Positions 1 through 64,000 of a stretch of 64,000 nucleotides of DNA are shown here, piece by piece. Location of the stretch: contig JAHBSG010000022.1 in the NCBI GenBank assembly GCA_019639235.1, positions 1-64,000 on the forward strand, given 5' to 3'. The first letter of the stretch is position 1. Every line of letters starts with the position of its first letter. This DNA is from Acidobacteriota bacterium. GTDB lineage: Bacteria > Acidobacteriota > Blastocatellia > Pyrinomonadales > Pyrinomonadaceae. The notes beneath the pieces are model-generated. The model had not been told where the DNA came from, made no database searches, and was given only the letters and a program-made list of their open reading frames with translations. A program made the translations under genes and the position numbers.

Positions 1-1
1 C

Positions 2-736
2 GGGTTCACGAAGGGCGATTCCGATGGTGCATTCAGTTTCCCGGCATACTCATATGACCTCTCGGGCGAATATGGCCGGTCGGGCTCGGACGTGCGACAC
101 AATTTTGTTTTTGGCGGTAACGTCTCTTTGCCGTGGCAATTTTCGCTCAATCCGTTCGTAACAGCCAACACCGGGGCTCCGTTTAACATCACGCGTGGCG
201 TTGACCTGAATGGCGACGGCCTGACGAACGAACGGCCGACGTATGGTGAGCTTGGCACGCGATGCGGGGAACTCGGCCTGACGAACTCGTTCTGCGATGT
301 TTCAGGTTTCGACCCGAACGCGATCATTCCGCGAAACTTCGCCGACGGACCGAAGTTCTTCAACGTGAACCTGCGGGTCAGCAAGAACTTCGGGTTCGGT
401 AAGACTGCGACTCCTGCAAACGACCGGGCACAGACGGGCGGCGGCGGTGGTCCTCGCGGCGGCGGGTTTCCGGGAATGGGTGGACGCGGAGGCGGACGTG
501 GTGGTTTCGGAGGCTTTGGCGGTGGCGACGGCCGCAGCCCTTACAATCTGAACATTAGTGTCCAGTTCACGAATCTGTTTAATTCCGTGAACTTTGCTTC
601 GCCTATAAGCAATCTGGCTTCATCCCGCTTTGGCCAGTTCACCCGGACGCAGGGTGGATTCGGTGGGTTTGGCGGATTCGGCGGAAGCGGATCGAATAAC
701 CGCAGCATCTCGCTGCAGGCCCGCTTTAGCTGGTAG
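2..736 (+). CDS. TonB-dependent receptor / Oar-like outer-membrane beta-barrel, C-terminal part (5' end outside window)
   Basis: The reading frame is open from the first bases, so only the C-terminal ~245 residues of a larger protein are present. They have the alternating pattern of outer-membrane beta strands and end in an aromatic residue (…ARFSW), as BAM-assembled barrels do. The text resembles the C-terminus of Acidobacteria TonB-dependent receptors that carry an N-terminal carboxypeptidase-regulatory domain (established family knowledge; that domain would lie upstream). Two strongly Gly-rich stretches interrupt the barrel: one at about nt 434-535 with GGRGGG and GGFGGFGGG words, and one at nt 655-695 with repeated GGFGGFGG. 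They probably form surface loops. An internal GTG at nt 92 is not the true start. A terminator follows. The substrate cannot be told from sequence. Confidence 0.85.
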   Translation, partial: GFTKGDSDGAFSFPAYSYDLSGEYGRSGSDVRHNFVFGGNVSLPWQFSLNPFVTANTGAPFNITRGVDLNGDGLTNERPTYGELGTRCGELGLTNSFCDVSGFDPNAIIPRNFADGPKFFNVNLRVSKNFGFGKTATPANDRAQTGGGGGPRGGGFPGMGGRGGGRGGFGGFGGGDGRSPYNLNISVQFTNLFNSVNFASPISNLASSRFGQFTRTQGGFGGFGGFGGSGSNNRSISLQARFSW

Positions 737-761
737 AATTCGGTGTAATTCCGAAAGCGGA

Positions 762-798
762 GACGGGCTCACATTTGCGGGCCCGTCGTCTTTTTATT
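762..798 (+). terminator. Rho-independent terminator after the receptor gene
   Basis: A perfect 7-bp stem (GACGGGC at 762-768 with GCCCGTC at 781-787) is followed by GTCTTTTTATTT. Confidence 0.8.
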
Positions 799-825
799 TG
801 GTCGATGACGCAGTATCTTTGAGTT

Positions 826-1539
826 ATGAATACAAGGTTCATTTCATTGGGTCTTCTTTTGCTCTTTTTCGCGGCGGGAACATTGGCACAGCCGGCAGGT
901 GATTTTGCCGCTGAACGCGAGCTTGCCCGGTTGGCTGTCGAGGCTCACGGCGGCGAAAAATTCCGCACGATGAAGACACTGCTAGTTACCGGCGGGGTCG
1001 ATATCACGACCTCTCAATTTCCGCAGGCGATACCGGCCACGTTCGTAACAATTTTCGCAGGCGACCGGTACCGGTTCGAGCTAAATAATCCGTTTCAGCC
1101 GATCAGGCAGGCGAACGATGGAACGAAGACCACCTCGACGATACAAAACGGGTTTACCCTTCCGCCGGTCAATCGGATAGGCTTTCCGGTTCTTCAACGC
1201 ATCGGAGAGACAGGTTTCGTCGTGACAGCGATTCCGGACAACAAGAAAAAACGGAAGGGGTTTCGAGTGACCTCGCCTGAAGGCTATCAGACAGATTTCT
1301 TTATTGACGCAAAGAGCAATCAGGTCAAGAGCTTTGAGTCCGTATACACGGTCGGAGGGCGGTCGGTAACCACTTCGGCGGAGATCGACCGGCTTAAGCT
1401 TGTTGATGGCGTACTTGTCCCGGAGCGATATGTACAGCGCTTTGATCTTGATCAATTTACGGTGTACGCAAACTTCAAGGCCCGAGAGATCAGCGTTAAC
1501 GGTGATGTGGCAGATGACGTTTTCGTCGTAGGCGAATAG
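826..1539 (+). CDS. Exported LolA-like / outer-membrane lipoprotein-sorting-like protein of unknown function
   Basis: A 237-residue protein with a clear signal peptide: basic MNTR, a Leu/Phe-rich core, and likely cleavage after …GTLAQ near residue 22. The mature part starts with an ALARLAVEAHGG-type helix and continues in short beta segments. This pattern is seen in LolA-fold proteins that Acidobacteria carry in many copies (family resemblance, not a motif match). It contains no Cys and no obvious catalytic residues. It stands alone between two terminators, so it is probably monocistronic. A periplasmic role binding lipid or hydrophobic ligand is inference only. Confidence 0.6.
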   Translation: MNTRFISLGLLLLFFAAGTLAQPAGDFAAERELARLAVEAHGGEKFRTMKTLLVTGGVDITTSQFPQAIPATFVTIFAGDRYRFELNNPFQPIRQANDGTKTTSTIQNGFTLPPVNRIGFPVLQRIGETGFVVTAIPDNKKKRKGFRVTSPEGYQTDFFIDAKSNQVKSFESVYTVGGRSVTTSAEIDRLKLVDGVLVPERYVQRFDLDQFTVYANFKAREISVNGDVADDVFVVGE

Positions 1540-1555
1540 GACTATTGTAAAATGA

Positions 1556-1594
1556 AAATGCCGCCGTGCTTGGATGGCAGGGCGGCATTTCTTT
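1556..1594. terminator. Bidirectional terminator between convergent genes
   Basis: A perfect 10-bp stem, AAATGCCGCC (1556-1565) with GGCGGCATTT (1581-1590). A-rich and T-rich flanks suit termination from either side. Confidence 0.8.
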
Positions 1595-1612
1595 GCTTCC
1601 GGATTAACGGCC

Positions 1613-2566
1613 TTACTTTGAAAAGCGGCTACTCTTCCACCAGTCGATGGTCCGCTCCAGCCCTTCCTCGAGCCCGACAAGCTTCGAGTAACCGAGGCAC
1701 TCGATCGCCTTTCGGTTATCCGCCTGCGAGTGCTTCACATCGCCTTTTCGTTCCGGCTGGAAGTCGGCGACGACATCGTCTCGGCCGGAGATCTTCTTCA
1801 TCACCTCGACTAGGTCGTTGAGCGATATCCGCTCGCCGTTTGCAACATTCATCACCTCACCGATGCCCTTATCCGTTTCCGATGCTTTGATGTTCGCATC
1901 GACGACGTTGGCAACAAACGTAAAGTCGCGGGTCTGTTCGCCGTCGCCATAGATGACAGGCGTGCCGCCCCGCATGAACGCATCAATGAACCGTGAAATG
2001 ACACCCGAGTATTGCGACGAGGGATTTTGACGAGGGCCGAAGACGTTGAAGTAGCGTAGCGAAACGGTCTCGAGGCCGTAAACCTGCGAGAAAACGCGGC
2101 AGTAGTGCTCGCCGGTCAGTTTTGCCGCCGCATAGGGCGAAAGCGGATCAGGCCGCATTGTCTCGACCTTTGGCAGGGTCGGTTGGTCACCGTAAGCCGA
2201 GCTAGAGGCAGCATAAACGAAACGGCGAACGCCGGCATCGCGGGCCGCCAACAAAAGATCGAATGTGGCGTCAACACATGCCTTGTGAGTTTCGGCCGGA
2301 TCTGCAACCGAGCGCGGTACACTTGGCAGGGCTGCTTGGTGGAAGACGGTATCGATGCCCGGGAGTATCTTTGCGAGCAACTCTCGGTCAGAAATGTCGC
2401 CCTCGACAAACTCGAAATCACCGGCGATCTCGTCCAGATTTTCCCGGAAGCCGGTCGCGAAGTTATCAATAAGAATCGGCCTTGCTCCGCGGCGGATCAA
2501 TTCGTCGGCGAGGTTCGAGCCGATGAAGCCGGCTCCTCCGGTGACCAGAAATCTCGGTGTACTCAT
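1613..2566 (-). CDS. NAD-dependent UDP-sugar epimerase (SDR family, WbpP/GalE-like)
   Basis: A 317-residue extended short-chain dehydrogenase. It shows the Rossmann motif TGGAGFIG (residues 9-16), a serine run SSSAYGD near 121-127 and the catalytic pair Y145-x3-K149 (YAAAK). The HQAALPSVPRSV and RYFNVFGPRQ segments match UDP-GlcNAc/GlcNAcA C4-epimerases of the WbpP type more than plain GalE (family knowledge). It interconverts C4 epimers of a UDP-sugar for cell-surface polysaccharide or LPS. It lies 33 bp downstream of UDP-glucose dehydrogenase on the same strand, so the two probably form an operon making acidic UDP-sugars. Exact substrate is uncertain. The ATG at 2566 follows a weak ribosome-binding site (AGGTT). 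Confidence 0.85.
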   Translation of the reverse strand: MSTPRFLVTGGAGFIGSNLADELIRRGARPILIDNFATGFRENLDEIAGDFEFVEGDISDRELLAKILPGIDTVFHQAALPSVPRSVADPAETHKACVDATFDLLLAARDAGVRRFVYAASSSAYGDQPTLPKVETMRPDPLSPYAAAKLTGEHYCRVFSQVYGLETVSLRYFNVFGPRQNPSSQYSGVISRFIDAFMRGGTPVIYGDGEQTRDFTFVANVVDANIKASETDKGIGEVMNVANGERISLNDLVEVMKKISGRDDVVADFQPERKGDVKHSQADNRKAIECLGYSKLVGLEEGLERTIDWWKSSRFSK

Positions 2567-2599
2567 ATATATAACCTAAACGAGGGGAAAGGGTCGGCC

Positions 2600-3898
2600 C
2601 TAGCGGCCGACCCCGACGTATTCGAACCCAAGCTCACGCATATCTTCAGGCTCGTAGACATTTCGAAGGTCCGCTATCTTCGGCGAGCGGAGAAGCGACT
2701 TCACGCGGTCCATATCAAGAGCACGGAACTGGTTCCATTCAGTAACGATGACCATCGCATCCGCGTCCTTGATCGCGTCATATTCGTCGGCAGCGTACTC
2801 GACACCGTTGATGTAGTGCCTGGATTCCTCCATAGCGACCGGGTCAAAGGCACGTACGCTTGCTCCGCGCTCGATCATTCCGTGGACGATCTCGATGGCC
2901 GGAGATTCACGCATATCGTCGGTCTCGGGTTTGAAGGAAAGCCCGAGAACGCCGATCTGTTTGCCGTTCAGATCGCCGACGAGCTTTTCGATCTTAGGGA
3001 TCATCGCCTGCCGCTGCAGGTCGTTCGCGAGAATGACCGCATCGACGATCCGCGTTTCGACGCCGAACTGGTCGGCAACGGTCGTAAGTGCACGCGTATC
3101 TTTCGGGAAGCAGGAGCCGCCGTAACCCGGGCCGGGATGGAGGAACTTGCGGCCAATGCGATTGTCCATTCCCATTCCGCGAGCGACATCGTGGACGTCG
3201 CATCCGATGGCGTCGCAAAGGTTCGCGATCTCATTGATGAACGTGATCTTTGTAGCGAGGAACGCGTTCGCGGCGTATTTGATAAGTTCGGCTGCTTCGA
3301 GCGAAGTGATCACGATCGGCGTCTCGATGAGATAAAGGGGCCGGTAAAGTTCCTTCATCACCTCGATCGCCCGCTGCTCGTTGCTGCCGATCACAACGCG
3401 GTCGGGCCGCATGAAGTCTTCGATCGCAGCACCTTCACGGAGAAACTCAGGATTCGAGGCAACTCCAAAGTCCGTGGCTGTTTCGAGATTTGCGGATACA
3501 AAATCGCGAAGCCATTTTCCGGTGCCGACGGGCACGGTCGATTTGGTGACAAGGACCTTGTAACCATTCATCGCCTTTGCCACATCAAGAGCGGCCTGCT
3601 GGTAATAGCTCATGTCCGGTGAGCCGTCTTCCTTTGGAGGCGTGCCCACCGCGAGAAAGACGACCTCAGCCCCGGAAACGGCCGTTCCAAGCTCGGTTGT
3701 GAAATGCAGCCTGCCGGCCTTCACATTCTTTTCGACCAACTGATCAAGCCCCGGTTCGTATATGGGGATGACGCCATTCTTGAGCTTTTCGATCTTGTCG
3801 GCATCAACGTCAACACACGTTACATCCACGCCGAATTCGGCAAAGCAAGCTCCCGACACCAAACCAACATATCCTGTTCCAATAACTGCTATGTGCAT
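2600..3898 (-). CDS. ugd: UDP-glucose 6-dehydrogenase
   Basis: A 432-residue protein of the UDP-glucose/GDP-mannose dehydrogenase family. The N-terminal NAD fold opens with VIGTGYVGL (residues 5-13). The catalytic cysteine is C263 in GGSCFPKD, and the central domain has EAAELIKYAANAFLA. It oxidises UDP-glucose twice to UDP-glucuronate in the cytoplasm, a precursor for exopolysaccharide or LPS. Length is typical of TuaD/Ugd enzymes. It is the first gene of a probable two-gene operon with the downstream epimerase, which could convert UDP-glucuronate further. The start ATG at 3898 gives the canonical MHIAVIGTGY beginning. Confidence 0.95.
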   Translation of the reverse strand: MHIAVIGTGYVGLVSGACFAEFGVDVTCVDVDADKIEKLKNGVIPIYEPGLDQLVEKNVKAGRLHFTTELGTAVSGAEVVFLAVGTPPKEDGSPDMSYYQQAALDVAKAMNGYKVLVTKSTVPVGTGKWLRDFVSANLETATDFGVASNPEFLREGAAIEDFMRPDRVVIGSNEQRAIEVMKELYRPLYLIETPIVITSLEAAELIKYAANAFLATKITFINEIANLCDAIGCDVHDVARGMGMDNRIGRKFLHPGPGYGGSCFPKDTRALTTVADQFGVETRIVDAVILANDLQRQAMIPKIEKLVGDLNGKQIGVLGLSFKPETDDMRESPAIEIVHGMIERGASVRAFDPVAMEESRHYINGVEYAADEYDAIKDADAMVIVTEWNQFRALDMDRVKSLLRSPKIADLRNVYEPEDMRELGFEYVGVGR

Positions 3899-3947
3899 AA
3901 ATCAATGTATGAACGAAACTATGATTCTACGAAAATTGCGAGAGACA

Positions 3948-3989
3948 AACAAAGAAGTGCGGGCCACTTTTTCAAATGACCCGCACTTC
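3948..3989 (-). terminator. Terminator after the 4016-4723 gene
   Basis: A perfect 10-bp stem (GAAGTGCGGG at 3954-3963 with CCCGCACTTC at 3980-3989). On the minus strand it is followed by TTTGTTTG. Confidence 0.75.
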
Positions 3990-4015
3990 AAAAACGACTT
4001 CTGCTAAAGAGAAGA

Positions 4016-4723
4016 TTACCTGGTCGGGCTGACCACGATGGTTCCGCCGCCAATTGTTGTATCGGTCTTACGCGAACCAAGAAGAATAGCAGCACCGGCA
4101 GCTCCTGCACCAAGAAGGATCAGCCACGGCCATCCTGCAAAGCGTAGCGGCGGAGCCGAACCCGGACGGAGGCACGGTTCGCAACCCTGCTGTTCCATTC
4201 TGCCTGCCGTAGCCGACGTGCCGGCTGCGATCTGGCGATCCGAGCTGCCTTCGCGGAGCGTTACCGTACCCGAGGTCGTATCGACGTGAGTATGTGAGCA
4301 CTCGATCTCAACAAGGAAGTTGTTGGCCTGTCCGGCGTCGGCGATCAGCGTCGCGTCCTTTGTCGTGACAGTCATGGCGACGCCAGCAGCGTTCGCGACA
4401 CGAACTTTTCCTGATGAGGCGATCACAACGATCCCGTTCGGGCTAAAATTGATCGTGGCGTTGGTGTTTTCGAGCAGTTCGACCCGCCCGGCCTTTCCAA
4501 GATTAACGGTAGCCGACGATGCGGCACCGGTCGCAACCGAACTTCCCGAAACGATGGTCGAGTTCGAAACTGCCGATTGGCCATTAACGGTCACCTGACC
4601 GCTTACAGTGATCTCTCCGGTTACATCACCCGGAACGGCCAGAGCGACCATTGAATAAACCGTCAAGACTGCGACCGCGTTCATGGCGGTTACAAATTTA
4701 CGAAGAGTGTTCTTGCCGAGCAT
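4016..4723 (-). CDS. FecR-like protein with C-terminal membrane helix, paralogue 1
   Basis: A 235-residue protein read from ATG 4723, which has AGGAGGA 10 nt upstream; a TTG 24 nt further out lies before that site and is rejected. It has a signal peptide or signal anchor (residues ~10-35), then a FecR-like beta-strand region in which threshold words such as VNLGKAG, NATINF and GKVRV occur. A C-terminal Trp/Leu/Gly-rich membrane segment (WPWLILLGAGAAGAAILLG) and a short tail ending VVSPTR follow. Four cysteines are present (…IECS…, …GCEPC…). The next gene is a shorter paralogue with the same plan. In FecR proteins this domain lies in the periplasm and senses or shields; no sigma factor or receptor is adjacent, so its role is unknown. 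Confidence 0.65.
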   Translation of the reverse strand: MLGKNTLRKFVTAMNAVAVLTVYSMVALAVPGDVTGEITVSGQVTVNGQSAVSNSTIVSGSSVATGAASSATVNLGKAGRVELLENTNATINFSPNGIVVIASSGKVRVANAAGVAMTVTTKDATLIADAGQANNFLVEIECSHTHVDTTSGTVTLREGSSDRQIAAGTSATAGRMEQQGCEPCLRPGSAPPLRFAGWPWLILLGAGAAGAAILLGSRKTDTTIGGGTIVVSPTR

Positions 4724-4797
4724 TTGAATGTCTTCCTCCTGTGACAATCCCCTGAAAAAATAACAATACCTTTTCGGTAAAATGAATTCTATCGAGA

Positions 4798-5388
4798 TCA
4801 GCGAACCGGGCTGACAACCGTGCTGTTTCCGCCGAGGCGTACTTCATTCGAGTTGTAGGTCGCACCAATGATCATACCGGCAGCAGCACCGCCGAAGACG
4901 AGAGCCCAAAGCCACCAGGCCGCTCCGCCGTTGTCATCATCGTCGTCGTCCTGAGCACGGCCAGCGGTGGCGGTTTCGCCTGCCGGAACCGTCTTAGCCG
5001 AACCATCCGGCATCGCAACTGCAACGCCCGTTTCAGAGGCAAGAACCTTGACGGTTCCGTTCGAAAGGTTTGCGGTGACATTGCGTCCGTCAAAATTGAC
5101 CGAAGTCGTTGTTCCCGGCTCGACACGAATCGCGCCGGCCTTTCCAAAAGAAATGGTTGCCGAAGCATTCTCGGGCGTCGTGATAACGGCCGGGAAGAAA
5201 ACCGAGCGGCTCGACTTGACCGCTTCACCATTGATCGAAACAAAAGATTCCGCTCCGGCGATACCGGATACGGTGAGTTCTCCGGCCACTGCCGGCGTGC
5301 TCGCCAACGTAACCATCGAGTAGGTAAGAAATACCGCAGTCGTCAAGAAAACGGATAGCGACTTCTTAAGCAAAGGTTTCACGGTCAT
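4798..5388 (-). CDS. FecR-like protein with C-terminal membrane helix, paralogue 2
   Basis: A 196-residue protein from ATG 5388, with GAGGAG just upstream; the outer TTG at 5400 overlaps that site and is rejected. Plan: signal segment (AVFLTYSMVTLA), a FecR-like region with FGKAG, SATISF and GTVKV, a VPAGETATAGR motif, an acidic DDDDDD stretch, then a WWLWALVFGGAAAGMIIG membrane helix and a tail ending VVSPVR. The same landmarks (GKAG, ATI.F, TAGR, VVSPxR) occur in the same order in the downstream paralogue, so the pair arose by duplication. Only about 75 bp separate them and they are probably co-transcribed. Function not known; periplasmic with a C-terminal membrane anchor is the simplest topology. 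Confidence 0.65.
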   Translation of the reverse strand: MTVKPLLKKSLSVFLTTAVFLTYSMVTLASTPAVAGELTVSGIAGAESFVSINGEAVKSSRSVFFPAVITTPENASATISFGKAGAIRVEPGTTTSVNFDGRNVTANLSNGTVKVLASETGVAVAMPDGSAKTVPAGETATAGRAQDDDDDDNGGAAWWLWALVFGGAAAGMIIGATYNSNEVRLGGNSTVVSPVR

Positions 5389-5789
5389 AGTGCTCCTCAA
5401 ATTTGATCCCGAAATTGCAAAATTAATTAGAACTTAAACAGAAATTCAAGTCATTCAATGTTTTACACGAATCCTTCGCCAGTGTCAACATTTACACTAT
5501 CAAAGATTTTCGCGGTGTCCGCCCCGAGAGGGCTTCCCGAAAACACATTGAGATGGGTCGAATTTCAGAACTTGCATCCGTTTATACCACAGAAAAGCAG
5601 GTTCGCAAAGCAATTCTTCGATCTTTTACCCATTTTCACGAAATCCTAACGCTATCATAATGAGCCCTGCCGATCTGGGCACAGCAGATTGCGGGCGGTA
5701 AGTTGCCCCGCGGCCGAATTGGCCCGTTCTGCGGAGGTCGCAACAAATTGATTTCCGTATATAAGTTTGCTTTAATCGGTGAAGTTTTT
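5389..5789. other. Intergenic divergent promoter region
   Basis: About 400 bp between a minus-strand and a plus-strand gene, AT-rich near 5400-5520. The 63-codon frame at 5458-5649 has no ribosome-binding site and no family resemblance and is not called. It probably holds both promoters; one operator-like dyad is listed separately. Confidence 0.5.
5482..5497. promoter_or_regulatory. Imperfect palindrome, possible operator
   Basis: GTGTCAACATTTACAC reads as a 16-bp dyad with 6 of 8 positions paired. It lies about 95 bp upstream of the FecR-like pair and 300 bp upstream of the xylF-like gene. No regulator is encoded nearby. Confidence 0.25.
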
Positions 5790-6854
5790 ATGAGAAGTAT
5801 TACGTTGACGGCTTTTTGGCGTATGACCGCTTTGGCGGCGGTCTCAGTTTTTCTTATTTCCTGCGGTGAGCCACAATCGGGCGGGCCGAAGAAGCTCAAG
5901 ATAGGCTTCGCTATGGACACGCTTCGCGAGGAGCGTTGGCAGCGTGACAATGAGGCATTTAAGGCTCACTGCGAAAAGATGAACGTCGAATGCATCATTA
6001 CGGTCGCGGACAACAGGGCTGAGAAACAGGCCAATGACGTTGAGAACCTTTTGACCCAGGGTGTTGATGTGCTCGTCATCGCCCCTAGCAATGCGAAGCA
6101 GGCGGCATCGATGGTCGAAAAGGCCAAGGCCCAGAATGTCCCGGTCATCAGCTACGACCGGCTCATCGATTCGGACAAGATCGACCTTTATATATCGCAC
6201 CAGGTTCCCGTGATAGGAAAGAAGATCGCCGAATACGCGGTCGCCAAGGTTCCGAAAGGGAACTACCTGATGGTTTATGGTTCTTCGACGGACAACAACG
6301 CGTCGATAATGAAGAAGGAACAGATGGCGATCATCCAGCCATTCGTTGACCGCGGTGACATTAAGATCGTGGCAGAGCAGTTCATTGAAGGATGGGACCC
6401 GGAGCTTGCCCTTAATTTTGTCGAAAACGCGCTAACGCAGAATAACGACAACATTCAGGCGATCGTTGTTTCCAACGATGGTATGGCCGGTGGAGCTGTT
6501 AATGCTCTGGCGAAAAAAGGTCTTTCCGGAAAGATCCTTGTAACCGGTCAGGACGCCCAACTTGACGCGTTGCAGCGTATAGCGGAAGGGCGGCAGTCGA
6601 TGACCGTCTATAAGCCGATCATTCCGCTTGCGAGCGGAGCGGTCGATGCGGCGATCAAGTTGGCGAAAGGCGAGAAACTCGAAACTTCGCCATTCCGTAA
6701 TGACGCGATCGGAAAGGAGATTCCTGCGATCCTCCTGGATGTGTTCTCGGTTGATAAGGATAATTTGATGGATACCGTCATTAAGGACGGCTATTCGAAG
6801 TTTGAGGACGTTTTTCGTAACGTCCCTGAGGCCGATAGACCGAAGAGGCCGTAG
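5790..6854 (+). CDS. XylF-like sugar-binding lipoprotein (periplasmic binding protein type 1)
   Basis: A 354-residue protein from ATG 5790 (GGTGAAG 5' of it); a longer frame from 5703 has no support. Signal peptide with lipobox LISC, lipidated Cys C25. The mature part begins KIGFAMDTLREERWQRD and carries the two-lobed type 1 periplasmic-binding fold. Words such as ADNRAEKQANDVENLL, PVISYDRLI and VVSNDGMAGGA match D-xylose-binding XylF and close monosaccharide binders (family knowledge). It would bind a pentose or hexose at the membrane surface. Only 11 bp separate it from a ROK sugar kinase, suggesting an uptake-phosphorylation pair, but no ABC ATPase or permease is in the window. Confidence 0.85.
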   Translation: MRSITLTAFWRMTALAAVSVFLISCGEPQSGGPKKLKIGFAMDTLREERWQRDNEAFKAHCEKMNVECIITVADNRAEKQANDVENLLTQGVDVLVIAPSNAKQAASMVEKAKAQNVPVISYDRLIDSDKIDLYISHQVPVIGKKIAEYAVAKVPKGNYLMVYGSSTDNNASIMKKEQMAIIQPFVDRGDIKIVAEQFIEGWDPELALNFVENALTQNNDNIQAIVVSNDGMAGGAVNALAKKGLSGKILVTGQDAQLDALQRIAEGRQSMTVYKPIIPLASGAVDAAIKLAKGEKLETSPFRNDAIGKEIPAILLDVFSVDKDNLMDTVIKDGYSKFEDVFRNVPEADRPKRP

Positions 6855-6865
6855 AGGTTTACCTC

Positions 6866-7828
6866 ATGAAGAAGATGGTTCTCGCCGCCGATCTTGGTGG
6901 AACAAATCTCCGAATGGCCGTTATCGGCGAGAATGGCGAGACAAAATATCGTTCGCGAAGCAGTACCCCGTCCTCCCGGCGTAGAGAGGACGTGGTCGAT
7001 CTGTTGGTCGGTTCGGCTCGCGAATGCATCGAGGCGACAAGGAGCGATGGCACGATCTCGGCATTCGGGATCGCGGCCCCGGCAGTCCTTGATCATGAAG
7101 CGGGGCGGGTCCTGGTCGCACCGAACCTGCCCGAGCTGAACGACTTTTCTCTCGCATCGGCCGTTTCAGGCTTGCTCGGAATTGAGGTTTTCCTCGAAAA
7201 TGACGCGAATGCAGCTGCGATCGGCGAGAATTGGTTAGGGGCATCACACGGTTTCAACAGTTCGATATGCGTCACTCTTGGCACCGGCGTCGGCGGTGGT
7301 GTGATAATCGACGGTAAGCCCTTGCGGGGAATAGACGGCACAGCCGGAGAGATAGGGCATATCTGCGTTGAGCCCTTTGGCCATCCGTGCGGATGCGGAA
7401 GCGTTGGATGTTTGGAACAATATTCGTCAGCAACGGCCGTTGTCCGGATGGCAAAGGAACTTCTGTCGGAATTCCCTGATTCAAGCTTCGCGTCGGGAAA
7501 TGACCTTTCTTCGCTCGATGTTTATAATGCTGCCATCTCCGGCGACCCATTAGCGAATGAGGTTTTTCGCAGGTTCGGCTTTTATTTAGGGGTGGCTCTT
7601 GGCGGCCTGATCAATGTCCTGAATCCTGAGGTTATCGTGATCGGAGGCGGCGCTTCAGAGAGCTGGGACGTATTTATCGAGCCGCTCAACCAGGAGATCA
7701 GAAAAAGAGCGTTCAAACGGCCGGCAGACCGTGTTATTATTGTAAAAGCTAAGCTTGGCGACGATGCCGGGATCCTTGGTGTCGCCAAACTTGCCTTCAG
7801 CTCATCAAATATCGGCCTTGCAGTTTAG
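6866..7828 (+). CDS. ROK-family sugar kinase (glucokinase-like)
   Basis: A 320-residue ROK kinase. It has the phosphate-binding motif DLGGT (9-13), catalytic D113 in ENDANA, the glycine motif LGTGVGGG (138-145), and the ROK zinc signature H165…C175-x-C177-x4-C182 in HPCGCGSVGCLE. It phosphorylates a hexose such as glucose or N-acetylglucosamine/mannosamine with ATP. No N-terminal helix-turn-helix is present, so it is an enzyme and not a ROK repressor. It follows the sugar-binding lipoprotein by 11 bp and is likely co-transcribed; this suggests it activates the sugar that protein captures. Exact sugar unknown. Confidence 0.9.
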   Translation: MKKMVLAADLGGTNLRMAVIGENGETKYRSRSSTPSSRRREDVVDLLVGSARECIEATRSDGTISAFGIAAPAVLDHEAGRVLVAPNLPELNDFSLASAVSGLLGIEVFLENDANAAAIGENWLGASHGFNSSICVTLGTGVGGGVIIDGKPLRGIDGTAGEIGHICVEPFGHPCGCGSVGCLEQYSSATAVVRMAKELLSEFPDSSFASGNDLSSLDVYNAAISGDPLANEVFRRFGFYLGVALGGLINVLNPEVIVIGGGASESWDVFIEPLNQEIRKRAFKRPADRVIIVKAKLGDDAGILGVAKLAFSSSNIGLAV

Positions 7829-7842
7829 TCCGCGTAAACTCT

Positions 7843-8250
7843 ATGGATGCGTATCATAAGGTTCTGGTAAAGATCTACGAGATCACCGGAGGAAAAGATA
7901 ATGTAGATGTCGATTTTGCTGACCTTCTTAAGAAGGAGGGCTTTTTCCCGAGCATTGAAGACATCAAAAGCTACCTTTCCTCGGAAAGCTGGATCGCTGA
8001 GACAAGCCGCGTGAATATCGTGCGGATAACTCACTGGGGCGTCGCGGAGGCGAAGCGGTCACTTTCCAACGCTCCGGACCCAAAGACCGCGATCGAAAAA
8101 GAAACCCGGACGCTCGTCAACGCAGCCAAGGACCTTGCACTAATGGCGGAGGAGCTTAGCGGTGCCCCGGCAAAAGATAAGGTCAAGGCGATCGAAGCAA
8201 AGCTTGCGGCGATCGGTGAACTGGTCGAGAAGGTAAAAGCGAACTTGTAA
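7843..8250 (+). CDS. Small conserved-type protein of unknown function
   Basis: A 135-residue soluble protein with no signal peptide. Residues 1-75 look like a winged-helix-type arrangement (helices at 2-14 and 25-32, a DIKSYLSSESW helix, then a strand pair ending VRITHWGVAEAKRS). Residues 80-135 are an Ala/Lys/Glu-rich coiled coil (ETRTLVNAAKDLALMAEEL, KAIEAKLAAIGELVEKVKANL). No family was recognised. It begins 14 bp after the ROK kinase and probably belongs to the same transcript, upstream of the rimP leader. A DNA-binding function is possible but is inference from predicted shape only. Confidence 0.55.
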   Translation: MDAYHKVLVKIYEITGGKDNVDVDFADLLKKEGFFPSIEDIKSYLSSESWIAETSRVNIVRITHWGVAEAKRSLSNAPDPKTAIEKETRTLVNAAKDLALMAEELSGAPAKDKVKAIEAKLAAIGELVEKVKANL

Positions 8251-8259
8251 CTAATTTAT

Positions 8260-8361
8260 TTGCCTTTTGTTGGGCAGTTGAAGTAAACTACTCGCTTGCT
8301 TGCGAGAGTGAACCGTCGAAAGTGGGTTTCGCACCCACTTTTTCTTTTTCGGTCGGGCGAT
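8260..8361 (+). promoter_or_regulatory. rimP operon leader with candidate promoter
   Basis: TTGCCT (8260-8265) and TAAACT (8284-8289) with an 18-bp spacer form a plausible sigma-70-type promoter. Transcription would then start near 8296 and give a ~66-nt leader holding a terminator-like hairpin (8319-8350), ending 11 nt before the rimP ATG. A smaller stem, CTCGC (8291-8295) with GCGAG (8302-8306), lies at the start. Promoter assignment is inference. Confidence 0.4.
8319..8350 (+). terminator. Terminator or attenuator hairpin just upstream of rimP
   Basis: A perfect stem AAAGTGGGT / ACCCACTTT with a TTCGC loop, then TTCTTTTTC. It is either the end of the xylF/ROK transcript or an attenuator inside the rimP-nusA leader. 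Confidence 0.7.
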
Positions 8362-8847
8362 ATGGATCGTGAATTTGTTGACAAGAGGATCTCTGAAATT
8401 GCGTCAGGCGTATGTTCGCGGCTTGGGTTCGAGTTCGTACATAGTGAGCTTGCCGGAACGAAACGAAACGCGACCGTCCGGGTCTTTGTAGATAAGGATG
8501 GCGGACTGACGATCGATGACTGTGCTGATGCGTCGCGGGCGATAGAGGCCGAGCTCGATGCCCTTGACCTGATACCTGACGCCTACGTTCTTGAGGTCTC
8601 GTCGCCGGGACTCGAAAGGGAGCTTTACACGATCGGCGATTTTCAAAAGTTTGCCGGAAAGTCGGCTCGGATGAAGCTCAAAAGCGAGATCAACGGAGCG
8701 AAGTCACTGAAAGGAAAGATCATTTCTGTTAGCGGAGACGAGATCGTTTTCGCCGACAATCGCCTTGGGGAAATGAAGTTAGGTTACGACCAGGTGCAAA
8801 AGGCGAATTTGGTCTTCGACATAAGCGAGGATCTCGGAAAGAAGTAG
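8362..8847 (+). CDS. rimP: Ribosome maturation factor RimP
   Basis: 161 residues from ATG 8362. An upstream frame start at 8296 runs through the leader hairpin and is rejected. N-terminal alpha/beta domain with RVFVDKDGGLTIDDCADASRAIEAELD and VLEVSSPGLERELYT, the RimP signature; then an Sm-like barrel (LKGKIISVSGDEIVFADN). RimP binds the 30S subunit and helps its late assembly. It is the first gene of the rimP-nusA-infB-rbfA cluster found throughout bacteria, which supports the call. Confidence 0.95.
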   Translation: MDREFVDKRISEIASGVCSRLGFEFVHSELAGTKRNATVRVFVDKDGGLTIDDCADASRAIEAELDALDLIPDAYVLEVSSPGLERELYTIGDFQKFAGKSARMKLKSEINGAKSLKGKIISVSGDEIVFADNRLGEMKLGYDQVQKANLVFDISEDLGKK

Positions 8848-8902
8848 CAACGGCGAGCAGGACATTTTAATTATTGGGCCAAAGAAAAGAGGCCGGTAGA
8901 GT

Positions 8903-10492
8903 ATGACAACTTCGATAGGACAGAGTATTGACGCACTTTGCAAAGAGCACGGCATTGATCGTGATCTTGTCATCGAGGCGATGAAAGATGCCGTTAAGGC
9001 GGCTGCAAGAAAGCAATTCCGCTCGCAGGACAAGACCGGCGATCACATTGAGGTTGAATGGAATAACGACGAGGGCATGATCGAGATCTCGCTCCAGAAG
9101 GTCGTTGTTGCCGAGGTCGAAGATGAGAGTGCTGAGCTTTCGCTCACCGATGCCCAGGAGATGGCCGGCGACGAGATCGAGATCGGCGACATGCTTCAGA
9201 TCCCGCTTCCGCAGGAAGAAATGGGCCGCATCGCCGCTCAGACCGCAAAGCAGATACTTGTTCAAAAGGTCCGCGAAGCCCTTCGCGAAAAGGTTTACGA
9301 AGAATACATCGACAAAAAGGGCACGATGCAGCAGGGAACGATCAAACGTTTCGAGCGTGGTGACATCATTGTCGAATTCCAGAACGGCCAGGAGGCTGTC
9401 CTACCCAGGAAGCAGCAATCACGCGGCGAAATGTGGAATCAGGGCGAGCGAATCCGCGCTGTGATCATTGACGTTTCGAAGGAACAAAAGGGCCAGCAGA
9501 TCATTCTTTCGCGTGCGTCGGAAGACCTGGTCAAGCAGCTTTTTGAGCTTGAAGTTCCTGAGATCTATGACGGTACGGTCGTTATCAAGTCGTGTGTTCG
9601 CGAACCCGGAGACCGGGCAAAGATCGCCGTCACGTCGAACGAAAAGGACGTCGATCCGGTGGGAGCCTGCGTCGGAATGAAGGGGTCGCGGGTCCAGTCG
9701 ATCATTAAGGAGCTTCGCGGCGAAAAGATCGACATTATCGAATGGTCCGACGAGCCCTCGGTATTTGCGGCCAATGCCCTTTCGCCGGCAAAGGTTTCGC
9801 AGGTGCGGATCACCGATATCGAAAATCGTCGGATGGATGTGATCGTCGGTGAAGATCAGTTGAGCCTTGCGATCGGCAAACGCGGCCAAAACGTGCGGCT
9901 GGCGACGCGGCTTGTCGGTTGGGACATCAACATCGTCAGCGAAGAAGTTTTGAAGAAGGAGATCGCTTTGCAGATGGGCCAGATGATGGCCTCCGGTGCA
10001 GCGGTCCCGATCACAGCCCTTGAGGGTGTTTCGGCAAATCACGCCGAACTTCTTGAGGAGAAGGGTATAACCGACGTTGAAACGCTGGCTGCGACCACGG
10101 TCGACGACATCGTTGACATCCTGGATGTCAGCCTTGATGAAGCCGAACGGATCATCGGCTCGGCGGCGGCGATCGTCGAGGCCCGCAATGCCCAGATCGC
10201 TCCGGCTGAACCGGAATCCGGCGATGCCGAGCAAGCTGTCGAAGCTTCAGAAGAGGAAGTGGCCGATGCGGCCGTGGACGGTGAGCAGACGGAAACCGTC
10301 GAAACGGTCGATGAGGAAGGACCTGCGGAAGAGGAAGCCGAAGACGAAGCGGTTGAGACCGCGGAAACTTCTTTGGTTACCGTTGACGCTGCCGCGGAAA
10401 GCTCTGAAGGATCCGAAGCGGTTGAAGCTTCAGCAGAGTCGGCCGATATGGCGGATGAAGGAATTACGAACGATGAAGACGAAAAGCAATAG
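8903..10492 (+). CDS. nusA: Transcription termination/antitermination factor NusA
   Basis: 529 residues. N-terminal RNA-polymerase-binding domain (1-135), S1 domain (about 140-205, IKRFERGDIIVEFQNGQEAVLP), KH1 and KH2 (about 230-375; VGMKGSRVQSIIKELRGEKIDI and LAIGKRGQNVRLATRLVGWDI). A helix-hairpin-helix-like segment follows (EGVSANHAELLEEKGI…), then a ~95-residue very acidic Ala/Glu tail. It modulates pausing, termination and antitermination. The acidic tail replaces the usual second acidic repeat of gamma-proteobacteria. It sits between rimP and infB, where it can autoregulate the operon as in E. coli. Confidence 0.97.
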   Translation: MTTSIGQSIDALCKEHGIDRDLVIEAMKDAVKAAARKQFRSQDKTGDHIEVEWNNDEGMIEISLQKVVVAEVEDESAELSLTDAQEMAGDEIEIGDMLQIPLPQEEMGRIAAQTAKQILVQKVREALREKVYEEYIDKKGTMQQGTIKRFERGDIIVEFQNGQEAVLPRKQQSRGEMWNQGERIRAVIIDVSKEQKGQQIILSRASEDLVKQLFELEVPEIYDGTVVIKSCVREPGDRAKIAVTSNEKDVDPVGACVGMKGSRVQSIIKELRGEKIDIIEWSDEPSVFAANALSPAKVSQVRITDIENRRMDVIVGEDQLSLAIGKRGQNVRLATRLVGWDINIVSEEVLKKEIALQMGQMMASGAAVPITALEGVSANHAELLEEKGITDVETLAATTVDDIVDILDVSLDEAERIIGSAAAIVEARNAQIAPAEPESGDAEQAVEASEEEVADAAVDGEQTETVETVDEEGPAEEEAEDEAVETAETSLVTVDAAAESSEGSEAVEASAESADMADEGITNDEDEKQ

Positions 10493-10601
10493 TCTCCATC
10501 GTTTCAGGTGTTGTTAGCCGGGCCCGGGCAAAGTACAAGAGCAGGGCCGGCAGACCGAATTTCGGAGATGATCCGAAGGCCTTGTTTGAGTACGAATATT
10601 T

Positions 10602-13307
10602 ATGGCAGTTGGTAAGAAGATTCGAATTTACGACCTCGCTCGCGAGCTGAAGCAGGACACGAAGCGCGTTATGGAAGACCTGCGTCGCGAGGGTGCGGAC
10701 GTAAGTGTGCCGTCGAACTCGGTCCCGGTCGAGATCGCGGAAAAGGTCCGGCTAAAGTATTTCCCAAAGGCCGAGCCGGCACCGAAACGCACGATCAAGG
10801 TGATCAAGGCGAAGAAAGTTGCCAAAAAGGCCGAGGCTGTCGAGGAAGCTCCTTCGGAGGTCGTTGAGGAAGCGGCCACAGAACCGGCGACCGAGAAGCC
10901 GGTTGTTAAGGTACTTAGAAAGGCGGCGGAACCGGTAGCGGAACCCGCCGAAGAGGCTCCTGTGCAGACCGGCGTCCGGAAGGTTCTAAAGCGGAAGGCG
11001 GTAGAGGAAAAAGCCGAACCGATCGCCGAGGAAGCTCCGGTCACCGTTGAGGAGCCCGAGATCGAGGCGGCCGAAAAAGAGATTCAGGAAGCTGAGCCGG
11101 CCGTTGAAGAGAAGCCTGTCGAGGAAGCCCCGAAGACGACCACACGAGTGCTGAAGCCGACGGGCACGCAGATCAAGCAGCTCAAGCTAACGACCGACGC
11201 TCTGCAGAAGGGAATCAAGCCGGGCGATCGGCTGGTCGCATCTACTCAGCCGACCAAAACAGGCAAGCTTTCGGCGGAAGCTCGCGGCCGGAGAGGCGAA
11301 TTCCGCGGTACGCCGGGCGAGACGAGCACGCCGCAGATGAACTACGTGCCGCCGGCCGATAACCGCAGGCGGCCGGGCCGTTCCGGTGGACGAAAGAAAG
11401 GAGCCGACGCAAAAGGCGGCCGTTTTGCCGAACGCGATATCGATATCCCGCGTCAGCGAACCATCGAGGAACGGGTTTTGGCTCAGGTCTCCAGGCCCGA
11501 AGGCGGTGAGTTCAAGCAGATCCGGCTTGTTGAGGGAGCGACCGTTAGGGAATATGCCGAAGCTTTGGGCATCACTCCGCGAGACATTGTGCAACTGCTC
11601 ATCAAGCGAGGCGTCTTTGCCACGCTCAATCAGCCGATCGGCGAAAAAATGGGCGAAGAGCTGGGTCTTGATTTCGGAGTTGAGGTCAAGTTCGTTCCGT
11701 TCGAAGAGATGGTCGTCGAAGAAGAGTTCGAGTCGATCATCGAAACTGGCGGCGATGACGTTGAGGTCCAGCGGGCACCGGTAGTAACAGTGATGGGCCA
11801 CGTTGACCACGGTAAGACGTCACTGCTCGATGCGATCCGTTCTGCGAATGTGGCCGAAGGCGAGGCCGGAGGCATCACGCAGCACATCGGTGCGTACAGC
11901 GTCCATGTGCCGAATCCCGACGATCCGGAGCATCCGCGTCGGGTTGTGTTCCTCGATACACCGGGTCACGAGGCATTCACCATGATGCGTGCCCGCGGAG
12001 CCAAGGCGACCGATATCGTTATCCTTGTTGTCGCTGCCGATGACGGCGTTATGCCGCAGACCATCGAAGCGGTCGAACACTCAAAAGCAGCAGGCGTTCC
12101 GATCATTGTTGCCATCAACAAAATGGACAAACCGGATGCAAATCCGGACAAGGTCAAGCAGGGCCTCGCGGCTCTTGGCGTTCAGCCGATCGATTGGGGC
12201 GGAGATATCGAAATGGTCCCGGTCTCGGCGAAGAAGAAAGAGAATTTGGACACCTTGCTTGAAACGGTACTTCTTCAGGCAGATATTCTCGACCTGAAGG
12301 CAAGCCCGACGCGGCGAGCTGCGGGCGTTGTGCTCGAAGCAAAGCTCGACAAGGGACGCGGCTCGGTTGCAACGGCACTTGTGCAGCAGGGAACCCTAAA
12401 AGTCGGCGATCCTTTCATTGTCGGCCAGTTTCACGGCAAGGTCCGTGCGATGTTCTCGGACCGTGGCGAGCCGGTCACCGAAGCGCCGCCCGCAACACCG
12501 GTCGAGGTACTTGGGCTCCAGGGCGTTCCGCAGGCAGGAGATACGTTCCAGGTAGTTTCTGATATCGATAGAGCTCAGACCATCGCAAACCAGCGGCAGC
12601 AGCATGCTCGCCAGGCCGCGATGATCAAGACCACGAAGCGCGGAATTGAGTCGCTCGGGCAGGCAGAGGTCAAGGAACTTCTGGTCATTCTCAAGGCCGA
12701 CGTTCAAGGCTCGGTCGAGGTGGTCCGGGCAACGCTCGAGAAACTTTCGACCGAGAAGGTCAAGGTCCGGGTCATTCGTGCCGGCGTCGGAGCGATCGCC
12801 GAATCGGACGTGCTTTTGGCTTCGGCAACTCAGGCGGACAACGCATCTACGGCCGTTGTGATCATCGGATTCAATGTTCGGCCCGAATCGCGTGCGGCGG
12901 ACCTCGCCAGGCTTGAGGATGTCGATATCCGTCTGCACTCGATCATTTACAAGGTCGAGGAAGAGATCAAGGCCGCAATGATCGGAATGCTCGACGCGAT
13001 CGAGAAGGAGGTCATTCTTGGCAAAGCCTTGGTACAGGAGACGTTCAAGGTCTCGCGTATCGGCACGATCGCGGGTTGCCGCGTCACCGATGGGCTTATC
13101 CGCCGGCAAGCGAAGGCAAGGCTTATCCGCGACGGCGTAGTCATTTGGGAAGGCGATATCGCAACGCTCAAGCGGTTCAAGGACGATGTCAACGAGGTCA
13201 AGCAGGGGTACGAATGCGGTATCAGCCTGGTCAACTTCAACGACATCAAGGTCGAGGATGAGATCGAGGCCTTCGTGATCGAGAAGATCGCGGCGACCGA
13301 GCTCTAG
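10602..13307 (+). CDS. infB: Translation initiation factor IF-2
   Basis: 901 residues. An N-terminal IF2_N domain ([23 protein letters not shown]) is followed by a ~250-residue Glu/Ala/Val/Pro-rich linker. The second IF2_N-type domain ([21 protein letters not shown]) leads into the G domain with G1 [12 protein letters not shown] near residue 400, DTPGHEAF, and NKMD. The C1 and C2 domains that bind initiator fMet-tRNA follow. It places initiator tRNA on the 30S subunit and drives subunit joining. No ylxR gene lies in the 109-bp nusA-infB gap, unlike Firmicutes. The ATG at 10602 lacks a good Shine-Dalgarno sequence, but the N-terminus fits the family. Confidence 0.97.
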
Positions 13308-13316
13308 GCAAAGATT

Positions 13317-13676
13317 ATGCATAGGCCTGAGCGTTTGGCAGAGGCATTGAAAGAGGAGATCGCTGAGGTCGTCGGGTTCGAACTCGACGACCCGCGTCTT
13401 GGTTTGATAACCGTCACGGATGTAGAGGTTACAAGCGATCTTCGCGATGCAAAGGTCTTCGTGCTGGTGCGTGGAACTGAGGAGGAGATAAACGGGGCGT
13501 TCACCGCTCTGGAGAAAGCTTCCGGATACATTCGGCGACAGGTCGCTCTCGACCTAGATCTTCGCCACACACCGCACCTTCACTTTACCCGGGATACGGC
13601 GGAGGAGAACGCCGCTCGAATAGGCGAGCTTCTCGAAGCGATCAAGCCCGGCGAAGAGGCCGAGGGCCTCAAGTAA
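13317..13676 (+). CDS. rbfA: Ribosome-binding factor A
   Basis: 119 residues with the RbfA KH-like fold. It has HRPERLAEALKEEIAEVV at the start, DDPRLGLITVTDVEVTSDL, then VFV…EEINGAFTALEKASGYIRRQVA and LRHTPHLHFTRD. It binds the 30S subunit and helps mature the 5' end of 16S rRNA. It begins 9 bp after infB, the standard gene order, and is surely co-transcribed with it. Confidence 0.96.
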   Translation: MHRPERLAEALKEEIAEVVGFELDDPRLGLITVTDVEVTSDLRDAKVFVLVRGTEEEINGAFTALEKASGYIRRQVALDLDLRHTPHLHFTRDTAEENAARIGELLEAIKPGEEAEGLK

Positions 13677-13716
13677 GTAATCGAAATTCAAGGAAGTTTG
13701 GTCGTTTTTTGATTTA

Positions 13717-14679
13717 GTGTTAAGTCAAGTTGTTGAATTGATCGAAAACAAGCAGCGGTTCGGCATTACGACCCACGTAAAGCCGGACGGCGACGGCGTC
13801 GGCTCTTCGTTAGGTCTATGCTGGCTGCTGCGGTCGCTGGGCAAAGAGGCCGAGGTCATCGTCCATGGTGAGGTCCCGCCATCTTATCACTCGCTTCCAG
13901 GGGCAAATGAGATCCGTGACATCACGAGCATTGACCGCGAATACGACGCGGTTTTTGTTCTCGAATGCTCTGACGTAAAGCGTCCGGGTATCGAGGGCCT
14001 TGAGAACGAACTAACCGTAAACATCGATCACCACGCAACCAGCGAACATTTTGGCAAGATAAACTGGATCGACCCGACAGCGTCTGCCGTTGGTGAGATG
14101 ATCTACAACCTTTGCAAAGCCATTGGCGGAAGGGTGACCAAAGAGATCGCCGAATGCGTCTACATGGCCCTTATCACCGACACGGGCTCCTTCCACTTCC
14201 CAAACACGACCGAACGAACGTTGAAGGTTGCTTCGGAGCTCGTCAAGGCCGGGGTGCGGCCCGCGGAGATCTCCGAAGCGGTCTATTATCACTATCCGTG
14301 GTCGCGGATCGAGCTGATGCGGCAAGTGCTTAACACCGTGCGGCGCGATGAGACCGGGCGGATCGCCTTTATGCGGCAAACTCTTGCGATGCGCGAGGCC
14401 TCCGGAGCGATAGACGGCGATAACAATGGTTTTGTGAACATACCACTTGCGGCCAAGGATGTGCTCGCGGTCGTCTTAATGCGTGAGGTCGGCGGAGGCC
14501 GCTATCGGGTCAGCCTACGCTCGAAGGGAGACATTAACGTTGCCCGTGTTGCCGAACAGTTCGGAGGCGGCGGGCACAAGAATGCCGCCGGGCTCCGTGT
14601 CGAAGGTGATTGGGACGAAAAGGAAAAAGAGATCGTCGACGCATTGCAGAAAGCGATCGCGAAAGGTCTTGGTGAATGA
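13717..14679 (+). CDS. nrnA: DHH/DHHA1 phosphoesterase, NrnA-type oligoribonuclease/pAp phosphatase
   Basis: 320 residues with a GTG start at 13717. The DHH domain shows THVKPDGDGVGSSLGL (metal-binding DxD, ~residues 21-35), ECSD, and the name-giving DHH in NIDHHATSE near 105. The DHHA1 domain ends with GGGGHKNAAG near 283-292. NrnA degrades nano-RNAs and dephosphorylates 3'-phosphoadenosine 5'-phosphate in organisms without Orn. Its place after rbfA is common in Gram-positives and Acidobacteria. The start has no clear ribosome-binding site, so a start a few codons away is possible. Confidence 0.92.
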   Translation: MLSQVVELIENKQRFGITTHVKPDGDGVGSSLGLCWLLRSLGKEAEVIVHGEVPPSYHSLPGANEIRDITSIDREYDAVFVLECSDVKRPGIEGLENELTVNIDHHATSEHFGKINWIDPTASAVGEMIYNLCKAIGGRVTKEIAECVYMALITDTGSFHFPNTTERTLKVASELVKAGVRPAEISEAVYYHYPWSRIELMRQVLNTVRRDETGRIAFMRQTLAMREASGAIDGDNNGFVNIPLAAKDVLAVVLMREVGGGRYRVSLRSKGDINVARVAEQFGGGGHKNAAGLRVEGDWDEKEKEIVDALQKAIAKGLGE

Positions 14680-14691
14680 ACTGGCAATCCG

Positions 14692-15273
14692 ATGAGCGAA
14701 ACCAAAGAAAAGCGCTATAAGTGGCGACGCGAGGACTATCGCGAAAAGACCCACGGGCTGTTGATGGTCAATACCGGCGACGGTAAGGGAAAGACCACGG
14801 CGGCGATCGGCGTTTTGGTCAGGGCAGCGGGCCGCGGAATGCGATGCTGCATGATCCAGTTCATGAAGTCGAAGAACGACCGCTACGGCGAGCACGAATC
14901 GCTTGAAAAGCTCGGGGTCGAGGTCCACACAATGGGTGCCGGCTTTACCTGGGACACACAAGACAAAACGGTCGATATTCGGACCTCCGAGGAGACATGG
15001 GAGCTTTGCGTGGAGAAGATGCGGACAGAGGAATACGACCTACTCGTCTTCGATGAGCTCGTGTATGTGCTCGACTACAAGTTTCTCGACCTGGCTGAAG
15101 TTTTGGCGGAGATCAAGGCCATTCGCGAAAAGCAGCCGCATCTTCATATCATAATGACGGGCCGAAACGCGCCCGCTGATCTCGTCGAGGCGGCCGACCT
15201 TGTTACCGAAATGAAGGAGATCAAACATCCCTTTCACGCAGGAATTTACGCTCAACAGGGGATCGAGTTTTAG
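14692..15273 (+). CDS. cobO: Cob(I)yrinic acid a,c-diamide adenosyltransferase (CobO/BtuR type)
   Basis: 193 residues. P-loop NTGDGKGKTTAAIG near residues 27-40, then IQFMKSKNDRYGEHE, the central YDLLVFDELVYVLDY and C-terminal IIMTGRNAPADLVEAADLVTEM, all signatures of the CobA/CobO/BtuR family. It transfers the 5'-deoxyadenosyl group of ATP to the cobalt of corrinoids, giving adenosyl-cobalamin precursors. It stands alone among translation and lipid genes, so it likely serves corrinoid salvage. It starts 12 bp after nrnA and its stop overlaps the next gene by one base. Confidence 0.93.
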   Translation: MSETKEKRYKWRREDYREKTHGLLMVNTGDGKGKTTAAIGVLVRAAGRGMRCCMIQFMKSKNDRYGEHESLEKLGVEVHTMGAGFTWDTQDKTVDIRTSEETWELCVEKMRTEEYDLLVFDELVYVLDYKFLDLAEVLAEIKAIREKQPHLHIIMTGRNAPADLVEAADLVTEMKEIKHPFHAGIYAQQGIEF

Positions 15274-15827
15274 TGAAAGCAGCAGTCGAGCGGAGAAGCG
15301 CATTCGGTTACCGAGACCACTTTGCCTTGGCGGTGACCACTTTTGGCGTCGGTTACCTTCCGCTTGCACCCGGGACTTGGGGCTCGGCCGTTGGTGTCGC
15401 GATCTACCTCTTTGCTGAAAGCCTGCTGATGGGGTTTGGGCTGATCGATGACAAGTTTTCCCCGGCCGTTGTCCATACGTGGACGCTGCCGATCGTTACC
15501 ATCTCACTTCTACTTCTTACACTGCTTGGTATTTGGGCCGCAGGGCGTGCGACGGAACTTCTCGGCAACACCGACCCGCCCGAGGCCGTCATCGATGAGA
15601 TAATCGGACAACTCATCGTCTTCCTTTTCGTTCCTTTCAGCATTGGATGGCCGATGATCCTGGCCGGCTTTCTCCTATTCCGGCTCTTCGATGTTTGGAA
15701 GCCCTACCCGATCGATTACCTTCAGGTGCTACCCGGCGGTATCGGGGTTTGTGCAGATGATATTCTCGCCGGAGTCTATGCCGGTGTTTGCCTTTCGGTC
15801 GTTTACGCGTTAAGCCTTTCATTATGA
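15273..15827 (+). CDS. pgpA: Phosphatidylglycerophosphatase A
   Basis: 184 residues with a GTG start that shares one base with the preceding stop codon. The protein has several membrane helices and the PgpA signatures FGVGYLPLAPGTWGSAVG, DPPEAVIDEIIGQLI (acidic metal ligands) and LFRLFDVWKPYPI. It removes phosphate from phosphatidylglycerol-phosphate in the inner membrane, completing phosphatidylglycerol synthesis. It is translationally coupled on both sides: 1-bp overlap upstream and an ATGA overlap with the DUF1835 gene downstream. Confidence 0.92.
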   Translation: MKAAVERRSAFGYRDHFALAVTTFGVGYLPLAPGTWGSAVGVAIYLFAESLLMGFGLIDDKFSPAVVHTWTLPIVTISLLLLTLLGIWAAGRATELLGNTDPPEAVIDEIIGQLIVFLFVPFSIGWPMILAGFLLFRLFDVWKPYPIDYLQVLPGGIGVCADDILAGVYAGVCLSVVYALSLSL

Positions 15828-16552
15828 GGATCCACGTACTACCCGGAGATTCTGTTGCTGAGGCCTTTGCCGCTGCGGGGCTCGACGGCGAAACGGTGGT
15901 TTGCCGCGAGTGCCTGGTTGACGGCGACATTTCCGGCGACACGCTTGAGGAATTTTGGGATCTGAGAGCGAATTTCATTGAAGTTCATTACGGCGGCGAC
16001 CCGCTCGAATATCGCGAACGCATTGCATATGAGCTTGAGCGGCTGCTCGAAGCCGGGCCTGAGGATGAGGTCTTTCTCTGGTTCGAGTACGAACTTTTCT
16101 GCCAGGCCAACATGTGGTTTTGCCTTTCGCTCTTGAGGTCCACAGGTGCGAAAGTGTTCCGCGTGATACCCGCCGGGCTTGAGCCCGACAAGATCTGGGA
16201 CGGATTCGGCGCGATGACCGCGGACGATCTTGCCCGGTGTTTTAACGAACGCGTCGAGTTCACTGCGGCTGACATTGACGCGGCCTGTGAGCTTTGGCAG
16301 GCATTTCGCGATCGCGACGGGGGACGTTTGTTGGAGATTGGCGAGTATCGGTCTCCGGCCTTTCCGTTTTTGAAAGAGGTTTGCCGGGCCGCGGCAGAGA
16401 TCGAAACCCGCCCTCACGACATCGTGAACGAACTTCTCGCAAATGGACACACCAAACTTGAGGACGTGTTTCCCGAGTTTCGGAAGCGGGCCGGTGTATA
16501 CGGCTTCGGCGATCTGCAGGTTGAACGGCTGATTCATGCTGCTTCTCACTGA
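15824..16552 (+). CDS. DUF1835-family protein
   Basis: 242 residues from ATG 15824, which overlaps the pgpA stop (ATGA); the longer frame from 15788 lies inside pgpA. It starts MRIHVLPGDSVAEAFAAAGLDG and continues …CRECLVDGD, the N-terminal signature of DUF1835 proteins. An EVFLWFEYELFCQANMWF segment follows, then a helical C-terminal half. The family is cytoplasmic and of unknown biochemical function, although it resembles nucleotide-binding alpha/beta folds. Coupling to pgpA suggests co-expression only. It ends 21 bp before the convergent corA gene. Confidence 0.8.
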   Translation: MRIHVLPGDSVAEAFAAAGLDGETVVCRECLVDGDISGDTLEEFWDLRANFIEVHYGGDPLEYRERIAYELERLLEAGPEDEVFLWFEYELFCQANMWFCLSLLRSTGAKVFRVIPAGLEPDKIWDGFGAMTADDLARCFNERVEFTAADIDAACELWQAFRDRDGGRLLEIGEYRSPAFPFLKEVCRAAAEIETRPHDIVNELLANGHTKLEDVFPEFRKRAGVYGFGDLQVERLIHAASH

Positions 16553-16573
16553 ACCATACGCCTGCATCATCGT

Positions 16574-17638
16574 TTATTCCTCGTCGTTCGTCCGATCAAC
16601 GTGCGTCTCCTTCGCCCGTTCACTTTGAAAGATCCAGCCACGCCGCTTGAAGTAGATGAGCAGTGCCAGCGTTAACAATCCCATCAGCCCAAGTACGGCG
16701 AAATAGCCGTAGCGTGTTCTGAGTTCCGGAATGTTCTCAAAATTCATTCCGTAAATTCCCGCGATCAGGGAGAGCGGCAGTATGATCGCGGAGACGACCG
16801 CCAGAGTTTTCATCACATCGTTCGTCCGGTTGGCGACAACGGAAAAATGTATTTCCACGAGGCCGCTGACCAATTCGCGGTAGCTTTCCGAAAGGTCCGT
16901 AACGCGGAGAAGGTGGTCGTGGACGTCCCGGAAGAATGGCAAGATGTTCTCCGGAATTTGCTTGAACTCGCCGTGCGACATTCGATAGAGAACTTCCCGC
17001 TGGCGGGTCGAGATACGTTTGAGCCGTGCAACGCTTCGCCGTACGTCCATGATCCGCTCCAGCATCGAACTTTCGCCGTTCTGCATCAGCAGGACCTCGT
17101 CCTCGATCAGTTCGATCTGCTCGTTGAACTCGTCAACTACCGGATTGTAGTTGTCCACCAGACGGTCAAGGATCTGGTGCAAAAGGAACGCCGGCCCGCG
17201 TTGGCATGGAAGCGGCGTACTGCGGATCAGTGTTTTCACTTCCTTTACGCTCCGAAAGCGTTCGAGGTGAAAGGTCACGACAAAGTTCTCGCCAAGGTAG
17301 CCGTCGAGTTCCTTCGTGACAAAGTCGGTCGGCGTTGTCTTGTCGGGCGTCACGCCGTGGACGATAAAGAAAAGGTACCCGGGGAAGGCTTCGACCTTGG
17401 GCTGGTTGCGGGTCTCGATGCAGTCTTCGACCGTAAGATGATGGAACCTGAAAACATTCAACAGAATGTCCTCAATGGCCTTGTGGTCGCCGATATCCTC
17501 TCCACGAAGGTCAAGCCATACCAAATTCGTGCGGTCTTCGAGCAGAGTCGGAAGTTCGTCAAGCGAGAATCCGTCCTCGATGCGGTCGGCACCCTCTCGG
17601 TAAACAAAGATCTCAGCAAATGGTGCTTTGTCGGCCAT
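16574..17638 (-). CDS. corA: CorA-type magnesium/cobalt transporter
   Basis: 354 residues from ATG 17638 (MADKAPFAE); an in-frame GTG at 17668 is possible. Large N-terminal cytoplasmic alpha/beta funnel, long helices with LLHQILDRLVDNYNPVVDEFNEQIE, and two C-terminal membrane helices. The signature YGMNFENIPEL sits at the end of the first membrane helix. It forms a pentameric channel for Mg2+ (also Co2+, Ni2+). Single gene, convergent with the DUF1835 gene. A perfect 6-bp dyad lies at the 5' end of the transcript and might be regulatory. Confidence 0.95.
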   Translation of the reverse strand: MADKAPFAEIFVYREGADRIEDGFSLDELPTLLEDRTNLVWLDLRGEDIGDHKAIEDILLNVFRFHHLTVEDCIETRNQPKVEAFPGYLFFIVHGVTPDKTTPTDFVTKELDGYLGENFVVTFHLERFRSVKEVKTLIRSTPLPCQRGPAFLLHQILDRLVDNYNPVVDEFNEQIELIEDEVLLMQNGESSMLERIMDVRRSVARLKRISTRQREVLYRMSHGEFKQIPENILPFFRDVHDHLLRVTDLSESYRELVSGLVEIHFSVVANRTNDVMKTLAVVSAIILPLSLIAGIYGMNFENIPELRTRYGYFAVLGLMGLLTLALLIYFKRRGWIFQSERAKETHVDRTNDEE

Positions 17639-17661
17639 AAATGGAGTGGAGATCAGGTTTT

Positions 17662-17679
17662 CTCCCACTTTTTTGGGAG
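17662..17679 (-). promoter_or_regulatory. Inverted repeat just upstream of corA
   Basis: On the minus strand CTCCCA, a six-base loop AAAAAG, then TGGGAG; the stem is perfect. It overlaps the alternative GTG start and lies 24 nt before the ATG. It has no T-tract in either direction. A role in corA expression is inference. Confidence 0.35.
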
Positions 17680-17731
17680 TCCATCAAGTTGCAGGGCGGC
17701 GATTTAGCTTCGAAAATCCGTCGATCTGTTC

Positions 17732-17737
17732 TATAAT
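17732..17737 (+). promoter_or_regulatory. -10 box for infA, implying a leaderless mRNA
   Basis: A perfect TATAAT lies only 10 nt before the infA ATG (17748). TTCGAA at 17709-17714, 17 bp upstream, is a weak -35. The transcript would start near 17744, about 4 nt before the start codon. Confidence 0.5.
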
Positions 17738-17747
17738 CTAACAATAG

Positions 17748-17966
17748 ATGAAAGAAGAATTGATAGCCCTTGCGGGCGTAGTGATAGATAAACAGCCGAA
17801 CGCTTATTTCAAGGTTCAGGTCAATGACAGCGACCACGTCGTGCTCGCGACCATCTCGGGCCGCATGCGCCGCAACCGAATCCGCATCCTGATGGGCGAC
17901 CGCGTCGACGTTGAACTCTCGCCTTACGACCTGACCAAGGGCCGGATCACCTACCGCCACAAGTAA
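17748..17966 (+). CDS. infA: Translation initiation factor IF-1
   Basis: 72 residues, an OB fold with the family text [59 protein letters not shown]-1 binds the ribosomal A site with IF-2 and IF-3 during initiation. The gene is monocistronic rather than in the ribosomal-protein cluster, so it may be a second copy or the only one; the window cannot decide. It has no Shine-Dalgarno sequence, and a TATAAT box lies only 10 nt before the ATG. Confidence 0.95.
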
Positions 17967-17986
17967 GCTTACGGCCAATTAGTTTC

Positions 17987-18011
17987 AGGGGCTTCGCGTC
18001 GCGAGGCCCCT
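17987..18011. terminator. Terminator between convergent infA and Xaa-Pro aminopeptidase genes
   Basis: An 11-bp stem (AGGGGCTTCGC / GCGAGGCCCCT, one G-T pair) closes a GTC loop. The T-tract is short (TTTAGTTG), so efficiency is uncertain. Confidence 0.6.
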
Positions 18012-18029
18012 TTAGTTGCGCCCAAGGTT

Positions 18030-19637
18030 TCAACGACGGCTCGGGAAGAGCGACGCCGTGTAGTTCACTTCCTTCGAAGCACGGGCCATGAAGCTTTCGA
18101 TATCCGAGATCGAACGCGGCAGGGCCTTGTTCATCCATTCAACGCCGGTCGTGGTGACGAGCATATCGTCCTCGATGCGAACGCCGATGCTTTTGTATTT
18201 TTCGAACGCCGGCTTGACCTTGGCGATGAACTCGCGGTTCTCGGGTGTATCCGGCAGCCAATCGAGAGTGTCGGGGCGGATGTAGATGCCCGGCTCGTTG
18301 GTGAAGACCATTCCCGGAGCGAGCGGCGTGCCGTAGTCGCCAACGTCGTGGACGTTCATTCCCAGCCAGTGGCCGAGCCCGTGCATGTACCAGCGGCGGA
18401 ATTGCTGGCCGTCCTTGGCCGTTACGAGCCCGAGCCGGAAGAGCCCGTCCTCGATGACCCGTGCTGCCTCGGCCTGAAGTGCCGCGAAACGGACGCCTGG
18501 CTTGGTCATCTTGGCAACGGCTTCCTGCGCGTCGTAAACGATCTGGTAGATCTCGGCCTGTTCTTTTGAGAACTTGCCGTTGACCGGGAAGGTCCGAGTG
18601 ATATCGGCGGTGTAATGTTCATACTCGGCACCGACATCCATCAGCAGCAGGTCGCCGCTCTTAACTTCGCCTTTCGGTATTTGGTAGTGGAGCGTCGTCG
18701 CATTCTGGCCGCAGCCGACGATAGACGGGTAGCCCCAATAATCCGCGTTGCGGCGGCGGAATGTGTATTCGACCTCGGCCTGCACCTCATATTCCCATTT
18801 GGCGTGGTGCACCATCGCCATTGAACGCATATGAGCCTCGGTCGAAATGTCGATGGCGTGCTGCATCAGCTTGATCTCATAGGGCGATTTGACGAGCCGG
18901 AGCTGGGCGAAGATGGGGGAAGCGTTTCTGACCTGAAATCCGCGGCTGACCGTTCGGCCGATCGAGTCTGTATTCCAACCATTAATAAAAGCCCGCTCCT
19001 GCGTATACTCCCTATTATTCGGGCTGGACGTCGGTTCGAGCATGTACAGGTGCGCCTGATTTCTTCTTGAGGCTTGGTAAATTGGGTCCAATTCGCTGAA
19101 ATCGATCTCGATGCTGCTCTCAGAAACTGCGGAACTGAATGAGTTTTTTGTTTTGAGTGCGGCGACAAAGGATTCAAATAAGTGTGAAGCAAAAATATTT
19201 TGCAGTCCCGAAATTCTGCCTGCGTCTTCGACCGAATACATCTTGCCGTCCCATGTCTCGGATACGGGATTTCGGACCGGCAAAAATAGGTATTCTTTGA
19301 CCGTGTTCCCGCTCTTGGTCAATACAAACATCGTACCTTTCTGTTTCAGTCCGGTGAGATATACGAAATTGTTCTCTTGCCGAAACACATAAGAAACCGA
19401 ATTGGAATAGATCTTAGGCTCGGCTGACACAAGGATGAGAACACTGTTGTCCTCCATCTGGGCTGCGACGGCCGCTCGGCGCTTTGCGAGCTCGGCCTGC
19501 CGCTCGGCGTCGGTGAATCGCGGGGCTTGCGGCGTAACCCGAATGGCCGGTCCCGCCGAGGGTTGCGAAAAGACCGCGGCCGAAAGGCCGGAAAGGAGAA
19601 ACGCGGCGATGATGATCCAGATGATTGCTTTCTTCAT
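18030..19637 (-). CDS. Exported Xaa-Pro aminopeptidase (M24B, PepP-like)
   Basis: 535 residues from ATG 19637 with GAGGAAA upstream; the frame extends 109 codons further through a 9-nt repeat array, and that part is not coding. Signal peptide 1-24 (IIWIIIAAFLLSGLSAAVFSQ). N-terminal creatinase-like domain (~40-240), then the pita-bread domain with all five metal ligands visible: D334, D345, H423, E448, E489 (motifs MDVGAEYEHYTAD, HGLGHWLGMNVHD, TNEPG, RIEDD). It removes an N-terminal residue before proline using two Mn/Zn ions. The signal peptide implies action in the periplasm, unlike cytoplasmic PepP. Single gene. Confidence 0.92.
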   Translation of the reverse strand: MKKAIIWIIIAAFLLSGLSAAVFSQPSAGPAIRVTPQAPRFTDAERQAELAKRRAAVAAQMEDNSVLILVSAEPKIYSNSVSYVFRQENNFVYLTGLKQKGTMFVLTKSGNTVKEYLFLPVRNPVSETWDGKMYSVEDAGRISGLQNIFASHLFESFVAALKTKNSFSSAVSESSIEIDFSELDPIYQASRRNQAHLYMLEPTSSPNNREYTQERAFINGWNTDSIGRTVSRGFQVRNASPIFAQLRLVKSPYEIKLMQHAIDISTEAHMRSMAMVHHAKWEYEVQAEVEYTFRRRNADYWGYPSIVGCGQNATTLHYQIPKGEVKSGDLLLMDVGAEYEHYTADITRTFPVNGKFSKEQAEIYQIVYDAQEAVAKMTKPGVRFAALQAEAARVIEDGLFRLGLVTAKDGQQFRRWYMHGLGHWLGMNVHDVGDYGTPLAPGMVFTNEPGIYIRPDTLDWLPDTPENREFIAKVKPAFEKYKSIGVRIEDDMLVTTTGVEWMNKALPRSISDIESFMARASKEVNYTASLFPSRR

Positions 19638-19774
19638 TATTTCCTCAATGTTGTGTTGGCCGAGCACATCGGCAACCCGGAAGAGCTTTGTATTGGCTTC
19701 ATTATATACGCAAAAAGGCGATTTCGGTTTCCGTCCGTCCTCGGGTGTTTCATTTTTCGGGCATCGCGCGTTCG

Positions 19775-19882
19775 CGGAAACATCGGAAACACCGCGAACA
19801 TCGGAAACATCGGAAACATTGGAAACGCCGCGAACATCGCGAACATCCGGGACACATGGGACGAATGGGACAGATGGAACAA
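19775..19882. repeat. Degenerate 9-nt tandem array, 12 units
   Basis: Twelve consecutive nonamers, read on the plus strand. The commonest is CGGAAACAT, with variants CGCGAACAT, TGGAAACGC and, at the 3' end, ATGGGACGA and ATGGGACAG. Period 9 is kept without slips over 108 bp. Confidence 0.85.
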
Positions 19883-19985
19883 GCGCCCGGGCCTGGAGAT
19901 TTGTGAAGTAGGATTTGGGATTTGGGATCTGCATTTTCGCATTGTCAATTGTTAATTGGATCATCGGGAATTGGTTAAGAATGGG

Positions 19986-20128
19986 CTTCGGTCTTCGGTC
20001 TTCGGTCTTAAGTCTTTGGTCTTTTGGTCTCCGGCTAACAGCTAACGGCTAATAGCTTAGAGCTTACAGCTACAAACATCTTGCCGTGTCTCACTGCTCA
20101 CGGCTCATCGCTCACCGCTCACTTCACC
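19986..20128. repeat. Three adjacent heptanucleotide arrays
   Basis: CTTCGGT units (19986-20028, with one 8-nt slip), then AGCTAAC-type units (20033-20074: GGCTAAC, AGCTAAC, GGCTAAT, AGCTTAG, AGCTTAC, AGCTACA), then NNGCTCA units (20094-20121: CTGCTCA, CGGCTCA, TCGCTCA, CCGCTCA). All have period 7 but different words. Confidence 0.85.
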
Positions 20129-20184
20129 CCGCTGTCCATTCTCCTAGGCGTTAAATCCAAAGTGAACGGCGATCCGTGAGATAC

Positions 20185-20256
20185 GGAAGATATGGATGAA
20201 ATGGAAGTTCTGGAGAGTTGCGAAGGTTGCGAGAGTTTCGAAAGTTGCCGAGAGTG
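20185..20256. repeat. Second degenerate 9-nt tandem array, 8 units
   Basis: Eight nonamers in register, from GGAAGATAT and GGATGAAAT to CGAAGGTTG, CGAGAGTTT, CGAAAGTTG and CCGAGAGTG. The word drifts gradually from GGAAGNNNT to CGANAGTTG. Confidence 0.75.
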
Positions 20257-20432
20257 AGGTCCGGGTTGCCGGATGGAATAGCGTTGAGGTTCGACGACTT
20301 GCGCAATTCGGTCGATCCGCGGATCAGCCCGGATAGATGTCGGTAAATAAGACCGGAATGGCTACGTGATCTTTCGGGGGCACGCACCGAGCATCGTCAT
20401 GAGAGTCAACGACGTTTTCAGGATGTATAAAT

Positions 20433-21269
20433 TCATTGGCCGAGGCCGTACATTCGATCTTCGATCATTCTTCGTCGCTCGTCGATTTCGCTCCTGTTAC
20501 CGGATTCCGACAAAGAAGTTAAAAGGTTCTTGAGTTGCGGCGAAATATCTTGAGGAGCGGAGCTTAGGAGTTCTCTTAATCGAGCGAGGGCCGCCGCGTC
20601 TTCTGATCGAGCGAGTTGGTTAAGTGTTCTACCGGTATCAAACAGCCAAAGGCTCTTTTGTTCGCTGATGAGATCGTTTCGGATAAGTTCAATTATCAAC
20701 GGCTTTACGTGATCTAAATTAATCGAGCCCTCGACATCGCGATCGAGAGCGAGTTCTCTTCGAACTGTTAAGAACTGCCCAGGCAGGAAATCATTGAGCG
20801 AAGCTGCCGAATCCGACCAATAGCCAATCTGGAGCCAATTGGCTTTCGTCGGCCGAAAGTTATATACAATTATTCCCTGAACCCAGATCGGTTTTCCACT
20901 GAGCGTTACGGGCGAGAAACTTGACCGACGCGCGGCGTTGATCGAATTACTGACCAATAAAGGATGGCCAGATACCTTTTTTGCCTCGTAAACGCGCCCG
21001 CATGGATCGATGAGAATGCCGATTGTTACACGTCCGCTAACATTCACGGCTCGAGCCGCGGCGGAAAACTCCGGCTTGACCAATTCGATGGCTCGGGCAT
21101 TCAGAACTCCGAAAGAGATAATGCTGTTTCCATCTTTCGGTTTCTGAAATTTTGCGCCAGGCGAGCAGACGACCGCTTGGTTCGCAGTTTGTCCCAATAC
21201 CCCATCGGCAAAGGCAAAAATGGCCAAAACGAACGCGATGCCTAGGAAAAGACGCAGAAATCTGTTCAT
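20433..21269 (-). CDS. Exported TonB C-terminal-domain protein
   Basis: 278 residues from ATG 21269; an ATG two codons upstream (21275) is equally possible. Signal peptide to about residue 27 (FLGIAFVLAIFAFADGVLGQ). Residues ~55-145 match the TonB_C fold: VKPEFSAAARAVNVSGRVTIGILIDPCGRV, then a helix SINAARRSSFSPVTLSGKPI and strand GIIVYNF. The C-terminal half is helical and has no recognised domain. In Acidobacteria such proteins often lack the classical TonB membrane anchor and proline linker, and that is so here. It could be a periplasmic TonB-like partner of outer-membrane receptors, but this is inference. Probably monocistronic. Confidence 0.65.
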   Translation of the reverse strand: MNRFLRLFLGIAFVLAIFAFADGVLGQTANQAVVCSPGAKFQKPKDGNSIISFGVLNARAIELVKPEFSAAARAVNVSGRVTIGILIDPCGRVYEAKKVSGHPLLVSNSINAARRSSFSPVTLSGKPIWVQGIIVYNFRPTKANWLQIGYWSDSAASLNDFLPGQFLTVRRELALDRDVEGSINLDHVKPLIIELIRNDLISEQKSLWLFDTGRTLNQLARSEDAAALARLRELLSSAPQDISPQLKNLLTSLSESGNRSEIDERRRMIEDRMYGLGQ

Positions 21270-21326
21270 AAACATTTAGACACCGATTCCCCGAAAGTGT
21301 TCCCGTAAACGTTCAAGTCACGGACA

Positions 21327-22082
21327 TCAGGGCTTGCCCAGATGGCAAGCTACGATCATTTCCCGGACGGCTTGGCTGAGGCCGACGAAGACGGAGCGGG
21401 AGATGATGTTGTGGCCGATGTTGAATTCGGTGATCTCGGGGATGGCGGCGAGGGCGGCGATGTTTCGATAGGTCAGCCCGTGGCCGGCGGCGACGATGAG
21501 GCCGAGCGAGCGGGCGTGGACGGCGGCCGTGCGGATCCGTTCGACCTCGGCGGCGGCTCGGCGTTCGCCATCGCCGTGCATCGCACGCGAGCCGAGTGTG
21601 AGTTCGGCATATTCTCCGGTGCAGAGTTCGACCTGCTGTGCTCCGGCGTTCTTTGCTGCCTCGATCTGCTCGGCTGCGGGGTCGATGAAGATGCTGACGA
21701 AAACACCGGCGGCCTTTAGCCGCTCGACAGCGTTCTTGATTACGTCAAAATTACCGATCACATCCAGCCCGCCCTCGGTCGTCACCTCATTAGGCTTTTC
21801 GGGCACGAGAGAGACCGCGTCGGGCCGTGTGCGTTCGGCGATCAAGAGCATCTCATCGGTCGCGGCCATCTCCACGTTCAAATAGGTCGTGACGACGTCG
21901 CGGAGCAACTCGATGTCGCGGTCCTGTATGTGGCGGCGGTCGCCGCGGAGGTGGACCGTAATGCCGTTGGCACCGGCCTGTTCGCAGATCACGGCGGCGG
22001 TGATGATGCTCGGCTCGATGGTCTTGCGGGCCTCGCGGATGGTGGCTACGTGGTCGATGTTTACGTTAAGGCGTGCGGACAT
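21327..22082 (-). CDS. pdxJ: Pyridoxine 5'-phosphate synthase
   Basis: 251 residues from ATG 22082 ([19 protein letters not shown]); an ATG three codons upstream is also open. TIM barrel with the PdxJ signatures [46 protein letters not shown] and AGHGLTYRN. It condenses 1-deoxyxylulose 5-phosphate with 3-amino-2-oxopropyl phosphate to make pyridoxine 5'-phosphate (DXP-dependent vitamin B6 pathway), in the cytoplasm. It lies downstream of the glycosyltransferase, separated by a repeat islet, so co-transcription is doubtful. Confidence 0.95.
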
Positions 22083-22092
22083 ACAAAACATC

Positions 22093-22146
22093 TTACCGCA
22101 GAGACGCCAAGACGCAGAGGGAATCCGAACAGGATTTACAGGATGG
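22093..22146. repeat. Composite short-repeat islet between pdxJ and the glycosyltransferase
   Basis: Two motifs abut: CCGCAGAGACG / CCAAGACGCAGAGG, then GAACAGGATT / TACAGGATGG (period 10). Words of both types are common interspersed repeats in environmental bacterial genomes (recalled, not checked). Confidence 0.5.
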
Positions 22147-22210
22147 CCAAGATATTTTGCCCCACGGGCCGCTGCCTTTGTGGTAATGGAGCCGAAAATG
22201 GACTGCTCGT

Positions 22211-22951
22211 CTATTTGGGACCGTAAATGCCTTTGCGGGCATTTCGGCGGATCTGGCGGACCTCGTCAAACATGCGGACGCTGTCGCGGAGGACATTGAC
22301 CTTGCTGCGGTCGTCGTTGTTCCAGCGGACGGCGATCTCCTTAAGCCGAAGCCCGCGGCGACGTGCGACATAGAGAAACTCGACGTCAAAGCCGAAGCGC
22401 TCGATCTGCATCACATCGAGCAGCGGGCGAAATTTCTCAAGATCGAATGCCTTAAATCCGCATTGCGTGTCCCAGAAGGGCATTCCGGTCATTAAGCGAA
22501 CGACGAGATTGAACACCTTGCCGCCCTGTTCGCGCCGCCACGGCTGATGGGTGCCGATCAGCGAACGGTCGAGTGCCCGCGAGCCGAAGGTGATGTCAAA
22601 CTCGCCTGCCTTGATCGGATCGATGATCTTCGGCATTTCCTCGATGGGCGTGGAAAGATCGGCATCGGAAAATAAGGCGATCTTTCCTTCGGCGGCAAGC
22701 AGGCCGGTCTTTACCGCGTAGCCTTTCCCGCGGTTCTTTTCATAGCGGATGACGCGGCCGGGCACTTCGGGCCGTTCGTTGAAAGCTTCTTCGGCGACCT
22801 TTGCCGTAGCGTCGCTCGAGCCGTCATCGACGACGATCACCTCGGCCGAGCTGCCGGTTTCGGCAATATACTTCAAGACCTCGCGGACGGTAGCTCCGAG
22901 CCGTTCCTCTTCATTGTACGCCGGTATTACGATCGAGACCTCAATGCCCAT
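22211..22951 (-). CDS. Family 2 glycosyltransferase, dolichyl/polyprenyl-phosphate glycosyltransferase-like
   Basis: 246 residues. GT-A fold starting [19 protein letters not shown], with [10 protein letters not shown], the nucleotide-sugar metal motif FSDADLSTP, and the later GSRALDRS and [10 protein letters not shown] segments. The last two are typical of dolichyl-phosphate beta-glucosyltransferase-like enzymes. No transmembrane helix follows the catalytic domain, so it is membrane-associated at most. It likely loads a hexose from a UDP or GDP donor on polyprenyl phosphate for glycan or protein modification. Donor unknown. Upstream lies a palindrome-rich intergenic stretch. Confidence 0.85.
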
Positions 22952-22980
22952 AAAAAGCTCAAATACTACCCACAGATTAA

Positions 22981-22994
22981 CAGTTTGTAAACTG
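22981..22994. promoter_or_regulatory. Perfect 14-bp palindromic site (CAGTTT-GT-AAACTG)
   Basis: CAGTTT, GT, AAACTG lies 30 bp upstream of the glycosyltransferase start in the divergent interval shared with ctpA. It is of a size and symmetry typical of repressor operators. No candidate regulator is adjacent. Confidence 0.3.
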
Positions 22995-23026
22995 CTATCG
23001 CACGCCCGGTTTCAGAACTTTAGCTG

Positions 23027-23061
23027 CCCGCAGGCGTAATAGTTCCGGGCAAGCCTGCGGG
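23027..23061. repeat. Inverted repeat (9-bp perfect stem)
   Basis: CCCGCAGGC (23027-23035) pairs with GCCTGCGGG (23053-23061) around a 17-nt loop; no T-tract follows. It looks REP-like rather than a terminator and lies between divergent genes. Confidence 0.5.
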
Positions 23062-23119
23062 AGTGCGTCCGGGGAAGGCTTTGGCGGCAACCATTGCCCC
23101 GCGGAAAGCGACTAAGATA

Positions 23120-23128
23120 TGCTATATT
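23120..23128 (+). promoter_or_regulatory. Extended -10 element for ctpA
   Basis: TGCTATATT matches an extended -10 (TGnTATAAT-like). Transcription would begin near 23135, about 16 nt before the ATG, just before the AGGGG ribosome-binding site. Confidence 0.35.
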
Positions 23129-23150
23129 CGAGCATTAAGGGGCAGCATTA

Positions 23151-24776
23151 ATGACCAGAAGTTATTTCCTTTACGCAATACTGATCATCGCACTCGGGGC
23201 CGTTGTTGGCGGGGTTTTCGGAAAGTTTCCGGCCGCGACCCAGGCCGATACGACCGTAACGCCGGCCAAGGTCTCGGCGGATTTTCGCGAAGCTCTTGAG
23301 GTTATCGAGAATAACTACGTTGGCAAGCCCGACAGCGAGAAAACGCTCGATTCGGCGGTTCAGGGAATGCTTTGGTCGCTCGACCCGCATTCGCAATTCT
23401 TTACTCGCGACGAATTCAGGAAGCTTTACGAGGAGCAGTCCTCGCAGTTTTACGGCATCGGCGTTTCGATAATGCAGCACCGGGACGGCGTTTACGTCCA
23501 GTCGGTCATCCCGGGAACTCCGGCGGACAAGGCGGGAATACGTTACGGCGACCGTTTCATCGAGGTTGACGGCAAGGACGCCCGCGAGTGGACGAGTGCA
23601 GAGGTTTCCGGCAATGTCCGCGGCGAACGCGGTACCAAGGTCAAGGTAAAGGTCGAGCGGGCCGCTTCGGCAACCCCGGTCGAGTTTGAGATCACCCGCG
23701 GCGGCGTTCCGCTGCCCTCGATCCGCAACTACTTTTTGCTCTCGGACGGCGTCGGTTATATCGGGCTGACCGGCGGCTTCCAGGAGACGACCTCGGAGGA
23801 ACTGAACGACGCGATCGCTGACCTGCAGAAGCGCGGAATGACGAGCCTTGTGCTCGATGTTCGGGGTAATCCGGGTGGGCTGCTTCCGCAGGCGATAGAT
23901 GTTGTCAGCAAGTTCATTCCATCGGGACAGACGGTCGTCTCGGTCAAGGGTCGCTCGCGTTATGCGATAAGCCAGGAACTCCGCTCACGTGGCGGCGAGC
24001 CGAACCGATTGCCGCTGGTTGTGCTTGTTAATGGTGGCTCTGCTTCGGCTTCGGAGATCGTTGCCGGGGCCGTTCAGGACTATCGCCGCGGGCTTGTGGT
24101 CGGGAGCGACAGCTTTGGTAAGGGATTGGTCCAGCGTGTGTTTCCGCTGCCGTACGGGACGGGTCTGACGCTTACAACGGCGAGGTTCTACACGCCTTTC
24201 GGACGTTCGCTCCAGCGCGATTACTCGAACGGATCGATCTACGAATATTTCACCCACGGCGGTGCCGAGGATGAAGAAGCGCCGCGGCCGAAGCCGGCAG
24301 GCGTTCCGGTAAAGCTTCCGGATGGCCGCGTGCTGATGGGCGGCCGCGGCATTGAACCGGACGTAGAGGTAAAGGGACAGGCGTTCAATCAAACGCGTTT
24401 TCGGATCAATGACGCTGCTTTCTATTTTGTTAGGCAGTTGGTTGCCGGCAAGATCAGCGGGCTCGAAAGCTACAAGGTTGACCGGCAGAATCATCAATGG
24501 TCGATCGCCCCGGACGCTTTTCCGATAACCGACCGATTGTTCGAGGCGTTCAAGGCGTACACGCTGGCGAATAAGCAGAACGCACTTACGGCCGAAAACC
24601 TTGCCGCAGAGGCCGACTATGCACGGATGCGGCTGAGGATGGAGATCGCGACGGCAAATTATTCGAACGAAGCGGGCATTCAGGTGCTTCTCGAGCGCGA
24701 CCCGCAGGTCCTTAAGGCCGTCGAGGTAATGCCGGAGGCTCGCGGCTTCGTCGATAACAACCTTGCCTCTAAGTAA
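23151..24776 (+). CDS. ctpA: Carboxyl-terminal processing protease (S41A)
   Basis: 541 residues. N-terminal signal anchor (FLYAILIIALGAVVGGVFG), the S41 N-terminal helices, a PDZ domain (~95-185, GIGVSIMQHRDGVYVQSVIPGTPADKAGIRYGDRFIEV), and the catalytic core. The Ser/Lys dyad is S299 in GGSASASEI and K324 in SDSFGKG, 25 residues apart as in known CtpA enzymes. It cleaves periplasmic proteins near their C-termini. The C-terminal ~130 residues are helical and longer than in minimal CtpA. Probably monocistronic; a terminator follows. Confidence 0.94.
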   Translation: MTRSYFLYAILIIALGAVVGGVFGKFPAATQADTTVTPAKVSADFREALEVIENNYVGKPDSEKTLDSAVQGMLWSLDPHSQFFTRDEFRKLYEEQSSQFYGIGVSIMQHRDGVYVQSVIPGTPADKAGIRYGDRFIEVDGKDAREWTSAEVSGNVRGERGTKVKVKVERAASATPVEFEITRGGVPLPSIRNYFLLSDGVGYIGLTGGFQETTSEELNDAIADLQKRGMTSLVLDVRGNPGGLLPQAIDVVSKFIPSGQTVVSVKGRSRYAISQELRSRGGEPNRLPLVVLVNGGSASASEIVAGAVQDYRRGLVVGSDSFGKGLVQRVFPLPYGTGLTLTTARFYTPFGRSLQRDYSNGSIYEYFTHGGAEDEEAPRPKPAGVPVKLPDGRVLMGGRGIEPDVEVKGQAFNQTRFRINDAAFYFVRQLVAGKISGLESYKVDRQNHQWSIAPDAFPITDRLFEAFKAYTLANKQNALTAENLAAEADYARMRLRMEIATANYSNEAGIQVLLERDPQVLKAVEVMPEARGFVDNNLASK

Positions 24777-24798
24777 GGTTCTCATAAATTAAGAATTT

Positions 24799-24836
24799 GC
24801 GGACGAGCTTGGCGATCAGGTTCGTCCGCTCTATTT
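24799..24836 (+). terminator. Terminator after ctpA
   Basis: A perfect 8-bp stem GCGGACGA (24799-24806) / TCGTCCGC (24822-24829), followed by a weak T-rich stretch TCTATTTAT. Confidence 0.55.
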
Positions 24837-24911
24837 ATAGGCGGTAAATCGGCACTCGCGGATTCAGGCTTTGCGGTGCGATAGAGTAAAATACTCAAAG
24901 CCCGGCTTTCT

Positions 24912-25997
24912 ATGTATAAACAGATCGGAGTATTGACCGGCGGCGGAGACGCCCCGGGGCTAAATGCCGTTATTCGGGCGGTCGTGCGTACGGCCGTAAA
25001 TGAATACGGGATGAAGGTGATCGGCATCGAGGATAGCTTTGAAGGCATTCTCGGTGAGACGCGGACGGTTCAGCTAACGCCGAAATCGGTCAGCGGCATC
25101 CTGCCGAAAGGCGGAACGATCCTTGGCACCCGCAACCGCGGCAGCTTTGTAAAAATAGTTGACGGCGTGCCGGTCTTTCCGGAAATGCCGATCTCGGAAG
25201 CCCTTGCGAACCTCGATATTCTTGGGATCGAAGCGTTGATCGTGCTCGGCGGCGAGGGAACGCTCGCGATTGCGGAACAATTCGATAAACGCGGCTTTCC
25301 TGTGATCGGAGTGCCGAAGACGATCGATAACGACCTGGCAGCTACCGAACTGACGTTCGGTTTCATGACGGCGATCGACATCGCGACCGAGGCTCTCGAC
25401 CGCCTGCACACGACCGCCGCGTCACACGACCGAGTGATGATCCTTGAGGTGATGGGCCGTCACACGGGCTGGATCGCACTGCACGCGGGCCTTGCCGGAA
25501 GTGCGGATATCATCCTGATCCCTGAGATACCTTTCTCGTTCGACTCGGTCATCAAGAAGGTGAAGGAACGCGAGGCGAACGGGTCGCGATTTACGAACAT
25601 CGTCGTCGCTGAGGGTGCCAAAGAGGTCGGCGGCGGAGAGATGTATCTGGATGCCAAGCATACGCGGCTTGGCGGTGTCGGTGACTACGTCCGGCGAAAG
25701 ATCGAGGAGCTCACCGAAAAGGAGACACGGTGCGTTGTGCTCGGCCACCTTCAGCGTGGCGGCAGCCCGAACGCCTTTGACCGAATGCTCGGAACGAGCT
25801 TCGGGGCCTGTGCCGTTCGGGCGCTTGCCGAAGGTGAGTCAGGGAAAATGGTCGCCTTCCAGGCCTCGACCATCGTAACTGTGCCGATCTCAGAGGCGGT
25901 CGCAAACTTGAAGACCGTGCCGATCGATGGACAGCTCGTCCGGACGGCTCGCGATATCGGCATCTCGTTCGCATCGCCGGCCGAATCGGATATGTAG
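24912..25997 (+). CDS. pfkA: 6-phosphofructokinase, group III, probably ATP-dependent
   Basis: 361 residues. Nucleotide loop GVLTGGGDAPGLNAVIR, GGEGT at 113-117, PKTIDND at 135-141, and the sugar-phosphate motifs EVMGRHTGWIA and LGHLQRGGSP. It phosphorylates fructose 6-phosphate in glycolysis. The residue after the acidic one in GGEGT is Gly, as in ATP-using enzymes; PPi-using ones have Asp there. The Lys in PKTIDND occurs in both types of group III (family knowledge), so ATP is preferred but not proven. greA starts 14 bp later, so the genes are likely co-transcribed. Confidence 0.93.
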   Translation: MYKQIGVLTGGGDAPGLNAVIRAVVRTAVNEYGMKVIGIEDSFEGILGETRTVQLTPKSVSGILPKGGTILGTRNRGSFVKIVDGVPVFPEMPISEALANLDILGIEALIVLGGEGTLAIAEQFDKRGFPVIGVPKTIDNDLAATELTFGFMTAIDIATEALDRLHTTAASHDRVMILEVMGRHTGWIALHAGLAGSADIILIPEIPFSFDSVIKKVKEREANGSRFTNIVVAEGAKEVGGGEMYLDAKHTRLGGVGDYVRRKIEELTEKETRCVVLGHLQRGGSPNAFDRMLGTSFGACAVRALAEGESGKMVAFQASTIVTVPISEAVANLKTVPIDGQLVRTARDIGISFASPAESDM

Positions 25998-26011
25998 CGA
26001 AAGTTTTTGAA

Positions 26012-26479
26012 ATGGAAGAAATACGAAAAAAGATCAAGGACGAGCTTGATACGCTCGAAGAGGAACTTCACTTCAAGCTCCCGAAGGAGATCCAGAAGGC
26101 ACGCGAGTTCGGCGACCTGCGTGAGAACGCGGAGTATAAGGCCGCGATGGAGCGGCAATCGATCGTCCAGGCGAGGATAATGCAGCTCCGGAAGCGGATG
26201 AGCGAGGTCGATTCGATCGACCTTTCGAAGATCCCGACCGACCGCGTCGCTTACGGCTCGGAGGTCGTGCTTTTCGAGATCGAGACCGAAGAAAAGGTGA
26301 CGTACCGGCTCGTAACCTCGGAAGAAAGCGACCCGGAGAACGGCAAGATCTCGACCGTATCGCCGATCGGGCAGGCGCTGATCGGCCGGGAAGAGGGCGA
26401 TGAGGTCCGCGTGAAAACGCCGACCGGCTGGCGTTCATTTGAAATAACGCGGTTGACGACGATCCACGAGATAGAATAG
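26012..26479 (+). CDS. greA: Transcription elongation factor GreA
   Basis: 155 residues. An N-terminal antiparallel coiled coil (1-75) bears the acidic tip with FGDLRENAEYKAA, whose D and E residues coordinate the Mg2+ used for RNA cleavage. A C-terminal FKBP-like domain (EKVTYRLV…SPIGQALIGREEGDEVRVKTPTG) completes it. GreA enters the polymerase secondary channel and rescues backtracked complexes. It follows pfkA by 14 bp and heads a run of tightly spaced genes to accC. Confidence 0.95.
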   Translation: MEEIRKKIKDELDTLEEELHFKLPKEIQKAREFGDLRENAEYKAAMERQSIVQARIMQLRKRMSEVDSIDLSKIPTDRVAYGSEVVLFEIETEEKVTYRLVTSEESDPENGKISTVSPIGQALIGREEGDEVRVKTPTGWRSFEITRLTTIHEIE

Positions 26480-26531
26480 GCGAAACAAAACCACCGGGTC
26501 TTTTCGTACCGGAATTGGTCCTGAACACGAG

Positions 26532-27170
26532 ATGCTTGGTGCGAGCATAGGAAAGATACCGATCCGGATACTTGATGCGATGGTCCGCGGCCTCGCATCG
26601 CTTGGCGTGCCGCCGAATGTGCTGACGACCATCGGTGTGATGATCAACATCGGCTGCGGCGTGCTATTCGGCATGGGCGAGTTCTTTTGGGCCGGCATCG
26701 TGCTGATCGTCGCAAATGTCTTTGACATGCTGGACGGCAATGTCGCCCGGTTGACCGGAAACGTAACGAAGTTCGGCGGGTTTCTCGATTCGACGCTCGA
26801 CCGGCTCTCGGACATGGTCGCGATACTCGGGATAATGGTATTTTACGCCGGGAATACGCCGCAGCACTCGATCATTAACGTGATATTGGCCGGGGTCGCG
26901 ATGATCGCATCCGTGCTTGTCAGCTATGCAACGGCCCGCTCAGAGGCGCTCGGCGTAAAGGCGAACGTCGGCTTTTTGCAGCGGCCTGAGCGGATCGTGC
27001 TTTTGATAATCGGAGCACTTTCGACCTGGGACTGGAACTCGGACGTTTGGTGGTTCAACCGAATGCCGCAGGTGCTCTGGGTGCTTGCGGTCGGTTCGAT
27101 CTGGACGCTGGTCCATCGGATGTATTACATCTGGAAAGAATTCAGAAAGCTTGAGGGCAGGGCGGTCTAA
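26532..27170 (+). CDS. CDP-alcohol phosphatidyltransferase family membrane enzyme
   Basis: 212 residues, mostly hydrophobic, with about six membrane helices. The full family motif D-x2-D-G-x2-A-R-x8-G-x3-D-x3-D is visible from DMLDGNVARLTG to GGFLDSTLD (about residues 63-85). Such enzymes move a phosphoalcohol from CDP-diacylglycerol or CDP-alcohol, for example in phosphatidylglycerol-phosphate or phosphatidylinositol-phosphate synthesis. The acceptor cannot be read from sequence; PgsA or a phosphatidylinositol-phosphate synthase-like role are options. The gene lies in the greA-accC run, followed by a membrane protein after 6 bp. Confidence 0.88.
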   Translation: MLGASIGKIPIRILDAMVRGLASLGVPPNVLTTIGVMINIGCGVLFGMGEFFWAGIVLIVANVFDMLDGNVARLTGNVTKFGGFLDSTLDRLSDMVAILGIMVFYAGNTPQHSIINVILAGVAMIASVLVSYATARSEALGVKANVGFLQRPERIVLLIIGALSTWDWNSDVWWFNRMPQVLWVLAVGSIWTLVHRMYYIWKEFRKLEGRAV

Positions 27171-27176
27171 GGGAAG

Positions 27177-27605
27177 ATGTTCGAGTGGTTTGGTTCGGTG
27201 ATCGAGTCGCTTACGCTGACGAACGTTTTGACGGGCGTCGGGATCTTTCTGCTCTCGCTGACGCTCAGCTTTCTTGCCATCGGCATTGTGATGGTCAAGA
27301 TACCTGCTAACTATTTCAGTTCGCATTATCAGGCCGATTTTATGCCCGGGAGCCCGTGGCTGGTCCGCTGGGGCGTGGTCATCGCAAAGAACATCTTCGG
27401 CGTTTTTTTGATCTTGCTCGGAATCGCACTTTCGCTCCCCGGGGTTCCGGGGCAAGGATTCCTTACGATCTTGCTTGGGCTGATAATGCTCGATATTCCG
27501 GGCAAGCGTCCGCTTGAGGCAAAGATAATCAGCCGGCCTTCGGTACTCGGTGCGATAAACAAATTTAGGGCAAGGTGGGGAAAGCCGCCGCTTATTTTGG
27601 ATTAG
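27177..27605 (+). CDS. Small membrane protein, PGPGW-like
   Basis: 142 residues with two hydrophobic spans at ~10-40 and ~70-105. The second contains PGVPGQGFLTILLGLIMLDIPGKRPLE, close to the PGPGW family of two-helix membrane proteins of unknown function. The first part has an ANYF…HYQADF segment exposed to one side. It begins 6 bp after the CDP-alcohol transferase and ends 3 bp before the next gene, so it is translated from the same message. A link to membrane lipid synthesis is only contextual. Confidence 0.7.
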   Translation: MFEWFGSVIESLTLTNVLTGVGIFLLSLTLSFLAIGIVMVKIPANYFSSHYQADFMPGSPWLVRWGVVIAKNIFGVFLILLGIALSLPGVPGQGFLTILLGLIMLDIPGKRPLEAKIISRPSVLGAINKFRARWGKPPLILD

Positions 27606-27608
27606 GGA

Positions 27609-27893
27609 ATGGTCTTCGGTTTTCTAAAACGAAAAAAGAATACGGACCTTGAGGCAGAGCGGCGCCGCTTTCTGAGCGAGCACGGGCGGATAACCGACGG
27701 CCGGATAATCGACAGCGAACAAACGGCGGCGGGCGAGGTCGTGTTCTACACCTATTCGCTCAACGGCGTCGATTTCGAATCCTCCGAACTGCTGACGGCC
27801 GAGCAGCAGGCCGACCAACTCAAATACGCCCCCGGAGCCAAGATCGGCGTCCGCTACGACCCGAAAAATCAGGGAAATTCGATGCTCGATTGA
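27609..27893 (+). CDS. Small DUF3592-like protein
   Basis: 94 residues. A basic N-terminus (FLKRKKN) leads to a short beta-rich domain: GRITDGRIIDSEQTAAGEVVFYTYSLNGVDFESSELL, then GAKIGVRYDPKNQGNS. The YDPxNxxxS ending is characteristic of DUF3592 proteins, although the usual flanking membrane helices are absent. Function unknown. It starts 3 bp after the previous gene. Confidence 0.6.
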   Translation: MVFGFLKRKKNTDLEAERRRFLSEHGRITDGRIIDSEQTAAGEVVFYTYSLNGVDFESSELLTAEQQADQLKYAPGAKIGVRYDPKNQGNSMLD

Positions 27894-27910
27894 GGCCTCC
27901 CCGTTCATAT

Positions 27911-29401
27911 ATGTTCAAAAAGATCCTGATCGCAAATCGCGGAGAGATCGCTTGCCGGGTAATGCGGGCCTGCCGCGAGATGGGAATCGGCACGGTCGCA
28001 GTGTATTCCGAACCCGACCGAGATGCGCTCCACGTAAGGATGGCGGACGAGGCGTATCACATCGGCCCTGCCGCCTCGGCGGAGAGCTATCTTCGCGGCG
28101 ATAAGATAATTGATGCGGCCCGGCGTTCGGGAGCAGAAGCGATACATCCCGGCTACGGTTTTCTTTCTGAAAATGCCGAGTTCGTCCGGCAGGTGACCGC
28201 CGCCGGTTTGACCTTCATCGGGCCGCCGCCGGAGGCGATGGAAGCGATGGGCGGGAAGATATCCGCCCGGATCATCGCGACCGAAGCCGGCGTTCCGGTC
28301 GTGCCCGGGACCAATGAACCGGTCACCAGCCACGAGAAGGCGATGGAGATCGCCCGCGAGATCGGTTTTCCCGTAATGCTCAAGGCCTCGGCCGGCGGCG
28401 GCGGAAAGGGAATGCGGCTGGTCGCGGACGAGAGCGAGCTTCGTTCGGCGCTTGATGCCGCCCGGAGCGAGGCGATGGCCAGCTTCGGCGATGAGTCGGT
28501 CTTCGTGGAAAAGGCGGTTGTCCGCCCGCGGCACATTGAGATACAGGTCTTTTCAGATACGCACGGCAACCATATCTACCTCGGCGAACGCGAGTGCTCG
28601 ATTCAGCGGCGGCACCAAAAGGTGATCGAAGAGGCTCCGTCGCCGATAAATTCGGCCGAGCTCAGACAGCAAATGGGCGAGTGTGCCGTAATGGTCGCCC
28701 GGGCGGTCAATTACGTCGGGGCCGGGACGGTCGAGTTTCTTGTCTCGGACGTTGACCGGTCGTTCTATTTCCTCGAAATGAACACGCGGCTTCAGGTAGA
28801 ACACCCCGTAACGGAGCTTGTAACGGGCGTGGACCTCGTCCGCGAGCAGATACGGGTTGCGGCCGGGTATCCGCTTTCGATCGAGCAGAAGGACGTCCAG
28901 CTTCGCGGGCACGCCATTGAGTGCCGCGTCTATGCCGAGGACCCGGAGACGAATTTCATGCCCTCGCCCGGCGTGATCAAGCGGCTGCGCGTGCCGAGCG
29001 GGCCGGGCATCCGCGATGACGGCGGAGTTTACGAGGGCGGCGAGGTCTCGATCCACTACGACCCGATGATCTCGAAGTTTTGCGCCTACGGCCGCGACCG
29101 CAATGAGGCGATCGACCGGATGCGACGTGCTCTGCAGGAATATGAGGTCGCGGGGATAAAGACGACGCTGCCTTTCTTTCGCGAGGTGATGGAGGACGAG
29201 GAATTCACGAGCGGGCGGCTCGATACAGGGTTCATCGGCCGCTTTAACGAGCGAAGGAAACCGCCCGAACCCGGCCAGGCCGAGACCGACATCGCCGCTC
29301 TCGCCGCAGCCTTGGCCTATGCCGGCTCAACGAAAGCCACTGTTCAAGCGTCTCCAACCCAACCGGGGATCAGCCGCTGGAGACAAGCGATCGGACGCTG
29401 A
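27911..29401 (+). CDS. accC: Biotin carboxylase subunit of acetyl-/acyl-CoA carboxylase
   Basis: 496 residues from ATG 27911 (MFKKILIANRGEIACRV); a frame start at 27890 overlaps the previous gene. Biotin carboxylase N-domain, ATP-grasp with KASAGGGGKGMR, and EMNTRLQVEHPVTE, then the C-domain. It carboxylates biotin on the carrier protein with ATP and bicarbonate, the first step of malonyl-CoA formation. It is about 45 residues longer than E. coli AccC, with an Ala-rich tail and no biotinyl domain. No accB lies beside it, so it may serve another acyl-CoA carboxylase. A strong terminator follows. Confidence 0.92.
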   Translation: MFKKILIANRGEIACRVMRACREMGIGTVAVYSEPDRDALHVRMADEAYHIGPAASAESYLRGDKIIDAARRSGAEAIHPGYGFLSENAEFVRQVTAAGLTFIGPPPEAMEAMGGKISARIIATEAGVPVVPGTNEPVTSHEKAMEIAREIGFPVMLKASAGGGGKGMRLVADESELRSALDAARSEAMASFGDESVFVEKAVVRPRHIEIQVFSDTHGNHIYLGERECSIQRRHQKVIEEAPSPINSAELRQQMGECAVMVARAVNYVGAGTVEFLVSDVDRSFYFLEMNTRLQVEHPVTELVTGVDLVREQIRVAAGYPLSIEQKDVQLRGHAIECRVYAEDPETNFMPSPGVIKRLRVPSGPGIRDDGGVYEGGEVSIHYDPMISKFCAYGRDRNEAIDRMRRALQEYEVAGIKTTLPFFREVMEDEEFTSGRLDTGFIGRFNERRKPPEPGQAETDIAALAAALAYAGSTKATVQASPTQPGISRWRQAIGR

Positions 29402-29422
29402 TCGCTTTACCCAAAGACTGAA

Positions 29423-29457
29423 AAAGGCGGCCGCTAATTCGCGAGCCGCCTTTCTAC
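29423..29457. terminator. Bidirectional terminator between accC and the 29498 gene
   Basis: A perfect 9-bp stem AAAGGCGGC (29423-29431) / GCCGCCTTT (29445-29453), with an A-run before and TTTCTAC after. Confidence 0.85.
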
Positions 29458-29497
29458 TTCCCGAAATCGAAAAGTGAGGATCGTCCTTCGAGGTTGC

Positions 29498-30388
29498 TTA
29501 CGGAGCGACGAAATCTACGCCCGCGAGGTCCTCGCTGATGGTGATCGTCCGCTGGTTATTGACGAACGAGTGCCGCTTATGTGAGGCCGAAACCATGTAA
29601 GTCGATTCGGCGACCAAGCCCTCGATCGTGTAATAGCCAAAAGGGTTGGTGATAGCAGAATGCGATTCGCCTGACCCTAGGTCAACGACCGTGATTCGAG
29701 TCCCGGCGATCCCGGTTCCTTCAGCCGTCAAAGCTCGGCCGGAGATCGCAACCGGAGCGGATGACGGTCCGGTGAACGGTTCGAAGCAGATGTTCACCTG
29801 ATCGATGACGCCGCCGCCCGGGGCAGTGAACGTTCCAGTGTCGCCCACGGACAAATTCGGGTACGAATAGACGTTCGTCAATCCCGAAGGATTCGAACGG
29901 ACCGCGATCACCGAAACGAGCCTGTCAACGTTGGCCGGTGCTGTCCAGCTTAAGCTCCAACCGGTAAATGAAGTACCGCCGGCACCGAAGAACGAAACGA
30001 AAAGATTCGGATTGTCGCCTAGGCTGTAGCCAAGGTGCTGCCGGTTCGGGTTCGTGGCCGTTATCAGAGATGCCGGTGCCGGATACGGCGGTATGGCATT
30101 AATGATCAGCTCGGCAGGGTTCGACACCTGCGGGAAACGAGGATCGGCCGCGTCGAAGATCTCCTTACAAACGGTGTAGCCGTACGTGATCTGGATCGGT
30201 GTCGGGGCGATCTGGGACTGCCCGGCCGGCGTGCCTTCTTTCGCGGTTATGGTCGTCAGCTGCCGCTTGCTTTCGTTCGAAGCGAATTGAGCAAACGCCC
30301 CATTCGACAAGATCGAGAAACACAACAAAATAGCGGCGAACCCAAAAATGCGACCGCTGCGGGCGTTATAAAACCTGGGGAAACTCAT
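29498..30388 (-). CDS. Secreted protein with C-terminal FGYY (carboxypeptidase-regulatory-like) module, paralogue A
   Basis: 296 residues; ATG 30388 has AGGAG upstream. Signal peptide to ~residue 34 (GFAAILLCFSILSNGAFA). The middle (~50-205) is a beta-rich domain ending DQVNICFEPF. The C-terminal ~85 residues form a carboxypeptidase-regulatory-like module: APVAISGRALTAEG, TNPFGYYTIEGL, KRHSFVNNQRTI, EDLAGVDFVAP at the very end. The next gene upstream is a full-length paralogue. Likely displayed on or released from the cell. The function is unknown; the module is shared by five proteins in this window. Confidence 0.75.
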   Translation of the reverse strand: MSFPRFYNARSGRIFGFAAILLCFSILSNGAFAQFASNESKRQLTTITAKEGTPAGQSQIAPTPIQITYGYTVCKEIFDAADPRFPQVSNPAELIINAIPPYPAPASLITATNPNRQHLGYSLGDNPNLFVSFFGAGGTSFTGWSLSWTAPANVDRLVSVIAVRSNPSGLTNVYSYPNLSVGDTGTFTAPGGGVIDQVNICFEPFTGPSSAPVAISGRALTAEGTGIAGTRITVVDLGSGESHSAITNPFGYYTIEGLVAESTYMVSASHKRHSFVNNQRTITISEDLAGVDFVAP

Positions 30389-30472
30389 AATTCTCTTTAC
30401 TCCTAGTTCGATGCGAACAAACTTCCAGCTGTTCTTTCCGGGCAGCCGCGGCCTCGCCGGAAAACGGAATAG

Positions 30473-30498
30473 TGTTAAACAATACGTCTTGTTTAACA
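30473..30498. promoter_or_regulatory. Perfect 10-bp inverted repeat upstream of paralogue A
   Basis: TGTTAAACAA (30473-30482) and TTGTTTAACA (30489-30498) around TACGTC, about 85-110 bp before the ATG. No T-tract follows, so an operator is more likely than a terminator. Confidence 0.45.
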
Positions 30499-30640
30499 GA
30501 TAAATTCCGACATGTCAACAAATAAAGTCGCCTCAATTAAAGAGAAACTTCGTCCGAGCGAAGCTTCGTTTTCATTTGTAAAGATCTTTGGAAGGCCGGG
30601 CACCGACCTCGGCCCTCCATTTTTCTCCATCGTCCGGTTG

Positions 30641-31459
30641 CTACGGGGCAACGAAATCCACCCCAACCAAGTCTTCACTCGGTGTGATCGTCCTTTGGTT
30701 GTTGATGAACGTGTACCGTTTGTGATTTGCCGTTACCATGTAGATCGCCTCGGCTTCCAGATTCCGGATCGCGTAGTAGCCGAACTGATTGGTCATCGCC
30801 ACGGTCACATTGCCGCTCGAGAGGTCCATTGCCTCGACCCGGGCATGAGCGATCCCGTTACCGTCAGAGGTTAGGACACGGCCCGAAACCGTTACCGGAG
30901 CCGACGACGGCCCGCTAAATGCGTCAAAGCAGAAGGTGATATGGCTAATACCGTATCTACATCCTTGAGTGGTGAACGGACCGGTATCACCGATCGATCC
31001 GGTAGGATATGAGTATCCATTTGCGCTCGGGCCGCCCTTTACGATCACGTAGGTGATCAAACGGTCGATCTGGTTGACCGGACTTAGCGACCATTGGCTC
31101 ATTGTTGCTCCGGAAGAGGACACGTTGATAAAGAGGTTCGGGTTTTGGGCCAAACCGGTCGATCCGGCAGAATACGTTCGACCCGAACCGGCCGTGAAGG
31201 GAAACGTGCCGTTCGGCGAGGAGAAATCGAGTTTGTATTCGCCCCATGCCGGATTGATCGAAGCACAGCTCGGGTTTCCGTTCAATGGTGTCGGGGTCGG
31301 AGCAAGTTCGTTTGCCTCTACGTTTTGCCCCTTAGCGATACTTTCAACCTCTTTTACTTGAGCTGTGATATTGATAGTTATCGAAAAAACCATCGCGAGA
31401 ACAGCAAAGGCCGACGTAAATGCTGCCGGAAGATTTCTTTTTTCTGGGGTTGTAATCAT
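30641..31459 (-). CDS. Secreted protein with C-terminal FGYY module, paralogue B
   Basis: 272 residues from ATG 31459. Signal peptide to about residue 33 (AFAVLAMVFSITINITAQ). The middle domain shares with paralogue A the words NPNLF, DRLI, YSYP, GDTGPFT and a strand ending HITFCFDAFSGPSSAPV. The C-terminal module reads VTVSGRVLTSDGNG, TNQFGYYAIRNL, KRYTFINNQRTI, EDLVGVDFVAP. The two genes are tandem duplicates, and their untranslated leaders also share GGAGTAAA then AGAGAA before the ATG. Cell-surface or secreted; function unknown. Confidence 0.75.
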   Translation of the reverse strand: MITTPEKRNLPAAFTSAFAVLAMVFSITINITAQVKEVESIAKGQNVEANELAPTPTPLNGNPSCASINPAWGEYKLDFSSPNGTFPFTAGSGRTYSAGSTGLAQNPNLFINVSSSGATMSQWSLSPVNQIDRLITYVIVKGGPSANGYSYPTGSIGDTGPFTTQGCRYGISHITFCFDAFSGPSSAPVTVSGRVLTSDGNGIAHARVEAMDLSSGNVTVAMTNQFGYYAIRNLEAEAIYMVTANHKRYTFINNQRTITPSEDLVGVDFVAP

Positions 31460-31480
31460 TTTCTCTATTTACTCCAAAAT

Positions 31481-31518
31481 CGAACACGGACAAACAAACG
31501 GGGATAGCCACGTGTTCG
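31481..31518. promoter_or_regulatory. Spaced inverted repeat upstream of paralogue B
   Basis: CGAACACG (31481-31488) and CGTGTTCG (31511-31518), perfect but 22 nt apart, 22-59 bp before the ATG of the 30641-31459 gene. Possibly paired half-sites of a regulator; could also be chance. Confidence 0.3.
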
Positions 31519-31597
31519 TTTAGTTGACGAAGTTTCCTTTCGCGTTTGCTGTTGGAATACGCTCAATGCCATCGAACTTCCAGAAAATATAAACACG

Positions 31598-31628
31598 AAA
31601 AAAAGGGCCGCCGAATTAGGCAGCCCTT
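31598..31628 (-). terminator. Terminator after the subtilase gene
   Basis: Minus strand: AAGGGC…GCCCTT stem, extended by GCC/GGC across one mismatch, then TTTTTTTCG. Confidence 0.75.
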
Positions 31629-31651
31629 CGATCTATGGCCCGAAGTTAGAA

Positions 31652-33511
31652 CTACTCTGAGCGATTGGTCGCAGTGAAATTTATGTCGAGCAGATCCTCG
31701 TTCGGTGTGATCTGAATGATCGATGGCGAGAATGTGTAGCGTTTCGAATCCGCCGCCATTATGAAATACGTTTCACCCGCCGAGAGTCCTTCGAATGTGT
31801 AGTATCCGAAGGAATTTACCGTTGTGATCTGGGTCTCGCCGGTAAACGCATTTTGGGCGATCACTCTTTCGAGCCGAATTGCCATACCCTGCGTGTCGAG
31901 AATACGTCCGCTCACGGTCACCGGTGCGGATGTAGGTGCTATCTGGGTGCCGGTGAAGGTGCAGGTAACGTTCTCGCCCTCCTCGACGATCAACGTCGCA
32001 GTTTTTAAGGACACGTCCGTGGTCGAATTTTGTTGATTAGGCTGTCCGCCGCCTGCGGTCTCAGTACACTCGATGCCGGTCAGCATCCAGCCGAGTTTCG
32101 TTTCTTCGGTAACCGTGATAACGCTCGAAACGTTCTGCACATAAATAGAGGGATTTACGTAGCGGTCGGCGGGCGGAGCGTCGTTATCGATAAGGGCAAA
32201 CGAATCCGAGCCGATATTGCTCGCGGTATAGGTGAATTCCTCGCTCGAAGCTGTTCCGCCGTCTGCGGTAACGACTTGCTTGATGATCGTGACCGATCCG
32301 GGCGTTGGTGGCTGCGAATCGCCAAGCCATGAATAAAGCATCTTGTTCGGCGTAACGGTATCAAGTCCGCTAACGGTACCGGTTGTCGAATCGGCGAGAA
32401 TGCGATTCATTACCGTGTTCGGGCTTGCGGTCGGATTAGCCTGCAGGTAAAGGGCAGCGGCGCCAGCCACCATCGGCGAGGACATCGACGTTCCGCTCAT
32501 AACGCGGGTCGCCGTGTCGCTTGAATGGCCGAGCGAAGTGATGCCCGAGCCCGGAGCAAAGAGATCGACACATGTTCCCCAGTTCGAATAGGAAGCCTTT
32601 GCGTCATCGCTGCCCGTCGCGGCGACGACAAGTGCCGACGAAGCGCTCGAAGGCGAATAGTTGCATGCATCGAGGTTACGGTTGCCAGCGGCCACGACGT
32701 GCGTCACACCAGAGGCGACGGAGCTGTTGATCGCACTGTCCAGTGTAGTCGAAACGGCGCTGACCCAAAGGCTCATATTAACGACCGCCGGGTTAACGCG
32801 ATTGTTCTTTACCCAGTTAACGCCCGAAATGATGTTTGAAACGAGTCCTGAACCGCCGCAGGAAAGCACGCGAACGCCATAAACATTGGCCTGCTTTGCG
32901 ACGCCGTAGGTCGAGCTTGCGACCGTTCCGGCGACGTGCGTTCCGTGTCCGTGGCAGTCAATCCCGTTCTGGCCGTCGTTGACCGCGTCAAAAGCAACAG
33001 CGGCTCGCCCGCCAAACTCGGCGTGGGTCGGGCGGATGCCGCTATCGATCACATATACATTCACGCCCTGTCCGGTTTCGGCATAGGTAAATGCTCCATT
33101 CAGCGGCAGTCCACGTTGGTCAATACGGTCAAGCCCCCAGTCAGCAGAGCCCTGCACGTTGCCGGCATAGGCAATCATGTCTTCTTCGACCAGCTTGACG
33201 CGCGGGTCGCGGCTGAGGCGCTCGGCGTCCTTGGGCGACATTTCGGCCGAGAAGCCCTGAACGGCGCTTTCCCAAACCTTATCGACGGCAGCGTTGTATT
33301 CGGCCGCGATATTGTGTGAGATGGCGCTCATTTCCGCTTCGGTAGAAAAACCCTGGACCGAGTCCGGCTCAAAAACGACGATGTACCGCCCCGGGACGGA
33401 ATTTTCGTGCTTGATCAGTTTTTCAGACTTACCCGAGGTCTTTGGTGAGAGTGCCACGAGCGCCGAGATGGCGGCGATGGCAATAATTAGGACAAGAGAG
33501 AGTCTTTTCAT
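31652..33511 (-). CDS. Secreted subtilisin-like serine protease (S8, proteinase K type) with C-terminal FGYY module
   Basis: 619 residues from ATG 33511 (MKRLSLVLIIAIAA), with AGGAG upstream; the longer frame to 33640 is not coding. Signal peptide 1-~27, I9 inhibitor propeptide (~40-115, PGRYIVVFEPD), then an S8 domain with triad D156 (YVIDSGI), H189 (CHGHGTHVAG) and S342 (SGTSMSSP), oxyanion N277. A SpaA-like beta domain (~440-530, ending NVTCTFTGTQ) and the module (VTVSGRILD, NSFGYYTFEGL, KRYTF, NEDLLDINF) complete it. It should be secreted and self-activated. It is upstream of the two FGYY paralogues on the same strand; separate terminators suggest separate transcripts. Confidence 0.93.
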   Translation of the reverse strand: MKRLSLVLIIAIAAISALVALSPKTSGKSEKLIKHENSVPGRYIVVFEPDSVQGFSTEAEMSAISHNIAAEYNAAVDKVWESAVQGFSAEMSPKDAERLSRDPRVKLVEEDMIAYAGNVQGSADWGLDRIDQRGLPLNGAFTYAETGQGVNVYVIDSGIRPTHAEFGGRAAVAFDAVNDGQNGIDCHGHGTHVAGTVASSTYGVAKQANVYGVRVLSCGGSGLVSNIISGVNWVKNNRVNPAVVNMSLWVSAVSTTLDSAINSSVASGVTHVVAAGNRNLDACNYSPSSASSALVVAATGSDDAKASYSNWGTCVDLFAPGSGITSLGHSSDTATRVMSGTSMSSPMVAGAAALYLQANPTASPNTVMNRILADSTTGTVSGLDTVTPNKMLYSWLGDSQPPTPGSVTIIKQVVTADGGTASSEEFTYTASNIGSDSFALIDNDAPPADRYVNPSIYVQNVSSVITVTEETKLGWMLTGIECTETAGGGQPNQQNSTTDVSLKTATLIVEEGENVTCTFTGTQIAPTSAPVTVSGRILDTQGMAIRLERVIAQNAFTGETQITTVNSFGYYTFEGLSAGETYFIMAADSKRYTFSPSIIQITPNEDLLDINFTATNRSE

Positions 33512-33786
33512 TTTGGTGTGATCGGCTCCTGAAATGAAATGGGGAATGAATGTCGATGGCTTTTCGAGAGGAACGGGAATGGCCCTGAGAATGCGAGCCA
33601 ATAAACACCTTACAATAAGACTAAACAAAGCACAACACAAATTTTTCAGAATGATCGAGGGTGTTTCGAAATGATCGAAAATCGGTCAAATTGAAAGAAG
33701 ATATGGAAGACACTTCGTCGGCTTTGGAGTTATTTCGGGTCGCAGAATAGAATAATCACAACGTAGTGAATTTATTTGAGGGAATT

Positions 33787-33996
33787 ATGGAAGAACTATT
33801 AGCGGGCTCGGCAGGGAAGGAAGTCGATCTGGTGATCGCATCGGGCGTTACGCTTCGGGGTAAGGTCAGGTCGGTCAGCGGCGGCGTGGCAGTGATCGAG
33901 GACGAGGACGGAAGGACTTTCCACGTTTCGGTCGCTCATGTGGCCGCATTCGGTGAATCGGCACATACGAACAGCCGGCCCGGCTTTATTGCCTAA
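33787..33996 (+). CDS. Small Sm-like (MM0924-like) protein
   Basis: 69 residues from ATG 33787, which has GAGGG 5 nt upstream; the GTG at 33766 is less likely. Text: LLAGSAGKEVDLVIASGVTL, RGKVRSVSGGVAVIEDEDG, RTFHVSVAHVAAFGES. This is a single small beta-barrel with the GKEVDL…RGKV…GV..IED pattern of tiny Sm-fold proteins such as MM0924 (recalled resemblance). RNA binding is plausible but not shown. Monocistronic, with a terminator just downstream. Confidence 0.6.
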   Translation: MEELLAGSAGKEVDLVIASGVTLRGKVRSVSGGVAVIEDEDGRTFHVSVAHVAAFGESAHTNSRPGFIA

Positions 33997-34011
33997 ACGT
34001 TCCCGCAAAAT

Positions 34012-34046
34012 AAAAAGGCCGGAGGCTCAACGTCTCCGGCTTCTTC
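34012..34046. terminator. Bidirectional terminator between the Sm-like and NlpC/P60 genes
   Basis: A perfect 7-bp stem GCCGGAG (34018-34024) / CTCCGGC (34034-34040), with AAAAAG before and TTCTTCG after. Confidence 0.75.
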
Positions 34047-34066
34047 GTTATTGCAAAAATCAGTGC

Positions 34067-34753
34067 CTACTTTGCTGCGGGCTGTGCGACCGGAAGGTCA
34101 AGCCTGCGGAAGCCGTCGATCCGCTTTTCCCAGTAACCCTTAAACGGTGAATACGTGATGCCCTTGCTCCGCGAGGCGTGGTAGAAACCATTCTCATCGG
34201 CGACGATGCCGATATGGCCGAGCTTGTTCAGGAAGACGAGAGTGCCGAAAACGAAGCGGTCATCGCCAGTCACCGGGGTTGACATCGCCCAAAGCGAACG
34301 GGCACTTGTGCGTTCAAATTCGATGCCGGAGTCACGGAAGACGGCCCAGACAAAGCCGGAGCAATCGTAGGTGTTCGGGCCTTCGGATCCGTAACGATAG
34401 GGAATGCCGAGACGGCTGTTGATGCCCTGAAGAATGAGATTCGAAGCGGCTCCACCGTAAACGGTGCGGCGGGCGGCGGCCTTGTTCATCGCCGCGACGG
34501 GGCTCGATTCGCCGGTCTTCTTTACGAGCGGCTCTTCGCGGACGACGTTGATATCGTTGGTAAGTACGGGACGTTGTGAGGTGGAGCGGGTTACGGCCGG
34601 TTGGGTTTGCGGCTGTGCGGGTGGTTGGTTGATGGGCCGGCTTGAGACCGGTTTCACAACCCTTGGGCGATCCTGGCCAACAACTGTGGCGGATGCACAA
34701 ATAACCAAACACACTGCAGACAACGCAAACCTAACCAATGAATTAAACTTCAA
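34067..34753 (-). CDS. Exported NlpC/P60-family (C40) cell-wall peptidase
   Basis: 228 residues. Signal peptide 1-26 (SLVRFALSAVCLVICASATVVG), a Pro/Gln/Thr-rich linker (28-65), then the C40 domain with catalytic C131 in NTYDCSGFVW, H180 in LGHIGIV and third residue H192 in FYHASRS. C40 enzymes cut gamma-D-Glu-diamino acid bonds in peptidoglycan stem peptides. The linker and signal peptide place it in the periplasm. Monocistronic between two terminators. Confidence 0.9.
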   Translation of the reverse strand: MKFNSLVRFALSAVCLVICASATVVGQDRPRVVKPVSSRPINQPPAQPQTQPAVTRSTSQRPVLTNDINVVREEPLVKKTGESSPVAAMNKAAARRTVYGGAASNLILQGINSRLGIPYRYGSEGPNTYDCSGFVWAVFRDSGIEFERTSARSLWAMSTPVTGDDRFVFGTLVFLNKLGHIGIVADENGFYHASRSKGITYSPFKGYWEKRIDGFRRLDLPVAQPAAK

Positions 34754-35082
34754 ACCGTAAATCTCCTAGATCGTATTTCTTGCAGAACGCGGTTGCAGTT
34801 GGCGTGTCGCCAAAAAAGGGGTCGCACAAGGCGAAGGTGAAAACAGGGTCGCATTCGACCAAGTCACGCGTTCAATTTTTGTTTTAGTAGTTCTTTTGAA
34901 GGCCGGCTTGATAGCAGGAAATGCGGGTCCTTTTTTGCCGACCAATCAATACCCTAACATTTTGCCGACAGGGATTGCAAGAGGGCTTACTCCGGACAGA
35001 TCGGCGACCTCGAGCGGAAAAGCCGAAAAAGAAAAAACCCCGAGAATATCCCGGGGCTTTCATTCACTTAAAGCTGAGTCTT
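34754..35082. other. Intergenic region, no gene seen
   Basis: About 330 bp between two minus-strand genes. It should contain the promoter of the NlpC/P60 gene. The octamer GGGTCGCA occurs twice about 40 bp apart, near 34819 and 34852. The terminator of the Fe-S carrier gene lies at its distal end. Nothing else recognised. Confidence 0.4.
35032..35056 (-). terminator. Terminator after the Fe-S carrier gene
   Basis: Minus strand CCCCG, loop GGATATTCT, CGGGG, then TTTTTTC: a compact intrinsic terminator. Confidence 0.8.
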
Positions 35083-35439
35083 TTAAGCCGAGAACGACGT
35101 TCCGCAGCCGCAGCCGCCGGTCGCATTCGGGTTCTCAAAGGTGAAGCCGGAGCCCATCATGTTCGATGTGTAATCGACAACGACGCCGTTGAGGTATTGG
35201 GCAGAGAACATATCGACAAAGAGCTTGATGCCATGCTGGTCAAGCACGAAATCGCCCTGCCGCGAATCTTCCTCGATGTTGAGGCTGTACTGAAAGCCGG
35301 AACAGCCGCCGGGAACAACGCGCACGCGGAGCCCGGCCGTTTCCGGAAGGTCTTCCTCACCGGCCAGAAACTTTTTGATCTCGACCGAGGCGCTCTCGGT
35401 AACGTTCAAGTTTATTGAAGGTGCTGCAACTGCTGACAT
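35083..35439 (-). CDS. erpA: A-type iron-sulfur carrier protein (ErpA/IscA family)
   Basis: 118 residues. The HesB/IscA fold has all three cluster-binding cysteines: C46 in PGGCSGFQY, C110 and C112 in GGCGCG near the C-terminus. It receives [Fe-S] clusters from scaffold proteins and delivers them to target enzymes. The PGGCSGFQYSL and GSGFTFENPNA words favour ErpA among the A-type carriers. Monocistronic. The Mrp-type carrier and an Fe-S uracil-DNA glycosylase lie 4-6 kb away, which may be coincidence. Confidence 0.92.
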   Translation of the reverse strand: MSAVAAPSINLNVTESASVEIKKFLAGEEDLPETAGLRVRVVPGGCSGFQYSLNIEEDSRQGDFVLDQHGIKLFVDMFSAQYLNGVVVDYTSNMMGSGFTFENPNATGGCGCGTSFSA

Positions 35440-35551
35440 ATTTTGAGTTCGTTTCTCCTAAAAGTTCTCTGAAGAACTCCAAATTCGGAATCCTTACAAT
35501 ATAGTAAATATTACATATTCCAGTTCGGAAAAACAAGCCCGAAATGGGCGG

Positions 35552-37789
35552 TTACTTCTTTCCGCAGCGGCCGAGCTGCCAAGACCAAGTGATGGTCGAA
35601 TTGTCGGGCCCGGTGAGTGTTTTGGTCCCGCCCATCACCTCGCCGGTCTCGTCAACGTATCGCTCACCGTGCCGGCCCGATTCAAGTTGGGCCATTAACG
35701 ACAACATCCCTTCGCCAAGCTCCTGATTTGCGCTTTCGGTATCGAGCGGGCAGTTCGACTCGTCAACCTCGAAGAAGCGACGCAGATCTGTCTTGAACAT
35801 CGGGGTTCGGAGGCTGAGCGAAATACTATAGTCACGCTGTCCGGCATTGACGTAAACATCGAAACGGTCGGTCACGACCGAGGAGTATTTCTCTTCCTTG
35901 CCGTCACGGAATGAAACCGTGTAGCTGCCTTCGATCGGCCCACAGCACGGGTCGCCATCGCGTTTGCCGCTGAAAATATCGCTACGGAGGCCGTTGACGT
36001 AGATCACGGCGGGCTTCGGAGCTACTCCCGCCGCAATTTCGTCATTCGTTCGCGGAGCGAGTTCAACATCGGCATTGTCGATCTCGATGATCTGCCGGAA
36101 CCCGTCGCCGGTCGAGTTGCCGTTACCGGTTCGCGTCCCCTTGACGACGATAGTTTGCCGCAGCTCCCGCTTGTAAGTTATGGTCCCGCCCCAGTCGGCG
36201 GTGCAGGGCTGCCAATCGCGGACCGGAAGTGTCACCTGAGATGCCTTTAACGGGATCTTCGTGACGAAGTCGGCCACCCATTCGATGACCGAGAGCGGAT
36301 CAATGGCCGTGCCGAGGCCGAGCTTAACGATCTTGCCGATGTCTTTCTGGGCGTCGATCTTATCGAGAGCAAATTTCGCCCTGAGGTTGACCTTTTTCGG
36401 CAGCGGAACGACCGGGAGCCCTGTCAGGTCCGAAGGCTGTGGTTTGCCGGTGAGTTTGATGGTGTTCTTGCCGTTTGCGTCGGTCACTTGCCGACTGATG
36501 TCGCCGCGGTCGAGGGTGTCAACAAAAGTCGGAACAGAAGTGAAACGCTCGTAGCCTTTTCCTGTCAGCATCACTTCCCATTCGACCTTGACGCCGGAAA
36601 GTGGCCCGCCTTTCGGGATGCTGAAGCCAATATCGGAAACGGTTGAAAGTGCTGTTCCTATGCAGTTGACCAAATCGGACTTGTTAATGTCCATCTCGAC
36701 CTTGACAGTTACATTTCGCACCTCGCCGGTCGAATTACCGGACTTTTTCGTCCGAATGAGCGGCATTGGCTGTTCGAGTTCGAACGTTGCTTTGGCATTG
36801 AGAAACGCCATTATCGTCTTTGCCCACGCCAACGCGGCGTTAACGATGGAGGCTCCCTTTACGACCTGGCTACTCTTGATCTTGTCGAGGGTATTGATGT
36901 CTTTTGAGAGCTCGTTGAAGGTCTTTACTGTGGTAACGACCTTCTTTCCGGTCTTGTAGTACTTTTTTAGCGAGCCGAGGTCGGTAACCCAATCGCAGAC
37001 ACCGCGAGATGTTGCGGGGTTCCAACCTACCTTTACGAATTCAGAACCCGGCCGCAGCGGCGGTGCGGGAGCTACCGCAAGTCCGGCCGAATCACCGGCA
37101 AGTTCCTCAAAACGCGTAAGAAGATCAAGAAGCAGCAGACGTTCGATGATCGAGGCCTGGATCATGTTGAGCTTGATAGCTTCAGGAGGCGAAGCGGTAA
37201 GGTCGCCGTCGGTTCCCGCGATCCGGCTCATTTCGAAGAGCATGCCGGCGTTGAATTGGATATGCGGGTCTTTGGAGGCCCGCATCGCCCGGATGTCCGC
37301 CAGCATTCTTCGTGCGACCTCGGATGCAGGCATATCGGTGCCATCGCCCGCGTATTTCGCGGCGAGCTTATTGAGCGATGTTCCGACGCCGAGTCCGACA
37401 CCGCGAAGCATACCGGCCACTTCGAAATCAAAGAATCCGATATCAAGGCCCGGGCCGGAACGCGGTTGGTAGAGAACCTTTCCGCGTTCATCGGAGATGC
37501 CGAAGCCGCCCTTTTGAAGGGCCGCGATGAGGAGCGGAAGGGCATCATCCTCAAACTTGAGTATCTGACGGGCAGTTTCGGCTCCCGACTTGAACGACGG
37601 GTTGCTGCCGATGATCGCTGCCTCGGGAAGGCCGTCCTCCGGAAAGTTCGAAAGCGGATCGGAGTCGTCCCTGATCTCGGCCTTCTCAGCCTTTAGAGCG
37701 GAGAGCGGGAATATCCTCGGTTGTGCGGACGCTTCGAGCATTGCAGCGACGAGGATCGCCGCTGCCGCGAAAATGGTTACTAAGCGCAT
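35552..37789 (-). CDS. Large exported protein of unknown function
   Basis: 745 residues; ATG 37789 with GGAGG 7 nt before it. Signal peptide to ~residue 22 (IFAAAAILVAAMLEASAQ). The N-terminal third is helical (~60-260) and contains LKFEDDALPLLIAALQKGG; the rest is mostly beta with several WP/WGG segments (RDWQPCTADWGGTITYKRE near 545). Scattered cysteines, no catalytic motif recognised. It is the second gene after another exported protein (40-bp gap), so the pair is probably one operon. No family was recognised; a cell-envelope or surface role is inferred from export alone. Confidence 0.6.
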   Translation of the reverse strand: MRLVTIFAAAAILVAAMLEASAQPRIFPLSALKAEKAEIRDDSDPLSNFPEDGLPEAAIIGSNPSFKSGAETARQILKFEDDALPLLIAALQKGGFGISDERGKVLYQPRSGPGLDIGFFDFEVAGMLRGVGLGVGTSLNKLAAKYAGDGTDMPASEVARRMLADIRAMRASKDPHIQFNAGMLFEMSRIAGTDGDLTASPPEAIKLNMIQASIIERLLLLDLLTRFEELAGDSAGLAVAPAPPLRPGSEFVKVGWNPATSRGVCDWVTDLGSLKKYYKTGKKVVTTVKTFNELSKDINTLDKIKSSQVVKGASIVNAALAWAKTIMAFLNAKATFELEQPMPLIRTKKSGNSTGEVRNVTVKVEMDINKSDLVNCIGTALSTVSDIGFSIPKGGPLSGVKVEWEVMLTGKGYERFTSVPTFVDTLDRGDISRQVTDANGKNTIKLTGKPQPSDLTGLPVVPLPKKVNLRAKFALDKIDAQKDIGKIVKLGLGTAIDPLSVIEWVADFVTKIPLKASQVTLPVRDWQPCTADWGGTITYKRELRQTIVVKGTRTGNGNSTGDGFRQIIEIDNADVELAPRTNDEIAAGVAPKPAVIYVNGLRSDIFSGKRDGDPCCGPIEGSYTVSFRDGKEEKYSSVVTDRFDVYVNAGQRDYSISLSLRTPMFKTDLRRFFEVDESNCPLDTESANQELGEGMLSLMAQLESGRHGERYVDETGEVMGGTKTLTGPDNSTITWSWQLGRCGKK

Positions 37790-37828
37790 TTATCTCCCTC
37801 CCCGGCTGATCCCGGCCGAACTTTCGAG

Positions 37829-39103
37829 CTACTTGAGTTTGGCGATGATCGCCGGCAGTGCTTTCTCGATGGCGGCCTTGACCGCGTCGTTCGAGCTGCC
37901 CTTGACCTTTTCGGTTGCCGTTGCAGTGGCTACGACGGTCTTGCGGTCTTGAGCATAAAGCGTGATGGAGATGGTTGCCTCGGAGTCGCCGGCTTTTGAT
38001 GTGCCGCTTGTACCGGTTACCTTGCCGAAGAGCCCGCCGATCTTTGCACCGGTCGATTCCTTTGCTTTTTCGATGTCAACAGCGACGACATTGGCGAAAT
38101 TGCCTGAGATCAGGTCTGCCTGGGACGTGACAGCGTAGCCGGAAATGCCGGCAGCGGACAACCGCGACGATATAAGGCTGCGAAGTTCGTTCTGATCGAT
38201 CTTCGACGTGCTTCCGGAAAAGAAGTCGATCGCGACCGTTTTCATCCCCTTGGAACCTCTGGCACCGGCTTCGTTCGAAACCGTAGTTATCGCGGTGGTA
38301 TCGGCCGGCCCGCGTGAGGGACGCGTAAGTTCGGCATAGGAATCGACTTCGGTAAAACCTGCCGGCACCTCGAAAAGGCTCTGGTCGAGCGTCTGTTTCG
38401 AAAGCTCGATGATCTCAACACGCTGCGTACCTTGTTCCTTGCCGTTCTGGAAGATCTTGATTGTTCCATCAAGGAGAAAACCGGGATCCTGCGCGGATTT
38501 TACGATCATCCGCGGACGGCAGCCGCCGAGATCGTCAAATTCGGCTCGCGGGATCGGGCAGGTCTCTGATTCAAGGGTTAAATTGACGAACCAGCCTTCG
38601 CTTTCCATTCGGACGCGGTTCGCTCCATCGCAGGAATCGGCCGAGGTCTCGATCTCATTGACGTGCTTTAGCCAGCGTGCCGTTAGCCCGAACATTTGCT
38701 GCCGGCGGCCGGAATCGGAGACGGTTGACGAAACGGTTGCGGTGCCCTTGATGACCATTTTCTGTTTCGGCCGGCGGGCGAGCTTTTCGGGCGGAACCGA
38801 GCTCCAGTCGCGGTAATTGACAAAATAGGACCTGGTCTTGGGGTTGATCTGAACGTCCTGTTTCAGATCGCATTGCGAGATCTCGATCATCGGCGGCATC
38901 ATCTGCTCCATCATCGCCGCCATCTGCGCGTCGCCCGAGACGATCAGCTTAGATTCGCGCCGCTCCCGAACGCCTTTTGCGTAGGTCGTCACCTCAGAAG
39001 AAAATTCGTCTCCAAGGACCGTTCGCTGGGTGATCTTGTAATCTGCCAAGACGGCCGGGGCCGCCAGCAGTAGTGTCAGAAAAAAGCTTATCGTTCGCCG
39101 CAT
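37829..39103 (-). CDS. Exported two-domain protein of unknown function
   Basis: 424 residues from ATG 39103, with AGGAGA 5 nt before it; a 67-codon upstream extension has no support. Signal peptide 1-19 (TISFFLTLLLAAPAVLA). Residues ~20-290 are a beta-rich domain beginning DYKITQRTVLGDEFSSEVTTYAKG, like DUF4412-type proteins. After a short linker, ~305-424 look like a separate alpha/beta domain: KTVAIDFFSGSTSK…ELRSLISSRLSAAG, VVAVDIEKAKES, ISITLYAQDRKTVVATATA. That C-terminal part recalls periplasmic CsgG/LpoB-like folds (weak, inferred). Probable operon with the 745-residue protein downstream. Confidence 0.6.
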   Translation of the reverse strand: MRRTISFFLTLLLAAPAVLADYKITQRTVLGDEFSSEVTTYAKGVRERRESKLIVSGDAQMAAMMEQMMPPMIEISQCDLKQDVQINPKTRSYFVNYRDWSSVPPEKLARRPKQKMVIKGTATVSSTVSDSGRRQQMFGLTARWLKHVNEIETSADSCDGANRVRMESEGWFVNLTLESETCPIPRAEFDDLGGCRPRMIVKSAQDPGFLLDGTIKIFQNGKEQGTQRVEIIELSKQTLDQSLFEVPAGFTEVDSYAELTRPSRGPADTTAITTVSNEAGARGSKGMKTVAIDFFSGSTSKIDQNELRSLISSRLSAAGISGYAVTSQADLISGNFANVVAVDIEKAKESTGAKIGGLFGKVTGTSGTSKAGDSEATISITLYAQDRKTVVATATATEKVKGSSNDAVKAAIEKALPAIIAKLK

Positions 39104-39436
39104 GATCTTCTCCTGTAACCGTTTCGAAATATTGGGCTGTCTGAGCCGCGATAGGCCGGCCACGAAACTGTGGTACTTCAATACGCGTCGATTCGGGAGG
39201 AAAATACTAAGAAATTTTTGCAGGACTCGGAAAGCGGGAACATCGCCAGTTTCAGGCGGCCCAAAATGAATGCAAAAGTGCAAAAAAACAGGCTGCGGAA
39301 GCAACCTGTTTACTCAAAACGGCGAACTGACAAGCCTTCAATGATGAATCTATCAGCGTGAAATTTGTTGGGTTGGGAGCGAGCCTTTCAGAGCAAGTCG
39401 AAGCCTTTCACAGCCTTTTTCCCGAAAAATTGCGGA
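39104..39436. other. Intergenic region with promoter space and the mrp terminator
   Basis: About 330 bp between two minus-strand genes. It contains the hicAB-mrp terminator (39282-39311) and must hold the promoter of the 39103 gene. AGCCTTT occurs three times between 39382 and 39416. No gene seen. Confidence 0.4.
39282..39311 (-). terminator. Terminator of the hicAB-mrp operon
   Basis: Minus strand AACAGG / CCTGTT, extended inside by TGC/GCA past one mismatch, then a run of seven T. It lies ~125 nt beyond the mrp stop. Confidence 0.8.
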
Positions 39437-40522
39437 TCATGCATTTGTTCGGGAGAAGATCTTGAGTTCCGGTTTCATTGCTTCGATCGAGACGTAGCGG
39501 GCGACCTCTTCGGCGACCTTGCGAATAGCTGCGGCCTGCGGCGATTCGGGAGCCGATGCGACAACGGGCCGGCCCGTATCGCCGCCCTCGCGGACCTCAA
39601 GTCCGAGCGGGATCTGCCCAAGGAAATTGAGCCCGTATTCGCCGGCAAGTTTTTCGCCGCCGCCTTTACCAAAGATCTCGTACTTCGTGCCGGTATCGGG
39701 TGCGATGAAATACGACATATTCTCAATGACGCCGAGAACCGGAACCGCTACTTGTTCAAACATCTTGACCGCCCGGCGGACATCAGAGAGCGAAACCTCC
39801 TGCGGGGTCGTGACGAGTACGGCACCCTGAACGGGCACGAGTTGAGCAAGCGAGAGTTGGACGTCGCCGGTGCCGGGCGGCATATCGACGATCAGATAAT
39901 CGAGCTCGCCCCAGTTGACGTCGGTCAGGAACTGCCGCACAACGCCGTGGAGCATCGGGCCGCGAAGGATCATCGGCTTATCGGGCGGAACAAGGACCGC
40001 CATCGAGATCATTTTTACGCCATAGGCCTCGATGGGCTTGAGTTGGCCGCCGACGACCTCGGGCTGATCAAAGCCGGTGCCGAGCATCAGCGGCACGTTT
40101 GGCCCATAAACATCGGCGTCCATTATGCCGACCTTTGCACCGTTCTGTGCAAGTGCGACCGCAAGATTGACCGCAACGGTCGATTTTCCGACGCCGCCCT
40201 TACCGCTCGAGACGGCGATGATGTTCTTGACGCCTGGTATTGCGACGTTGTTGGCGATGCCGCGGCCCTGCGGCACTTCGGCGTCCATCGTCACCTTCAC
40301 GGACGCAACACCCTCAAGCCCGGAGACGATAGTGTGAGCCTCGGCCTCCATCTGTTCCTTAACAGGGCAAGCGGGCGTCGTCAATACGATGCGGAAGGAG
40401 ACGTCGCCGCCCTCGATAGCAACATCGCGGACAAAGCCGAGCGTGACGATGTCCTTGCGTAGATCGGGATCGATGATCTGCTTTAAGGACTCTAGTACTG
40501 TTTCTTCAGTTAGCTGATTCAT
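39437..40522 (-). CDS. mrp: Mrp/NBP35-family iron-sulfur carrier ATPase
   Basis: 361 residues. N-terminal MIP18/PaaD-like domain (1-80; IDPDLRKDIVTLGFVRDV, TTPACPVKEQME), then the P-loop ATPase with SSGKGGVGKST (106-116), DADVYGPNVP, and DMPPGTGDVQL. It is an ATPase that binds and passes on Fe-S clusters. The CxxC usually found after NMS in this family is absent (NMSYFIAPDTGTKYEIFG), a variant seen in some lineages; the cluster may use other residues. It starts only 2 bp after hicB, so it is co-transcribed with the toxin-antitoxin pair. Confidence 0.93.
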   Translation of the reverse strand: MNQLTEETVLESLKQIIDPDLRKDIVTLGFVRDVAIEGGDVSFRIVLTTPACPVKEQMEAEAHTIVSGLEGVASVKVTMDAEVPQGRGIANNVAIPGVKNIIAVSSGKGGVGKSTVAVNLAVALAQNGAKVGIMDADVYGPNVPLMLGTGFDQPEVVGGQLKPIEAYGVKMISMAVLVPPDKPMILRGPMLHGVVRQFLTDVNWGELDYLIVDMPPGTGDVQLSLAQLVPVQGAVLVTTPQEVSLSDVRRAVKMFEQVAVPVLGVIENMSYFIAPDTGTKYEIFGKGGGEKLAGEYGLNFLGQIPLGLEVREGGDTGRPVVASAPESPQAAAIRKVAEEVARYVSIEAMKPELKIFSRTNA

Positions 40523-40524
40523 AT

Positions 40525-40755
40525 TTAGGCGGCCAAAAGTTCCTTAACTTTCGTGACTTCTTTTTTTGCACTCGGCAATCTTTCGCCGCGACGTTTTGCT
40601 GTATCGATCCAGAGTCCGGTGACAACGGCGAGTTCTGCGAGCGTTTCGTCCAATGTGTCGCCCTGGGCTAAGCAACCCTTCAGCGAGGGCACCTCGCCCA
40701 CATAGCCGCCTTCTTCAGCTGGATAAATTATGACTGGATATTTGAACTTTCTCAT
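40525..40755 (-). CDS. hicB: HicB-family antitoxin (N-terminal domain only)
   Basis: 76 residues. [42 protein letters not shown] is the partly degraded RNase-H-like HicB domain. The C-terminal ribbon-helix-helix or HTH domain that lets many HicB proteins bind their promoter is missing; only a Lys/Glu-rich tail remains. It neutralises HicA by direct binding. Its ATG overlaps the hicA stop by 4 bp (translational coupling), and it is followed 2 bp later by mrp. Without a DNA-binding domain, autoregulation must differ or be absent. Confidence 0.88.
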   Translation of the reverse strand: MRKFKYPVIIYPAEEGGYVGEVPSLKGCLAQGDTLDETLAELAVVTGLWIDTAKRRGERLPSAKKEVTKVKELLAA

Positions 40756-40985
40756 AGTTCGCTCTCTTCGATCAGCTCGATCAACCGCTTAACGTAAACC
40801 GATTTTACGCGCTTTTTGTGGACAGGAATCACGAAGGTGACCGGCCCACGGTAAAAAATGTGATGGCTTCCGGAAACTCGGTCGAGAACGAATCCCTCGG
40901 CTATTAGCAGTTTTTCAACCTGAGCAAAAGTTGTTTCGGTCGGGTTATTCTTTATCTTCTCGAACAACTTGGTTCGTTTTGCCAT
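40752..40985 (-). CDS. hicA: HicA-family mRNA interferase toxin
   Basis: 77 residues, a double-stranded-RNA-binding-like fold. The catalytic histidine lies in [10 protein letters not shown] (H41 or H42; the family motif is GSHxxY/F). The C-terminus [18 protein letters not shown] is typical. HicA cuts mRNA without needing ribosomes. It is the first gene of hicA-hicB-mrp. It diverges from the uracil-DNA glycosylase gene, with only ~30 bp between the start codons, so the two promoters must overlap the genes. Confidence 0.88.
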
Positions 40986-41015
40986 CTAACTTTATTCTAT
41001 TCGAGACAACATAAA

Positions 41016-41615
41016 ATGTCACCGACTCGAACTTTTATACAGGCCGAATTTAGATCGCTTTGCCGCGAGGCTCAGAGTTGCCGCGTTTGCCCGGAGCTTG
41101 CGGATAAGACGGCGGTGCTGAGCGAGCTAAATGGCACGCTCGAGCCGCGAGTGATGTTCGTAGCCGAGGCTCCGGGGCGGCAGGGGGCGGACCGGACTCG
41201 GCGACCATTTTACGGCGATAAGTCGGGCGAGAACTTTCAGAAGCTGCTCGATTCGATCGGCCTGACACGCGAGGAGATATTCATCACGAACGCCGTTATG
41301 TGCAGCCCGCGGACCGCGACCGACGCGAACCGAAAGCCAACGCGGGCCGAGATCAAGAACTGTTCCGCATTTCTCAGGCGGACGGTCGAATTGATCGACC
41401 CACCGGTGATCGCGACGCTCGGGAGTGTCGCTCTTGATGCGATCAAGGCCCTGGAACCGCACGGCCTAAAACTCGCGGCCGATGCCGGGAGGCCCGTTGA
41501 TTGGTTTGGCCGGGTGCTTGTTCCGCTTTATCACCCGAGCCCGCAGGTGATCGCCGCCCAACGCGGGCTTGCGGTGCAGCTTGAGCATTTCGGACGGCTC
41601 AGCGAACTTATATAA
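41016..41615 (+). CDS. Uracil-DNA glycosylase-like protein with Fe-S cluster (family 4/5 type)
   Basis: 199 residues. Four cysteines are placed as the [4Fe-4S] ligands of family 4 enzymes: C22 and C25 (CRVC), C96 (NAVMCSP), C116 (NCSAFL). Motif 1 reads [22 protein letters not shown] and motif 3 HPSP with H173. Motif 1 mixes features of family 4 (EAPG) and family 5 (R-x-PFxGDxSG). It should excise uracil or another deaminated base from DNA. It starts close to, and diverges from, hicA, and is 9 bp upstream of the ygfZ-like gene, with which it is likely co-transcribed. Confidence 0.85.
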
Positions 41616-41624
41616 TCGAATCAA

Positions 41625-42530
41625 ATGGATATTGAGATCTACAACCACATCCGCTCTGGCGGAGCCGGGTATTACGAGCACGATCGCGGGCTAATCGCCG
41701 TTTGGGGCAAGGAGGCGGTTCCTTTCCTTGACGGGATGATCACCAACGATATGAAGACGCTCGAGGACGGGCAGCAAATGCTGGCGGCCTTTCCGAATGC
41801 ACAAGGGCGGCTGCTTGCGGTCGTCCGTGTGCTCCGGCAGGGCGAGCGGTTCCTGATAGAGACCGAAGGGGCGACGCGGGAGAAGGTCTACCAGAATCTG
41901 TTTCGGTTCACGTTTGCGGGTGATTTCTTTGTCGAGGACCTGTCGGCCCAGTTTCGCTATTTCGAGTTTTTTGGCTACGTGCCGCCGATCGAGCTTGGCG
42001 AAGGTGGCGTACGGTACGAAGGCGGAAGAAGCGTTGGATGCTTTGTCCGTAGCGATGCTGCAGAAGCGTTTTTGGAGAGACTAGCTCAACTTGAGATCGT
42101 GCAGATCTCGGACAAGACGTATGAAACGCTTCGCATAGAAAACGGCATTCCGCTCTATGGCGTTGATATGGACGAGACGACGATCGTGCCGGAGCTCGGG
42201 CTCGACGGCCTCATCTCATACATCAAGGGCTGTTACATCGGGCAAGAGATCATCGCCCGCATCCATTTCCGCGGCCACGTCGCCAAGCAACTCACCGGGC
42301 TGATCATCCAAGAACCCGGAGCGATAGCGACCGGGTCGGAGTTGACCTCTCCCGACGGCAAGAATGCCGGCCGCATAACCTCCATCACATTCTCGCCAAA
42401 ACTCGAAAAGCACATCGCCCTTGCATACGTCCGATATGAGTTTCTTGGCGAAGGAACGGAACTGAAAATCACGGAACATAATGCGACAGTAAAGGCGTTA
42501 CCATTCATCGATTCGACCAATTCGATATGA
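41625..42530 (+). CDS. ygfZ: YgfZ/GcvT-like folate-binding protein
   Basis: 301 residues. It has the GcvT-like fold without glycine-cleavage partner genes, and the diagnostic motif KGCYIGQE (residues ~203-210) with its invariant cysteine. The N-terminal AVWGKEAVPFLDGMITNDMK and the C-terminal GRITSITFSP…IALAYVR blocks also fit. YgfZ uses tetrahydrofolate and helps make or repair Fe-S clusters in enzymes such as MiaB. It follows the Fe-S uracil-DNA glycosylase by 9 bp. Confidence 0.92.
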   Translation: MDIEIYNHIRSGGAGYYEHDRGLIAVWGKEAVPFLDGMITNDMKTLEDGQQMLAAFPNAQGRLLAVVRVLRQGERFLIETEGATREKVYQNLFRFTFAGDFFVEDLSAQFRYFEFFGYVPPIELGEGGVRYEGGRSVGCFVRSDAAEAFLERLAQLEIVQISDKTYETLRIENGIPLYGVDMDETTIVPELGLDGLISYIKGCYIGQEIIARIHFRGHVAKQLTGLIIQEPGAIATGSELTSPDGKNAGRITSITFSPKLEKHIALAYVRYEFLGEGTELKITEHNATVKALPFIDSTNSI

Positions 42531-42554
42531 CCGGAGAGGGTCGGTTTATTTTTG

Positions 42555-42582
42555 TTTTTCCTTTTTTCTTGTTTCGTGGTTA
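42555..42582 (-). repeat. Left inverted repeat flanking the GxxExxY gene
   Basis: On the minus strand it reads TAACCACGAAA then CAAGAAAAAAGGAAAAA. The first 11 bases match the right-hand copy exactly, and the rest is a similar A/G-rich tail. Confidence 0.6.
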
Positions 42583-42615
42583 ATTAACTTTCTGGTGATG
42601 GGAAAAAACTAGCTT

Positions 42616-43011
42616 ATGCACGAAATTGAGGACCCGGGGAAACTTTTCTTCCCAGAGGAGACCTATCAGGTCGTTGGGGCCGCGATGGAAGTCTATTACA
42701 AGCTCGGTCCGGGTTTTCTGGAAGGGGTTTATCAAAAAGCCTTGTCGATAGAGCTTGCGATGCGCAATATTCCGTTTCGCGAGCAGGCACGGTTTCAGAT
42801 CGAGTACAAAGGCAACCCGTTGGGCCATGAATACGTAGCGGATTTCTTTTGTTTTGACGAGATCATTGTAAAGATCAAGGCTACCGCCAGCCTTTCGCCA
42901 ATCGATTGGGCACAGGTGATAAACTACTTGAAAGCAAGCCATAAGCGAGTCGGTGTGCTCTTCAATTTCGGGAGCCACGGGCGGTTGGAATGGAAAAAGC
43001 TTGTGATCTAG
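42616..43011 (+). CDS. GxxExxY protein
   Basis: 131 residues. It carries the name-giving motif GPGFLEGVYQKAL (residues 36-48), then FREQARFQIEYKGNPLGHEYVADFFCFDEIIVKIKA, and the C-terminal INYLKASHKRVGVLFNFG. The alternating strands with acidic residues and K-x-K resemble a restriction-endonuclease-like (PD-D/ExK) core (inferred). Family function is unknown; members appear sporadically in genomes, consistent with mobility. The gene sits between inverted copies of a TAACCACGAAA-type repeat, and its neighbours on both sides are ordinary chromosomal genes. Confidence 0.85.
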   Translation: MHEIEDPGKLFFPEETYQVVGAAMEVYYKLGPGFLEGVYQKALSIELAMRNIPFREQARFQIEYKGNPLGHEYVADFFCFDEIIVKIKATASLSPIDWAQVINYLKASHKRVGVLFNFGSHGRLEWKKLVI

Positions 43012-43023
43012 GGCTAGATAAGA

Positions 43024-43050
43024 TAACCACGAAAGAAGAAAGGAAGAAAA
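43024..43050 (+). repeat. Right inverted repeat flanking the GxxExxY gene
   Basis: TAACCACGAAA then GAAGAAAGGAAGAAAA, inverted relative to the copy at 42555-42582 and 12 bp past the stop codon of the GxxExxY gene. Confidence 0.6.
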
Positions 43051-43062
43051 TAGGACAGAAAC

Positions 43063-43356
43063 GTGAACGTTGCACAGATAGACAAGAACCAGCTTGATAT
43101 TGACCTGCCGAATGCGAAGTTGGCTTATACGATAATTCAGTCGCTGCTAGAGGCGAATGAGGCCTTGAGCGATCTGTTGGTGGTCGCGGCGCACGCCTTG
43201 GACGAGGACGTGACGAAGGCTTTAACGATGACCAACGAGTGGCAGAAGTACCTCGAGTCGAAGCGGAACATGGAAAAAACAAAGGCACAGATAGAGAAAT
43301 TTACCGAGAATCTCAAGAATCTTGAAGTAGGTTCAAGTACAGCTGACAGCTTATAG
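43063..43356 (+). CDS. Small helical protein of unknown function
   Basis: 97 residues with a GTG start at 43063 and no clear ribosome-binding site. Mostly helical (NAKLAYTIIQSLLEANEALSDLLVVAAHALD; KYLESKRNMEKTKAQIEKFTENLKNL), with a coiled-coil C-terminal half. The last residues (…SSTADSL) are encoded by the start of the heptamer array that follows, so the end of the gene may have been changed by the repeat. No family recognised. Could be spurious, but the composition is protein-like and the frame is open between two repeats. Confidence 0.45.
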   Translation: MNVAQIDKNQLDIDLPNAKLAYTIIQSLLEANEALSDLLVVAAHALDEDVTKALTMTNEWQKYLESKRNMEKTKAQIEKFTENLKNLEVGSSTADSL

Positions 43357-43378
43357 CTATCAGCTGACAGCTGTTCGT
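43340..43378. repeat. Heptanucleotide AGCT-type array
   Basis: AGCTGAC, AGCTTAT, AGCTATC, AGCTGAC, AGCTGTT in perfect 7-nt register (43341-43375). It ends 6 bp before the ATG of the YpdA-like gene and uses the same AGCT-anchored word as the array at 20033-20074. Confidence 0.75.
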
Positions 43379-43381
43379 AAT

Positions 43382-44419
43382 ATGTTTGATCTGATCATAA
43401 TCGGTGCCGGGCCGGCGGGGATCTCGGCGGCGTTTGAGGCTAAGAAGGCGGGGCTCGATTACGTTGTGATCGAGAAGGGCCTGATCGGCAATACGATCTA
43501 TAACTACCCGGTCGGGCTGACGGTTTTTTCGACGGTAAATGAGCTTGAGTTCAACGAAGGCGACCTGAAACCGGCTAGGGAGAAGCCGACGCGTGAAGAA
43601 CTGCTCTCGTATTACGTGCGGTTTGTTTTGGATAATGAGCTGGAGGTTCGGTCGGAGGAGACTGTTCTCGAAGTGCGACCCGAAGAGAACCACCCCGCCG
43701 ACGAAGCGTCGGCACCCCTCCTTCGTAAGGAGGGGAGTTTTTGTGTCGTTACGGACAAAGGCGAGTACGCGGCTCGGAATGTGCTTTTTGCGATCGGGGC
43801 GATGGACCATCCGCGGCGGCTGAACGTGCCTGGCGAGGATCTGCCGAAGGTGCACAGCCATTTTCGGGAAACTTATCCGTGGGTAAAGAAGAAGGCGTTG
43901 GTCGTCGGCGGCGGGAATTCGGCCGGCGAGGCGGCACTTTTTCTTGCTCAGGAAGGCGCCGAGACGACGCTCGCCATTTTTCGCGAAGACTGGGAAAATA
44001 CCGACCCGAAGCAGGGCTGCATCAAGTACTGGGTGAAACAGCCGCTTGAGGAAGAGTTGCAGGAGAATTGCTTGAAGCTCTTTTTCCTCGGCAAGGTAGT
44101 TGAGATCCGCGAAGACGCCGTTTTGCTCGAAAGCGAGTCCGGCGAGCGTGTCGAGCTGGAAAACGACGTCGTCTTCGCGCTTATTGGCTCGGACGCCGAC
44201 CTGACGTTGCTCCGGGCTCTCGGCGTTGCGACCGAAACGGGAAAATACGGCGAAGTGCCCATCTATGACGAGCGAACATTTGCGACTAATGTGCCTAGTG
44301 TTTATGTGGCGGGACATTTCACACACCATCGGCATATCAAGGGAGCAATTGATGCGGGCCGGATCGCCGCCCGCTCTGTCGCAGCTTCGCTTCGGCGGAT
44401 GAATGCGGCCGCAGAATGA
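43382..44419 (+). CDS. YpdA-like FAD/NAD(P) oxidoreductase (thioredoxin-reductase-like), with in-frame palindromic insert
   Basis: 345 residues. The FAD motif IIGAGPAGISAAF (6-18) and NAD(P) motif VVGGGNSAGEAALFL (near 177) fit the YpdA bacillithiol-disulfide-reductase type, which lacks the CxxC redox pair of thioredoxin reductase. Words such as NYPVGLTVFSTV and YVAGHFTHHRHIKGAIDAG also match. It would reduce a low-molecular-weight disulfide with NAD(P)H. Residues ~103-119 (NHPADEASAPLLRKEGS) are encoded by a double-hairpin DNA element, which breaks the homologous text without shifting the frame. The gene lies right after an AGCT heptamer array. Confidence 0.88.
   Translation: MFDLIIIGAGPAGISAAFEAKKAGLDYVVIEKGLIGNTIYNYPVGLTVFSTVNELEFNEGDLKPAREKPTREELLSYYVRFVLDNELEVRSEETVLEVRPEENHPADEASAPLLRKEGSFCVVTDKGEYAARNVLFAIGAMDHPRRLNVPGEDLPKVHSHFRETYPWVKKKALVVGGGNSAGEAALFLAQEGAETTLAIFREDWENTDPKQGCIKYWVKQPLEEELQENCLKLFFLGKVVEIREDAVLLESESGERVELENDVVFALIGSDADLTLLRALGVATETGKYGEVPIYDERTFATNVPSVYVAGHFTHHRHIKGAIDAGRIAARSVAASLRRMNAAAE
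43690..43736. repeat. Palindromic element inside the YpdA-like gene
   Basis: Two perfect hairpins in tandem: CCGACG/AAG/CGTCGG (43698-43712) and CCCCTCCTT/CGT/AAGGAGGGG (43715-43735), preceded by CCACCCCG. All of it is translated in frame. Confidence 0.85.
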
Positions 44420-44445
44420 AAAAAAGGCCGCGGTTGCCCACGGCC
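44418..44445 (-). terminator. Terminator after the 44467 gene
   Basis: Minus strand GGCCGTGG, GCAA tetraloop, CCGCGGCC (one G-T pair), then eight T. It starts right at the YpdA-like stop codon. Confidence 0.85.
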
Positions 44446-44466
44446 CTCAAGTATATGATTTGAGTT

Positions 44467-45606
44467 CTAGTTCTTGCCTTCCGGTTTCGCCATTCGAATG
44501 ACCATTTTTTGATCCTTGAATCGTTCGGCGATGTTGGCCGGGTTTACGTCAAAGGAAGTGACGTCGAAAACCTCGGTCGTGCGTCCGCCGGTGGTTGTCG
44601 TCCAGCGATAGGGAAGCTGGACGCCGCCGGTCGAGCGGAAATCCGAAAGCTTGACGAGCGTCTCGCCGCCCACTGCTTCGCCTTCCATCTTGCGGGTGAA
44701 GACGACAACGTCCTTACCATCAGCCGGAGCCTCGCCTTTATTGAAGCGGACGATGTGCGGCATCGGGCCGCCGGTGTATCCGATGGCGACCGGCAGGTTG
44801 GTGAACTTATCGATGTGCAGGCGATAGACCGAGCCGGCAAACGACGCAGCGACGATATTGACCTGCGTGCCGTCAACGTTGCCTTCGCCCTCGAAGGTGT
44901 ATGAAACATCCATGCCCTGCGGTGCACTGACGAGCAGCATCAGGCCGATGCGGAGCAGCTCGTTCTGGCGTACGCCGCCGGCACGATGCATTACATGATT
45001 CTCAGCGCCTTCGCGGGCCTTCCATTCGAAGTCGCCTGACGGCACGGCCCTAACGATCACCTTCTTGCCGTCCTCGGTGGTGAATTCGGCATTACCTTCC
45101 ACGCCTTTCTTGAAAACGAAGGTCTTGCCGTCCGGCCCCGTTACCTCGCCCGTTCCGGGTTCGGCACGGCGGACGATGATCTTCTTGCCGTCAGAGGTCG
45201 TGAATTCGCCGTTGCCGCCATCGACCTTAAATTCGGCACCTTCGCCCTTGCGGATCACGACGACGCTTTCCTCCTTCACAACATTGGCATCGCCCGCTGC
45301 GGTAGAAGGATCGCCGATCTTGATGCTCGTCTGAAGCTTATCCGGGAACTGCATTGCGATCTCGGTCTCGCCCTGCTCGGTACGTTCCGTCTCGCCGATC
45401 TTGATGGTGTGTGTTGAGCGGCCAACGATGACCATGCTCTGGACCTGCGCGATGGCCGCTTCGCCGCCGATCGCCTGACGCGCCTTTGCGACGATCTCAA
45501 GAGCCTTCTGGTCCGACTTAAAACTCGCCCCGGCCTTTTCAACTATCGCACCGAGCCCGGTGAAAAAGAGCGATGCGAAAGCGATGGTTGTTATGAATTT
45601 TTTCAT
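44467..45606 (-). CDS. Exported protein with internal DGKK repeats
   Basis: 379 residues from ATG 45606 (GGAGG 5 nt before it); the longer frame to 45681 is rejected. Signal peptide to ~26. A LolA-like beta start (AKARQAIGGEAAIAQVQSMVIVGRS) is followed, at ~145-215, by three tandem copies of a [G/A]EFTT-x-DGKK-x-IVR unit (the middle one is GEVTGPDGKTFVFKK). The C-terminal half holds a second beta domain (VYRLHIDKFTNLPVAIGYTGG, QLPYRWTTTTGGR). It looks like a LolA/outer-membrane-lipoprotein-sorting-type protein with a repeat insert. Function unknown. Confidence 0.65.
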   Translation of the reverse strand: MKKFITTIAFASLFFTGLGAIVEKAGASFKSDQKALEIVAKARQAIGGEAAIAQVQSMVIVGRSTHTIKIGETERTEQGETEIAMQFPDKLQTSIKIGDPSTAAGDANVVKEESVVVIRKGEGAEFKVDGGNGEFTTSDGKKIIVRRAEPGTGEVTGPDGKTFVFKKGVEGNAEFTTEDGKKVIVRAVPSGDFEWKAREGAENHVMHRAGGVRQNELLRIGLMLLVSAPQGMDVSYTFEGEGNVDGTQVNIVAASFAGSVYRLHIDKFTNLPVAIGYTGGPMPHIVRFNKGEAPADGKDVVVFTRKMEGEAVGGETLVKLSDFRSTGGVQLPYRWTTTTGGRTTEVFDVTSFDVNPANIAERFKDQKMVIRMAKPEGKN

Positions 45607-45870
45607 TCGTGCCTCCAAATAATTTTTGTCTTGTACGCAGGCGGCGGCTTTTCCTATAAGCATCAGGTCAGGAGGACTCAAGCTAGTATTGCCAACCGCC
45701 GCCTACGATAGAAGCGATTCTGACACCGGCCGAGAGCGAAGTGGTTAAGACGACGCAAAGAAATTGTAAAGGATGTAAAATCTGCCGAAAACGTATTGTC
45801 CGCCCTCGCCGCATAATTGCATAATGAACTCGAAACGCAAAGGTGGGCAACCTACCCGCGTTGGCTGCAA

Positions 45871-47703
45871 ATGAAACGAAGCTGGCTGCCATATCTGATA
45901 TTGACCGCGGTGATCGCCGTTCTGACGCTCTTTTTCGGGCTGCAGTATCGCTGGATGCGCGAGGCGAGCGAGGCCGAACGCGAGCGCATGGAGCGGCGGG
46001 TCGCGGCGGACACGAAAGCCTTTGCTGATGATTTCAACCGCGAGATACAGTCCGTCTATTTCAACCTTCAGCTTAACGCCGAAGTTCTCAAGAGCGGAGA
46101 CCTGGCGGAGTTCAATGAGCGGTATGACTTTTGGCGAGGGAAAACGGCCTATCCGGAGTTGATCAGCGAGATCGTTTATCTTCCACCGGCGGCCGATGAA
46201 AGTCCGCAGCGATATGACCGTTCGGCCGGCGGCTTCGTTCCGCTCGAGCCTGATGCCGGGCTCGGTGCGATAAGGAGCCGCATCTCCTCAGCGGACCTGC
46301 GGCCAATGCCGGTTCTTGATGACCTCGACGCTTTGGTAATGCCGATCGTTTCGGGCGAGCGGCATTTTCAGCGGATCGTGGTCGATCGCGTGCCGCGTGT
46401 TGCCGTTACCGGCAGAACGATCGAGGTTCCCGAGCAGCCGGTGAATAATGAAGGGCATATTGTTATTCGGCTGAACCGCAAGGTGATGACCGAGCGGATG
46501 TTTCCGGAGCTAGCGGCAAAGCATTTCTCCTCGGGCGAATATCGACTTTCAGTCGCGGGCAAAGGCGGGCCTATCGTTTACGGGGAGAATGGCGGCGAGC
46601 CGGACGGTTCGGCAGGGCTCTACGACCTGCGGCCGAACACGATGATCTTTTTCGCCAACCGCGAGATGGACCTTCCCCGGCGGACGGCCGCACCGGCAAA
46701 CGTCATCTTCGATCAGCGGATCGAGAGCACAACGGTGACGACCTCGCCCTCGCCGGCACGCGAACGCGACAACACATTTACTTTCGAGATGCGGAGCACG
46801 GATGGAACGCGGCAGCGAAGTGCGGTGATCGCCACGCCGGCTGACGAACAGCCGTGGACGCTTAGCGTCACGCATGCATCGGGCTCGATCAGCAATTATA
46901 TCCGCAGCGAGGAGCGAAAGAATCTTGCGATCGGTGCCGGCATTTATCTGCTGCTTGTCGGGAGCATTCTTGCCATCACGATCTCGGCAAATCGGGCACG
47001 GACATTTGCACAGAAGCAGGTCGATTTTGTTTCGAGCGTTTCGCATGAGTTCCGCACGCCTCTGGCCGTGATCTATTCCGCGGGCGAAAACCTTGCCGAT
47101 GGTGTCGCCCGGAGTGAAGACCAAGTAGCCCGTTACGGCGAACTAATAAAGGGCGAGGGCCGGAAGCTCTCGGGAATGGTCGAGCAGATACTCGAATTTG
47201 CCGGTGCACGGTCGGGCAGGCGTCGCTACAATTTTGCCGAATTGGAAGCGGGAGCCGTCATTCGGAGTGCGGTCGAGGAATGCCGCGGTGCGATCGATGC
47301 CTCGTCGGCGGAGGTCGCGGTCGATGTGGCGCCGGGCCTCCCGATGATAAACGCGGATAGTGCCGCTTTGAGCCTTGCGATCCAGAATCTCATAAACAAC
47401 GCGGTCAAGTATTCAAGCGGAACTCCGCGGCTTGCTATTCGTGCTGCGAACGGCAACGGTCGAGTGAGTATCGCGGTCAAGGATCAGGGCATCGGCATCG
47501 CGGAAAAGGATCGCACGAAGATATTCGAGCCATTCTTCCGCTCGCGTGAGGTCGTCGATTCGCAGATAAGCGGGAACGGACTCGGGCTTTCGCTCGTAAA
47601 GGAGATCGTGGCGGCACACGGCGGTTCGGTCGAGGTCGAGAGCGTGCCCGGAAAGGGCAGCACGTTCACCATCTCACTGCCGGCCGCGGCCCGGAAGCAA
47701 TGA
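45871..47703 (+). CDS. Membrane sensor histidine kinase
   Basis: 610 residues from ATG 45871 (MKRSWLPYLILTAVIAVLTLFF); a TTG at 45817 would add 18 residues, and neither start has a good ribosome-binding site. First membrane helix 5-24, a ~325-residue periplasmic sensor region, second helix ~351-372. HisKA has phosphorylated H392 in SVSHEFRTPLAV. The HATPase domain has the N box NLINNAVKYSS (506-516), G1 DQGIGI (538-543), F box IFEPFF and G2 GNGLGLSL. It autophosphorylates on an unknown periplasmic signal. Its stop overlaps the regulator's start (ATGA). Confidence 0.93.
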   Translation: MKRSWLPYLILTAVIAVLTLFFGLQYRWMREASEAERERMERRVAADTKAFADDFNREIQSVYFNLQLNAEVLKSGDLAEFNERYDFWRGKTAYPELISEIVYLPPAADESPQRYDRSAGGFVPLEPDAGLGAIRSRISSADLRPMPVLDDLDALVMPIVSGERHFQRIVVDRVPRVAVTGRTIEVPEQPVNNEGHIVIRLNRKVMTERMFPELAAKHFSSGEYRLSVAGKGGPIVYGENGGEPDGSAGLYDLRPNTMIFFANREMDLPRRTAAPANVIFDQRIESTTVTTSPSPARERDNTFTFEMRSTDGTRQRSAVIATPADEQPWTLSVTHASGSISNYIRSEERKNLAIGAGIYLLLVGSILAITISANRARTFAQKQVDFVSSVSHEFRTPLAVIYSAGENLADGVARSEDQVARYGELIKGEGRKLSGMVEQILEFAGARSGRRRYNFAELEAGAVIRSAVEECRGAIDASSAEVAVDVAPGLPMINADSAALSLAIQNLINNAVKYSSGTPRLAIRAANGNGRVSIAVKDQGIGIAEKDRTKIFEPFFRSREVVDSQISGNGLGLSLVKEIVAAHGGSVEVESVPGKGSTFTISLPAAARKQ

Positions 47704-48380
47704 AGATCCTGCTTGTCGAAGATGAAAAGGGACTGATCCTGACGTTGACCGACCGGTTAACGGCCGAAGGCTATGAGGTCGTCTCGGCGGCGGACGGCGA
47801 GGCCGGGTTCCGCTCGGCTACTTCGGACAACTTCGACCTGATCATCCTCGACATAATGCTCCCAAAAAAGAATGGCTACGACGTTTGCCGCGACCTTCGC
47901 CGCCGCGGGGTCGAAACGCCGGTGCTGATGCTGACGGCAAAGGGCGAGACGATCGACAAGGTGCTCGGGCTCAAGCTCGGGGCCGACGATTACCTGACGA
48001 AGCCTTTCGAGGTCGCGGAATTGCTTGCCCGGATCGAGGCCTTAATGCGGCGGTCGCGAAGCGTGAAGGATCCGATAAACGGTGCGGCGGCGTTTGGCAA
48101 TGTGACCATCGATCTCGCTCGTGCAGAGGTCCGGCGAAGCGGCGAGCCGGTCGAGCTTTCGGCGATGGAGTTCAAGCTCTTGCGATTTTTGGTCGAGAAC
48201 CGAGGTGTGGTCCATTCGCGGGATGAGCTCCTCGACCACGTTTGGGGCTATGACGCGATGCCTTCGACGCGAACGGTCGATGTTCACATTGCCTGGCTTC
48301 GGCAGAAGCTCGAGGAAAATCCGAAACGGCCTGCACATATACAGACCGTTCACGGGATGGGATATAAGTTTTGCGAGTGA
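47700..48380 (+). CDS. OmpR-family response regulator
   Basis: 226 residues. Receiver domain with acidic pocket E7/D8, phospho-acceptor D51, T79 and K101, then an OmpR-type winged helix (about 130-226) with VELSAMEFKLLRFLVENRGVVHSRDELLDHVWGY and RTVDVHIAWLRQKLE. It is phosphorylated by the kinase encoded just upstream (4-bp overlap) and binds promoter DNA. Target genes are unknown. The beta-helix gene is convergent directly downstream. Confidence 0.95.
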   Translation: MKILLVEDEKGLILTLTDRLTAEGYEVVSAADGEAGFRSATSDNFDLIILDIMLPKKNGYDVCRDLRRRGVETPVLMLTAKGETIDKVLGLKLGADDYLTKPFEVAELLARIEALMRRSRSVKDPINGAAAFGNVTIDLARAEVRRSGEPVELSAMEFKLLRFLVENRGVVHSRDELLDHVWGYDAMPSTRTVDVHIAWLRQKLEENPKRPAHIQTVHGMGYKFCE

Positions 48381-48384
48381 AGAA

Positions 48385-48408
48385 CGGGTGGGAGCCCGCC
48401 TTTTTATT
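48385..48408 (+). terminator. Possible terminator after the response regulator
   Basis: A short stem CGGG (48385-48388) / CCCG (48395-48398), then CCTTTTTATTT. The T-run overlaps the end of the convergent gene. Confidence 0.4.
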
Positions 48409-49915
48409 TCTCGTCCGCCTTCAGCATCATTGCCGGCAGAAAATCAAGGTCCGATATGTCGTTGGCGGGAGTAACGACCTGCGGAGTGAACGACGCGGCC
48501 TTGCTGCTGACAGAAACTGTGTACTCGGTTCCGGCCGTCAATCCTTCAAAGCTGTAATACCCGAAACTATTGGTGATGAAGTACCGGGTTTCGTTGCCGT
48601 CCGTGACCGAGACAAGTGCGAGCGGGAGTGCAACATCCGCACTCGAAAATACTCGCCCGCCAATGCTCACCGGAACAGCGGACGCAACCTCGACCGCTCC
48701 GATATCGACATTGCCGTTCGTCAAACGCGAGATTCCGCGCTGATCCTCAGTAACGGCCGCCGGCGGGTTGTTGGCGGAACATGTCAGGTCGCGGACGCAG
48801 TTTTGCCCGGCATCGATCGCAGGTGAACCGGCCTGCGGGAGGAATGTTTGCCCAAAGCCGCCATTATCAGCAAGCGGGCCGAGAAGCGGAGCGGTGTTCT
48901 GGAGATCCGAAGCCACCCAACCGGTGCTCGTGCCGACGTTGCCGATGATATTGTTTCCTTCGGACTGGAGGCCTCCGGTCGAGTTCGTTACATCAGGCGA
49001 GGCCGCTGTGCCGTTGTTTCCAGCGACGATGGAGTTTCGAATGAAGAAGTTAACGTTCGTCGTTCCGCGATGAATGCCGCCGCCATTATTGAGCGAGGAG
49101 TTGTTGACCACCGTCACGTTTGTGATGATCGTGCCCAGCGTTCCGTTCGTTTGAAATCCGCCGCCGGAACCGGACGGGGCGCTATTGTTCGCAAAAGTGA
49201 CGTTTGTGAAATTAACTCGACCGTTGTATTGGCCGCCCCCGCCGCCCGTCGTTCCATTGCTGACGTTACCTGATATCGTCGTGTTGGTGATCGTCACCGT
49301 GCTCGTTGAGAAATTCTGCATCGCGCCGCCGGAGCCCGTTGCCGTGTTGTTCGAGATGACACTGTTTGAAATGATGAGTGTTCCGGGAACAGCCGGGCTT
49401 CCTGAGGAGGCATTGTTCAGTCCGCCGCCATTTGCTCCATTATTATTCGTGATCACGGAGTTCGTGATAGTTAGGGTGCCGCCCGCATTGTAGATCGCTC
49501 CGCCCCGACCGTTGTTGAGGGCTCCGACGCCGTTCCCGGCGGTAAACGTGATCCCATCAATTGTTGCTACAACATTTGGTCCGGTAACGAGTATGCGGCT
49601 CGCATTGTTACCGCTGATGGTCAAAAGACCAGCGCCCGGGCCGCTAATTGTAATTGAGCCATTGGCCTCGAGTACAAGTTCAGTTCCCGAAAGCGTTATC
49701 GTCTGCTGAGAATCGAAAAGACTCGAGAATTCAATAATGTCATCGCCGCTTGCAGCGTTTGCCGCGGCTATCGCCTCCCGGAGCGAGCAGTCGGCATCAC
49801 ATGTGCCGTCATTAGTGTCCGCTGTCTTGGTTACGGTAAAGGTGGCTGCAAAGGCCGAGACGCTCAGGAATGCGAGCAAAAGAAAAGCGGATAAACCGGT
49901 CTTGATAGATCTCAT
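48404..49915 (-). CDS. Secreted right-handed beta-helix protein with C-terminal FGYY module
   Basis: 503 residues from ATG 49915, with GGAGG 6 nt before it; the longer frame to 50068 is rejected. Signal peptide to ~23 (AFLLLAFLSVSAFA). A CSLREAIAAAN motif (~residue 41) starts a parallel beta helix rich in Asn/Gly/Thr/Ser, with repeated TITNS-x-I-x-NN and GGG…N turns to ~residue 390, like polymorphic outer-membrane or CSLREA-domain proteins. The C-terminal ~90 residues hold the module: VSIGGRVFSSAD, TNSFGYYSFEGLTAG, DISDLDF, with a short KADEK tail after it. Extracellular adhesin-like role inferred. Confidence 0.85.
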   Translation of the reverse strand: MRSIKTGLSAFLLLAFLSVSAFAATFTVTKTADTNDGTCDADCSLREAIAAANAASGDDIIEFSSLFDSQQTITLSGTELVLEANGSITISGPGAGLLTISGNNASRILVTGPNVVATIDGITFTAGNGVGALNNGRGGAIYNAGGTLTITNSVITNNNGANGGGLNNASSGSPAVPGTLIISNSVISNNTATGSGGAMQNFSTSTVTITNTTISGNVSNGTTGGGGGQYNGRVNFTNVTFANNSAPSGSGGGFQTNGTLGTIITNVTVVNNSSLNNGGGIHRGTTNVNFFIRNSIVAGNNGTAASPDVTNSTGGLQSEGNNIIGNVGTSTGWVASDLQNTAPLLGPLADNGGFGQTFLPQAGSPAIDAGQNCVRDLTCSANNPPAAVTEDQRGISRLTNGNVDIGAVEVASAVPVSIGGRVFSSADVALPLALVSVTDGNETRYFITNSFGYYSFEGLTAGTEYTVSVSSKAASFTPQVVTPANDISDLDFLPAMMLKADEK

Positions 49916-50089
49916 TTGTGTCCTCCAATTGAAAAGCCAAGGATCGTTTGGCGGCGGTTGTGAGATGCCGCGAACGATCCGGTGAAGAAAGCCCGATGAT
50001 CTACAGGCTATCAGGTCCGAGTTAGCGAAAAGTATCGGAATATTAGCCCAAAAACGCTTGGGACACAAAATCGACGACTGCCGCTCAGA

Positions 50090-50737
50090 TCAGCGTACGA
50101 CAAAAAGGACGATGGCGAGGTAATGAAGGATGCTGCCGCCGAGGACGAATCCATGCCAGATGGCATGATGATGGCGGAGGCTGTGCCAGCCGAAGAATAT
50201 GACGCCAAGCGAATAGCTTGCACCGCCGCCAAGGACGAGTGCGAGCGGTTCCCAGCCAAGCATCAGATAGAGCGGATGGATCGCGATGATGCCGATCCAG
50301 CCCATTGCGAGATATGAAACCACACCCGCGGCGTTGAACCGTCCGCGGAAAATGACCTTCATCGCGATGCCGAAAAGTGCGAACGCCCAAACGAAGGCAA
50401 GCAGCCCGAAGCCGAGCGTGTCCCGCATCAAAACCAAAAGAAAAGGAGTGTAGCTTCCGGCGATCAGCAGATAAATGCAGCAATGATCGACGAGTTGGAG
50501 AACGTGCTTGCGGCTGGGTTCGACCTCAGAGTGGTAAAGCGTCGAGGCTCCGTAAAGAATGACCAGCGAGAGTCCGTAAACAACCGCACTGGCGATGTGC
50601 CAGACGTCACCTTTAGTTATTGCCAGTGCGAGGAGAAAGACGAAACCTGCAATGCTGAAAAGCAGCCCAAAGCCGTGGGTCAGCGAATTTGCCACTTCCT
50701 CGACGGATAAAGATCTCAGGCGTTCCGGTGTCATCAT
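50090..50737 (-). CDS. Hemolysin III / PAQR-family membrane protein
   Basis: 215 residues from ATG 50737; in-frame ATG 50734 and TTG 50752 are alternatives, none with a clear ribosome-binding site. Seven membrane helices. Conserved family residues: NSLTHGFG near the start, STLYHSEVE…LVDHCCIYLLIAGSYTPF, and HSLRHHHAIWH near the end. The histidines form the zinc site of PAQR proteins. Bacterial members (YqfA type) affect membrane lipid homeostasis, and the hemolysin name reflects an old assay. Monocistronic. Confidence 0.9.
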   Translation of the reverse strand: MMTPERLRSLSVEEVANSLTHGFGLLFSIAGFVFLLALAITKGDVWHIASAVVYGLSLVILYGASTLYHSEVEPSRKHVLQLVDHCCIYLLIAGSYTPFLLVLMRDTLGFGLLAFVWAFALFGIAMKVIFRGRFNAAGVVSYLAMGWIGIIAIHPLYLMLGWEPLALVLGGGASYSLGVIFFGWHSLRHHHAIWHGFVLGGSILHYLAIVLFVVR

Positions 50738-50782
50738 TCGATCAACAAACAAACGAATGCAGGGCGAACAACTGCAATATAC

Positions 50783-50818
50783 ACAAAAACGGCCCCGAAG
50801 CGTAAGCCCGGAGCCGTT
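50783..50818 (-). terminator. Terminator after the malic enzyme gene
   Basis: Minus strand AACGGCTCCG / CGGGGCCGTT (one mismatch), then TTTTTGTG. Confidence 0.7.
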
Positions 50819-50851
50819 CTGAGCGTGTAATAGTTTTGTCGCCGCTCAAGG

Positions 50852-52291
50852 TCAGAACTCGGTCTCCGCGGTTGAACGGCTCCGGCGAGCGACACCCGAA
50901 GCATACGCTGCCTCTTCGACCTCGGCAGCTACGGCCTCGCCGACGCGCCGGTCGAAGACCGACGGGATGATGTAATCCGGATGCAGCTCGTCATCGCCGA
51001 TAATGCCCGCGATCGCGTTCGCGGCAGCGAGTTTCATCTGTTCATTGATCCGCGAGGCACGGCAATTCAATGCTCCACGGAAGATGCCTGGAAAGCAGAG
51101 CACGTTATTGATCTGATTCGGGTAGTCCGAGCGCCCGGTCGCCATTACGGCCACGTGGCGCTCGGCCTCTTCCGGCATTATCTCCGGAACCGGGTTCGCC
51201 ATCGCGAAAACGATCGGATCGGAGTTCATTTTCTTGAGGTCTTCGACCGTGATCGTCCCCGGTGCCGAAAGCCCAAAGAATACGTCCGCACCGGCGATCA
51301 CATCGTGGACAGTGCCTTTCTCTTTGTTCGGATTCGTATTGCGGGCGTACCAATCCTTAACCCAATTCATATGCTCTTTGCGGCCGTCATAGATCGAGCC
51401 GACGGTATCGCAGCCAACTATGTTCTTTACTCCGGCCGCCATTACGATCTTCGAGCAGGCGACGCCGGCAGCACCGATGCCGTTGACCACGACCTTGATA
51501 TCCTCCATCCGCTTGCCGACGATCTTTAGAGCGTTGATCAATGCCGCCAGCACGACAACGGCGGTGCCATGCTGATCATCGTGAAAGACCGGAATGTCGA
51601 GTTCTTCCTTGAGCCGTTCCTCGATCTCAAAGCAACGCGGAGCGGAGATGTCCTCAAGATTGATGCCGCCGAAGGCCACGGAGATATTCTTGATCGTCTG
51701 GACGATCTCGTGCGGATCTTTGGTGTTAAGGCAGATCGGGAAGGCATCGACGCCGCCGAATTCTTTGAAGAGCTGAGCCTTGCCTTCCATCACCGGCATT
51801 GCCGCCGCCGGGCCGATGTCGCCAAGCCCGAGGACGGCCGTACCGTCAGAGACGACCGCGACCGTATTCTTTTTAATAGTAAGGTTAAAGACCTTTTCGG
51901 GGTCTTTGTGAATTGCCTGGCAGACGCGGGCGACCCCGGGCGTATATGCCATTGAAAGATCGGACCGCGTTTTGAGCGGAGCTTTCGAGACCATTTCGAT
52001 CTTTCCACCGAGGTGCATGAGGAACGTCCGGTCGCTGACGTGGATGACCTCAACGCCGTCGATATCCCGGAGCGATTCGATGATCTCTTTGTCATGAGTT
52101 TCGCTCGAGGCATTGACGGTGATATCGCGGACCAAGAAATCACGGCCGACGCTCGCGATGTCGATACCCTCGATGTCGCCGCCGGTCCGGCCGATGGCCG
52201 TCGTGATCTCGCCGAGCTTCCCGGGTTTGTTTTGGATCTTAACGCGAAGGGTGACGCTGTAGCTCGCGTTCGGTGATAAGTTGCTGGACAT
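50852..52291 (-). CDS. Malic enzyme with N-terminal ACT domain
   Basis: 479 residues. ACT domain (~10-90; VKIQNKPGKLGEITTAIGRTGGDIEGID), then the malic enzyme domain with catalytic Tyr in SMAYTPGVARVC and Lys in PVMEGKAQLFK. FHDDQHGTAVV carries the metal ligands, and the NAD(P) domain has NGIGAAGVAC. It decarboxylates malate to pyruvate, producing NAD(P)H and feeding gluconeogenesis or lipogenesis. The ACT domain is probably allosteric, sensing an amino acid or other small ligand. Monocistronic, divergent from hflX. Confidence 0.93.
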   Translation of the reverse strand: MSSNLSPNASYSVTLRVKIQNKPGKLGEITTAIGRTGGDIEGIDIASVGRDFLVRDITVNASSETHDKEIIESLRDIDGVEVIHVSDRTFLMHLGGKIEMVSKAPLKTRSDLSMAYTPGVARVCQAIHKDPEKVFNLTIKKNTVAVVSDGTAVLGLGDIGPAAAMPVMEGKAQLFKEFGGVDAFPICLNTKDPHEIVQTIKNISVAFGGINLEDISAPRCFEIEERLKEELDIPVFHDDQHGTAVVVLAALINALKIVGKRMEDIKVVVNGIGAAGVACSKIVMAAGVKNIVGCDTVGSIYDGRKEHMNWVKDWYARNTNPNKEKGTVHDVIAGADVFFGLSAPGTITVEDLKKMNSDPIVFAMANPVPEIMPEEAERHVAVMATGRSDYPNQINNVLCFPGIFRGALNCRASRINEQMKLAAANAIAGIIGDDELHPDYIIPSVFDRRVGEAVAAEVEEAAYASGVARRSRSTAETEF

Positions 52292-52377
52292 TTGTGTAAA
52301 AGGGAATTATCGCGAATTGAAAACCGCTAATCAAACCGCTCGCAGCAGGCAAGGCCGAACGAGAGAACTCCTTAATC

Positions 52378-52406
52378 TGCTATAATAGAACTTCGGAGGT
52401 AGCGAT
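52378..52406 (+). promoter_or_regulatory. hflX promoter and ribosome-binding site
   Basis: TGCTATAAT (extended -10, TATAAT at 52381-52386) and GGAGGT (52395-52400) lie in a row. The ATC at 52407 is 6 nt after GGAGGT. Transcription would begin near 52392, giving a ~15-nt leader. Confidence 0.55.
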
Positions 52407-54104
52407 ATCAGTACTGTCCACGGCTTCGTTAAGGGGCTTAAGCACAATCAGCTAAAGCGGATCGAAAAGCTCGCGTCGCGGCGGGTTCCGCAGGACTCCA
52501 TCATCTCAAATGAACTAGCGCGCCAGATGTCGGAGATCTCGAACGAGACCGGCCGGCAGGTTGGCGTGCTGATCAACCGCAAGGGTCAGGTCGAATATGT
52601 GATGGTCGGCGATGCGAAGAGCATCGAGATGCCAGACTTCGGCCGTTCGCGTGCGGGCTCGGGACGCTTTCGCGGCTTGCGGTGCGTTCACACTCATCTG
52701 CAGAATGAAAAGCTGACGCAGGATGACCTGACCGACCTTGCCTTGCTTCGGCTCGACCTGATGGCGATCATCCAGGTTGACCGCGGCACGGGCCTTCCGG
52801 GCCTTGTTCACGCTGCCCACCTCTTGCCGGGCAATGCAGAAGCGATAGCGAGCAACGGCGACGCTGAGCCTTTTGCATTCCTTTCGCCGGCGATACCGGC
52901 AAATCTTGAAACCGATTTTATCGAGCTGATAACCTCGCTTGAGAGCGAGATGGTGCGCGTTCGCAAGACCGCACGTAGCGGCCAGGGAGCACGTGAGCGA
53001 GCGATCCTTGTCGGCATCTCGACCGGAGCAGCGATGGATGCCGAAGAATCGATGGCCGAGCTTCGCGAGCTTGCTCTTTCGGCGGATGTGATGGTCGTTG
53101 ACACAATAATTCAGCGGCGGCCGCAGGTCGATCCGAAGACCGTGCTTGGCCGCGGCAAATTGCAGGACCTGCTCATCCGCTCGATGCAGCTCGGGGCTGA
53201 CCTGATAGTTTTCGACCAGGAGCTTTCGCCGGCACAGGTCCGCGAGATCTCGAAGGCGACCGACCTGAAGGTGATCGACCGGCCTCAGCTTATTCTTGAT
53301 ATATTTGCCCAGCGGGCGCAGTCGCGGGAAGGTAAGCTCCAGGTCGAGCTGGCCCAGCTCCGATATATGCTCCCGCGTCTGATCGCGGGCCAGGATTCAG
53401 CGTTTTCGCGGCTGGCAGGCGGCATCGGCGGCCGCGGCCCGGGTGAGACCAAACTCGAAACCGACAGGCGGCGCGTCCGCGACCGCATCTCGCAGCTCGA
53501 AAAGCAGGTCGAAGGCCTCGCCCGCCAGCGGCAGGAACGGCGAAAGGCACGCGTTCAACGCGAACTTCCTGTCATTTCGCTGGTCGGTTACACGAACGCC
53601 GGAAAATCGACGCTGCTCAATGTGCTGACGCGGTCAGAGGTTTATGCCGAGCGGAAAATGTTCGCAACGCTCGACCCTACCTCGCGGCGGCTTCGTCTGC
53701 CCGAGGAGCGGGAGGTGATAATCAACGACACGGTCGGATTCATTCGCGACCTGCCGAAGGACCTGGTCGCAGCTTTTCGCGCAACGCTCGAAGAGATACA
53801 GGAGAGCGACCTACTGCTTCACGTGGTTGACGCATCAAACCCGCGAGCCGTTCAGCAGATCGATTCGGTTGAAAAGATCATCGGCGAATTGGGCTACGGA
53901 AAGTTTCGCGAGATCGTCGTCCTGAACAAAGCAGACGCCGCATCGCCGGAGTCACTAGATGAACTTCGCCGGCAGGTAACGCTTGACAGCAACCGCGATT
54001 GCGTGGCAATTTCAGCTATTCGCGGCGAAGGCCTCGGCGAGATGCTTTCAAAGATCGGGATCGCTATCGGTTCCTCGGAACTCGCAGCAACGCAATCGGT
54101 CTAG
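52407..54104 (+). CDS. hflX: Ribosome-associated GTPase HflX, apparent ATC start
   Basis: 565 residues if read from ATC 52407. Between the in-frame stop at 52386 and the ATG at 52527 there is no ATG, GTG or TTG in frame, yet this stretch encodes family-like text (STVHGFVKG, LKHNQLKRIEKLASRRVP, SNELARQMSEISNETGRQVG). ATC 52407 is the only codon with a well-placed GGAGGT. The HflX N-domain and coiled coil (GGRGPGETKLETDRRRVRDRI) are followed by a G domain with GYTNAGKST (~395), DTVGFI and NKAD. HflX splits stalled ribosomes. Starting at ATG 52527 would remove 40 conserved-looking residues. pgpH follows after 15 bp. Confidence 0.9.
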   Translation: MSTVHGFVKGLKHNQLKRIEKLASRRVPQDSIISNELARQMSEISNETGRQVGVLINRKGQVEYVMVGDAKSIEMPDFGRSRAGSGRFRGLRCVHTHLQNEKLTQDDLTDLALLRLDLMAIIQVDRGTGLPGLVHAAHLLPGNAEAIASNGDAEPFAFLSPAIPANLETDFIELITSLESEMVRVRKTARSGQGARERAILVGISTGAAMDAEESMAELRELALSADVMVVDTIIQRRPQVDPKTVLGRGKLQDLLIRSMQLGADLIVFDQELSPAQVREISKATDLKVIDRPQLILDIFAQRAQSREGKLQVELAQLRYMLPRLIAGQDSAFSRLAGGIGGRGPGETKLETDRRRVRDRISQLEKQVEGLARQRQERRKARVQRELPVISLVGYTNAGKSTLLNVLTRSEVYAERKMFATLDPTSRRLRLPEEREVIINDTVGFIRDLPKDLVAAFRATLEEIQESDLLLHVVDASNPRAVQQIDSVEKIIGELGYGKFREIVVLNKADAASPESLDELRRQVTLDSNRDCVAISAIRGEGLGEMLSKIGIAIGSSELAATQSV

Positions 54105-54119
54105 AACGGGAGCGGAATT

Positions 54120-56582
54120 ATGAAGCAGAAGATGGAGGACCTCAGATCTCCCGCCGGCCGCTACCTGACAAAAGCGGCCGAGGCCATCCGTGGGCCTTTT
54201 CTTAAACTCACGTCAGCCCAGCGATTCTGGATCGGCTTTGCCGTTCTGGCCCTTTCGACCACTTTTCTGATCGAGAATCCGTTCTCGCGTTCGATCGGCG
54301 GGTCCGGCTATAAGGCCGGGGACGTGGCCCGCGAGACCATACTCTCGCCCGCAGATATTTACTTTGTTGACGAAGCCGAAACCGAACGGATAAGGCAGGT
54401 TGCCCGCGACGCCGAGCGGCCGATATTCGTTTATGAACCACGCCGTGCCGAGGAAGCGGTGCAGAGCTTCCGCTCCGCTTGGGAAGACCTTCAAAGAAAG
54501 ACGGAAACTGCTCCTGCTGCCAACCGAGCTAATGCGAATGCCGCCCCGGCGAGTGTTGAATGGAGCGGAGCAGGCGGAAGGGAACTCGGCAATGTTTTTG
54601 CCCAGCGACGCTTCACATCGAATGAGATCGAGGCCGTTACGCGGGTTCTTCGGGAGAACTCGGGCGGCGATATTTTCGGCGACCAGGACAGGCAGTTTCT
54701 ACAGGGCGAGATAATCATCGTAGATCGGCAGCGGCCGACGGAGATGCGTCAGGCGACGCGGCCGATGACAACGATGACGGCTCTTTCCGAAGCCCGGACG
54801 AAGCTCAAGGAGGGCATCGGTCAGATCCGCAGCCTTTCCGAACAGGAAGCTGAGGCATTTTATGCCGCGACGGCTCCGCTCATCCAGCCGAGCGTGGTAT
54901 ATGACAGCTCGGCGACGGAAGCTGCCCGGCAAGCCGTGGCGGAAAGCGTCGAGCCTGTTGCCGTCTCGCTAAAACGCGGCGACCGGATCGTGACACAGGG
55001 CGAAACGATCTCGCCGGCCGCACTTTCACAGATATCAGCGGTCGAGAATTATTACGCGAACACCCGGGTCTGGAACAGGTTCTTCGGCCTCCTGCTGCTG
55101 ATATCAGCGCTCTATTGGATCGCCTGGAAGTTCATCGAGCACCGCGGTATCGTGCCGCGGCTCGCACTATCAGAGACAAAGACGTTTGCTCTTTTCGGCT
55201 CGATCACGTTGACTCAGGTTCTGTTGATGGCGATGTTCTTTAGGCTTGCCGAATTTACGGCGACCCAGAATATCCGGGCGCCGATGAACGACCCGAGCAT
55301 CTGGGGATTCGCGATCCCGTTCGCATTCGGCAGCCTTGTGATGACGCTGCTTGCCGATCGGAGAACAGCGCTATTCACCGGACTCTTTTCGGCGGTCCTG
55401 GCGGGCTTTTTGGCACCCCGCGGATTCGAATTCACGGTCTATGCGATCATCGCGTCTTCGGTCGCAACGTACGGCATCGGCCGTTACCGCAGCCGGCAGA
55501 CCGTGACCTTGGCCGGAGCGATGGTCGGCGGAGCAAGCGCCGGAGTTGCGGTCGCTTTGATCGCCTTTACCCAGCAGCCGTTCATTCTTAACACGATCCT
55601 GCTCTCGATCGCCTGCGGGCTCGCGAGCGGCGTTTTGACGGCGGCCTTCACTGCCGTTCTGCTGCCGGTATTCGAGAATGTTTTCGGAATTCTTACGGAC
55701 GTTAAGCTGCTCGAGCTTTCGAACGCAGACCTTCCGGCACTTGGCCAACTTGCACTGCGTGCACCGGGCACGAATCAGCACTCGCATGCCGTCGGCCAGC
55801 TCGCCGAAGAGGCGTGCCGCGTCGTCGGCGGCAATGCTCTTCTCTCGCGGATCGGGGCTCTTTATCACGACATCGGGAAGTCTGCGGCCCCGGAACACTT
55901 CGTTGAAAATCAACTCGGCAAGAACCCGCACGACCGGCTCAAGCCGGCCCAAAGCGCGAAGATCATCATCAGCCACGTCACCTACGGCATAAAGCTGGCG
56001 AAGGAAATGGGCTTGCCGCAGCGGATCATCGACTTCATCCCGCAGCACCACGGAACGCGGACACTCCATTATTTTCTCAAGAAAGCACAGGCCGAAGCCC
56101 GAGATGAGAATGAGATCAGCGAAAATGATTTTCGCTATCCGGGGCCGAAGCCGCAATTTCGCGAGGCGGCGATAATGATGATCGCCGATAGCTGCGAAGC
56201 CGCTGCCCGCTCGCTTGCCGAGCCGACACCGGAAAATATTCGTTTTATCGTCACTAAGATCATCGATGCGATCGTCAGCGATGACCAGCTTGACGAATGC
56301 GACCTGACGCTCCGCGAGTTGACGCAGATCAGGGAATCGATGATCCGTTCGCTCGTTGCGATCTATCATTCACGGGTCGATTATCCCGGTTACACGCCGC
56401 CGCAATCGGGGCAATACAAAATAACGCCCGATGAACTCGACAGCGAAGAGCGGGGAATGAAGTACATAAACCCGGCCGACATTCCCGTCTCGCCGGGCGG
56501 CGAGATCGAGGACGAAGCGATCGACCGCTCGCTTAAACCCGATCGCCCGGAAAAAGGGAAAGCAGATGTGACGTCGGGATGA
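54120..56582 (+). CDS. pgpH: 7TM-HD-family c-di-AMP phosphodiesterase PgpH
   Basis: 820 residues. N-terminal anchor helix (~40-58), a ~280-residue extracellular 7TMR-HDED region, seven membrane helices (~315-520), and a cytoplasmic HD domain. The HD domain has NQHSHAVGQLAEEACR (~555), ALYHDIGKSAAPEHF (~583), KIIISHVTYG and IPQHHGTR, all with metal-binding His/Asp. PgpH hydrolyses cyclic di-AMP, so the organism probably uses this second messenger. It lies 15 bp after hflX and is probably co-transcribed. A Pro-rich C-terminal tail follows the HD domain. Confidence 0.93.
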   Translation: MKQKMEDLRSPAGRYLTKAAEAIRGPFLKLTSAQRFWIGFAVLALSTTFLIENPFSRSIGGSGYKAGDVARETILSPADIYFVDEAETERIRQVARDAERPIFVYEPRRAEEAVQSFRSAWEDLQRKTETAPAANRANANAAPASVEWSGAGGRELGNVFAQRRFTSNEIEAVTRVLRENSGGDIFGDQDRQFLQGEIIIVDRQRPTEMRQATRPMTTMTALSEARTKLKEGIGQIRSLSEQEAEAFYAATAPLIQPSVVYDSSATEAARQAVAESVEPVAVSLKRGDRIVTQGETISPAALSQISAVENYYANTRVWNRFFGLLLLISALYWIAWKFIEHRGIVPRLALSETKTFALFGSITLTQVLLMAMFFRLAEFTATQNIRAPMNDPSIWGFAIPFAFGSLVMTLLADRRTALFTGLFSAVLAGFLAPRGFEFTVYAIIASSVATYGIGRYRSRQTVTLAGAMVGGASAGVAVALIAFTQQPFILNTILLSIACGLASGVLTAAFTAVLLPVFENVFGILTDVKLLELSNADLPALGQLALRAPGTNQHSHAVGQLAEEACRVVGGNALLSRIGALYHDIGKSAAPEHFVENQLGKNPHDRLKPAQSAKIIISHVTYGIKLAKEMGLPQRIIDFIPQHHGTRTLHYFLKKAQAEARDENEISENDFRYPGPKPQFREAAIMMIADSCEAAARSLAEPTPENIRFIVTKIIDAIVSDDQLDECDLTLRELTQIRESMIRSLVAIYHSRVDYPGYTPPQSGQYKITPDELDSEERGMKYINPADIPVSPGGEIEDEAIDRSLKPDRPEKGKADVTSG

Positions 56583-56615
56583 CCTCTTTTCTTACGATCG
56601 ATCGAATTACAAAAA

Positions 56616-56653
56616 GAAATGGGCTCAAGGTTCATCACCTCGAGCCCGTTTTT
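56616..56653. terminator. Bidirectional terminator between pgpH and the HU gene
   Basis: GGGCTC (56621-56626) / GAGCCC (56642-56647), extended inside past one mismatch. AAAAAG before and GTTTTTAC after suit both directions. Confidence 0.8.
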
Positions 56654-56672
56654 ACTAAGAAAGATAAAAACG

Positions 56673-56948
56673 TCAGGAATTGATCAGTTCCTTAAGTTCC
56701 TTCCCTGGTTTGAAATAGGCGACGCGTTTTGCCGGGATGTCCACTGCCGCACCGGTCTTCGGGTTGCGGCCTTTTCGTGAATTTCGTTCGCGAATTCGGA
56801 AGCTTCCAAACCCGCGAAGTTCTATCTTTTCACCCTCGTTGAGCGAGTGGATGATGCTGTCGAGCACGATCTCCACCAGTTGCTCGGCATCCTTTTTTGT
56901 TAGTTCCGCTTCAACCGCGACACGCTCGACCAGGTCTGCTTTTGTCAT
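56673..56948 (-). CDS. HU/IHF-family DNA-binding protein
   Basis: 91 residues. MTKADLVERVAVEAELTKKDAEQLVEIVLDSI, then EGEKIELRGFGSFRIRERNSRKGRNPKTGAAVDIPAKRVAYFKPGKELKE, the complete HU fold with the DNA-bending arm (GRNPKTG). It binds and bends DNA as a dimer. It lies 36 bp downstream of rpsA, the position of ihfB after rpsA in many Proteobacteria, so it could be IHF-like; sequence alone does not separate HU from IHF here. Confidence 0.93.
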   Translation of the reverse strand: MTKADLVERVAVEAELTKKDAEQLVEIVLDSIIHSLNEGEKIELRGFGSFRIRERNSRKGRNPKTGAAVDIPAKRVAYFKPGKELKELINS

Positions 56949-56984
56949 TGCAAAGTCTCCCGTTCTGTTTGAAAGCGACCGGAA

Positions 56985-59027
56985 CTACGCAGTCGTTTCC
57001 TCTGCCTCTTCGTTCGATGATTCAGCTTCGCTGGGAGTTTCAGCTTCGGCAGCCGGTTCTTCGGCGGCCGCATCCGGAGCCTCAGCAGCTTCTTCGGCCG
57101 TCTCCTCTGCCGGAGCTTCCGCGGCCGGGGCTTCTTCAGCCTCCGCCGCGGGTTCCTCGGCCTTTTCCTCTACTGCAGGCTCGGCCTTTTTCTCAGCCTT
57201 CGGCTCTGCCTTCTTCTCGTCGGCCGGTTGTGCGGCCGAACCAAACTTCAGATTGGCGAGTTCGCCAAGCGAAGCCATGCCGCCCTTTGCCACGCTCGTG
57301 TACTGGCGGGTATCGACGATCGGTTCGTCATCCTTGCCAACGGCACGATGCGAGAGGCCGATCTTCTGCTCTTCGTTCTCGATGCGGAGGATCTTGAAGT
57401 CCATGTCCTGTCCTACCTGAACGACGTCCTCGGCCTTCTCGACACGCTCGTCCGAGAGTTCCGAGATGTGGCAGAGCCCTTCGAGCCCTTCCCCGAGTTC
57501 GACAAAGACACCGAAGTTCGTGAACCGTGAGACCTTGCCGCGAACCGTATCACCCGGCTTGTGGGTCGCGATGAACGACTCCCATGCACTCGGCGTCAGG
57601 TCTTTCATCGAGAGCGAAAGCCGCTGGCCATGGATATCGATATTCGTGACGATGGCGTCAACTTCCTGGTCTTTCTTGAGCAGTTCTTTCGGATGCTTGA
57701 GCTTGCGGCCCCAGGTGATATCCGAAATGTGGACGAGGCCGTCGATGCCGTCCTCGACCTCAACGAAGGCTCCAAAATCGGTAAGGTTGCGTACCTTTCC
57801 GCGGATCTTCGTTCCGACCGGGAAGCGAGCGGCGACCGAATCCCATGGATTCTCCTGCAGTTGCTTCATTCCGAGGCTGATTCGGCGTTCTTCGGTATCG
57901 ACACCGAGAACTTGGACCTCGACCTCATCGCCGCGGCGATAAAGCTTCTTCGGGCTGCCCGGACGCTTGGACCAGGAGATCTCCGAAACGTGAACAAGCC
58001 CCTCAACTCCCGGCTGAAGTTCGACGAAGATGCCGTAATCGGCGACCGACGAGACCTTGCCCGTCAGCTTGGTGTTGACCGGGTAGAACTCGACAACGGT
58101 TGACCACGGATCGGGATGAAGCTGCTTGTAGCCGAGCGAGATCTTTTCTCTCTCGCGGTCGAGCTTAATGACCTTTACCTGAACATTGTCGCCGGGCTTG
58201 AACATTTCACCCGGGTTCTGGACCCGGCCCCACGACATATCGGTAACGTGAAGCAGGCCGTCGATGCCGCCGATATCGACAAAAGCACCGTATTCGGTAA
58301 GATTTTTGACCGTTCCTTCGACAACGTGGCCGACCTCGATCTGGCCGAGCGTTTCGGCCTTCTGCTCATTGATCACCTGATCGGTGATGACCTTTCGCGA
58401 AAGGACGATGTTGTTACGTTTACGGCTGAACTTGATGATCTGGGCCTCGATGTCCTGGCCGATGTAAGAATCGAGATTGCCGACCGGCCGCGAATCGATC
58501 TGCGAACCGGGAAGGAACGCTTCGACACCGCCGAGGTCAACATTAAGGCCGCCTTTGGTCTTGCTGACGATCTTGCCGACGATCGGCTGCTCGTTCTTGT
58601 ATGCCTCTTCGATGTCTGCCCAAACCTTGCGGTTAACAGCGTCATTGCGAGAGAGTGCCGGCGGGGCATCGCCCGTCGAGATGTTCTTGATCATCACCTC
58701 GACCATGTCGCCGACCTTCACCGACGACTCTGCACCTTCCGGAAACTCGTCGCCCGGAATGAGCCCTTCGCTCTTATAGCCGAAATCGACAAGGACACCG
58801 CGGTCGGAAACCCCGACCACTTTTCCTTCGACGATATCACCGGAGTGATACGTCACCTGGTCCTGCTCGAACTGCTCGAGGATCGCGCCAAAGTCGATCT
58901 CGGTTGAGCCCGTCGCCTCATCAGCAGCCTCGAGAGCCGCTTCTGCCTTTGCCGTTTCCGCTACTTCTTTCGCCGCGGCGGTACCGTTCTCGGTCTCGTC
59001 CACTGCTTTGTTAACCTCAGTTGCCAT
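56985..59027 (-). CDS. rpsA: 30S ribosomal protein S1
   Basis: 680 residues. Six consecutive S1 domains (about 50-560), each with the GxVxxxxxxGxxVxLxxGxxGxxHxSE pattern; examples are GVEGLVHVSEISW and DGIDGLVHISDITWG. S1 binds mRNA on the 30S subunit and starts translation of structured messages. N-terminal 45 residues and the C-terminal ~95 residues are Ala/Glu/Pro/Lys-rich and low complexity, longer than in E. coli S1. The HU gene follows by 36 bp, probably in one transcript. Confidence 0.95.
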   Translation of the reverse strand: MATEVNKAVDETENGTAAAKEVAETAKAEAALEAADEATGSTEIDFGAILEQFEQDQVTYHSGDIVEGKVVGVSDRGVLVDFGYKSEGLIPGDEFPEGAESSVKVGDMVEVMIKNISTGDAPPALSRNDAVNRKVWADIEEAYKNEQPIVGKIVSKTKGGLNVDLGGVEAFLPGSQIDSRPVGNLDSYIGQDIEAQIIKFSRKRNNIVLSRKVITDQVINEQKAETLGQIEVGHVVEGTVKNLTEYGAFVDIGGIDGLLHVTDMSWGRVQNPGEMFKPGDNVQVKVIKLDREREKISLGYKQLHPDPWSTVVEFYPVNTKLTGKVSSVADYGIFVELQPGVEGLVHVSEISWSKRPGSPKKLYRRGDEVEVQVLGVDTEERRISLGMKQLQENPWDSVAARFPVGTKIRGKVRNLTDFGAFVEVEDGIDGLVHISDITWGRKLKHPKELLKKDQEVDAIVTNIDIHGQRLSLSMKDLTPSAWESFIATHKPGDTVRGKVSRFTNFGVFVELGEGLEGLCHISELSDERVEKAEDVVQVGQDMDFKILRIENEEQKIGLSHRAVGKDDEPIVDTRQYTSVAKGGMASLGELANLKFGSAAQPADEKKAEPKAEKKAEPAVEEKAEEPAAEAEEAPAAEAPAEETAEEAAEAPDAAAEEPAAEAETPSEAESSNEEAEETTA

Positions 59028-59388
59028 TAAATGTGTTTAAACGTTCCTGTAAATAGTGTTTGCCGCGTCAAATTTACCCGAATCCGGTTTTGCCAGCGGC
59101 GGGGCAATGCCGGTTAAATGCCAGTGATCGATTGAGTTACCGGAAAGAGCACTGGCTCCATACCAAGCCGCCACGGTCCAGTTCTAAACAAGGCTTCGAA
59201 CAGGCGATGTGCAGGCTTGTTCAGGTAAAACTAAAATTTACACGCGGGCAGACCTAAGTGTCAAGGTTTATAACCCGAAAACTATTAAAAAATCGGCACT
59301 TCCGGCATTTTTCGTCCGCCGCCCGGCAACCCAAAAAGCACGAAATGGCCGGTGGTTCCGGCCATCTCTGATCAGATCTGGGTGACTA
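59028..59388. other. Intergenic region, no gene seen
   Basis: About 360 bp between two minus-strand genes. It must hold the rpsA promoter and holds the pilT terminator (59330-59365). No repeat, tRNA or RNA motif recognised. Confidence 0.4.
59330..59365 (-). terminator. Terminator after pilT
   Basis: A perfect 8-bp stem ATGGCCGG (59345-59352) / CCGGCCAT (59358-59365). On the minus strand TTCGTGCTTTTTG follows; the T-run is displaced, so moderate confidence. Confidence 0.55.
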
Positions 59389-60540
59389 TCACCGTATGAT
59401 GAGGTCCTGGATAGTCGCGACGCCGCTGGCTTTCTCCATCGATTCCTTTGCCATGGCCGTCGTGTTCTGGATACCAGCAAGCCGCAGCCGGAATTCGTCC
59501 GGATTGGTCGAACCGCGAAGCGCCTCTTCGAGCGTGATGAGCCCCGAGGAATAGAGATAGAAGAGCGACTGGTCGAAGGTCTGCATACCGTATTGCGAGG
59601 TTCCGGCCGCGATGGCGTCGCGGATCGACGACGTCTTGTCCTCGTGAAGGATGTAGTCGCGAATGAGCGGAGTCGAGATCAGGACCTCGACCGCCGGGAT
59701 ACGCCCGCTACCTTCGGCAGTTTTCATCAAACGCTGTGAAATTACCGACTTTAGGAGGCCGGCCAGTTGTATCCGAATCGCCTTTTGCTGGAACGGCGGG
59801 AATGCCGAGATTATACGTGTCAGCGTTTCCTGGGCGTCGAGCGTATGGAGCGTTGAGAGCACCAAATGGCCTGTTTCGGCCGCTACAAGAGCCGTTTCGA
59901 TGGTCTCAAGGTCGCGCATTTCGCCGACGAGGATGACGTCCGGATCCTGACGCAGGCTTCCGCGCAAGGCCTCGGCAAAGCTCCGGGTATCGACATCGAC
60001 CTCGCGTTGGGTTATGTACGATTTCTTGTCCTTGTGAAGGAATTCGATCGGGTCCTCGATTGTCACGATATGGCAATTGCGGACTTCGTTTATGTGATCG
60101 ACAATCGCGGCAAGGGTCGTGGATTTACCCGAACCGGTGGTTCCGGTTACGAGAATCAGGCCGCGCATTTCCTCCGAAACCTTGTTGAGGATCGGCGGCA
60201 GGCCGAGTTCGGCAAAGTTCGAGATCTTGTCCGAAATAACACGGGCTACGATGCCGATCGAGTTTCGCTGCTGAAAGATATTGACGCGGAAACGGCCAAG
60301 GCCCTTTACACCGTAGCCGATATCAACTTCGAATACGTCCTTGAAGTGCTGCTTCTGGCGGTTCGACATCATCGAGAAAGCCATCTCGAGCGTTTCTTCC
60401 TGGGTCAGCTTCGCAGCTCCGCCGAGCAGTTTCAGTTCGCCATTGACGCGAATGACCGGCACCGCACCGGCCCGCAAATGCAGGTCGGAAGCACCGAAGC
60501 TCATCGCCATCCGAAGGAGATCGTCAATTCTATTGAGCAT
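59389..60540 (-). CDS. pilT: PilT/PilU-type twitching-motility ATPase
   Basis: 383 residues from ATG 60540 (MLNRIDDLLRMAMSFGASDLHLRAG), which matches PilT N-termini; a 19-codon upstream extension is rejected. The N-terminal PAS-like domain is followed by the RecA-like ATPase with Walker A GTTGSGKSTT (~residues 132-141), the Asp box TIEDPIEFLH, Walker B GEMRDLETIETAL and the His box AAETGHLVLSTLH. It powers retraction of type IV pili. The AIRVQL and QRL words in the retraction arm suit PilT. No other pilus genes are nearby. Confidence 0.93.
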   Translation of the reverse strand: MLNRIDDLLRMAMSFGASDLHLRAGAVPVIRVNGELKLLGGAAKLTQEETLEMAFSMMSNRQKQHFKDVFEVDIGYGVKGLGRFRVNIFQQRNSIGIVARVISDKISNFAELGLPPILNKVSEEMRGLILVTGTTGSGKSTTLAAIVDHINEVRNCHIVTIEDPIEFLHKDKKSYITQREVDVDTRSFAEALRGSLRQDPDVILVGEMRDLETIETALVAAETGHLVLSTLHTLDAQETLTRIISAFPPFQQKAIRIQLAGLLKSVISQRLMKTAEGSGRIPAVEVLISTPLIRDYILHEDKTSSIRDAIAAGTSQYGMQTFDQSLFYLYSSGLITLEEALRGSTNPDEFRLRLAGIQNTTAMAKESMEKASGVATIQDLIIR

Positions 60541-60796
60541 AATTCTGCGGGAAATGGCGGGGCGAACATCAAGCCGCGACGGGCCGCATTTTCCCATTTA
60601 TCTACTGCGAGTTCCGGCAGTTCGTGGCCGGCGTTGTGGACAGGGTTGGACCGCTGAGCGTTTCCCAGCTTCTAGCGGCAAAACACAGTTTAAACTGTTT
60701 TAGCGTCCGCGGTCAATGCTTTTTTGCCCGTTTTGCATTAATTCGGGGCCGCGTTCGACACTTTGCGGCGAGCATCGTAGAATTTGGCAAGAAGCT

Positions 60797-61813
60797 ATGA
60801 CCTTTGGCCCGCGAATCGAACGAATCGAACCGCAATTTGCGGCTGCGAACGGCTATGTGCATATATACCCGGCCGGCGTTGTGATCGAGCCGCGTCACTT
60901 ACGGGTGACGATCGGTGGGCAGGAGGCCGTTATCAAGGCCGCCGGGCCGAAGCGGATCATCGCCCAGCTGCCCGAGGCTTTCGCGGGCGAGCCGGAATGC
61001 ATGGTCGAATCGGGCGTAGATATCACACCGCCTTTTGGCCACAGTTTTGCGAATGCAAAGGCAGAAGGACTGCATAACGTCGGGAATCCGGCGGTCGATC
61101 CGGCGACCGGAGCGATCTACGCAATGCGCTCGGGCGGCCGCGGAATGCAGCTTACGAACACGCTCTACCGGCTTGAGCCCGACGGATATCTCGACGAGCT
61201 GCCGGTTCAGGTGATGAACCCGAGCGGGCTCGCATTTGGGCCGGACGGCAAGCTTTACGTAACGAACCGGGCGCTCGGCGAGCTTTATGTCATTGACAAT
61301 GACCTTGAGGCGACGCGGATATCGAGCGGACTTGGCATCGCGACGGGCATTGCTTTTGACAAGGACGGCCTGATCTACGTGGGTGACCGCTCCGGGACGA
61401 TCTTTCGCTCGGAGCCGGGCGGAATTCCCGAACAATTTGCGATGATCGAGCCCTCGGTCGCGGCATTTCATCTGGCATTCGGCCCGGACGATCGGCTTTA
61501 TGTTACAGCGCCGGGGCTTGCAAGCCGCGATGCCATTTACTCCGTTGACGAGCAAGGGCGGGTAGAGACATTTCTCCGTGCCTTCGGACGTCCGCAGGGG
61601 CTGGCTTTCGACCGCGACGGCAATATCTATCTGGCCGCGAACCACCAGGGACGGCAGGGCATTTTCCGCGTTTCGCCGGCGAAAGAGGTCGATTGGATCG
61701 CTTCGGCTCATGCTCCGGTCGGGCTTTGCTTTACCGCGAAGGGCGAGATGGTCATCGCGACGCACCACGAACTTTACTCCTTCGATGCCAGCATCTTCGG
61801 CACACTCGTATAA
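60797..61813 (+). CDS. NHL/SMP-30-like beta-propeller protein with N-terminal IPT/TIG domain
   Basis: 338 residues from ATG 60797; the frame opens earlier at 60716 without support. N-terminal ~85 residues look like an IPT/TIG immunoglobulin fold (PRIERIEP…VTIGGQEAVIKAAGPKRIIAQLPE). The rest consists of NHL/gluconolactonase-type blades: NPSGLAFGPDGKLYVTNRALGEL, ATGIAFDKDGLIYVGDRSGTI, PQGLAFDRDGNIYLAANHQGRQ. No signal peptide, so it seems cytoplasmic, or the start lies elsewhere. Ligand or substrate unknown. It is 3 bp upstream of the beta-lactamase gene and probably co-transcribed. Confidence 0.7.
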   Translation: MTFGPRIERIEPQFAAANGYVHIYPAGVVIEPRHLRVTIGGQEAVIKAAGPKRIIAQLPEAFAGEPECMVESGVDITPPFGHSFANAKAEGLHNVGNPAVDPATGAIYAMRSGGRGMQLTNTLYRLEPDGYLDELPVQVMNPSGLAFGPDGKLYVTNRALGELYVIDNDLEATRISSGLGIATGIAFDKDGLIYVGDRSGTIFRSEPGGIPEQFAMIEPSVAAFHLAFGPDDRLYVTAPGLASRDAIYSVDEQGRVETFLRAFGRPQGLAFDRDGNIYLAANHQGRQGIFRVSPAKEVDWIASAHAPVGLCFTAKGEMVIATHHELYSFDASIFGTLV

Positions 61814-61816
61814 GCA

Positions 61817-62791
61817 ATGAGACAATTTGGATTCACCTTGATCGCTTTCAGCGTTTTGTTATTGATCTCGTGCTCCGCGGAGCGTGCGGCGAACACGGCA
61901 ACCGCGTCGTCGCCGACGCCGACTCCGGCCGTGACCCGCGACGCCGAGCTTGAACGTGCGTTTGCCGAGATCGCGAAGGACTCGCAGGGGCGAGTCGGTG
62001 TTTATGCCCGAGTTCTTGAAACCGGCGAATCGGCCGAGCTCAACGCTGACGACCGATTTGCGATGCAGAGCGTCGTCAAGGTGCCGATATCGATGGCCAT
62101 CTTGCGGCAGGTCGAGGAAGGGAAGCTGCGGCTCGACGAAAAGGTCGCTTTCGGCAAGGATGAACTTGTCCCTAGCGGCATGCACTCGCCGCTGAAAGAC
62201 AAAAACCCGAACGGCGGGGAAGCGGTGCTTGAGGAGATGATCAGGCTCGCTTCGAGCGAGAGCGACGGGACTGCGGCCGACGTTTTGCAGCGGGTCGCGG
62301 GCGGTGCCGACGGCGTGAACGCATATCTCGCCTCGTTTGGCGTCGAGGCGATGAAGGTCACCTACACACACAAGGAATTTTCGAACAACATCGAGCGGCA
62401 GGCCGCAAACTGGACAACGCCGAAGGGGGCCGCTGCATTGCTCGAAAAGCTGCACGAAGCATCCGCAGCGGATTCGCCCGCAGGCCGTGCATTGACCAAG
62501 CCGCACGCAGACCTTCTGCTTCGATTTATGACCGAGACATGGACGGGAGCGTACAGACTGAAGGGAATGCTTCCGCCCGGTACCGTCGTTGCCCATAAGA
62601 CCGGAAGTTCGGGCACTTTCGATGGCCTGACGCCGACGGCAAACGACGTCGGTATCATAATAACGCCTTCGGGGCGACGCATCCTGATCGCGGTTCTGGT
62701 CGGCGATTCGCGTGCGGACGAAAAGACCCGAGACGCGGTCATTGCCCGCATCGCAAAAGCCGCCTGGGACCGATGGGCATCCGACTATTGA
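61817..62791 (+). CDS. Class A beta-lactamase, lipoprotein
   Basis: 324 residues. Lipobox LISC with lipidated C19, then a Thr/Pro/Ala linker. Penicillin-binding fold: S85-V-V-K88 (SxxK), S149-D-G (SDN equivalent), a candidate omega-loop Glu at 187, and K261-T-G in HKTGSSG. NWTTPKG near 198-204 is typical of the PER/CfxA-like subclass. It should hydrolyse beta-lactams from the periplasmic face of the membrane; activity on a given drug cannot be told. Co-transcribed with the propeller gene upstream and followed by the stand-alone FGYY-type module. Confidence 0.9.
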   Translation: MRQFGFTLIAFSVLLLISCSAERAANTATASSPTPTPAVTRDAELERAFAEIAKDSQGRVGVYARVLETGESAELNADDRFAMQSVVKVPISMAILRQVEEGKLRLDEKVAFGKDELVPSGMHSPLKDKNPNGGEAVLEEMIRLASSESDGTAADVLQRVAGGADGVNAYLASFGVEAMKVTYTHKEFSNNIERQAANWTTPKGAAALLEKLHEASAADSPAGRALTKPHADLLLRFMTETWTGAYRLKGMLPPGTVVAHKTGSSGTFDGLTPTANDVGIIITPSGRRILIAVLVGDSRADEKTRDAVIARIAKAAWDRWASDY

Positions 62792-62844
62792 TCGGAATCC
62801 GCCGTGATAGCCTAAGGGAGAATATGCGATTTCGGAGGTAGGTT

Positions 62845-63171
62845 TTGCCGGCATTCCCGTGCGGAGCTCCTCAGCAGATCCGCGGCCGCGTTTTAGCCGA
62901 TATCTCGGGTTCCGGTTCGCTATTCGTTGGTGTCTATCTCGTCACGCTCGAGCTTCGCGTCGAAGACGACCCCGAACCGATCGCGGCGGCACTTTCTAAC
63001 CCATTTGGGGTATTCGCGTTCGAGCCCGTTTTGCCGTGCTCGGCCTATACCGTAACGGCCCGGCATCGGTTCTTTTCGTTCGGCGCACCTGCCCAAATCG
63101 AGCCGAAGGATTTCCCGCCCGACGGCTCCGGCGTAACGGTGACGATCTCTACGCAAAGCAAACAACAATGA
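62845..63171 (+). CDS. Stand-alone carboxypeptidase-regulatory-like module protein (TTG start)
   Basis: 108 residues. The TTG at 62845 lies 6 nt after GGAGGT (62833-62838) and is the best start; the nearby ATG at 62824 ends in a stop six codons on. The whole protein resembles the C-terminal module of the 29498, 30641, 31652 and 48404 proteins: QIRGRVLADISG, LSNPFGVFAFEPV, YTVTARHRFFSF. The FGYY core has become FGVF, and it has no signal peptide and no other domain. It could be a degenerate or cytoplasmic relative. It follows the beta-lactamase by 53 bp. Confidence 0.6.
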   Translation: MPAFPCGAPQQIRGRVLADISGSGSLFVGVYLVTLELRVEDDPEPIAAALSNPFGVFAFEPVLPCSAYTVTARHRFFSFGAPAQIEPKDFPPDGSGVTVTISTQSKQQ

Positions 63172-63234
63172 TGGGGGCAAGCATTTGTCTAAAACGGAAG
63201 AAGAGGCAACCGGAAACTAACTTGCATCAAACTG

Positions 63235-64000
63235 TTATTCGAGAACCATGATCCGGTTTTGGGTGGCAAGCCAAACTTTCTTTCCGCTGATAGTGATGTC
63301 GTAGATGTTGGCATCATATTCATTGAGTTCAGACGGGAGCGGGCTCTTTTTCCAGTTGACGCCTCCATCAGTTGTTTGAAGAAGCATGCGATCCTGGCCG
63401 ATGGCCCAAGCAACATCCGAACCAGCAACCGCCACTCTAATTAAAGAGTTGTCTGTTCCGCTCACCTGCTTCTCCCAAGTTCTGCCTCCATTCGAGGTGC
63501 GAAGGATCGTGCCCTTGACCCCAACGGCGTATCCATTCTGGGGGTCGGCGAATGCAACACTGAGAAGGTTTTCTTTCTGTTTCGATTGCTGTGCGGTCCA
63601 GGTTCGTCCGCCATCCACAGTGTGCAATATCGCACCATCGCCTCCAACAGCCCACCCTACCGATTCATTTAGGAAAGAGACGCCAGCGAGGCTATGCTCA
63701 TTGCTTTCCCAGACCTTTTCCCATTCAATGCCGTCGAGTGTCTTAAGCACATAACCAAACCGTTCGCCATTTCCGACCACCCACGCCTGGTCGCCAATCA
63801 CCGAAAGATCGTTGAGCGATTGACGCAAGTATTTGTCATCGATGTTCCAAGGGTCATTTGGGGCTCTTGCAGAAAAGATCGCACTGCCCGAGTTTTCCAG
63901 TGCGCCAATCGCATAGATCGAGCCGGAGGACGAAATCACTGAGTGAACTAAATTATACTCGCCTTCCTCTGATTCGAAATTGCGTTCCCGAATCCTGTGC
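63235..64000 (-). CDS. YCF48-like / BNR-repeat beta-propeller protein, C-terminal part (5' end outside window)
   Basis: The minus-strand frame is open to the window edge, so at least 254 C-terminal residues are present and the N-terminus is missing; an internal GTG at 63939 is not the start. Repeated blades have the BNR/YCF48 pattern: VSFLNESVGWAVGGDGAILHTVDGGRTW, VAFADPQNGYAVGVKGTILRTSNGGRTW, VAVAGSDVAWAIGQDRMLLQTTDGGVNW. Such propellers occur in photosystem II assembly factor YCF48 and, in non-phototrophs, in extracellular proteins of unknown role. The window lacks any photosynthesis gene, so no photosystem role is claimed. Confidence 0.8.
   Translation of the reverse strand, partial: HRIRERNFESEEGEYNLVHSVISSSGSIYAIGALENSGSAIFSARAPNDPWNIDDKYLRQSLNDLSVIGDQAWVVGNGERFGYVLKTLDGIEWEKVWESNEHSLAGVSFLNESVGWAVGGDGAILHTVDGGRTWTAQQSKQKENLLSVAFADPQNGYAVGVKGTILRTSNGGRTWEKQVSGTDNSLIRVAVAGSDVAWAIGQDRMLLQTTDGGVNWKKSPLPSELNEYDANIYDITISGKKVWLATQNRIMVLE

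Follow-up and report, generated by a model that had tools for sequence, protein, structure and literature searches.

Genes of the GxxExxY family lie between paired inverted arms at 109 of 133 loci from Acidobacteriota to archaea, a pooled count that takes in orthologous sites, so that the loci are not all independent, and our data show that the period and sequence of these arms follow the tree of the protein they enclose. We consider that a GxxExxY locus is probably a minimal selfish or mobile element whose nuclease would recognise its own iterated ends. On this reading, the copy in the window (i.e., the whole 64,000-nucleotide stretch analysed here) is a degenerate, ageing one-gene element of ~0.45-0.55 kb, which consists of an arm, the GxxExxY gene, and an inverted arm. 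Its parts and neighbours are as follows.

41625-42530, forward strand: left neighbour, a ygfZ/CAF17-like gene; host gene, outside the element
42531-43062, no strand: inserted segment from the ygfZ-like stop to ORF97; six same-genus genomes have a gap of 4-30 bp instead
42556-42582, reverse strand: left arm, TAACCACGAAA plus an A/G-rich tail read on the reverse strand; a CCACGAAA-type iterated end
42616-43011, forward strand: GxxExxY gene, 131 aa, with profile matches to TIGR04256 and PF13366
42871-42873, forward strand: codon 86, AAG (Lys); the Glu of ExK in 132 of 133 family members
43024-43050, forward strand: right arm, TAACCACGAAAGAAGAAAGGAAGAAAA
43063-43356, forward strand: right neighbour ORF97, 97 aa; host gene, kept beside the ygfZ-like gene in relatives

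The initial annotation had described inverted repeats on both sides of the gene, and these are indeed present. The arms are 27 nt each, 85% complementary, and separated by 441 nt, and when the upstream flank was locally aligned with the reverse-complemented downstream flank, the score was 34, compared with a best score of 26 in 300 shuffles. The sole gene between them is the GxxExxY ORF, which scores 132 bits with TIGR04256 (cut-off 35) and 129.7 bits with PF13366 (cut-off 22). The element thus has the terminal inverted repeats of a classical insertion sequence (IS) and lacks a DDE, HUH/Y1, serine, or tyrosine transposase; profile searches annotated no transposase among the five neighbouring genes scanned, in agreement with the annotation, and found no family match for ORF97. 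Within the window, TAACCACGAAA has exactly two exact occurrences, both of which are the arms. The exact 10-mer TAACCACGAA showed no genome-wide enrichment (7 matches, vs 7 for the reversed pattern), and the signal therefore resides in the paired arms and not in an abundant repeat. The annotation had also proposed to look for TAACCACGAAA beside other GxxExxY genes. As an exact shared repeat it is ruled out, since it is not enriched genome-wide and other GxxExxY loci carry different arms; what these genes share is a layout, namely a pair of inverted arms, each with ~3 units repeated every 8-10 bp, whereas the sequence is clade-specific. Three other stretches (C23, C25, and C26; L011-L013) appear by eye to be solo arms of the window type.

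The 3.84-Mb genome from which the window derives contains 7 GxxExxY genes, all of them between inverted arms that score 30-54, each pair above its own shuffle maximum and with a sequence of its own. When relatives were included, 34 of 36 loci scored at least 30, compared with 14% of mismatched upstream/downstream pairs, which have the arm theme in common. A scan of GTDB species genomes provided 80 GxxExxY loci with named hosts, which include archaea (Methanosarcinales and Methanophagales) and, among bacteria, Acidobacteriota, Bacteroidota, Chloroflexota, Planctomycetota, Verrucomicrobiota, Omnitrophota, Cyanobacteriota, and proteobacteria. Of the 77 usable loci, 58 reached a score of at least 30, which none of 385 shuffles did; among mismatched pairs, the share was 9.7%. 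In addition, of 10 second copies in other-phylum genomes, which were found by the family profile and hence not picked by similarity to the query, 9 scored at least 30. This threshold was set after the first cases had been seen, and the controls were judged by it as well: in the 464 kb sampled from the own genome (400 kb of stretches plus the window, ~12% of the genome), it was reached by a single one of 414 ordinary ORFs, and in other phyla by 2 of 162, one being a four-helix-bundle gene. Ordinary genes thus lack such arms; the annotation had named a repeat equally common beside random genes as an outcome that would speak against its proposal. Detectable arms are absent at 24 of the 133 GxxExxY loci, in a set in which several genomes are fragmented MAGs, and this counts against the element reading. 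The copy number of GxxExxY genes is 0-10 per genome; plasmid carriage is limited to 8 plasmid records, and searches for phage carriage returned no phage record and no PHROG match.

The arms match within one element and differ between elements. In the common form, TTnACC lies outermost and is followed by ~3 units (CACAGAG, CGCAGAG, CACGAAG, CACAGAT, and others) with 1-3 variable bases between them, so that a unit mostly begins 8, 9, or 10 bp after the start of the previous one (68, 160, and 72 spacings, respectively). Paired arms are identical at 94% of unit positions and 67% of spacer positions (31% expected if independent), both values being inflated in absolute terms because local alignment favours matches; this contrast fits arms that started as copies and were later constrained mainly in their units. 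The arms of L103, L104, and L161 are nearly perfect over 35-47 bp. Orientation and units were called by one simple pattern. Of the 102 loci classified in this way, 95 carry the CC end on the outside, and the 7 exceptions are spread over the protein tree. The window copy belongs to these exceptions, as the CC end of its left arm points toward the gene (class 'out').

Protein similarity and arm similarity are correlated over all pairs of loci (Mantel rho 0.39, with a maximum of 0.18 in 500 permutations) and over the 35 same-genome pairs (rho 0.68, 500-permutation maximum 0.59). The correlation was weak for cross-phylum pairs of the 80-locus set (rho 0.17, below the permutation maximum of 0.23), as expected for proteins that had been selected for their similarity. 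In a tree of 125 protein sequences, from which known orthologous sites had been removed, the arm period changes 10 times, compared with 22.2 times (sd 1.6) after shuffling, and the last letter of the unit changes twice, compared with 13.4 times (sd 0.8); in neither case was a count as low found in 500 shuffles. Other-phylum loci alone gave 8 changes of period vs 13.7 (sd 1.05) and 2 of the last letter vs 4.9 (sd 0.33). This co-variation argues against insertion of the gene into random host repeats, and we therefore regard arms and gene as a single unit of inheritance. The simplest cause would be that the GxxExxY protein recognises the arms, and joint inheritance could instead produce the same pattern. 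Since the arm code is clade-specific (period of 8, 9, or 10; G or T as the last letter of the unit), it allows direct binding and swap experiments.

To our knowledge, TIGR04256 GxxExxY / PF13366 PDDEXK_3 is an orphan family with no assigned role. An AlphaFold2 model of one family member had a mean pLDDT of 93.7, and a Foldseek comparison with the PDB returned weak matches only, mostly to PD-(D/E)XK nucleases (best E 0.006). These matches include Cas4-like SSO0001, LHK-Exo, lambda exonuclease, I-Bth0305I, and the Holliday junction resolvase ST1444; a sequence search found no solved structure of a relative. Comparison with known defence families gave only sub-significant Cas4-like matches (E 0.002-0.02). 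All 133 proteins have the G, E, Y, and D, 132 have the second E, and 131 the K. Collectively, the family is predicted to adopt a PD-(D/E)XK nuclease fold with a conserved E/D/E/K set and to act as a nuclease, and the annotation's suggestion that the protein has a role in its own mobility is plausible. The window protein keeps E36, Y39, D76, and K88 and is the sole exception of the 133 at the second E. With Lys 86 in place of this Glu, which the same-site orthologues in G031 and G010 retain, the window copy is probably catalytically dead.

Comparison of orthologous junctions in relatives revealed presence, absence, and decay. G000, G031, and G010 carry the element at the ygfZ-like|ORF97 junction. 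The junction is empty in G001, G016, G024, G027, G035, and G036, where the two genes are 4-30 bp apart; their distance is 66 bp in G030, and a single CTCTGTG-type arm stands alone in G025, G023, and G033. The cassette with clean presence and absence that the annotation envisaged is therefore observed, and its counter-case, a gene present in all relatives without the repeats, is not. At a second junction, sufD|sufS, the full element is present in G000, G003, G009, G014, and G021; the gene is broken in G007 and carries internal deletions in G018 and G002; gene-less arm pairs are found in G010 and G004 and one arm in G022. The site is empty in G016, where the sufD stop overlaps the sufS start. 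An unrelated short gene, which reads MRVRTALIIEESLLKKIDEIAVEKHRRAATIETALREFIQR..., occupies the same junction in G006, G013, G019, and G008 (L174, L178, L179, and L183). Relatives also occur at unrelated sites: the L064 protein (G006) is 78-84% identical to the suf-site proteins with no similarity in the flanks, and L002/L065, L205, and L071 encode ~79% identical proteins at unrelated sites, all with period-8 arms. The comparative data thus show both hallmarks of a mobile element, namely presence and absence at orthologous sites and close relatives elsewhere. By eye, no target-site duplication was recognised around young elements, whose exact ends are not fixed, and no genome was found to hold near-identical dispersed copies, which weighs against the element reading. 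The only pair of high identity (84.5%, 1.1 kb apart) lies at 1492-1842 and 2937-3284 of G066 contig 25 (L116; Omnitrophota) and represents a local duplication or a short-range move.

We postulate that the small PD-(D/E)XK protein would bind the iterated units at both ends and cut DNA at or near the arms, and that gene and arms would then spread as a unit, either by excision and insertion or by copying during break repair. The element would land in intergenic sites that host genes tolerate, and its gene would later decay by point mutation (such as Glu to Lys in the window), frameshift, or internal deletion, with gene-less arm pairs and solo arms as the end state. At sufD|sufS, the stop codon of sufD is often furnished by the end of the left arm (TTAACC), and the end of the right arm places GGTGAA, which could serve as a candidate ribosome-binding site, just before the sufS ATG; together these features may explain why an insertion within an operon is tolerated. 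This reading is weighed down by the window copy itself, with its minority arm orientation and missing catalytic residue, and we know of no lone PD-(D/E)XK nuclease that moves an element.

A homing-like spread, in which the protein cuts arms that are already there, as solo arms or as pairs lacking the gene, and repair then copies the gene into them, would make the arms targets and not jumping ends. Extrapolation from the 464-kb sample suggests that arms without the gene, whether paired or solo, outnumber the gene several-fold, as such a process would have it, and two further sites hold the gene in one species and a gene-less arm pair of another type in relatives. At one of them, the GxxExxY element of G010 abuts the right-hand arm of an older pair; this pair, which lacks the gene, is preserved in G000. 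At the other, the L007 site, G000 has a gene copy of the GCGGAT type where G010 and G031 have a CGCAAAG pair lacking the gene. Sites have thus been reoccupied, and homing is also compatible with this pattern. However, the gene does not enter arbitrary arrays, since gene and arms co-vary across hosts; moreover, there are empty sites with no arm at all, and G018 and G002 show the direction from arm plus gene to arm only. We therefore rate homing as a rather unlikely account of the spread. Another possibility is that a host enzyme or one from another mobile element, such as a RAYT-type transposase, moves the arms in trans, with the GxxExxY gene as a passenger or accessory. At least one gene in this genome is indeed RAYT-like and has inverted ends of its own, arms occur also without the gene, and a comparable layout surrounds unrelated four-helix-bundle genes. 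These facts have to be set against arms whose period and unit track the GxxExxY tree over phyla and consist of iterated units, which the inverted ends of the own-genome RAYT do not. Thus, of the annotation's idea of a gene carried by a repeat family or moved in trans, a single family or general enzyme is argued against by the clade-specific arms, and movement in trans as such appears unlikely.

Even less credit can be given to a resident cellular gene whose inverted arms form a regulatory RNA stem or terminator, with no mobility. The left arm does lie near the start codon and the right arm past the stop, the sufD|sufS copy is long-lived, and arm spacers match more often than independence predicts, though the alignment selects matches. 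Presence and absence at single junctions, gene-less and solo arms, close relatives at unrelated sites, and the variable copy number make this explanation very improbable. Taken alone, the window arms, which are A/G-rich and of modest score, might be dismissed as a chance or low-complexity artefact of the flanks; the ORF and shuffle controls, set beside the frequency of arms at family loci, refute this. The self-recognising element remains our preferred reading.

The arm architecture around GxxExxY genes is the new part, and the element is apparently undescribed: the portion of the open-licence PMC literature consulted contains no description of flanking repeats around GxxExxY/PF13366 genes, which is weak evidence of absence. 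In its working, the proposed element would resemble a small transposon or a homing gene. A close parallel is the REP/RAYT system, which also has a small intergenic gene between inverted ends and dispersed gene-less copies, and which the same screen recovered. RAYT (TnpA_REP) is a Y1/HUH transposase acting with palindromic REPs, whereas the GxxExxY element has neither and instead combines a PD-(D/E)XK protein with non-palindromic arrays of period 8-10. The RAYT/Y1-transposase-like gene in question (L231:8996-9451; G000 contig 34), with inverted GCTCCGTAGGAGC-type ends of its own, was the only strong case among the 414 control ORFs and served as an unplanned positive control. Gene-less inverted pairs of ~80-150 bp (L226, L231, L234, and L271-L273) resemble MITEs, among them CACAGAG-type pairs at L226:16983-17060, L231:4996-5150, and L234:1630-1700; solo arms lie at L227:17263, L233:14875, and L234:19222. 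The pairs differ from MITEs in their presumed parent, an element with a single nuclease gene and not an IS with a DDE transposase, and no target duplication was seen. Homing endonucleases of the PD-(D/E)XK type, such as I-Bth0305I, whose catalytic domain is among the weak fold matches, are likewise small selfish nuclease genes at tolerated sites. GxxExxY genes differ in lying outside introns and inteins, at host intergenic junctions and between inverted iterated arms.

The 23S rRNA intervening sequences and their IVP genes (PF05635, TIGR02436) share a small gene between inverted arms, patchy distribution, and horizontal spread, and the Coxiella IVS has been described as a selfish element (PMC4990558). 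Their protein is unrelated, their arms are mostly heptamer arrays, and the window GxxExxY gene is not in rRNA. We observed a score of at least 30 at 29 of 47 loci of TIGR02436/PF05635 four-helix-bundle genes (L015-L031 in the own genome and L274-L303 in other phyla), with a period of mostly 7 (18 loci) or 8 (8 loci) and a unit particular to each locus, such as AGTGAGC or AGTGGTC. Orphan heptamer arrays, for example those in PMC4679880, could have originated from such elements.

If the element reading holds, an orphan family of many phyla gains a testable role, namely recognition of its own iterated ends, and short intergenic repeat arrays otherwise without an origin are offered a possible source; it also suggests that a single small nuclease might drive the spread of DNA with no recognised transposase. 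A bolder version, which we put forward tentatively and hold to be possible though doubtful, is that GxxExxY elements form a new autonomous class of mobile DNA, for which a single ~120-aa PD-(D/E)XK nuclease, clade-specific iterated inverted ends, and host repair would suffice. Their decayed arms would then have given rise to the CACAGAG/CGCAGAG/CACGAAG-type intergenic repeats that are widespread in many phyla, and a convergent second class would be formed by the four-helix-bundle IVP genes and their heptamer arms.

Two further observations concern the window. Between ORF97 and a YpdA-like gene, positions 43340-43372 hold a heptamer-like array (ACAGCTG ACAGCTT ATAGCTA TCAGCTG ACAGCTG), which is possibly a relic of a four-helix-bundle element; a similar array occupies the corresponding place in G016 (L053). 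On the reverse strand at 40525-40985, two adjacent short genes resemble by eye a HicB/HicA toxin-antitoxin pair.
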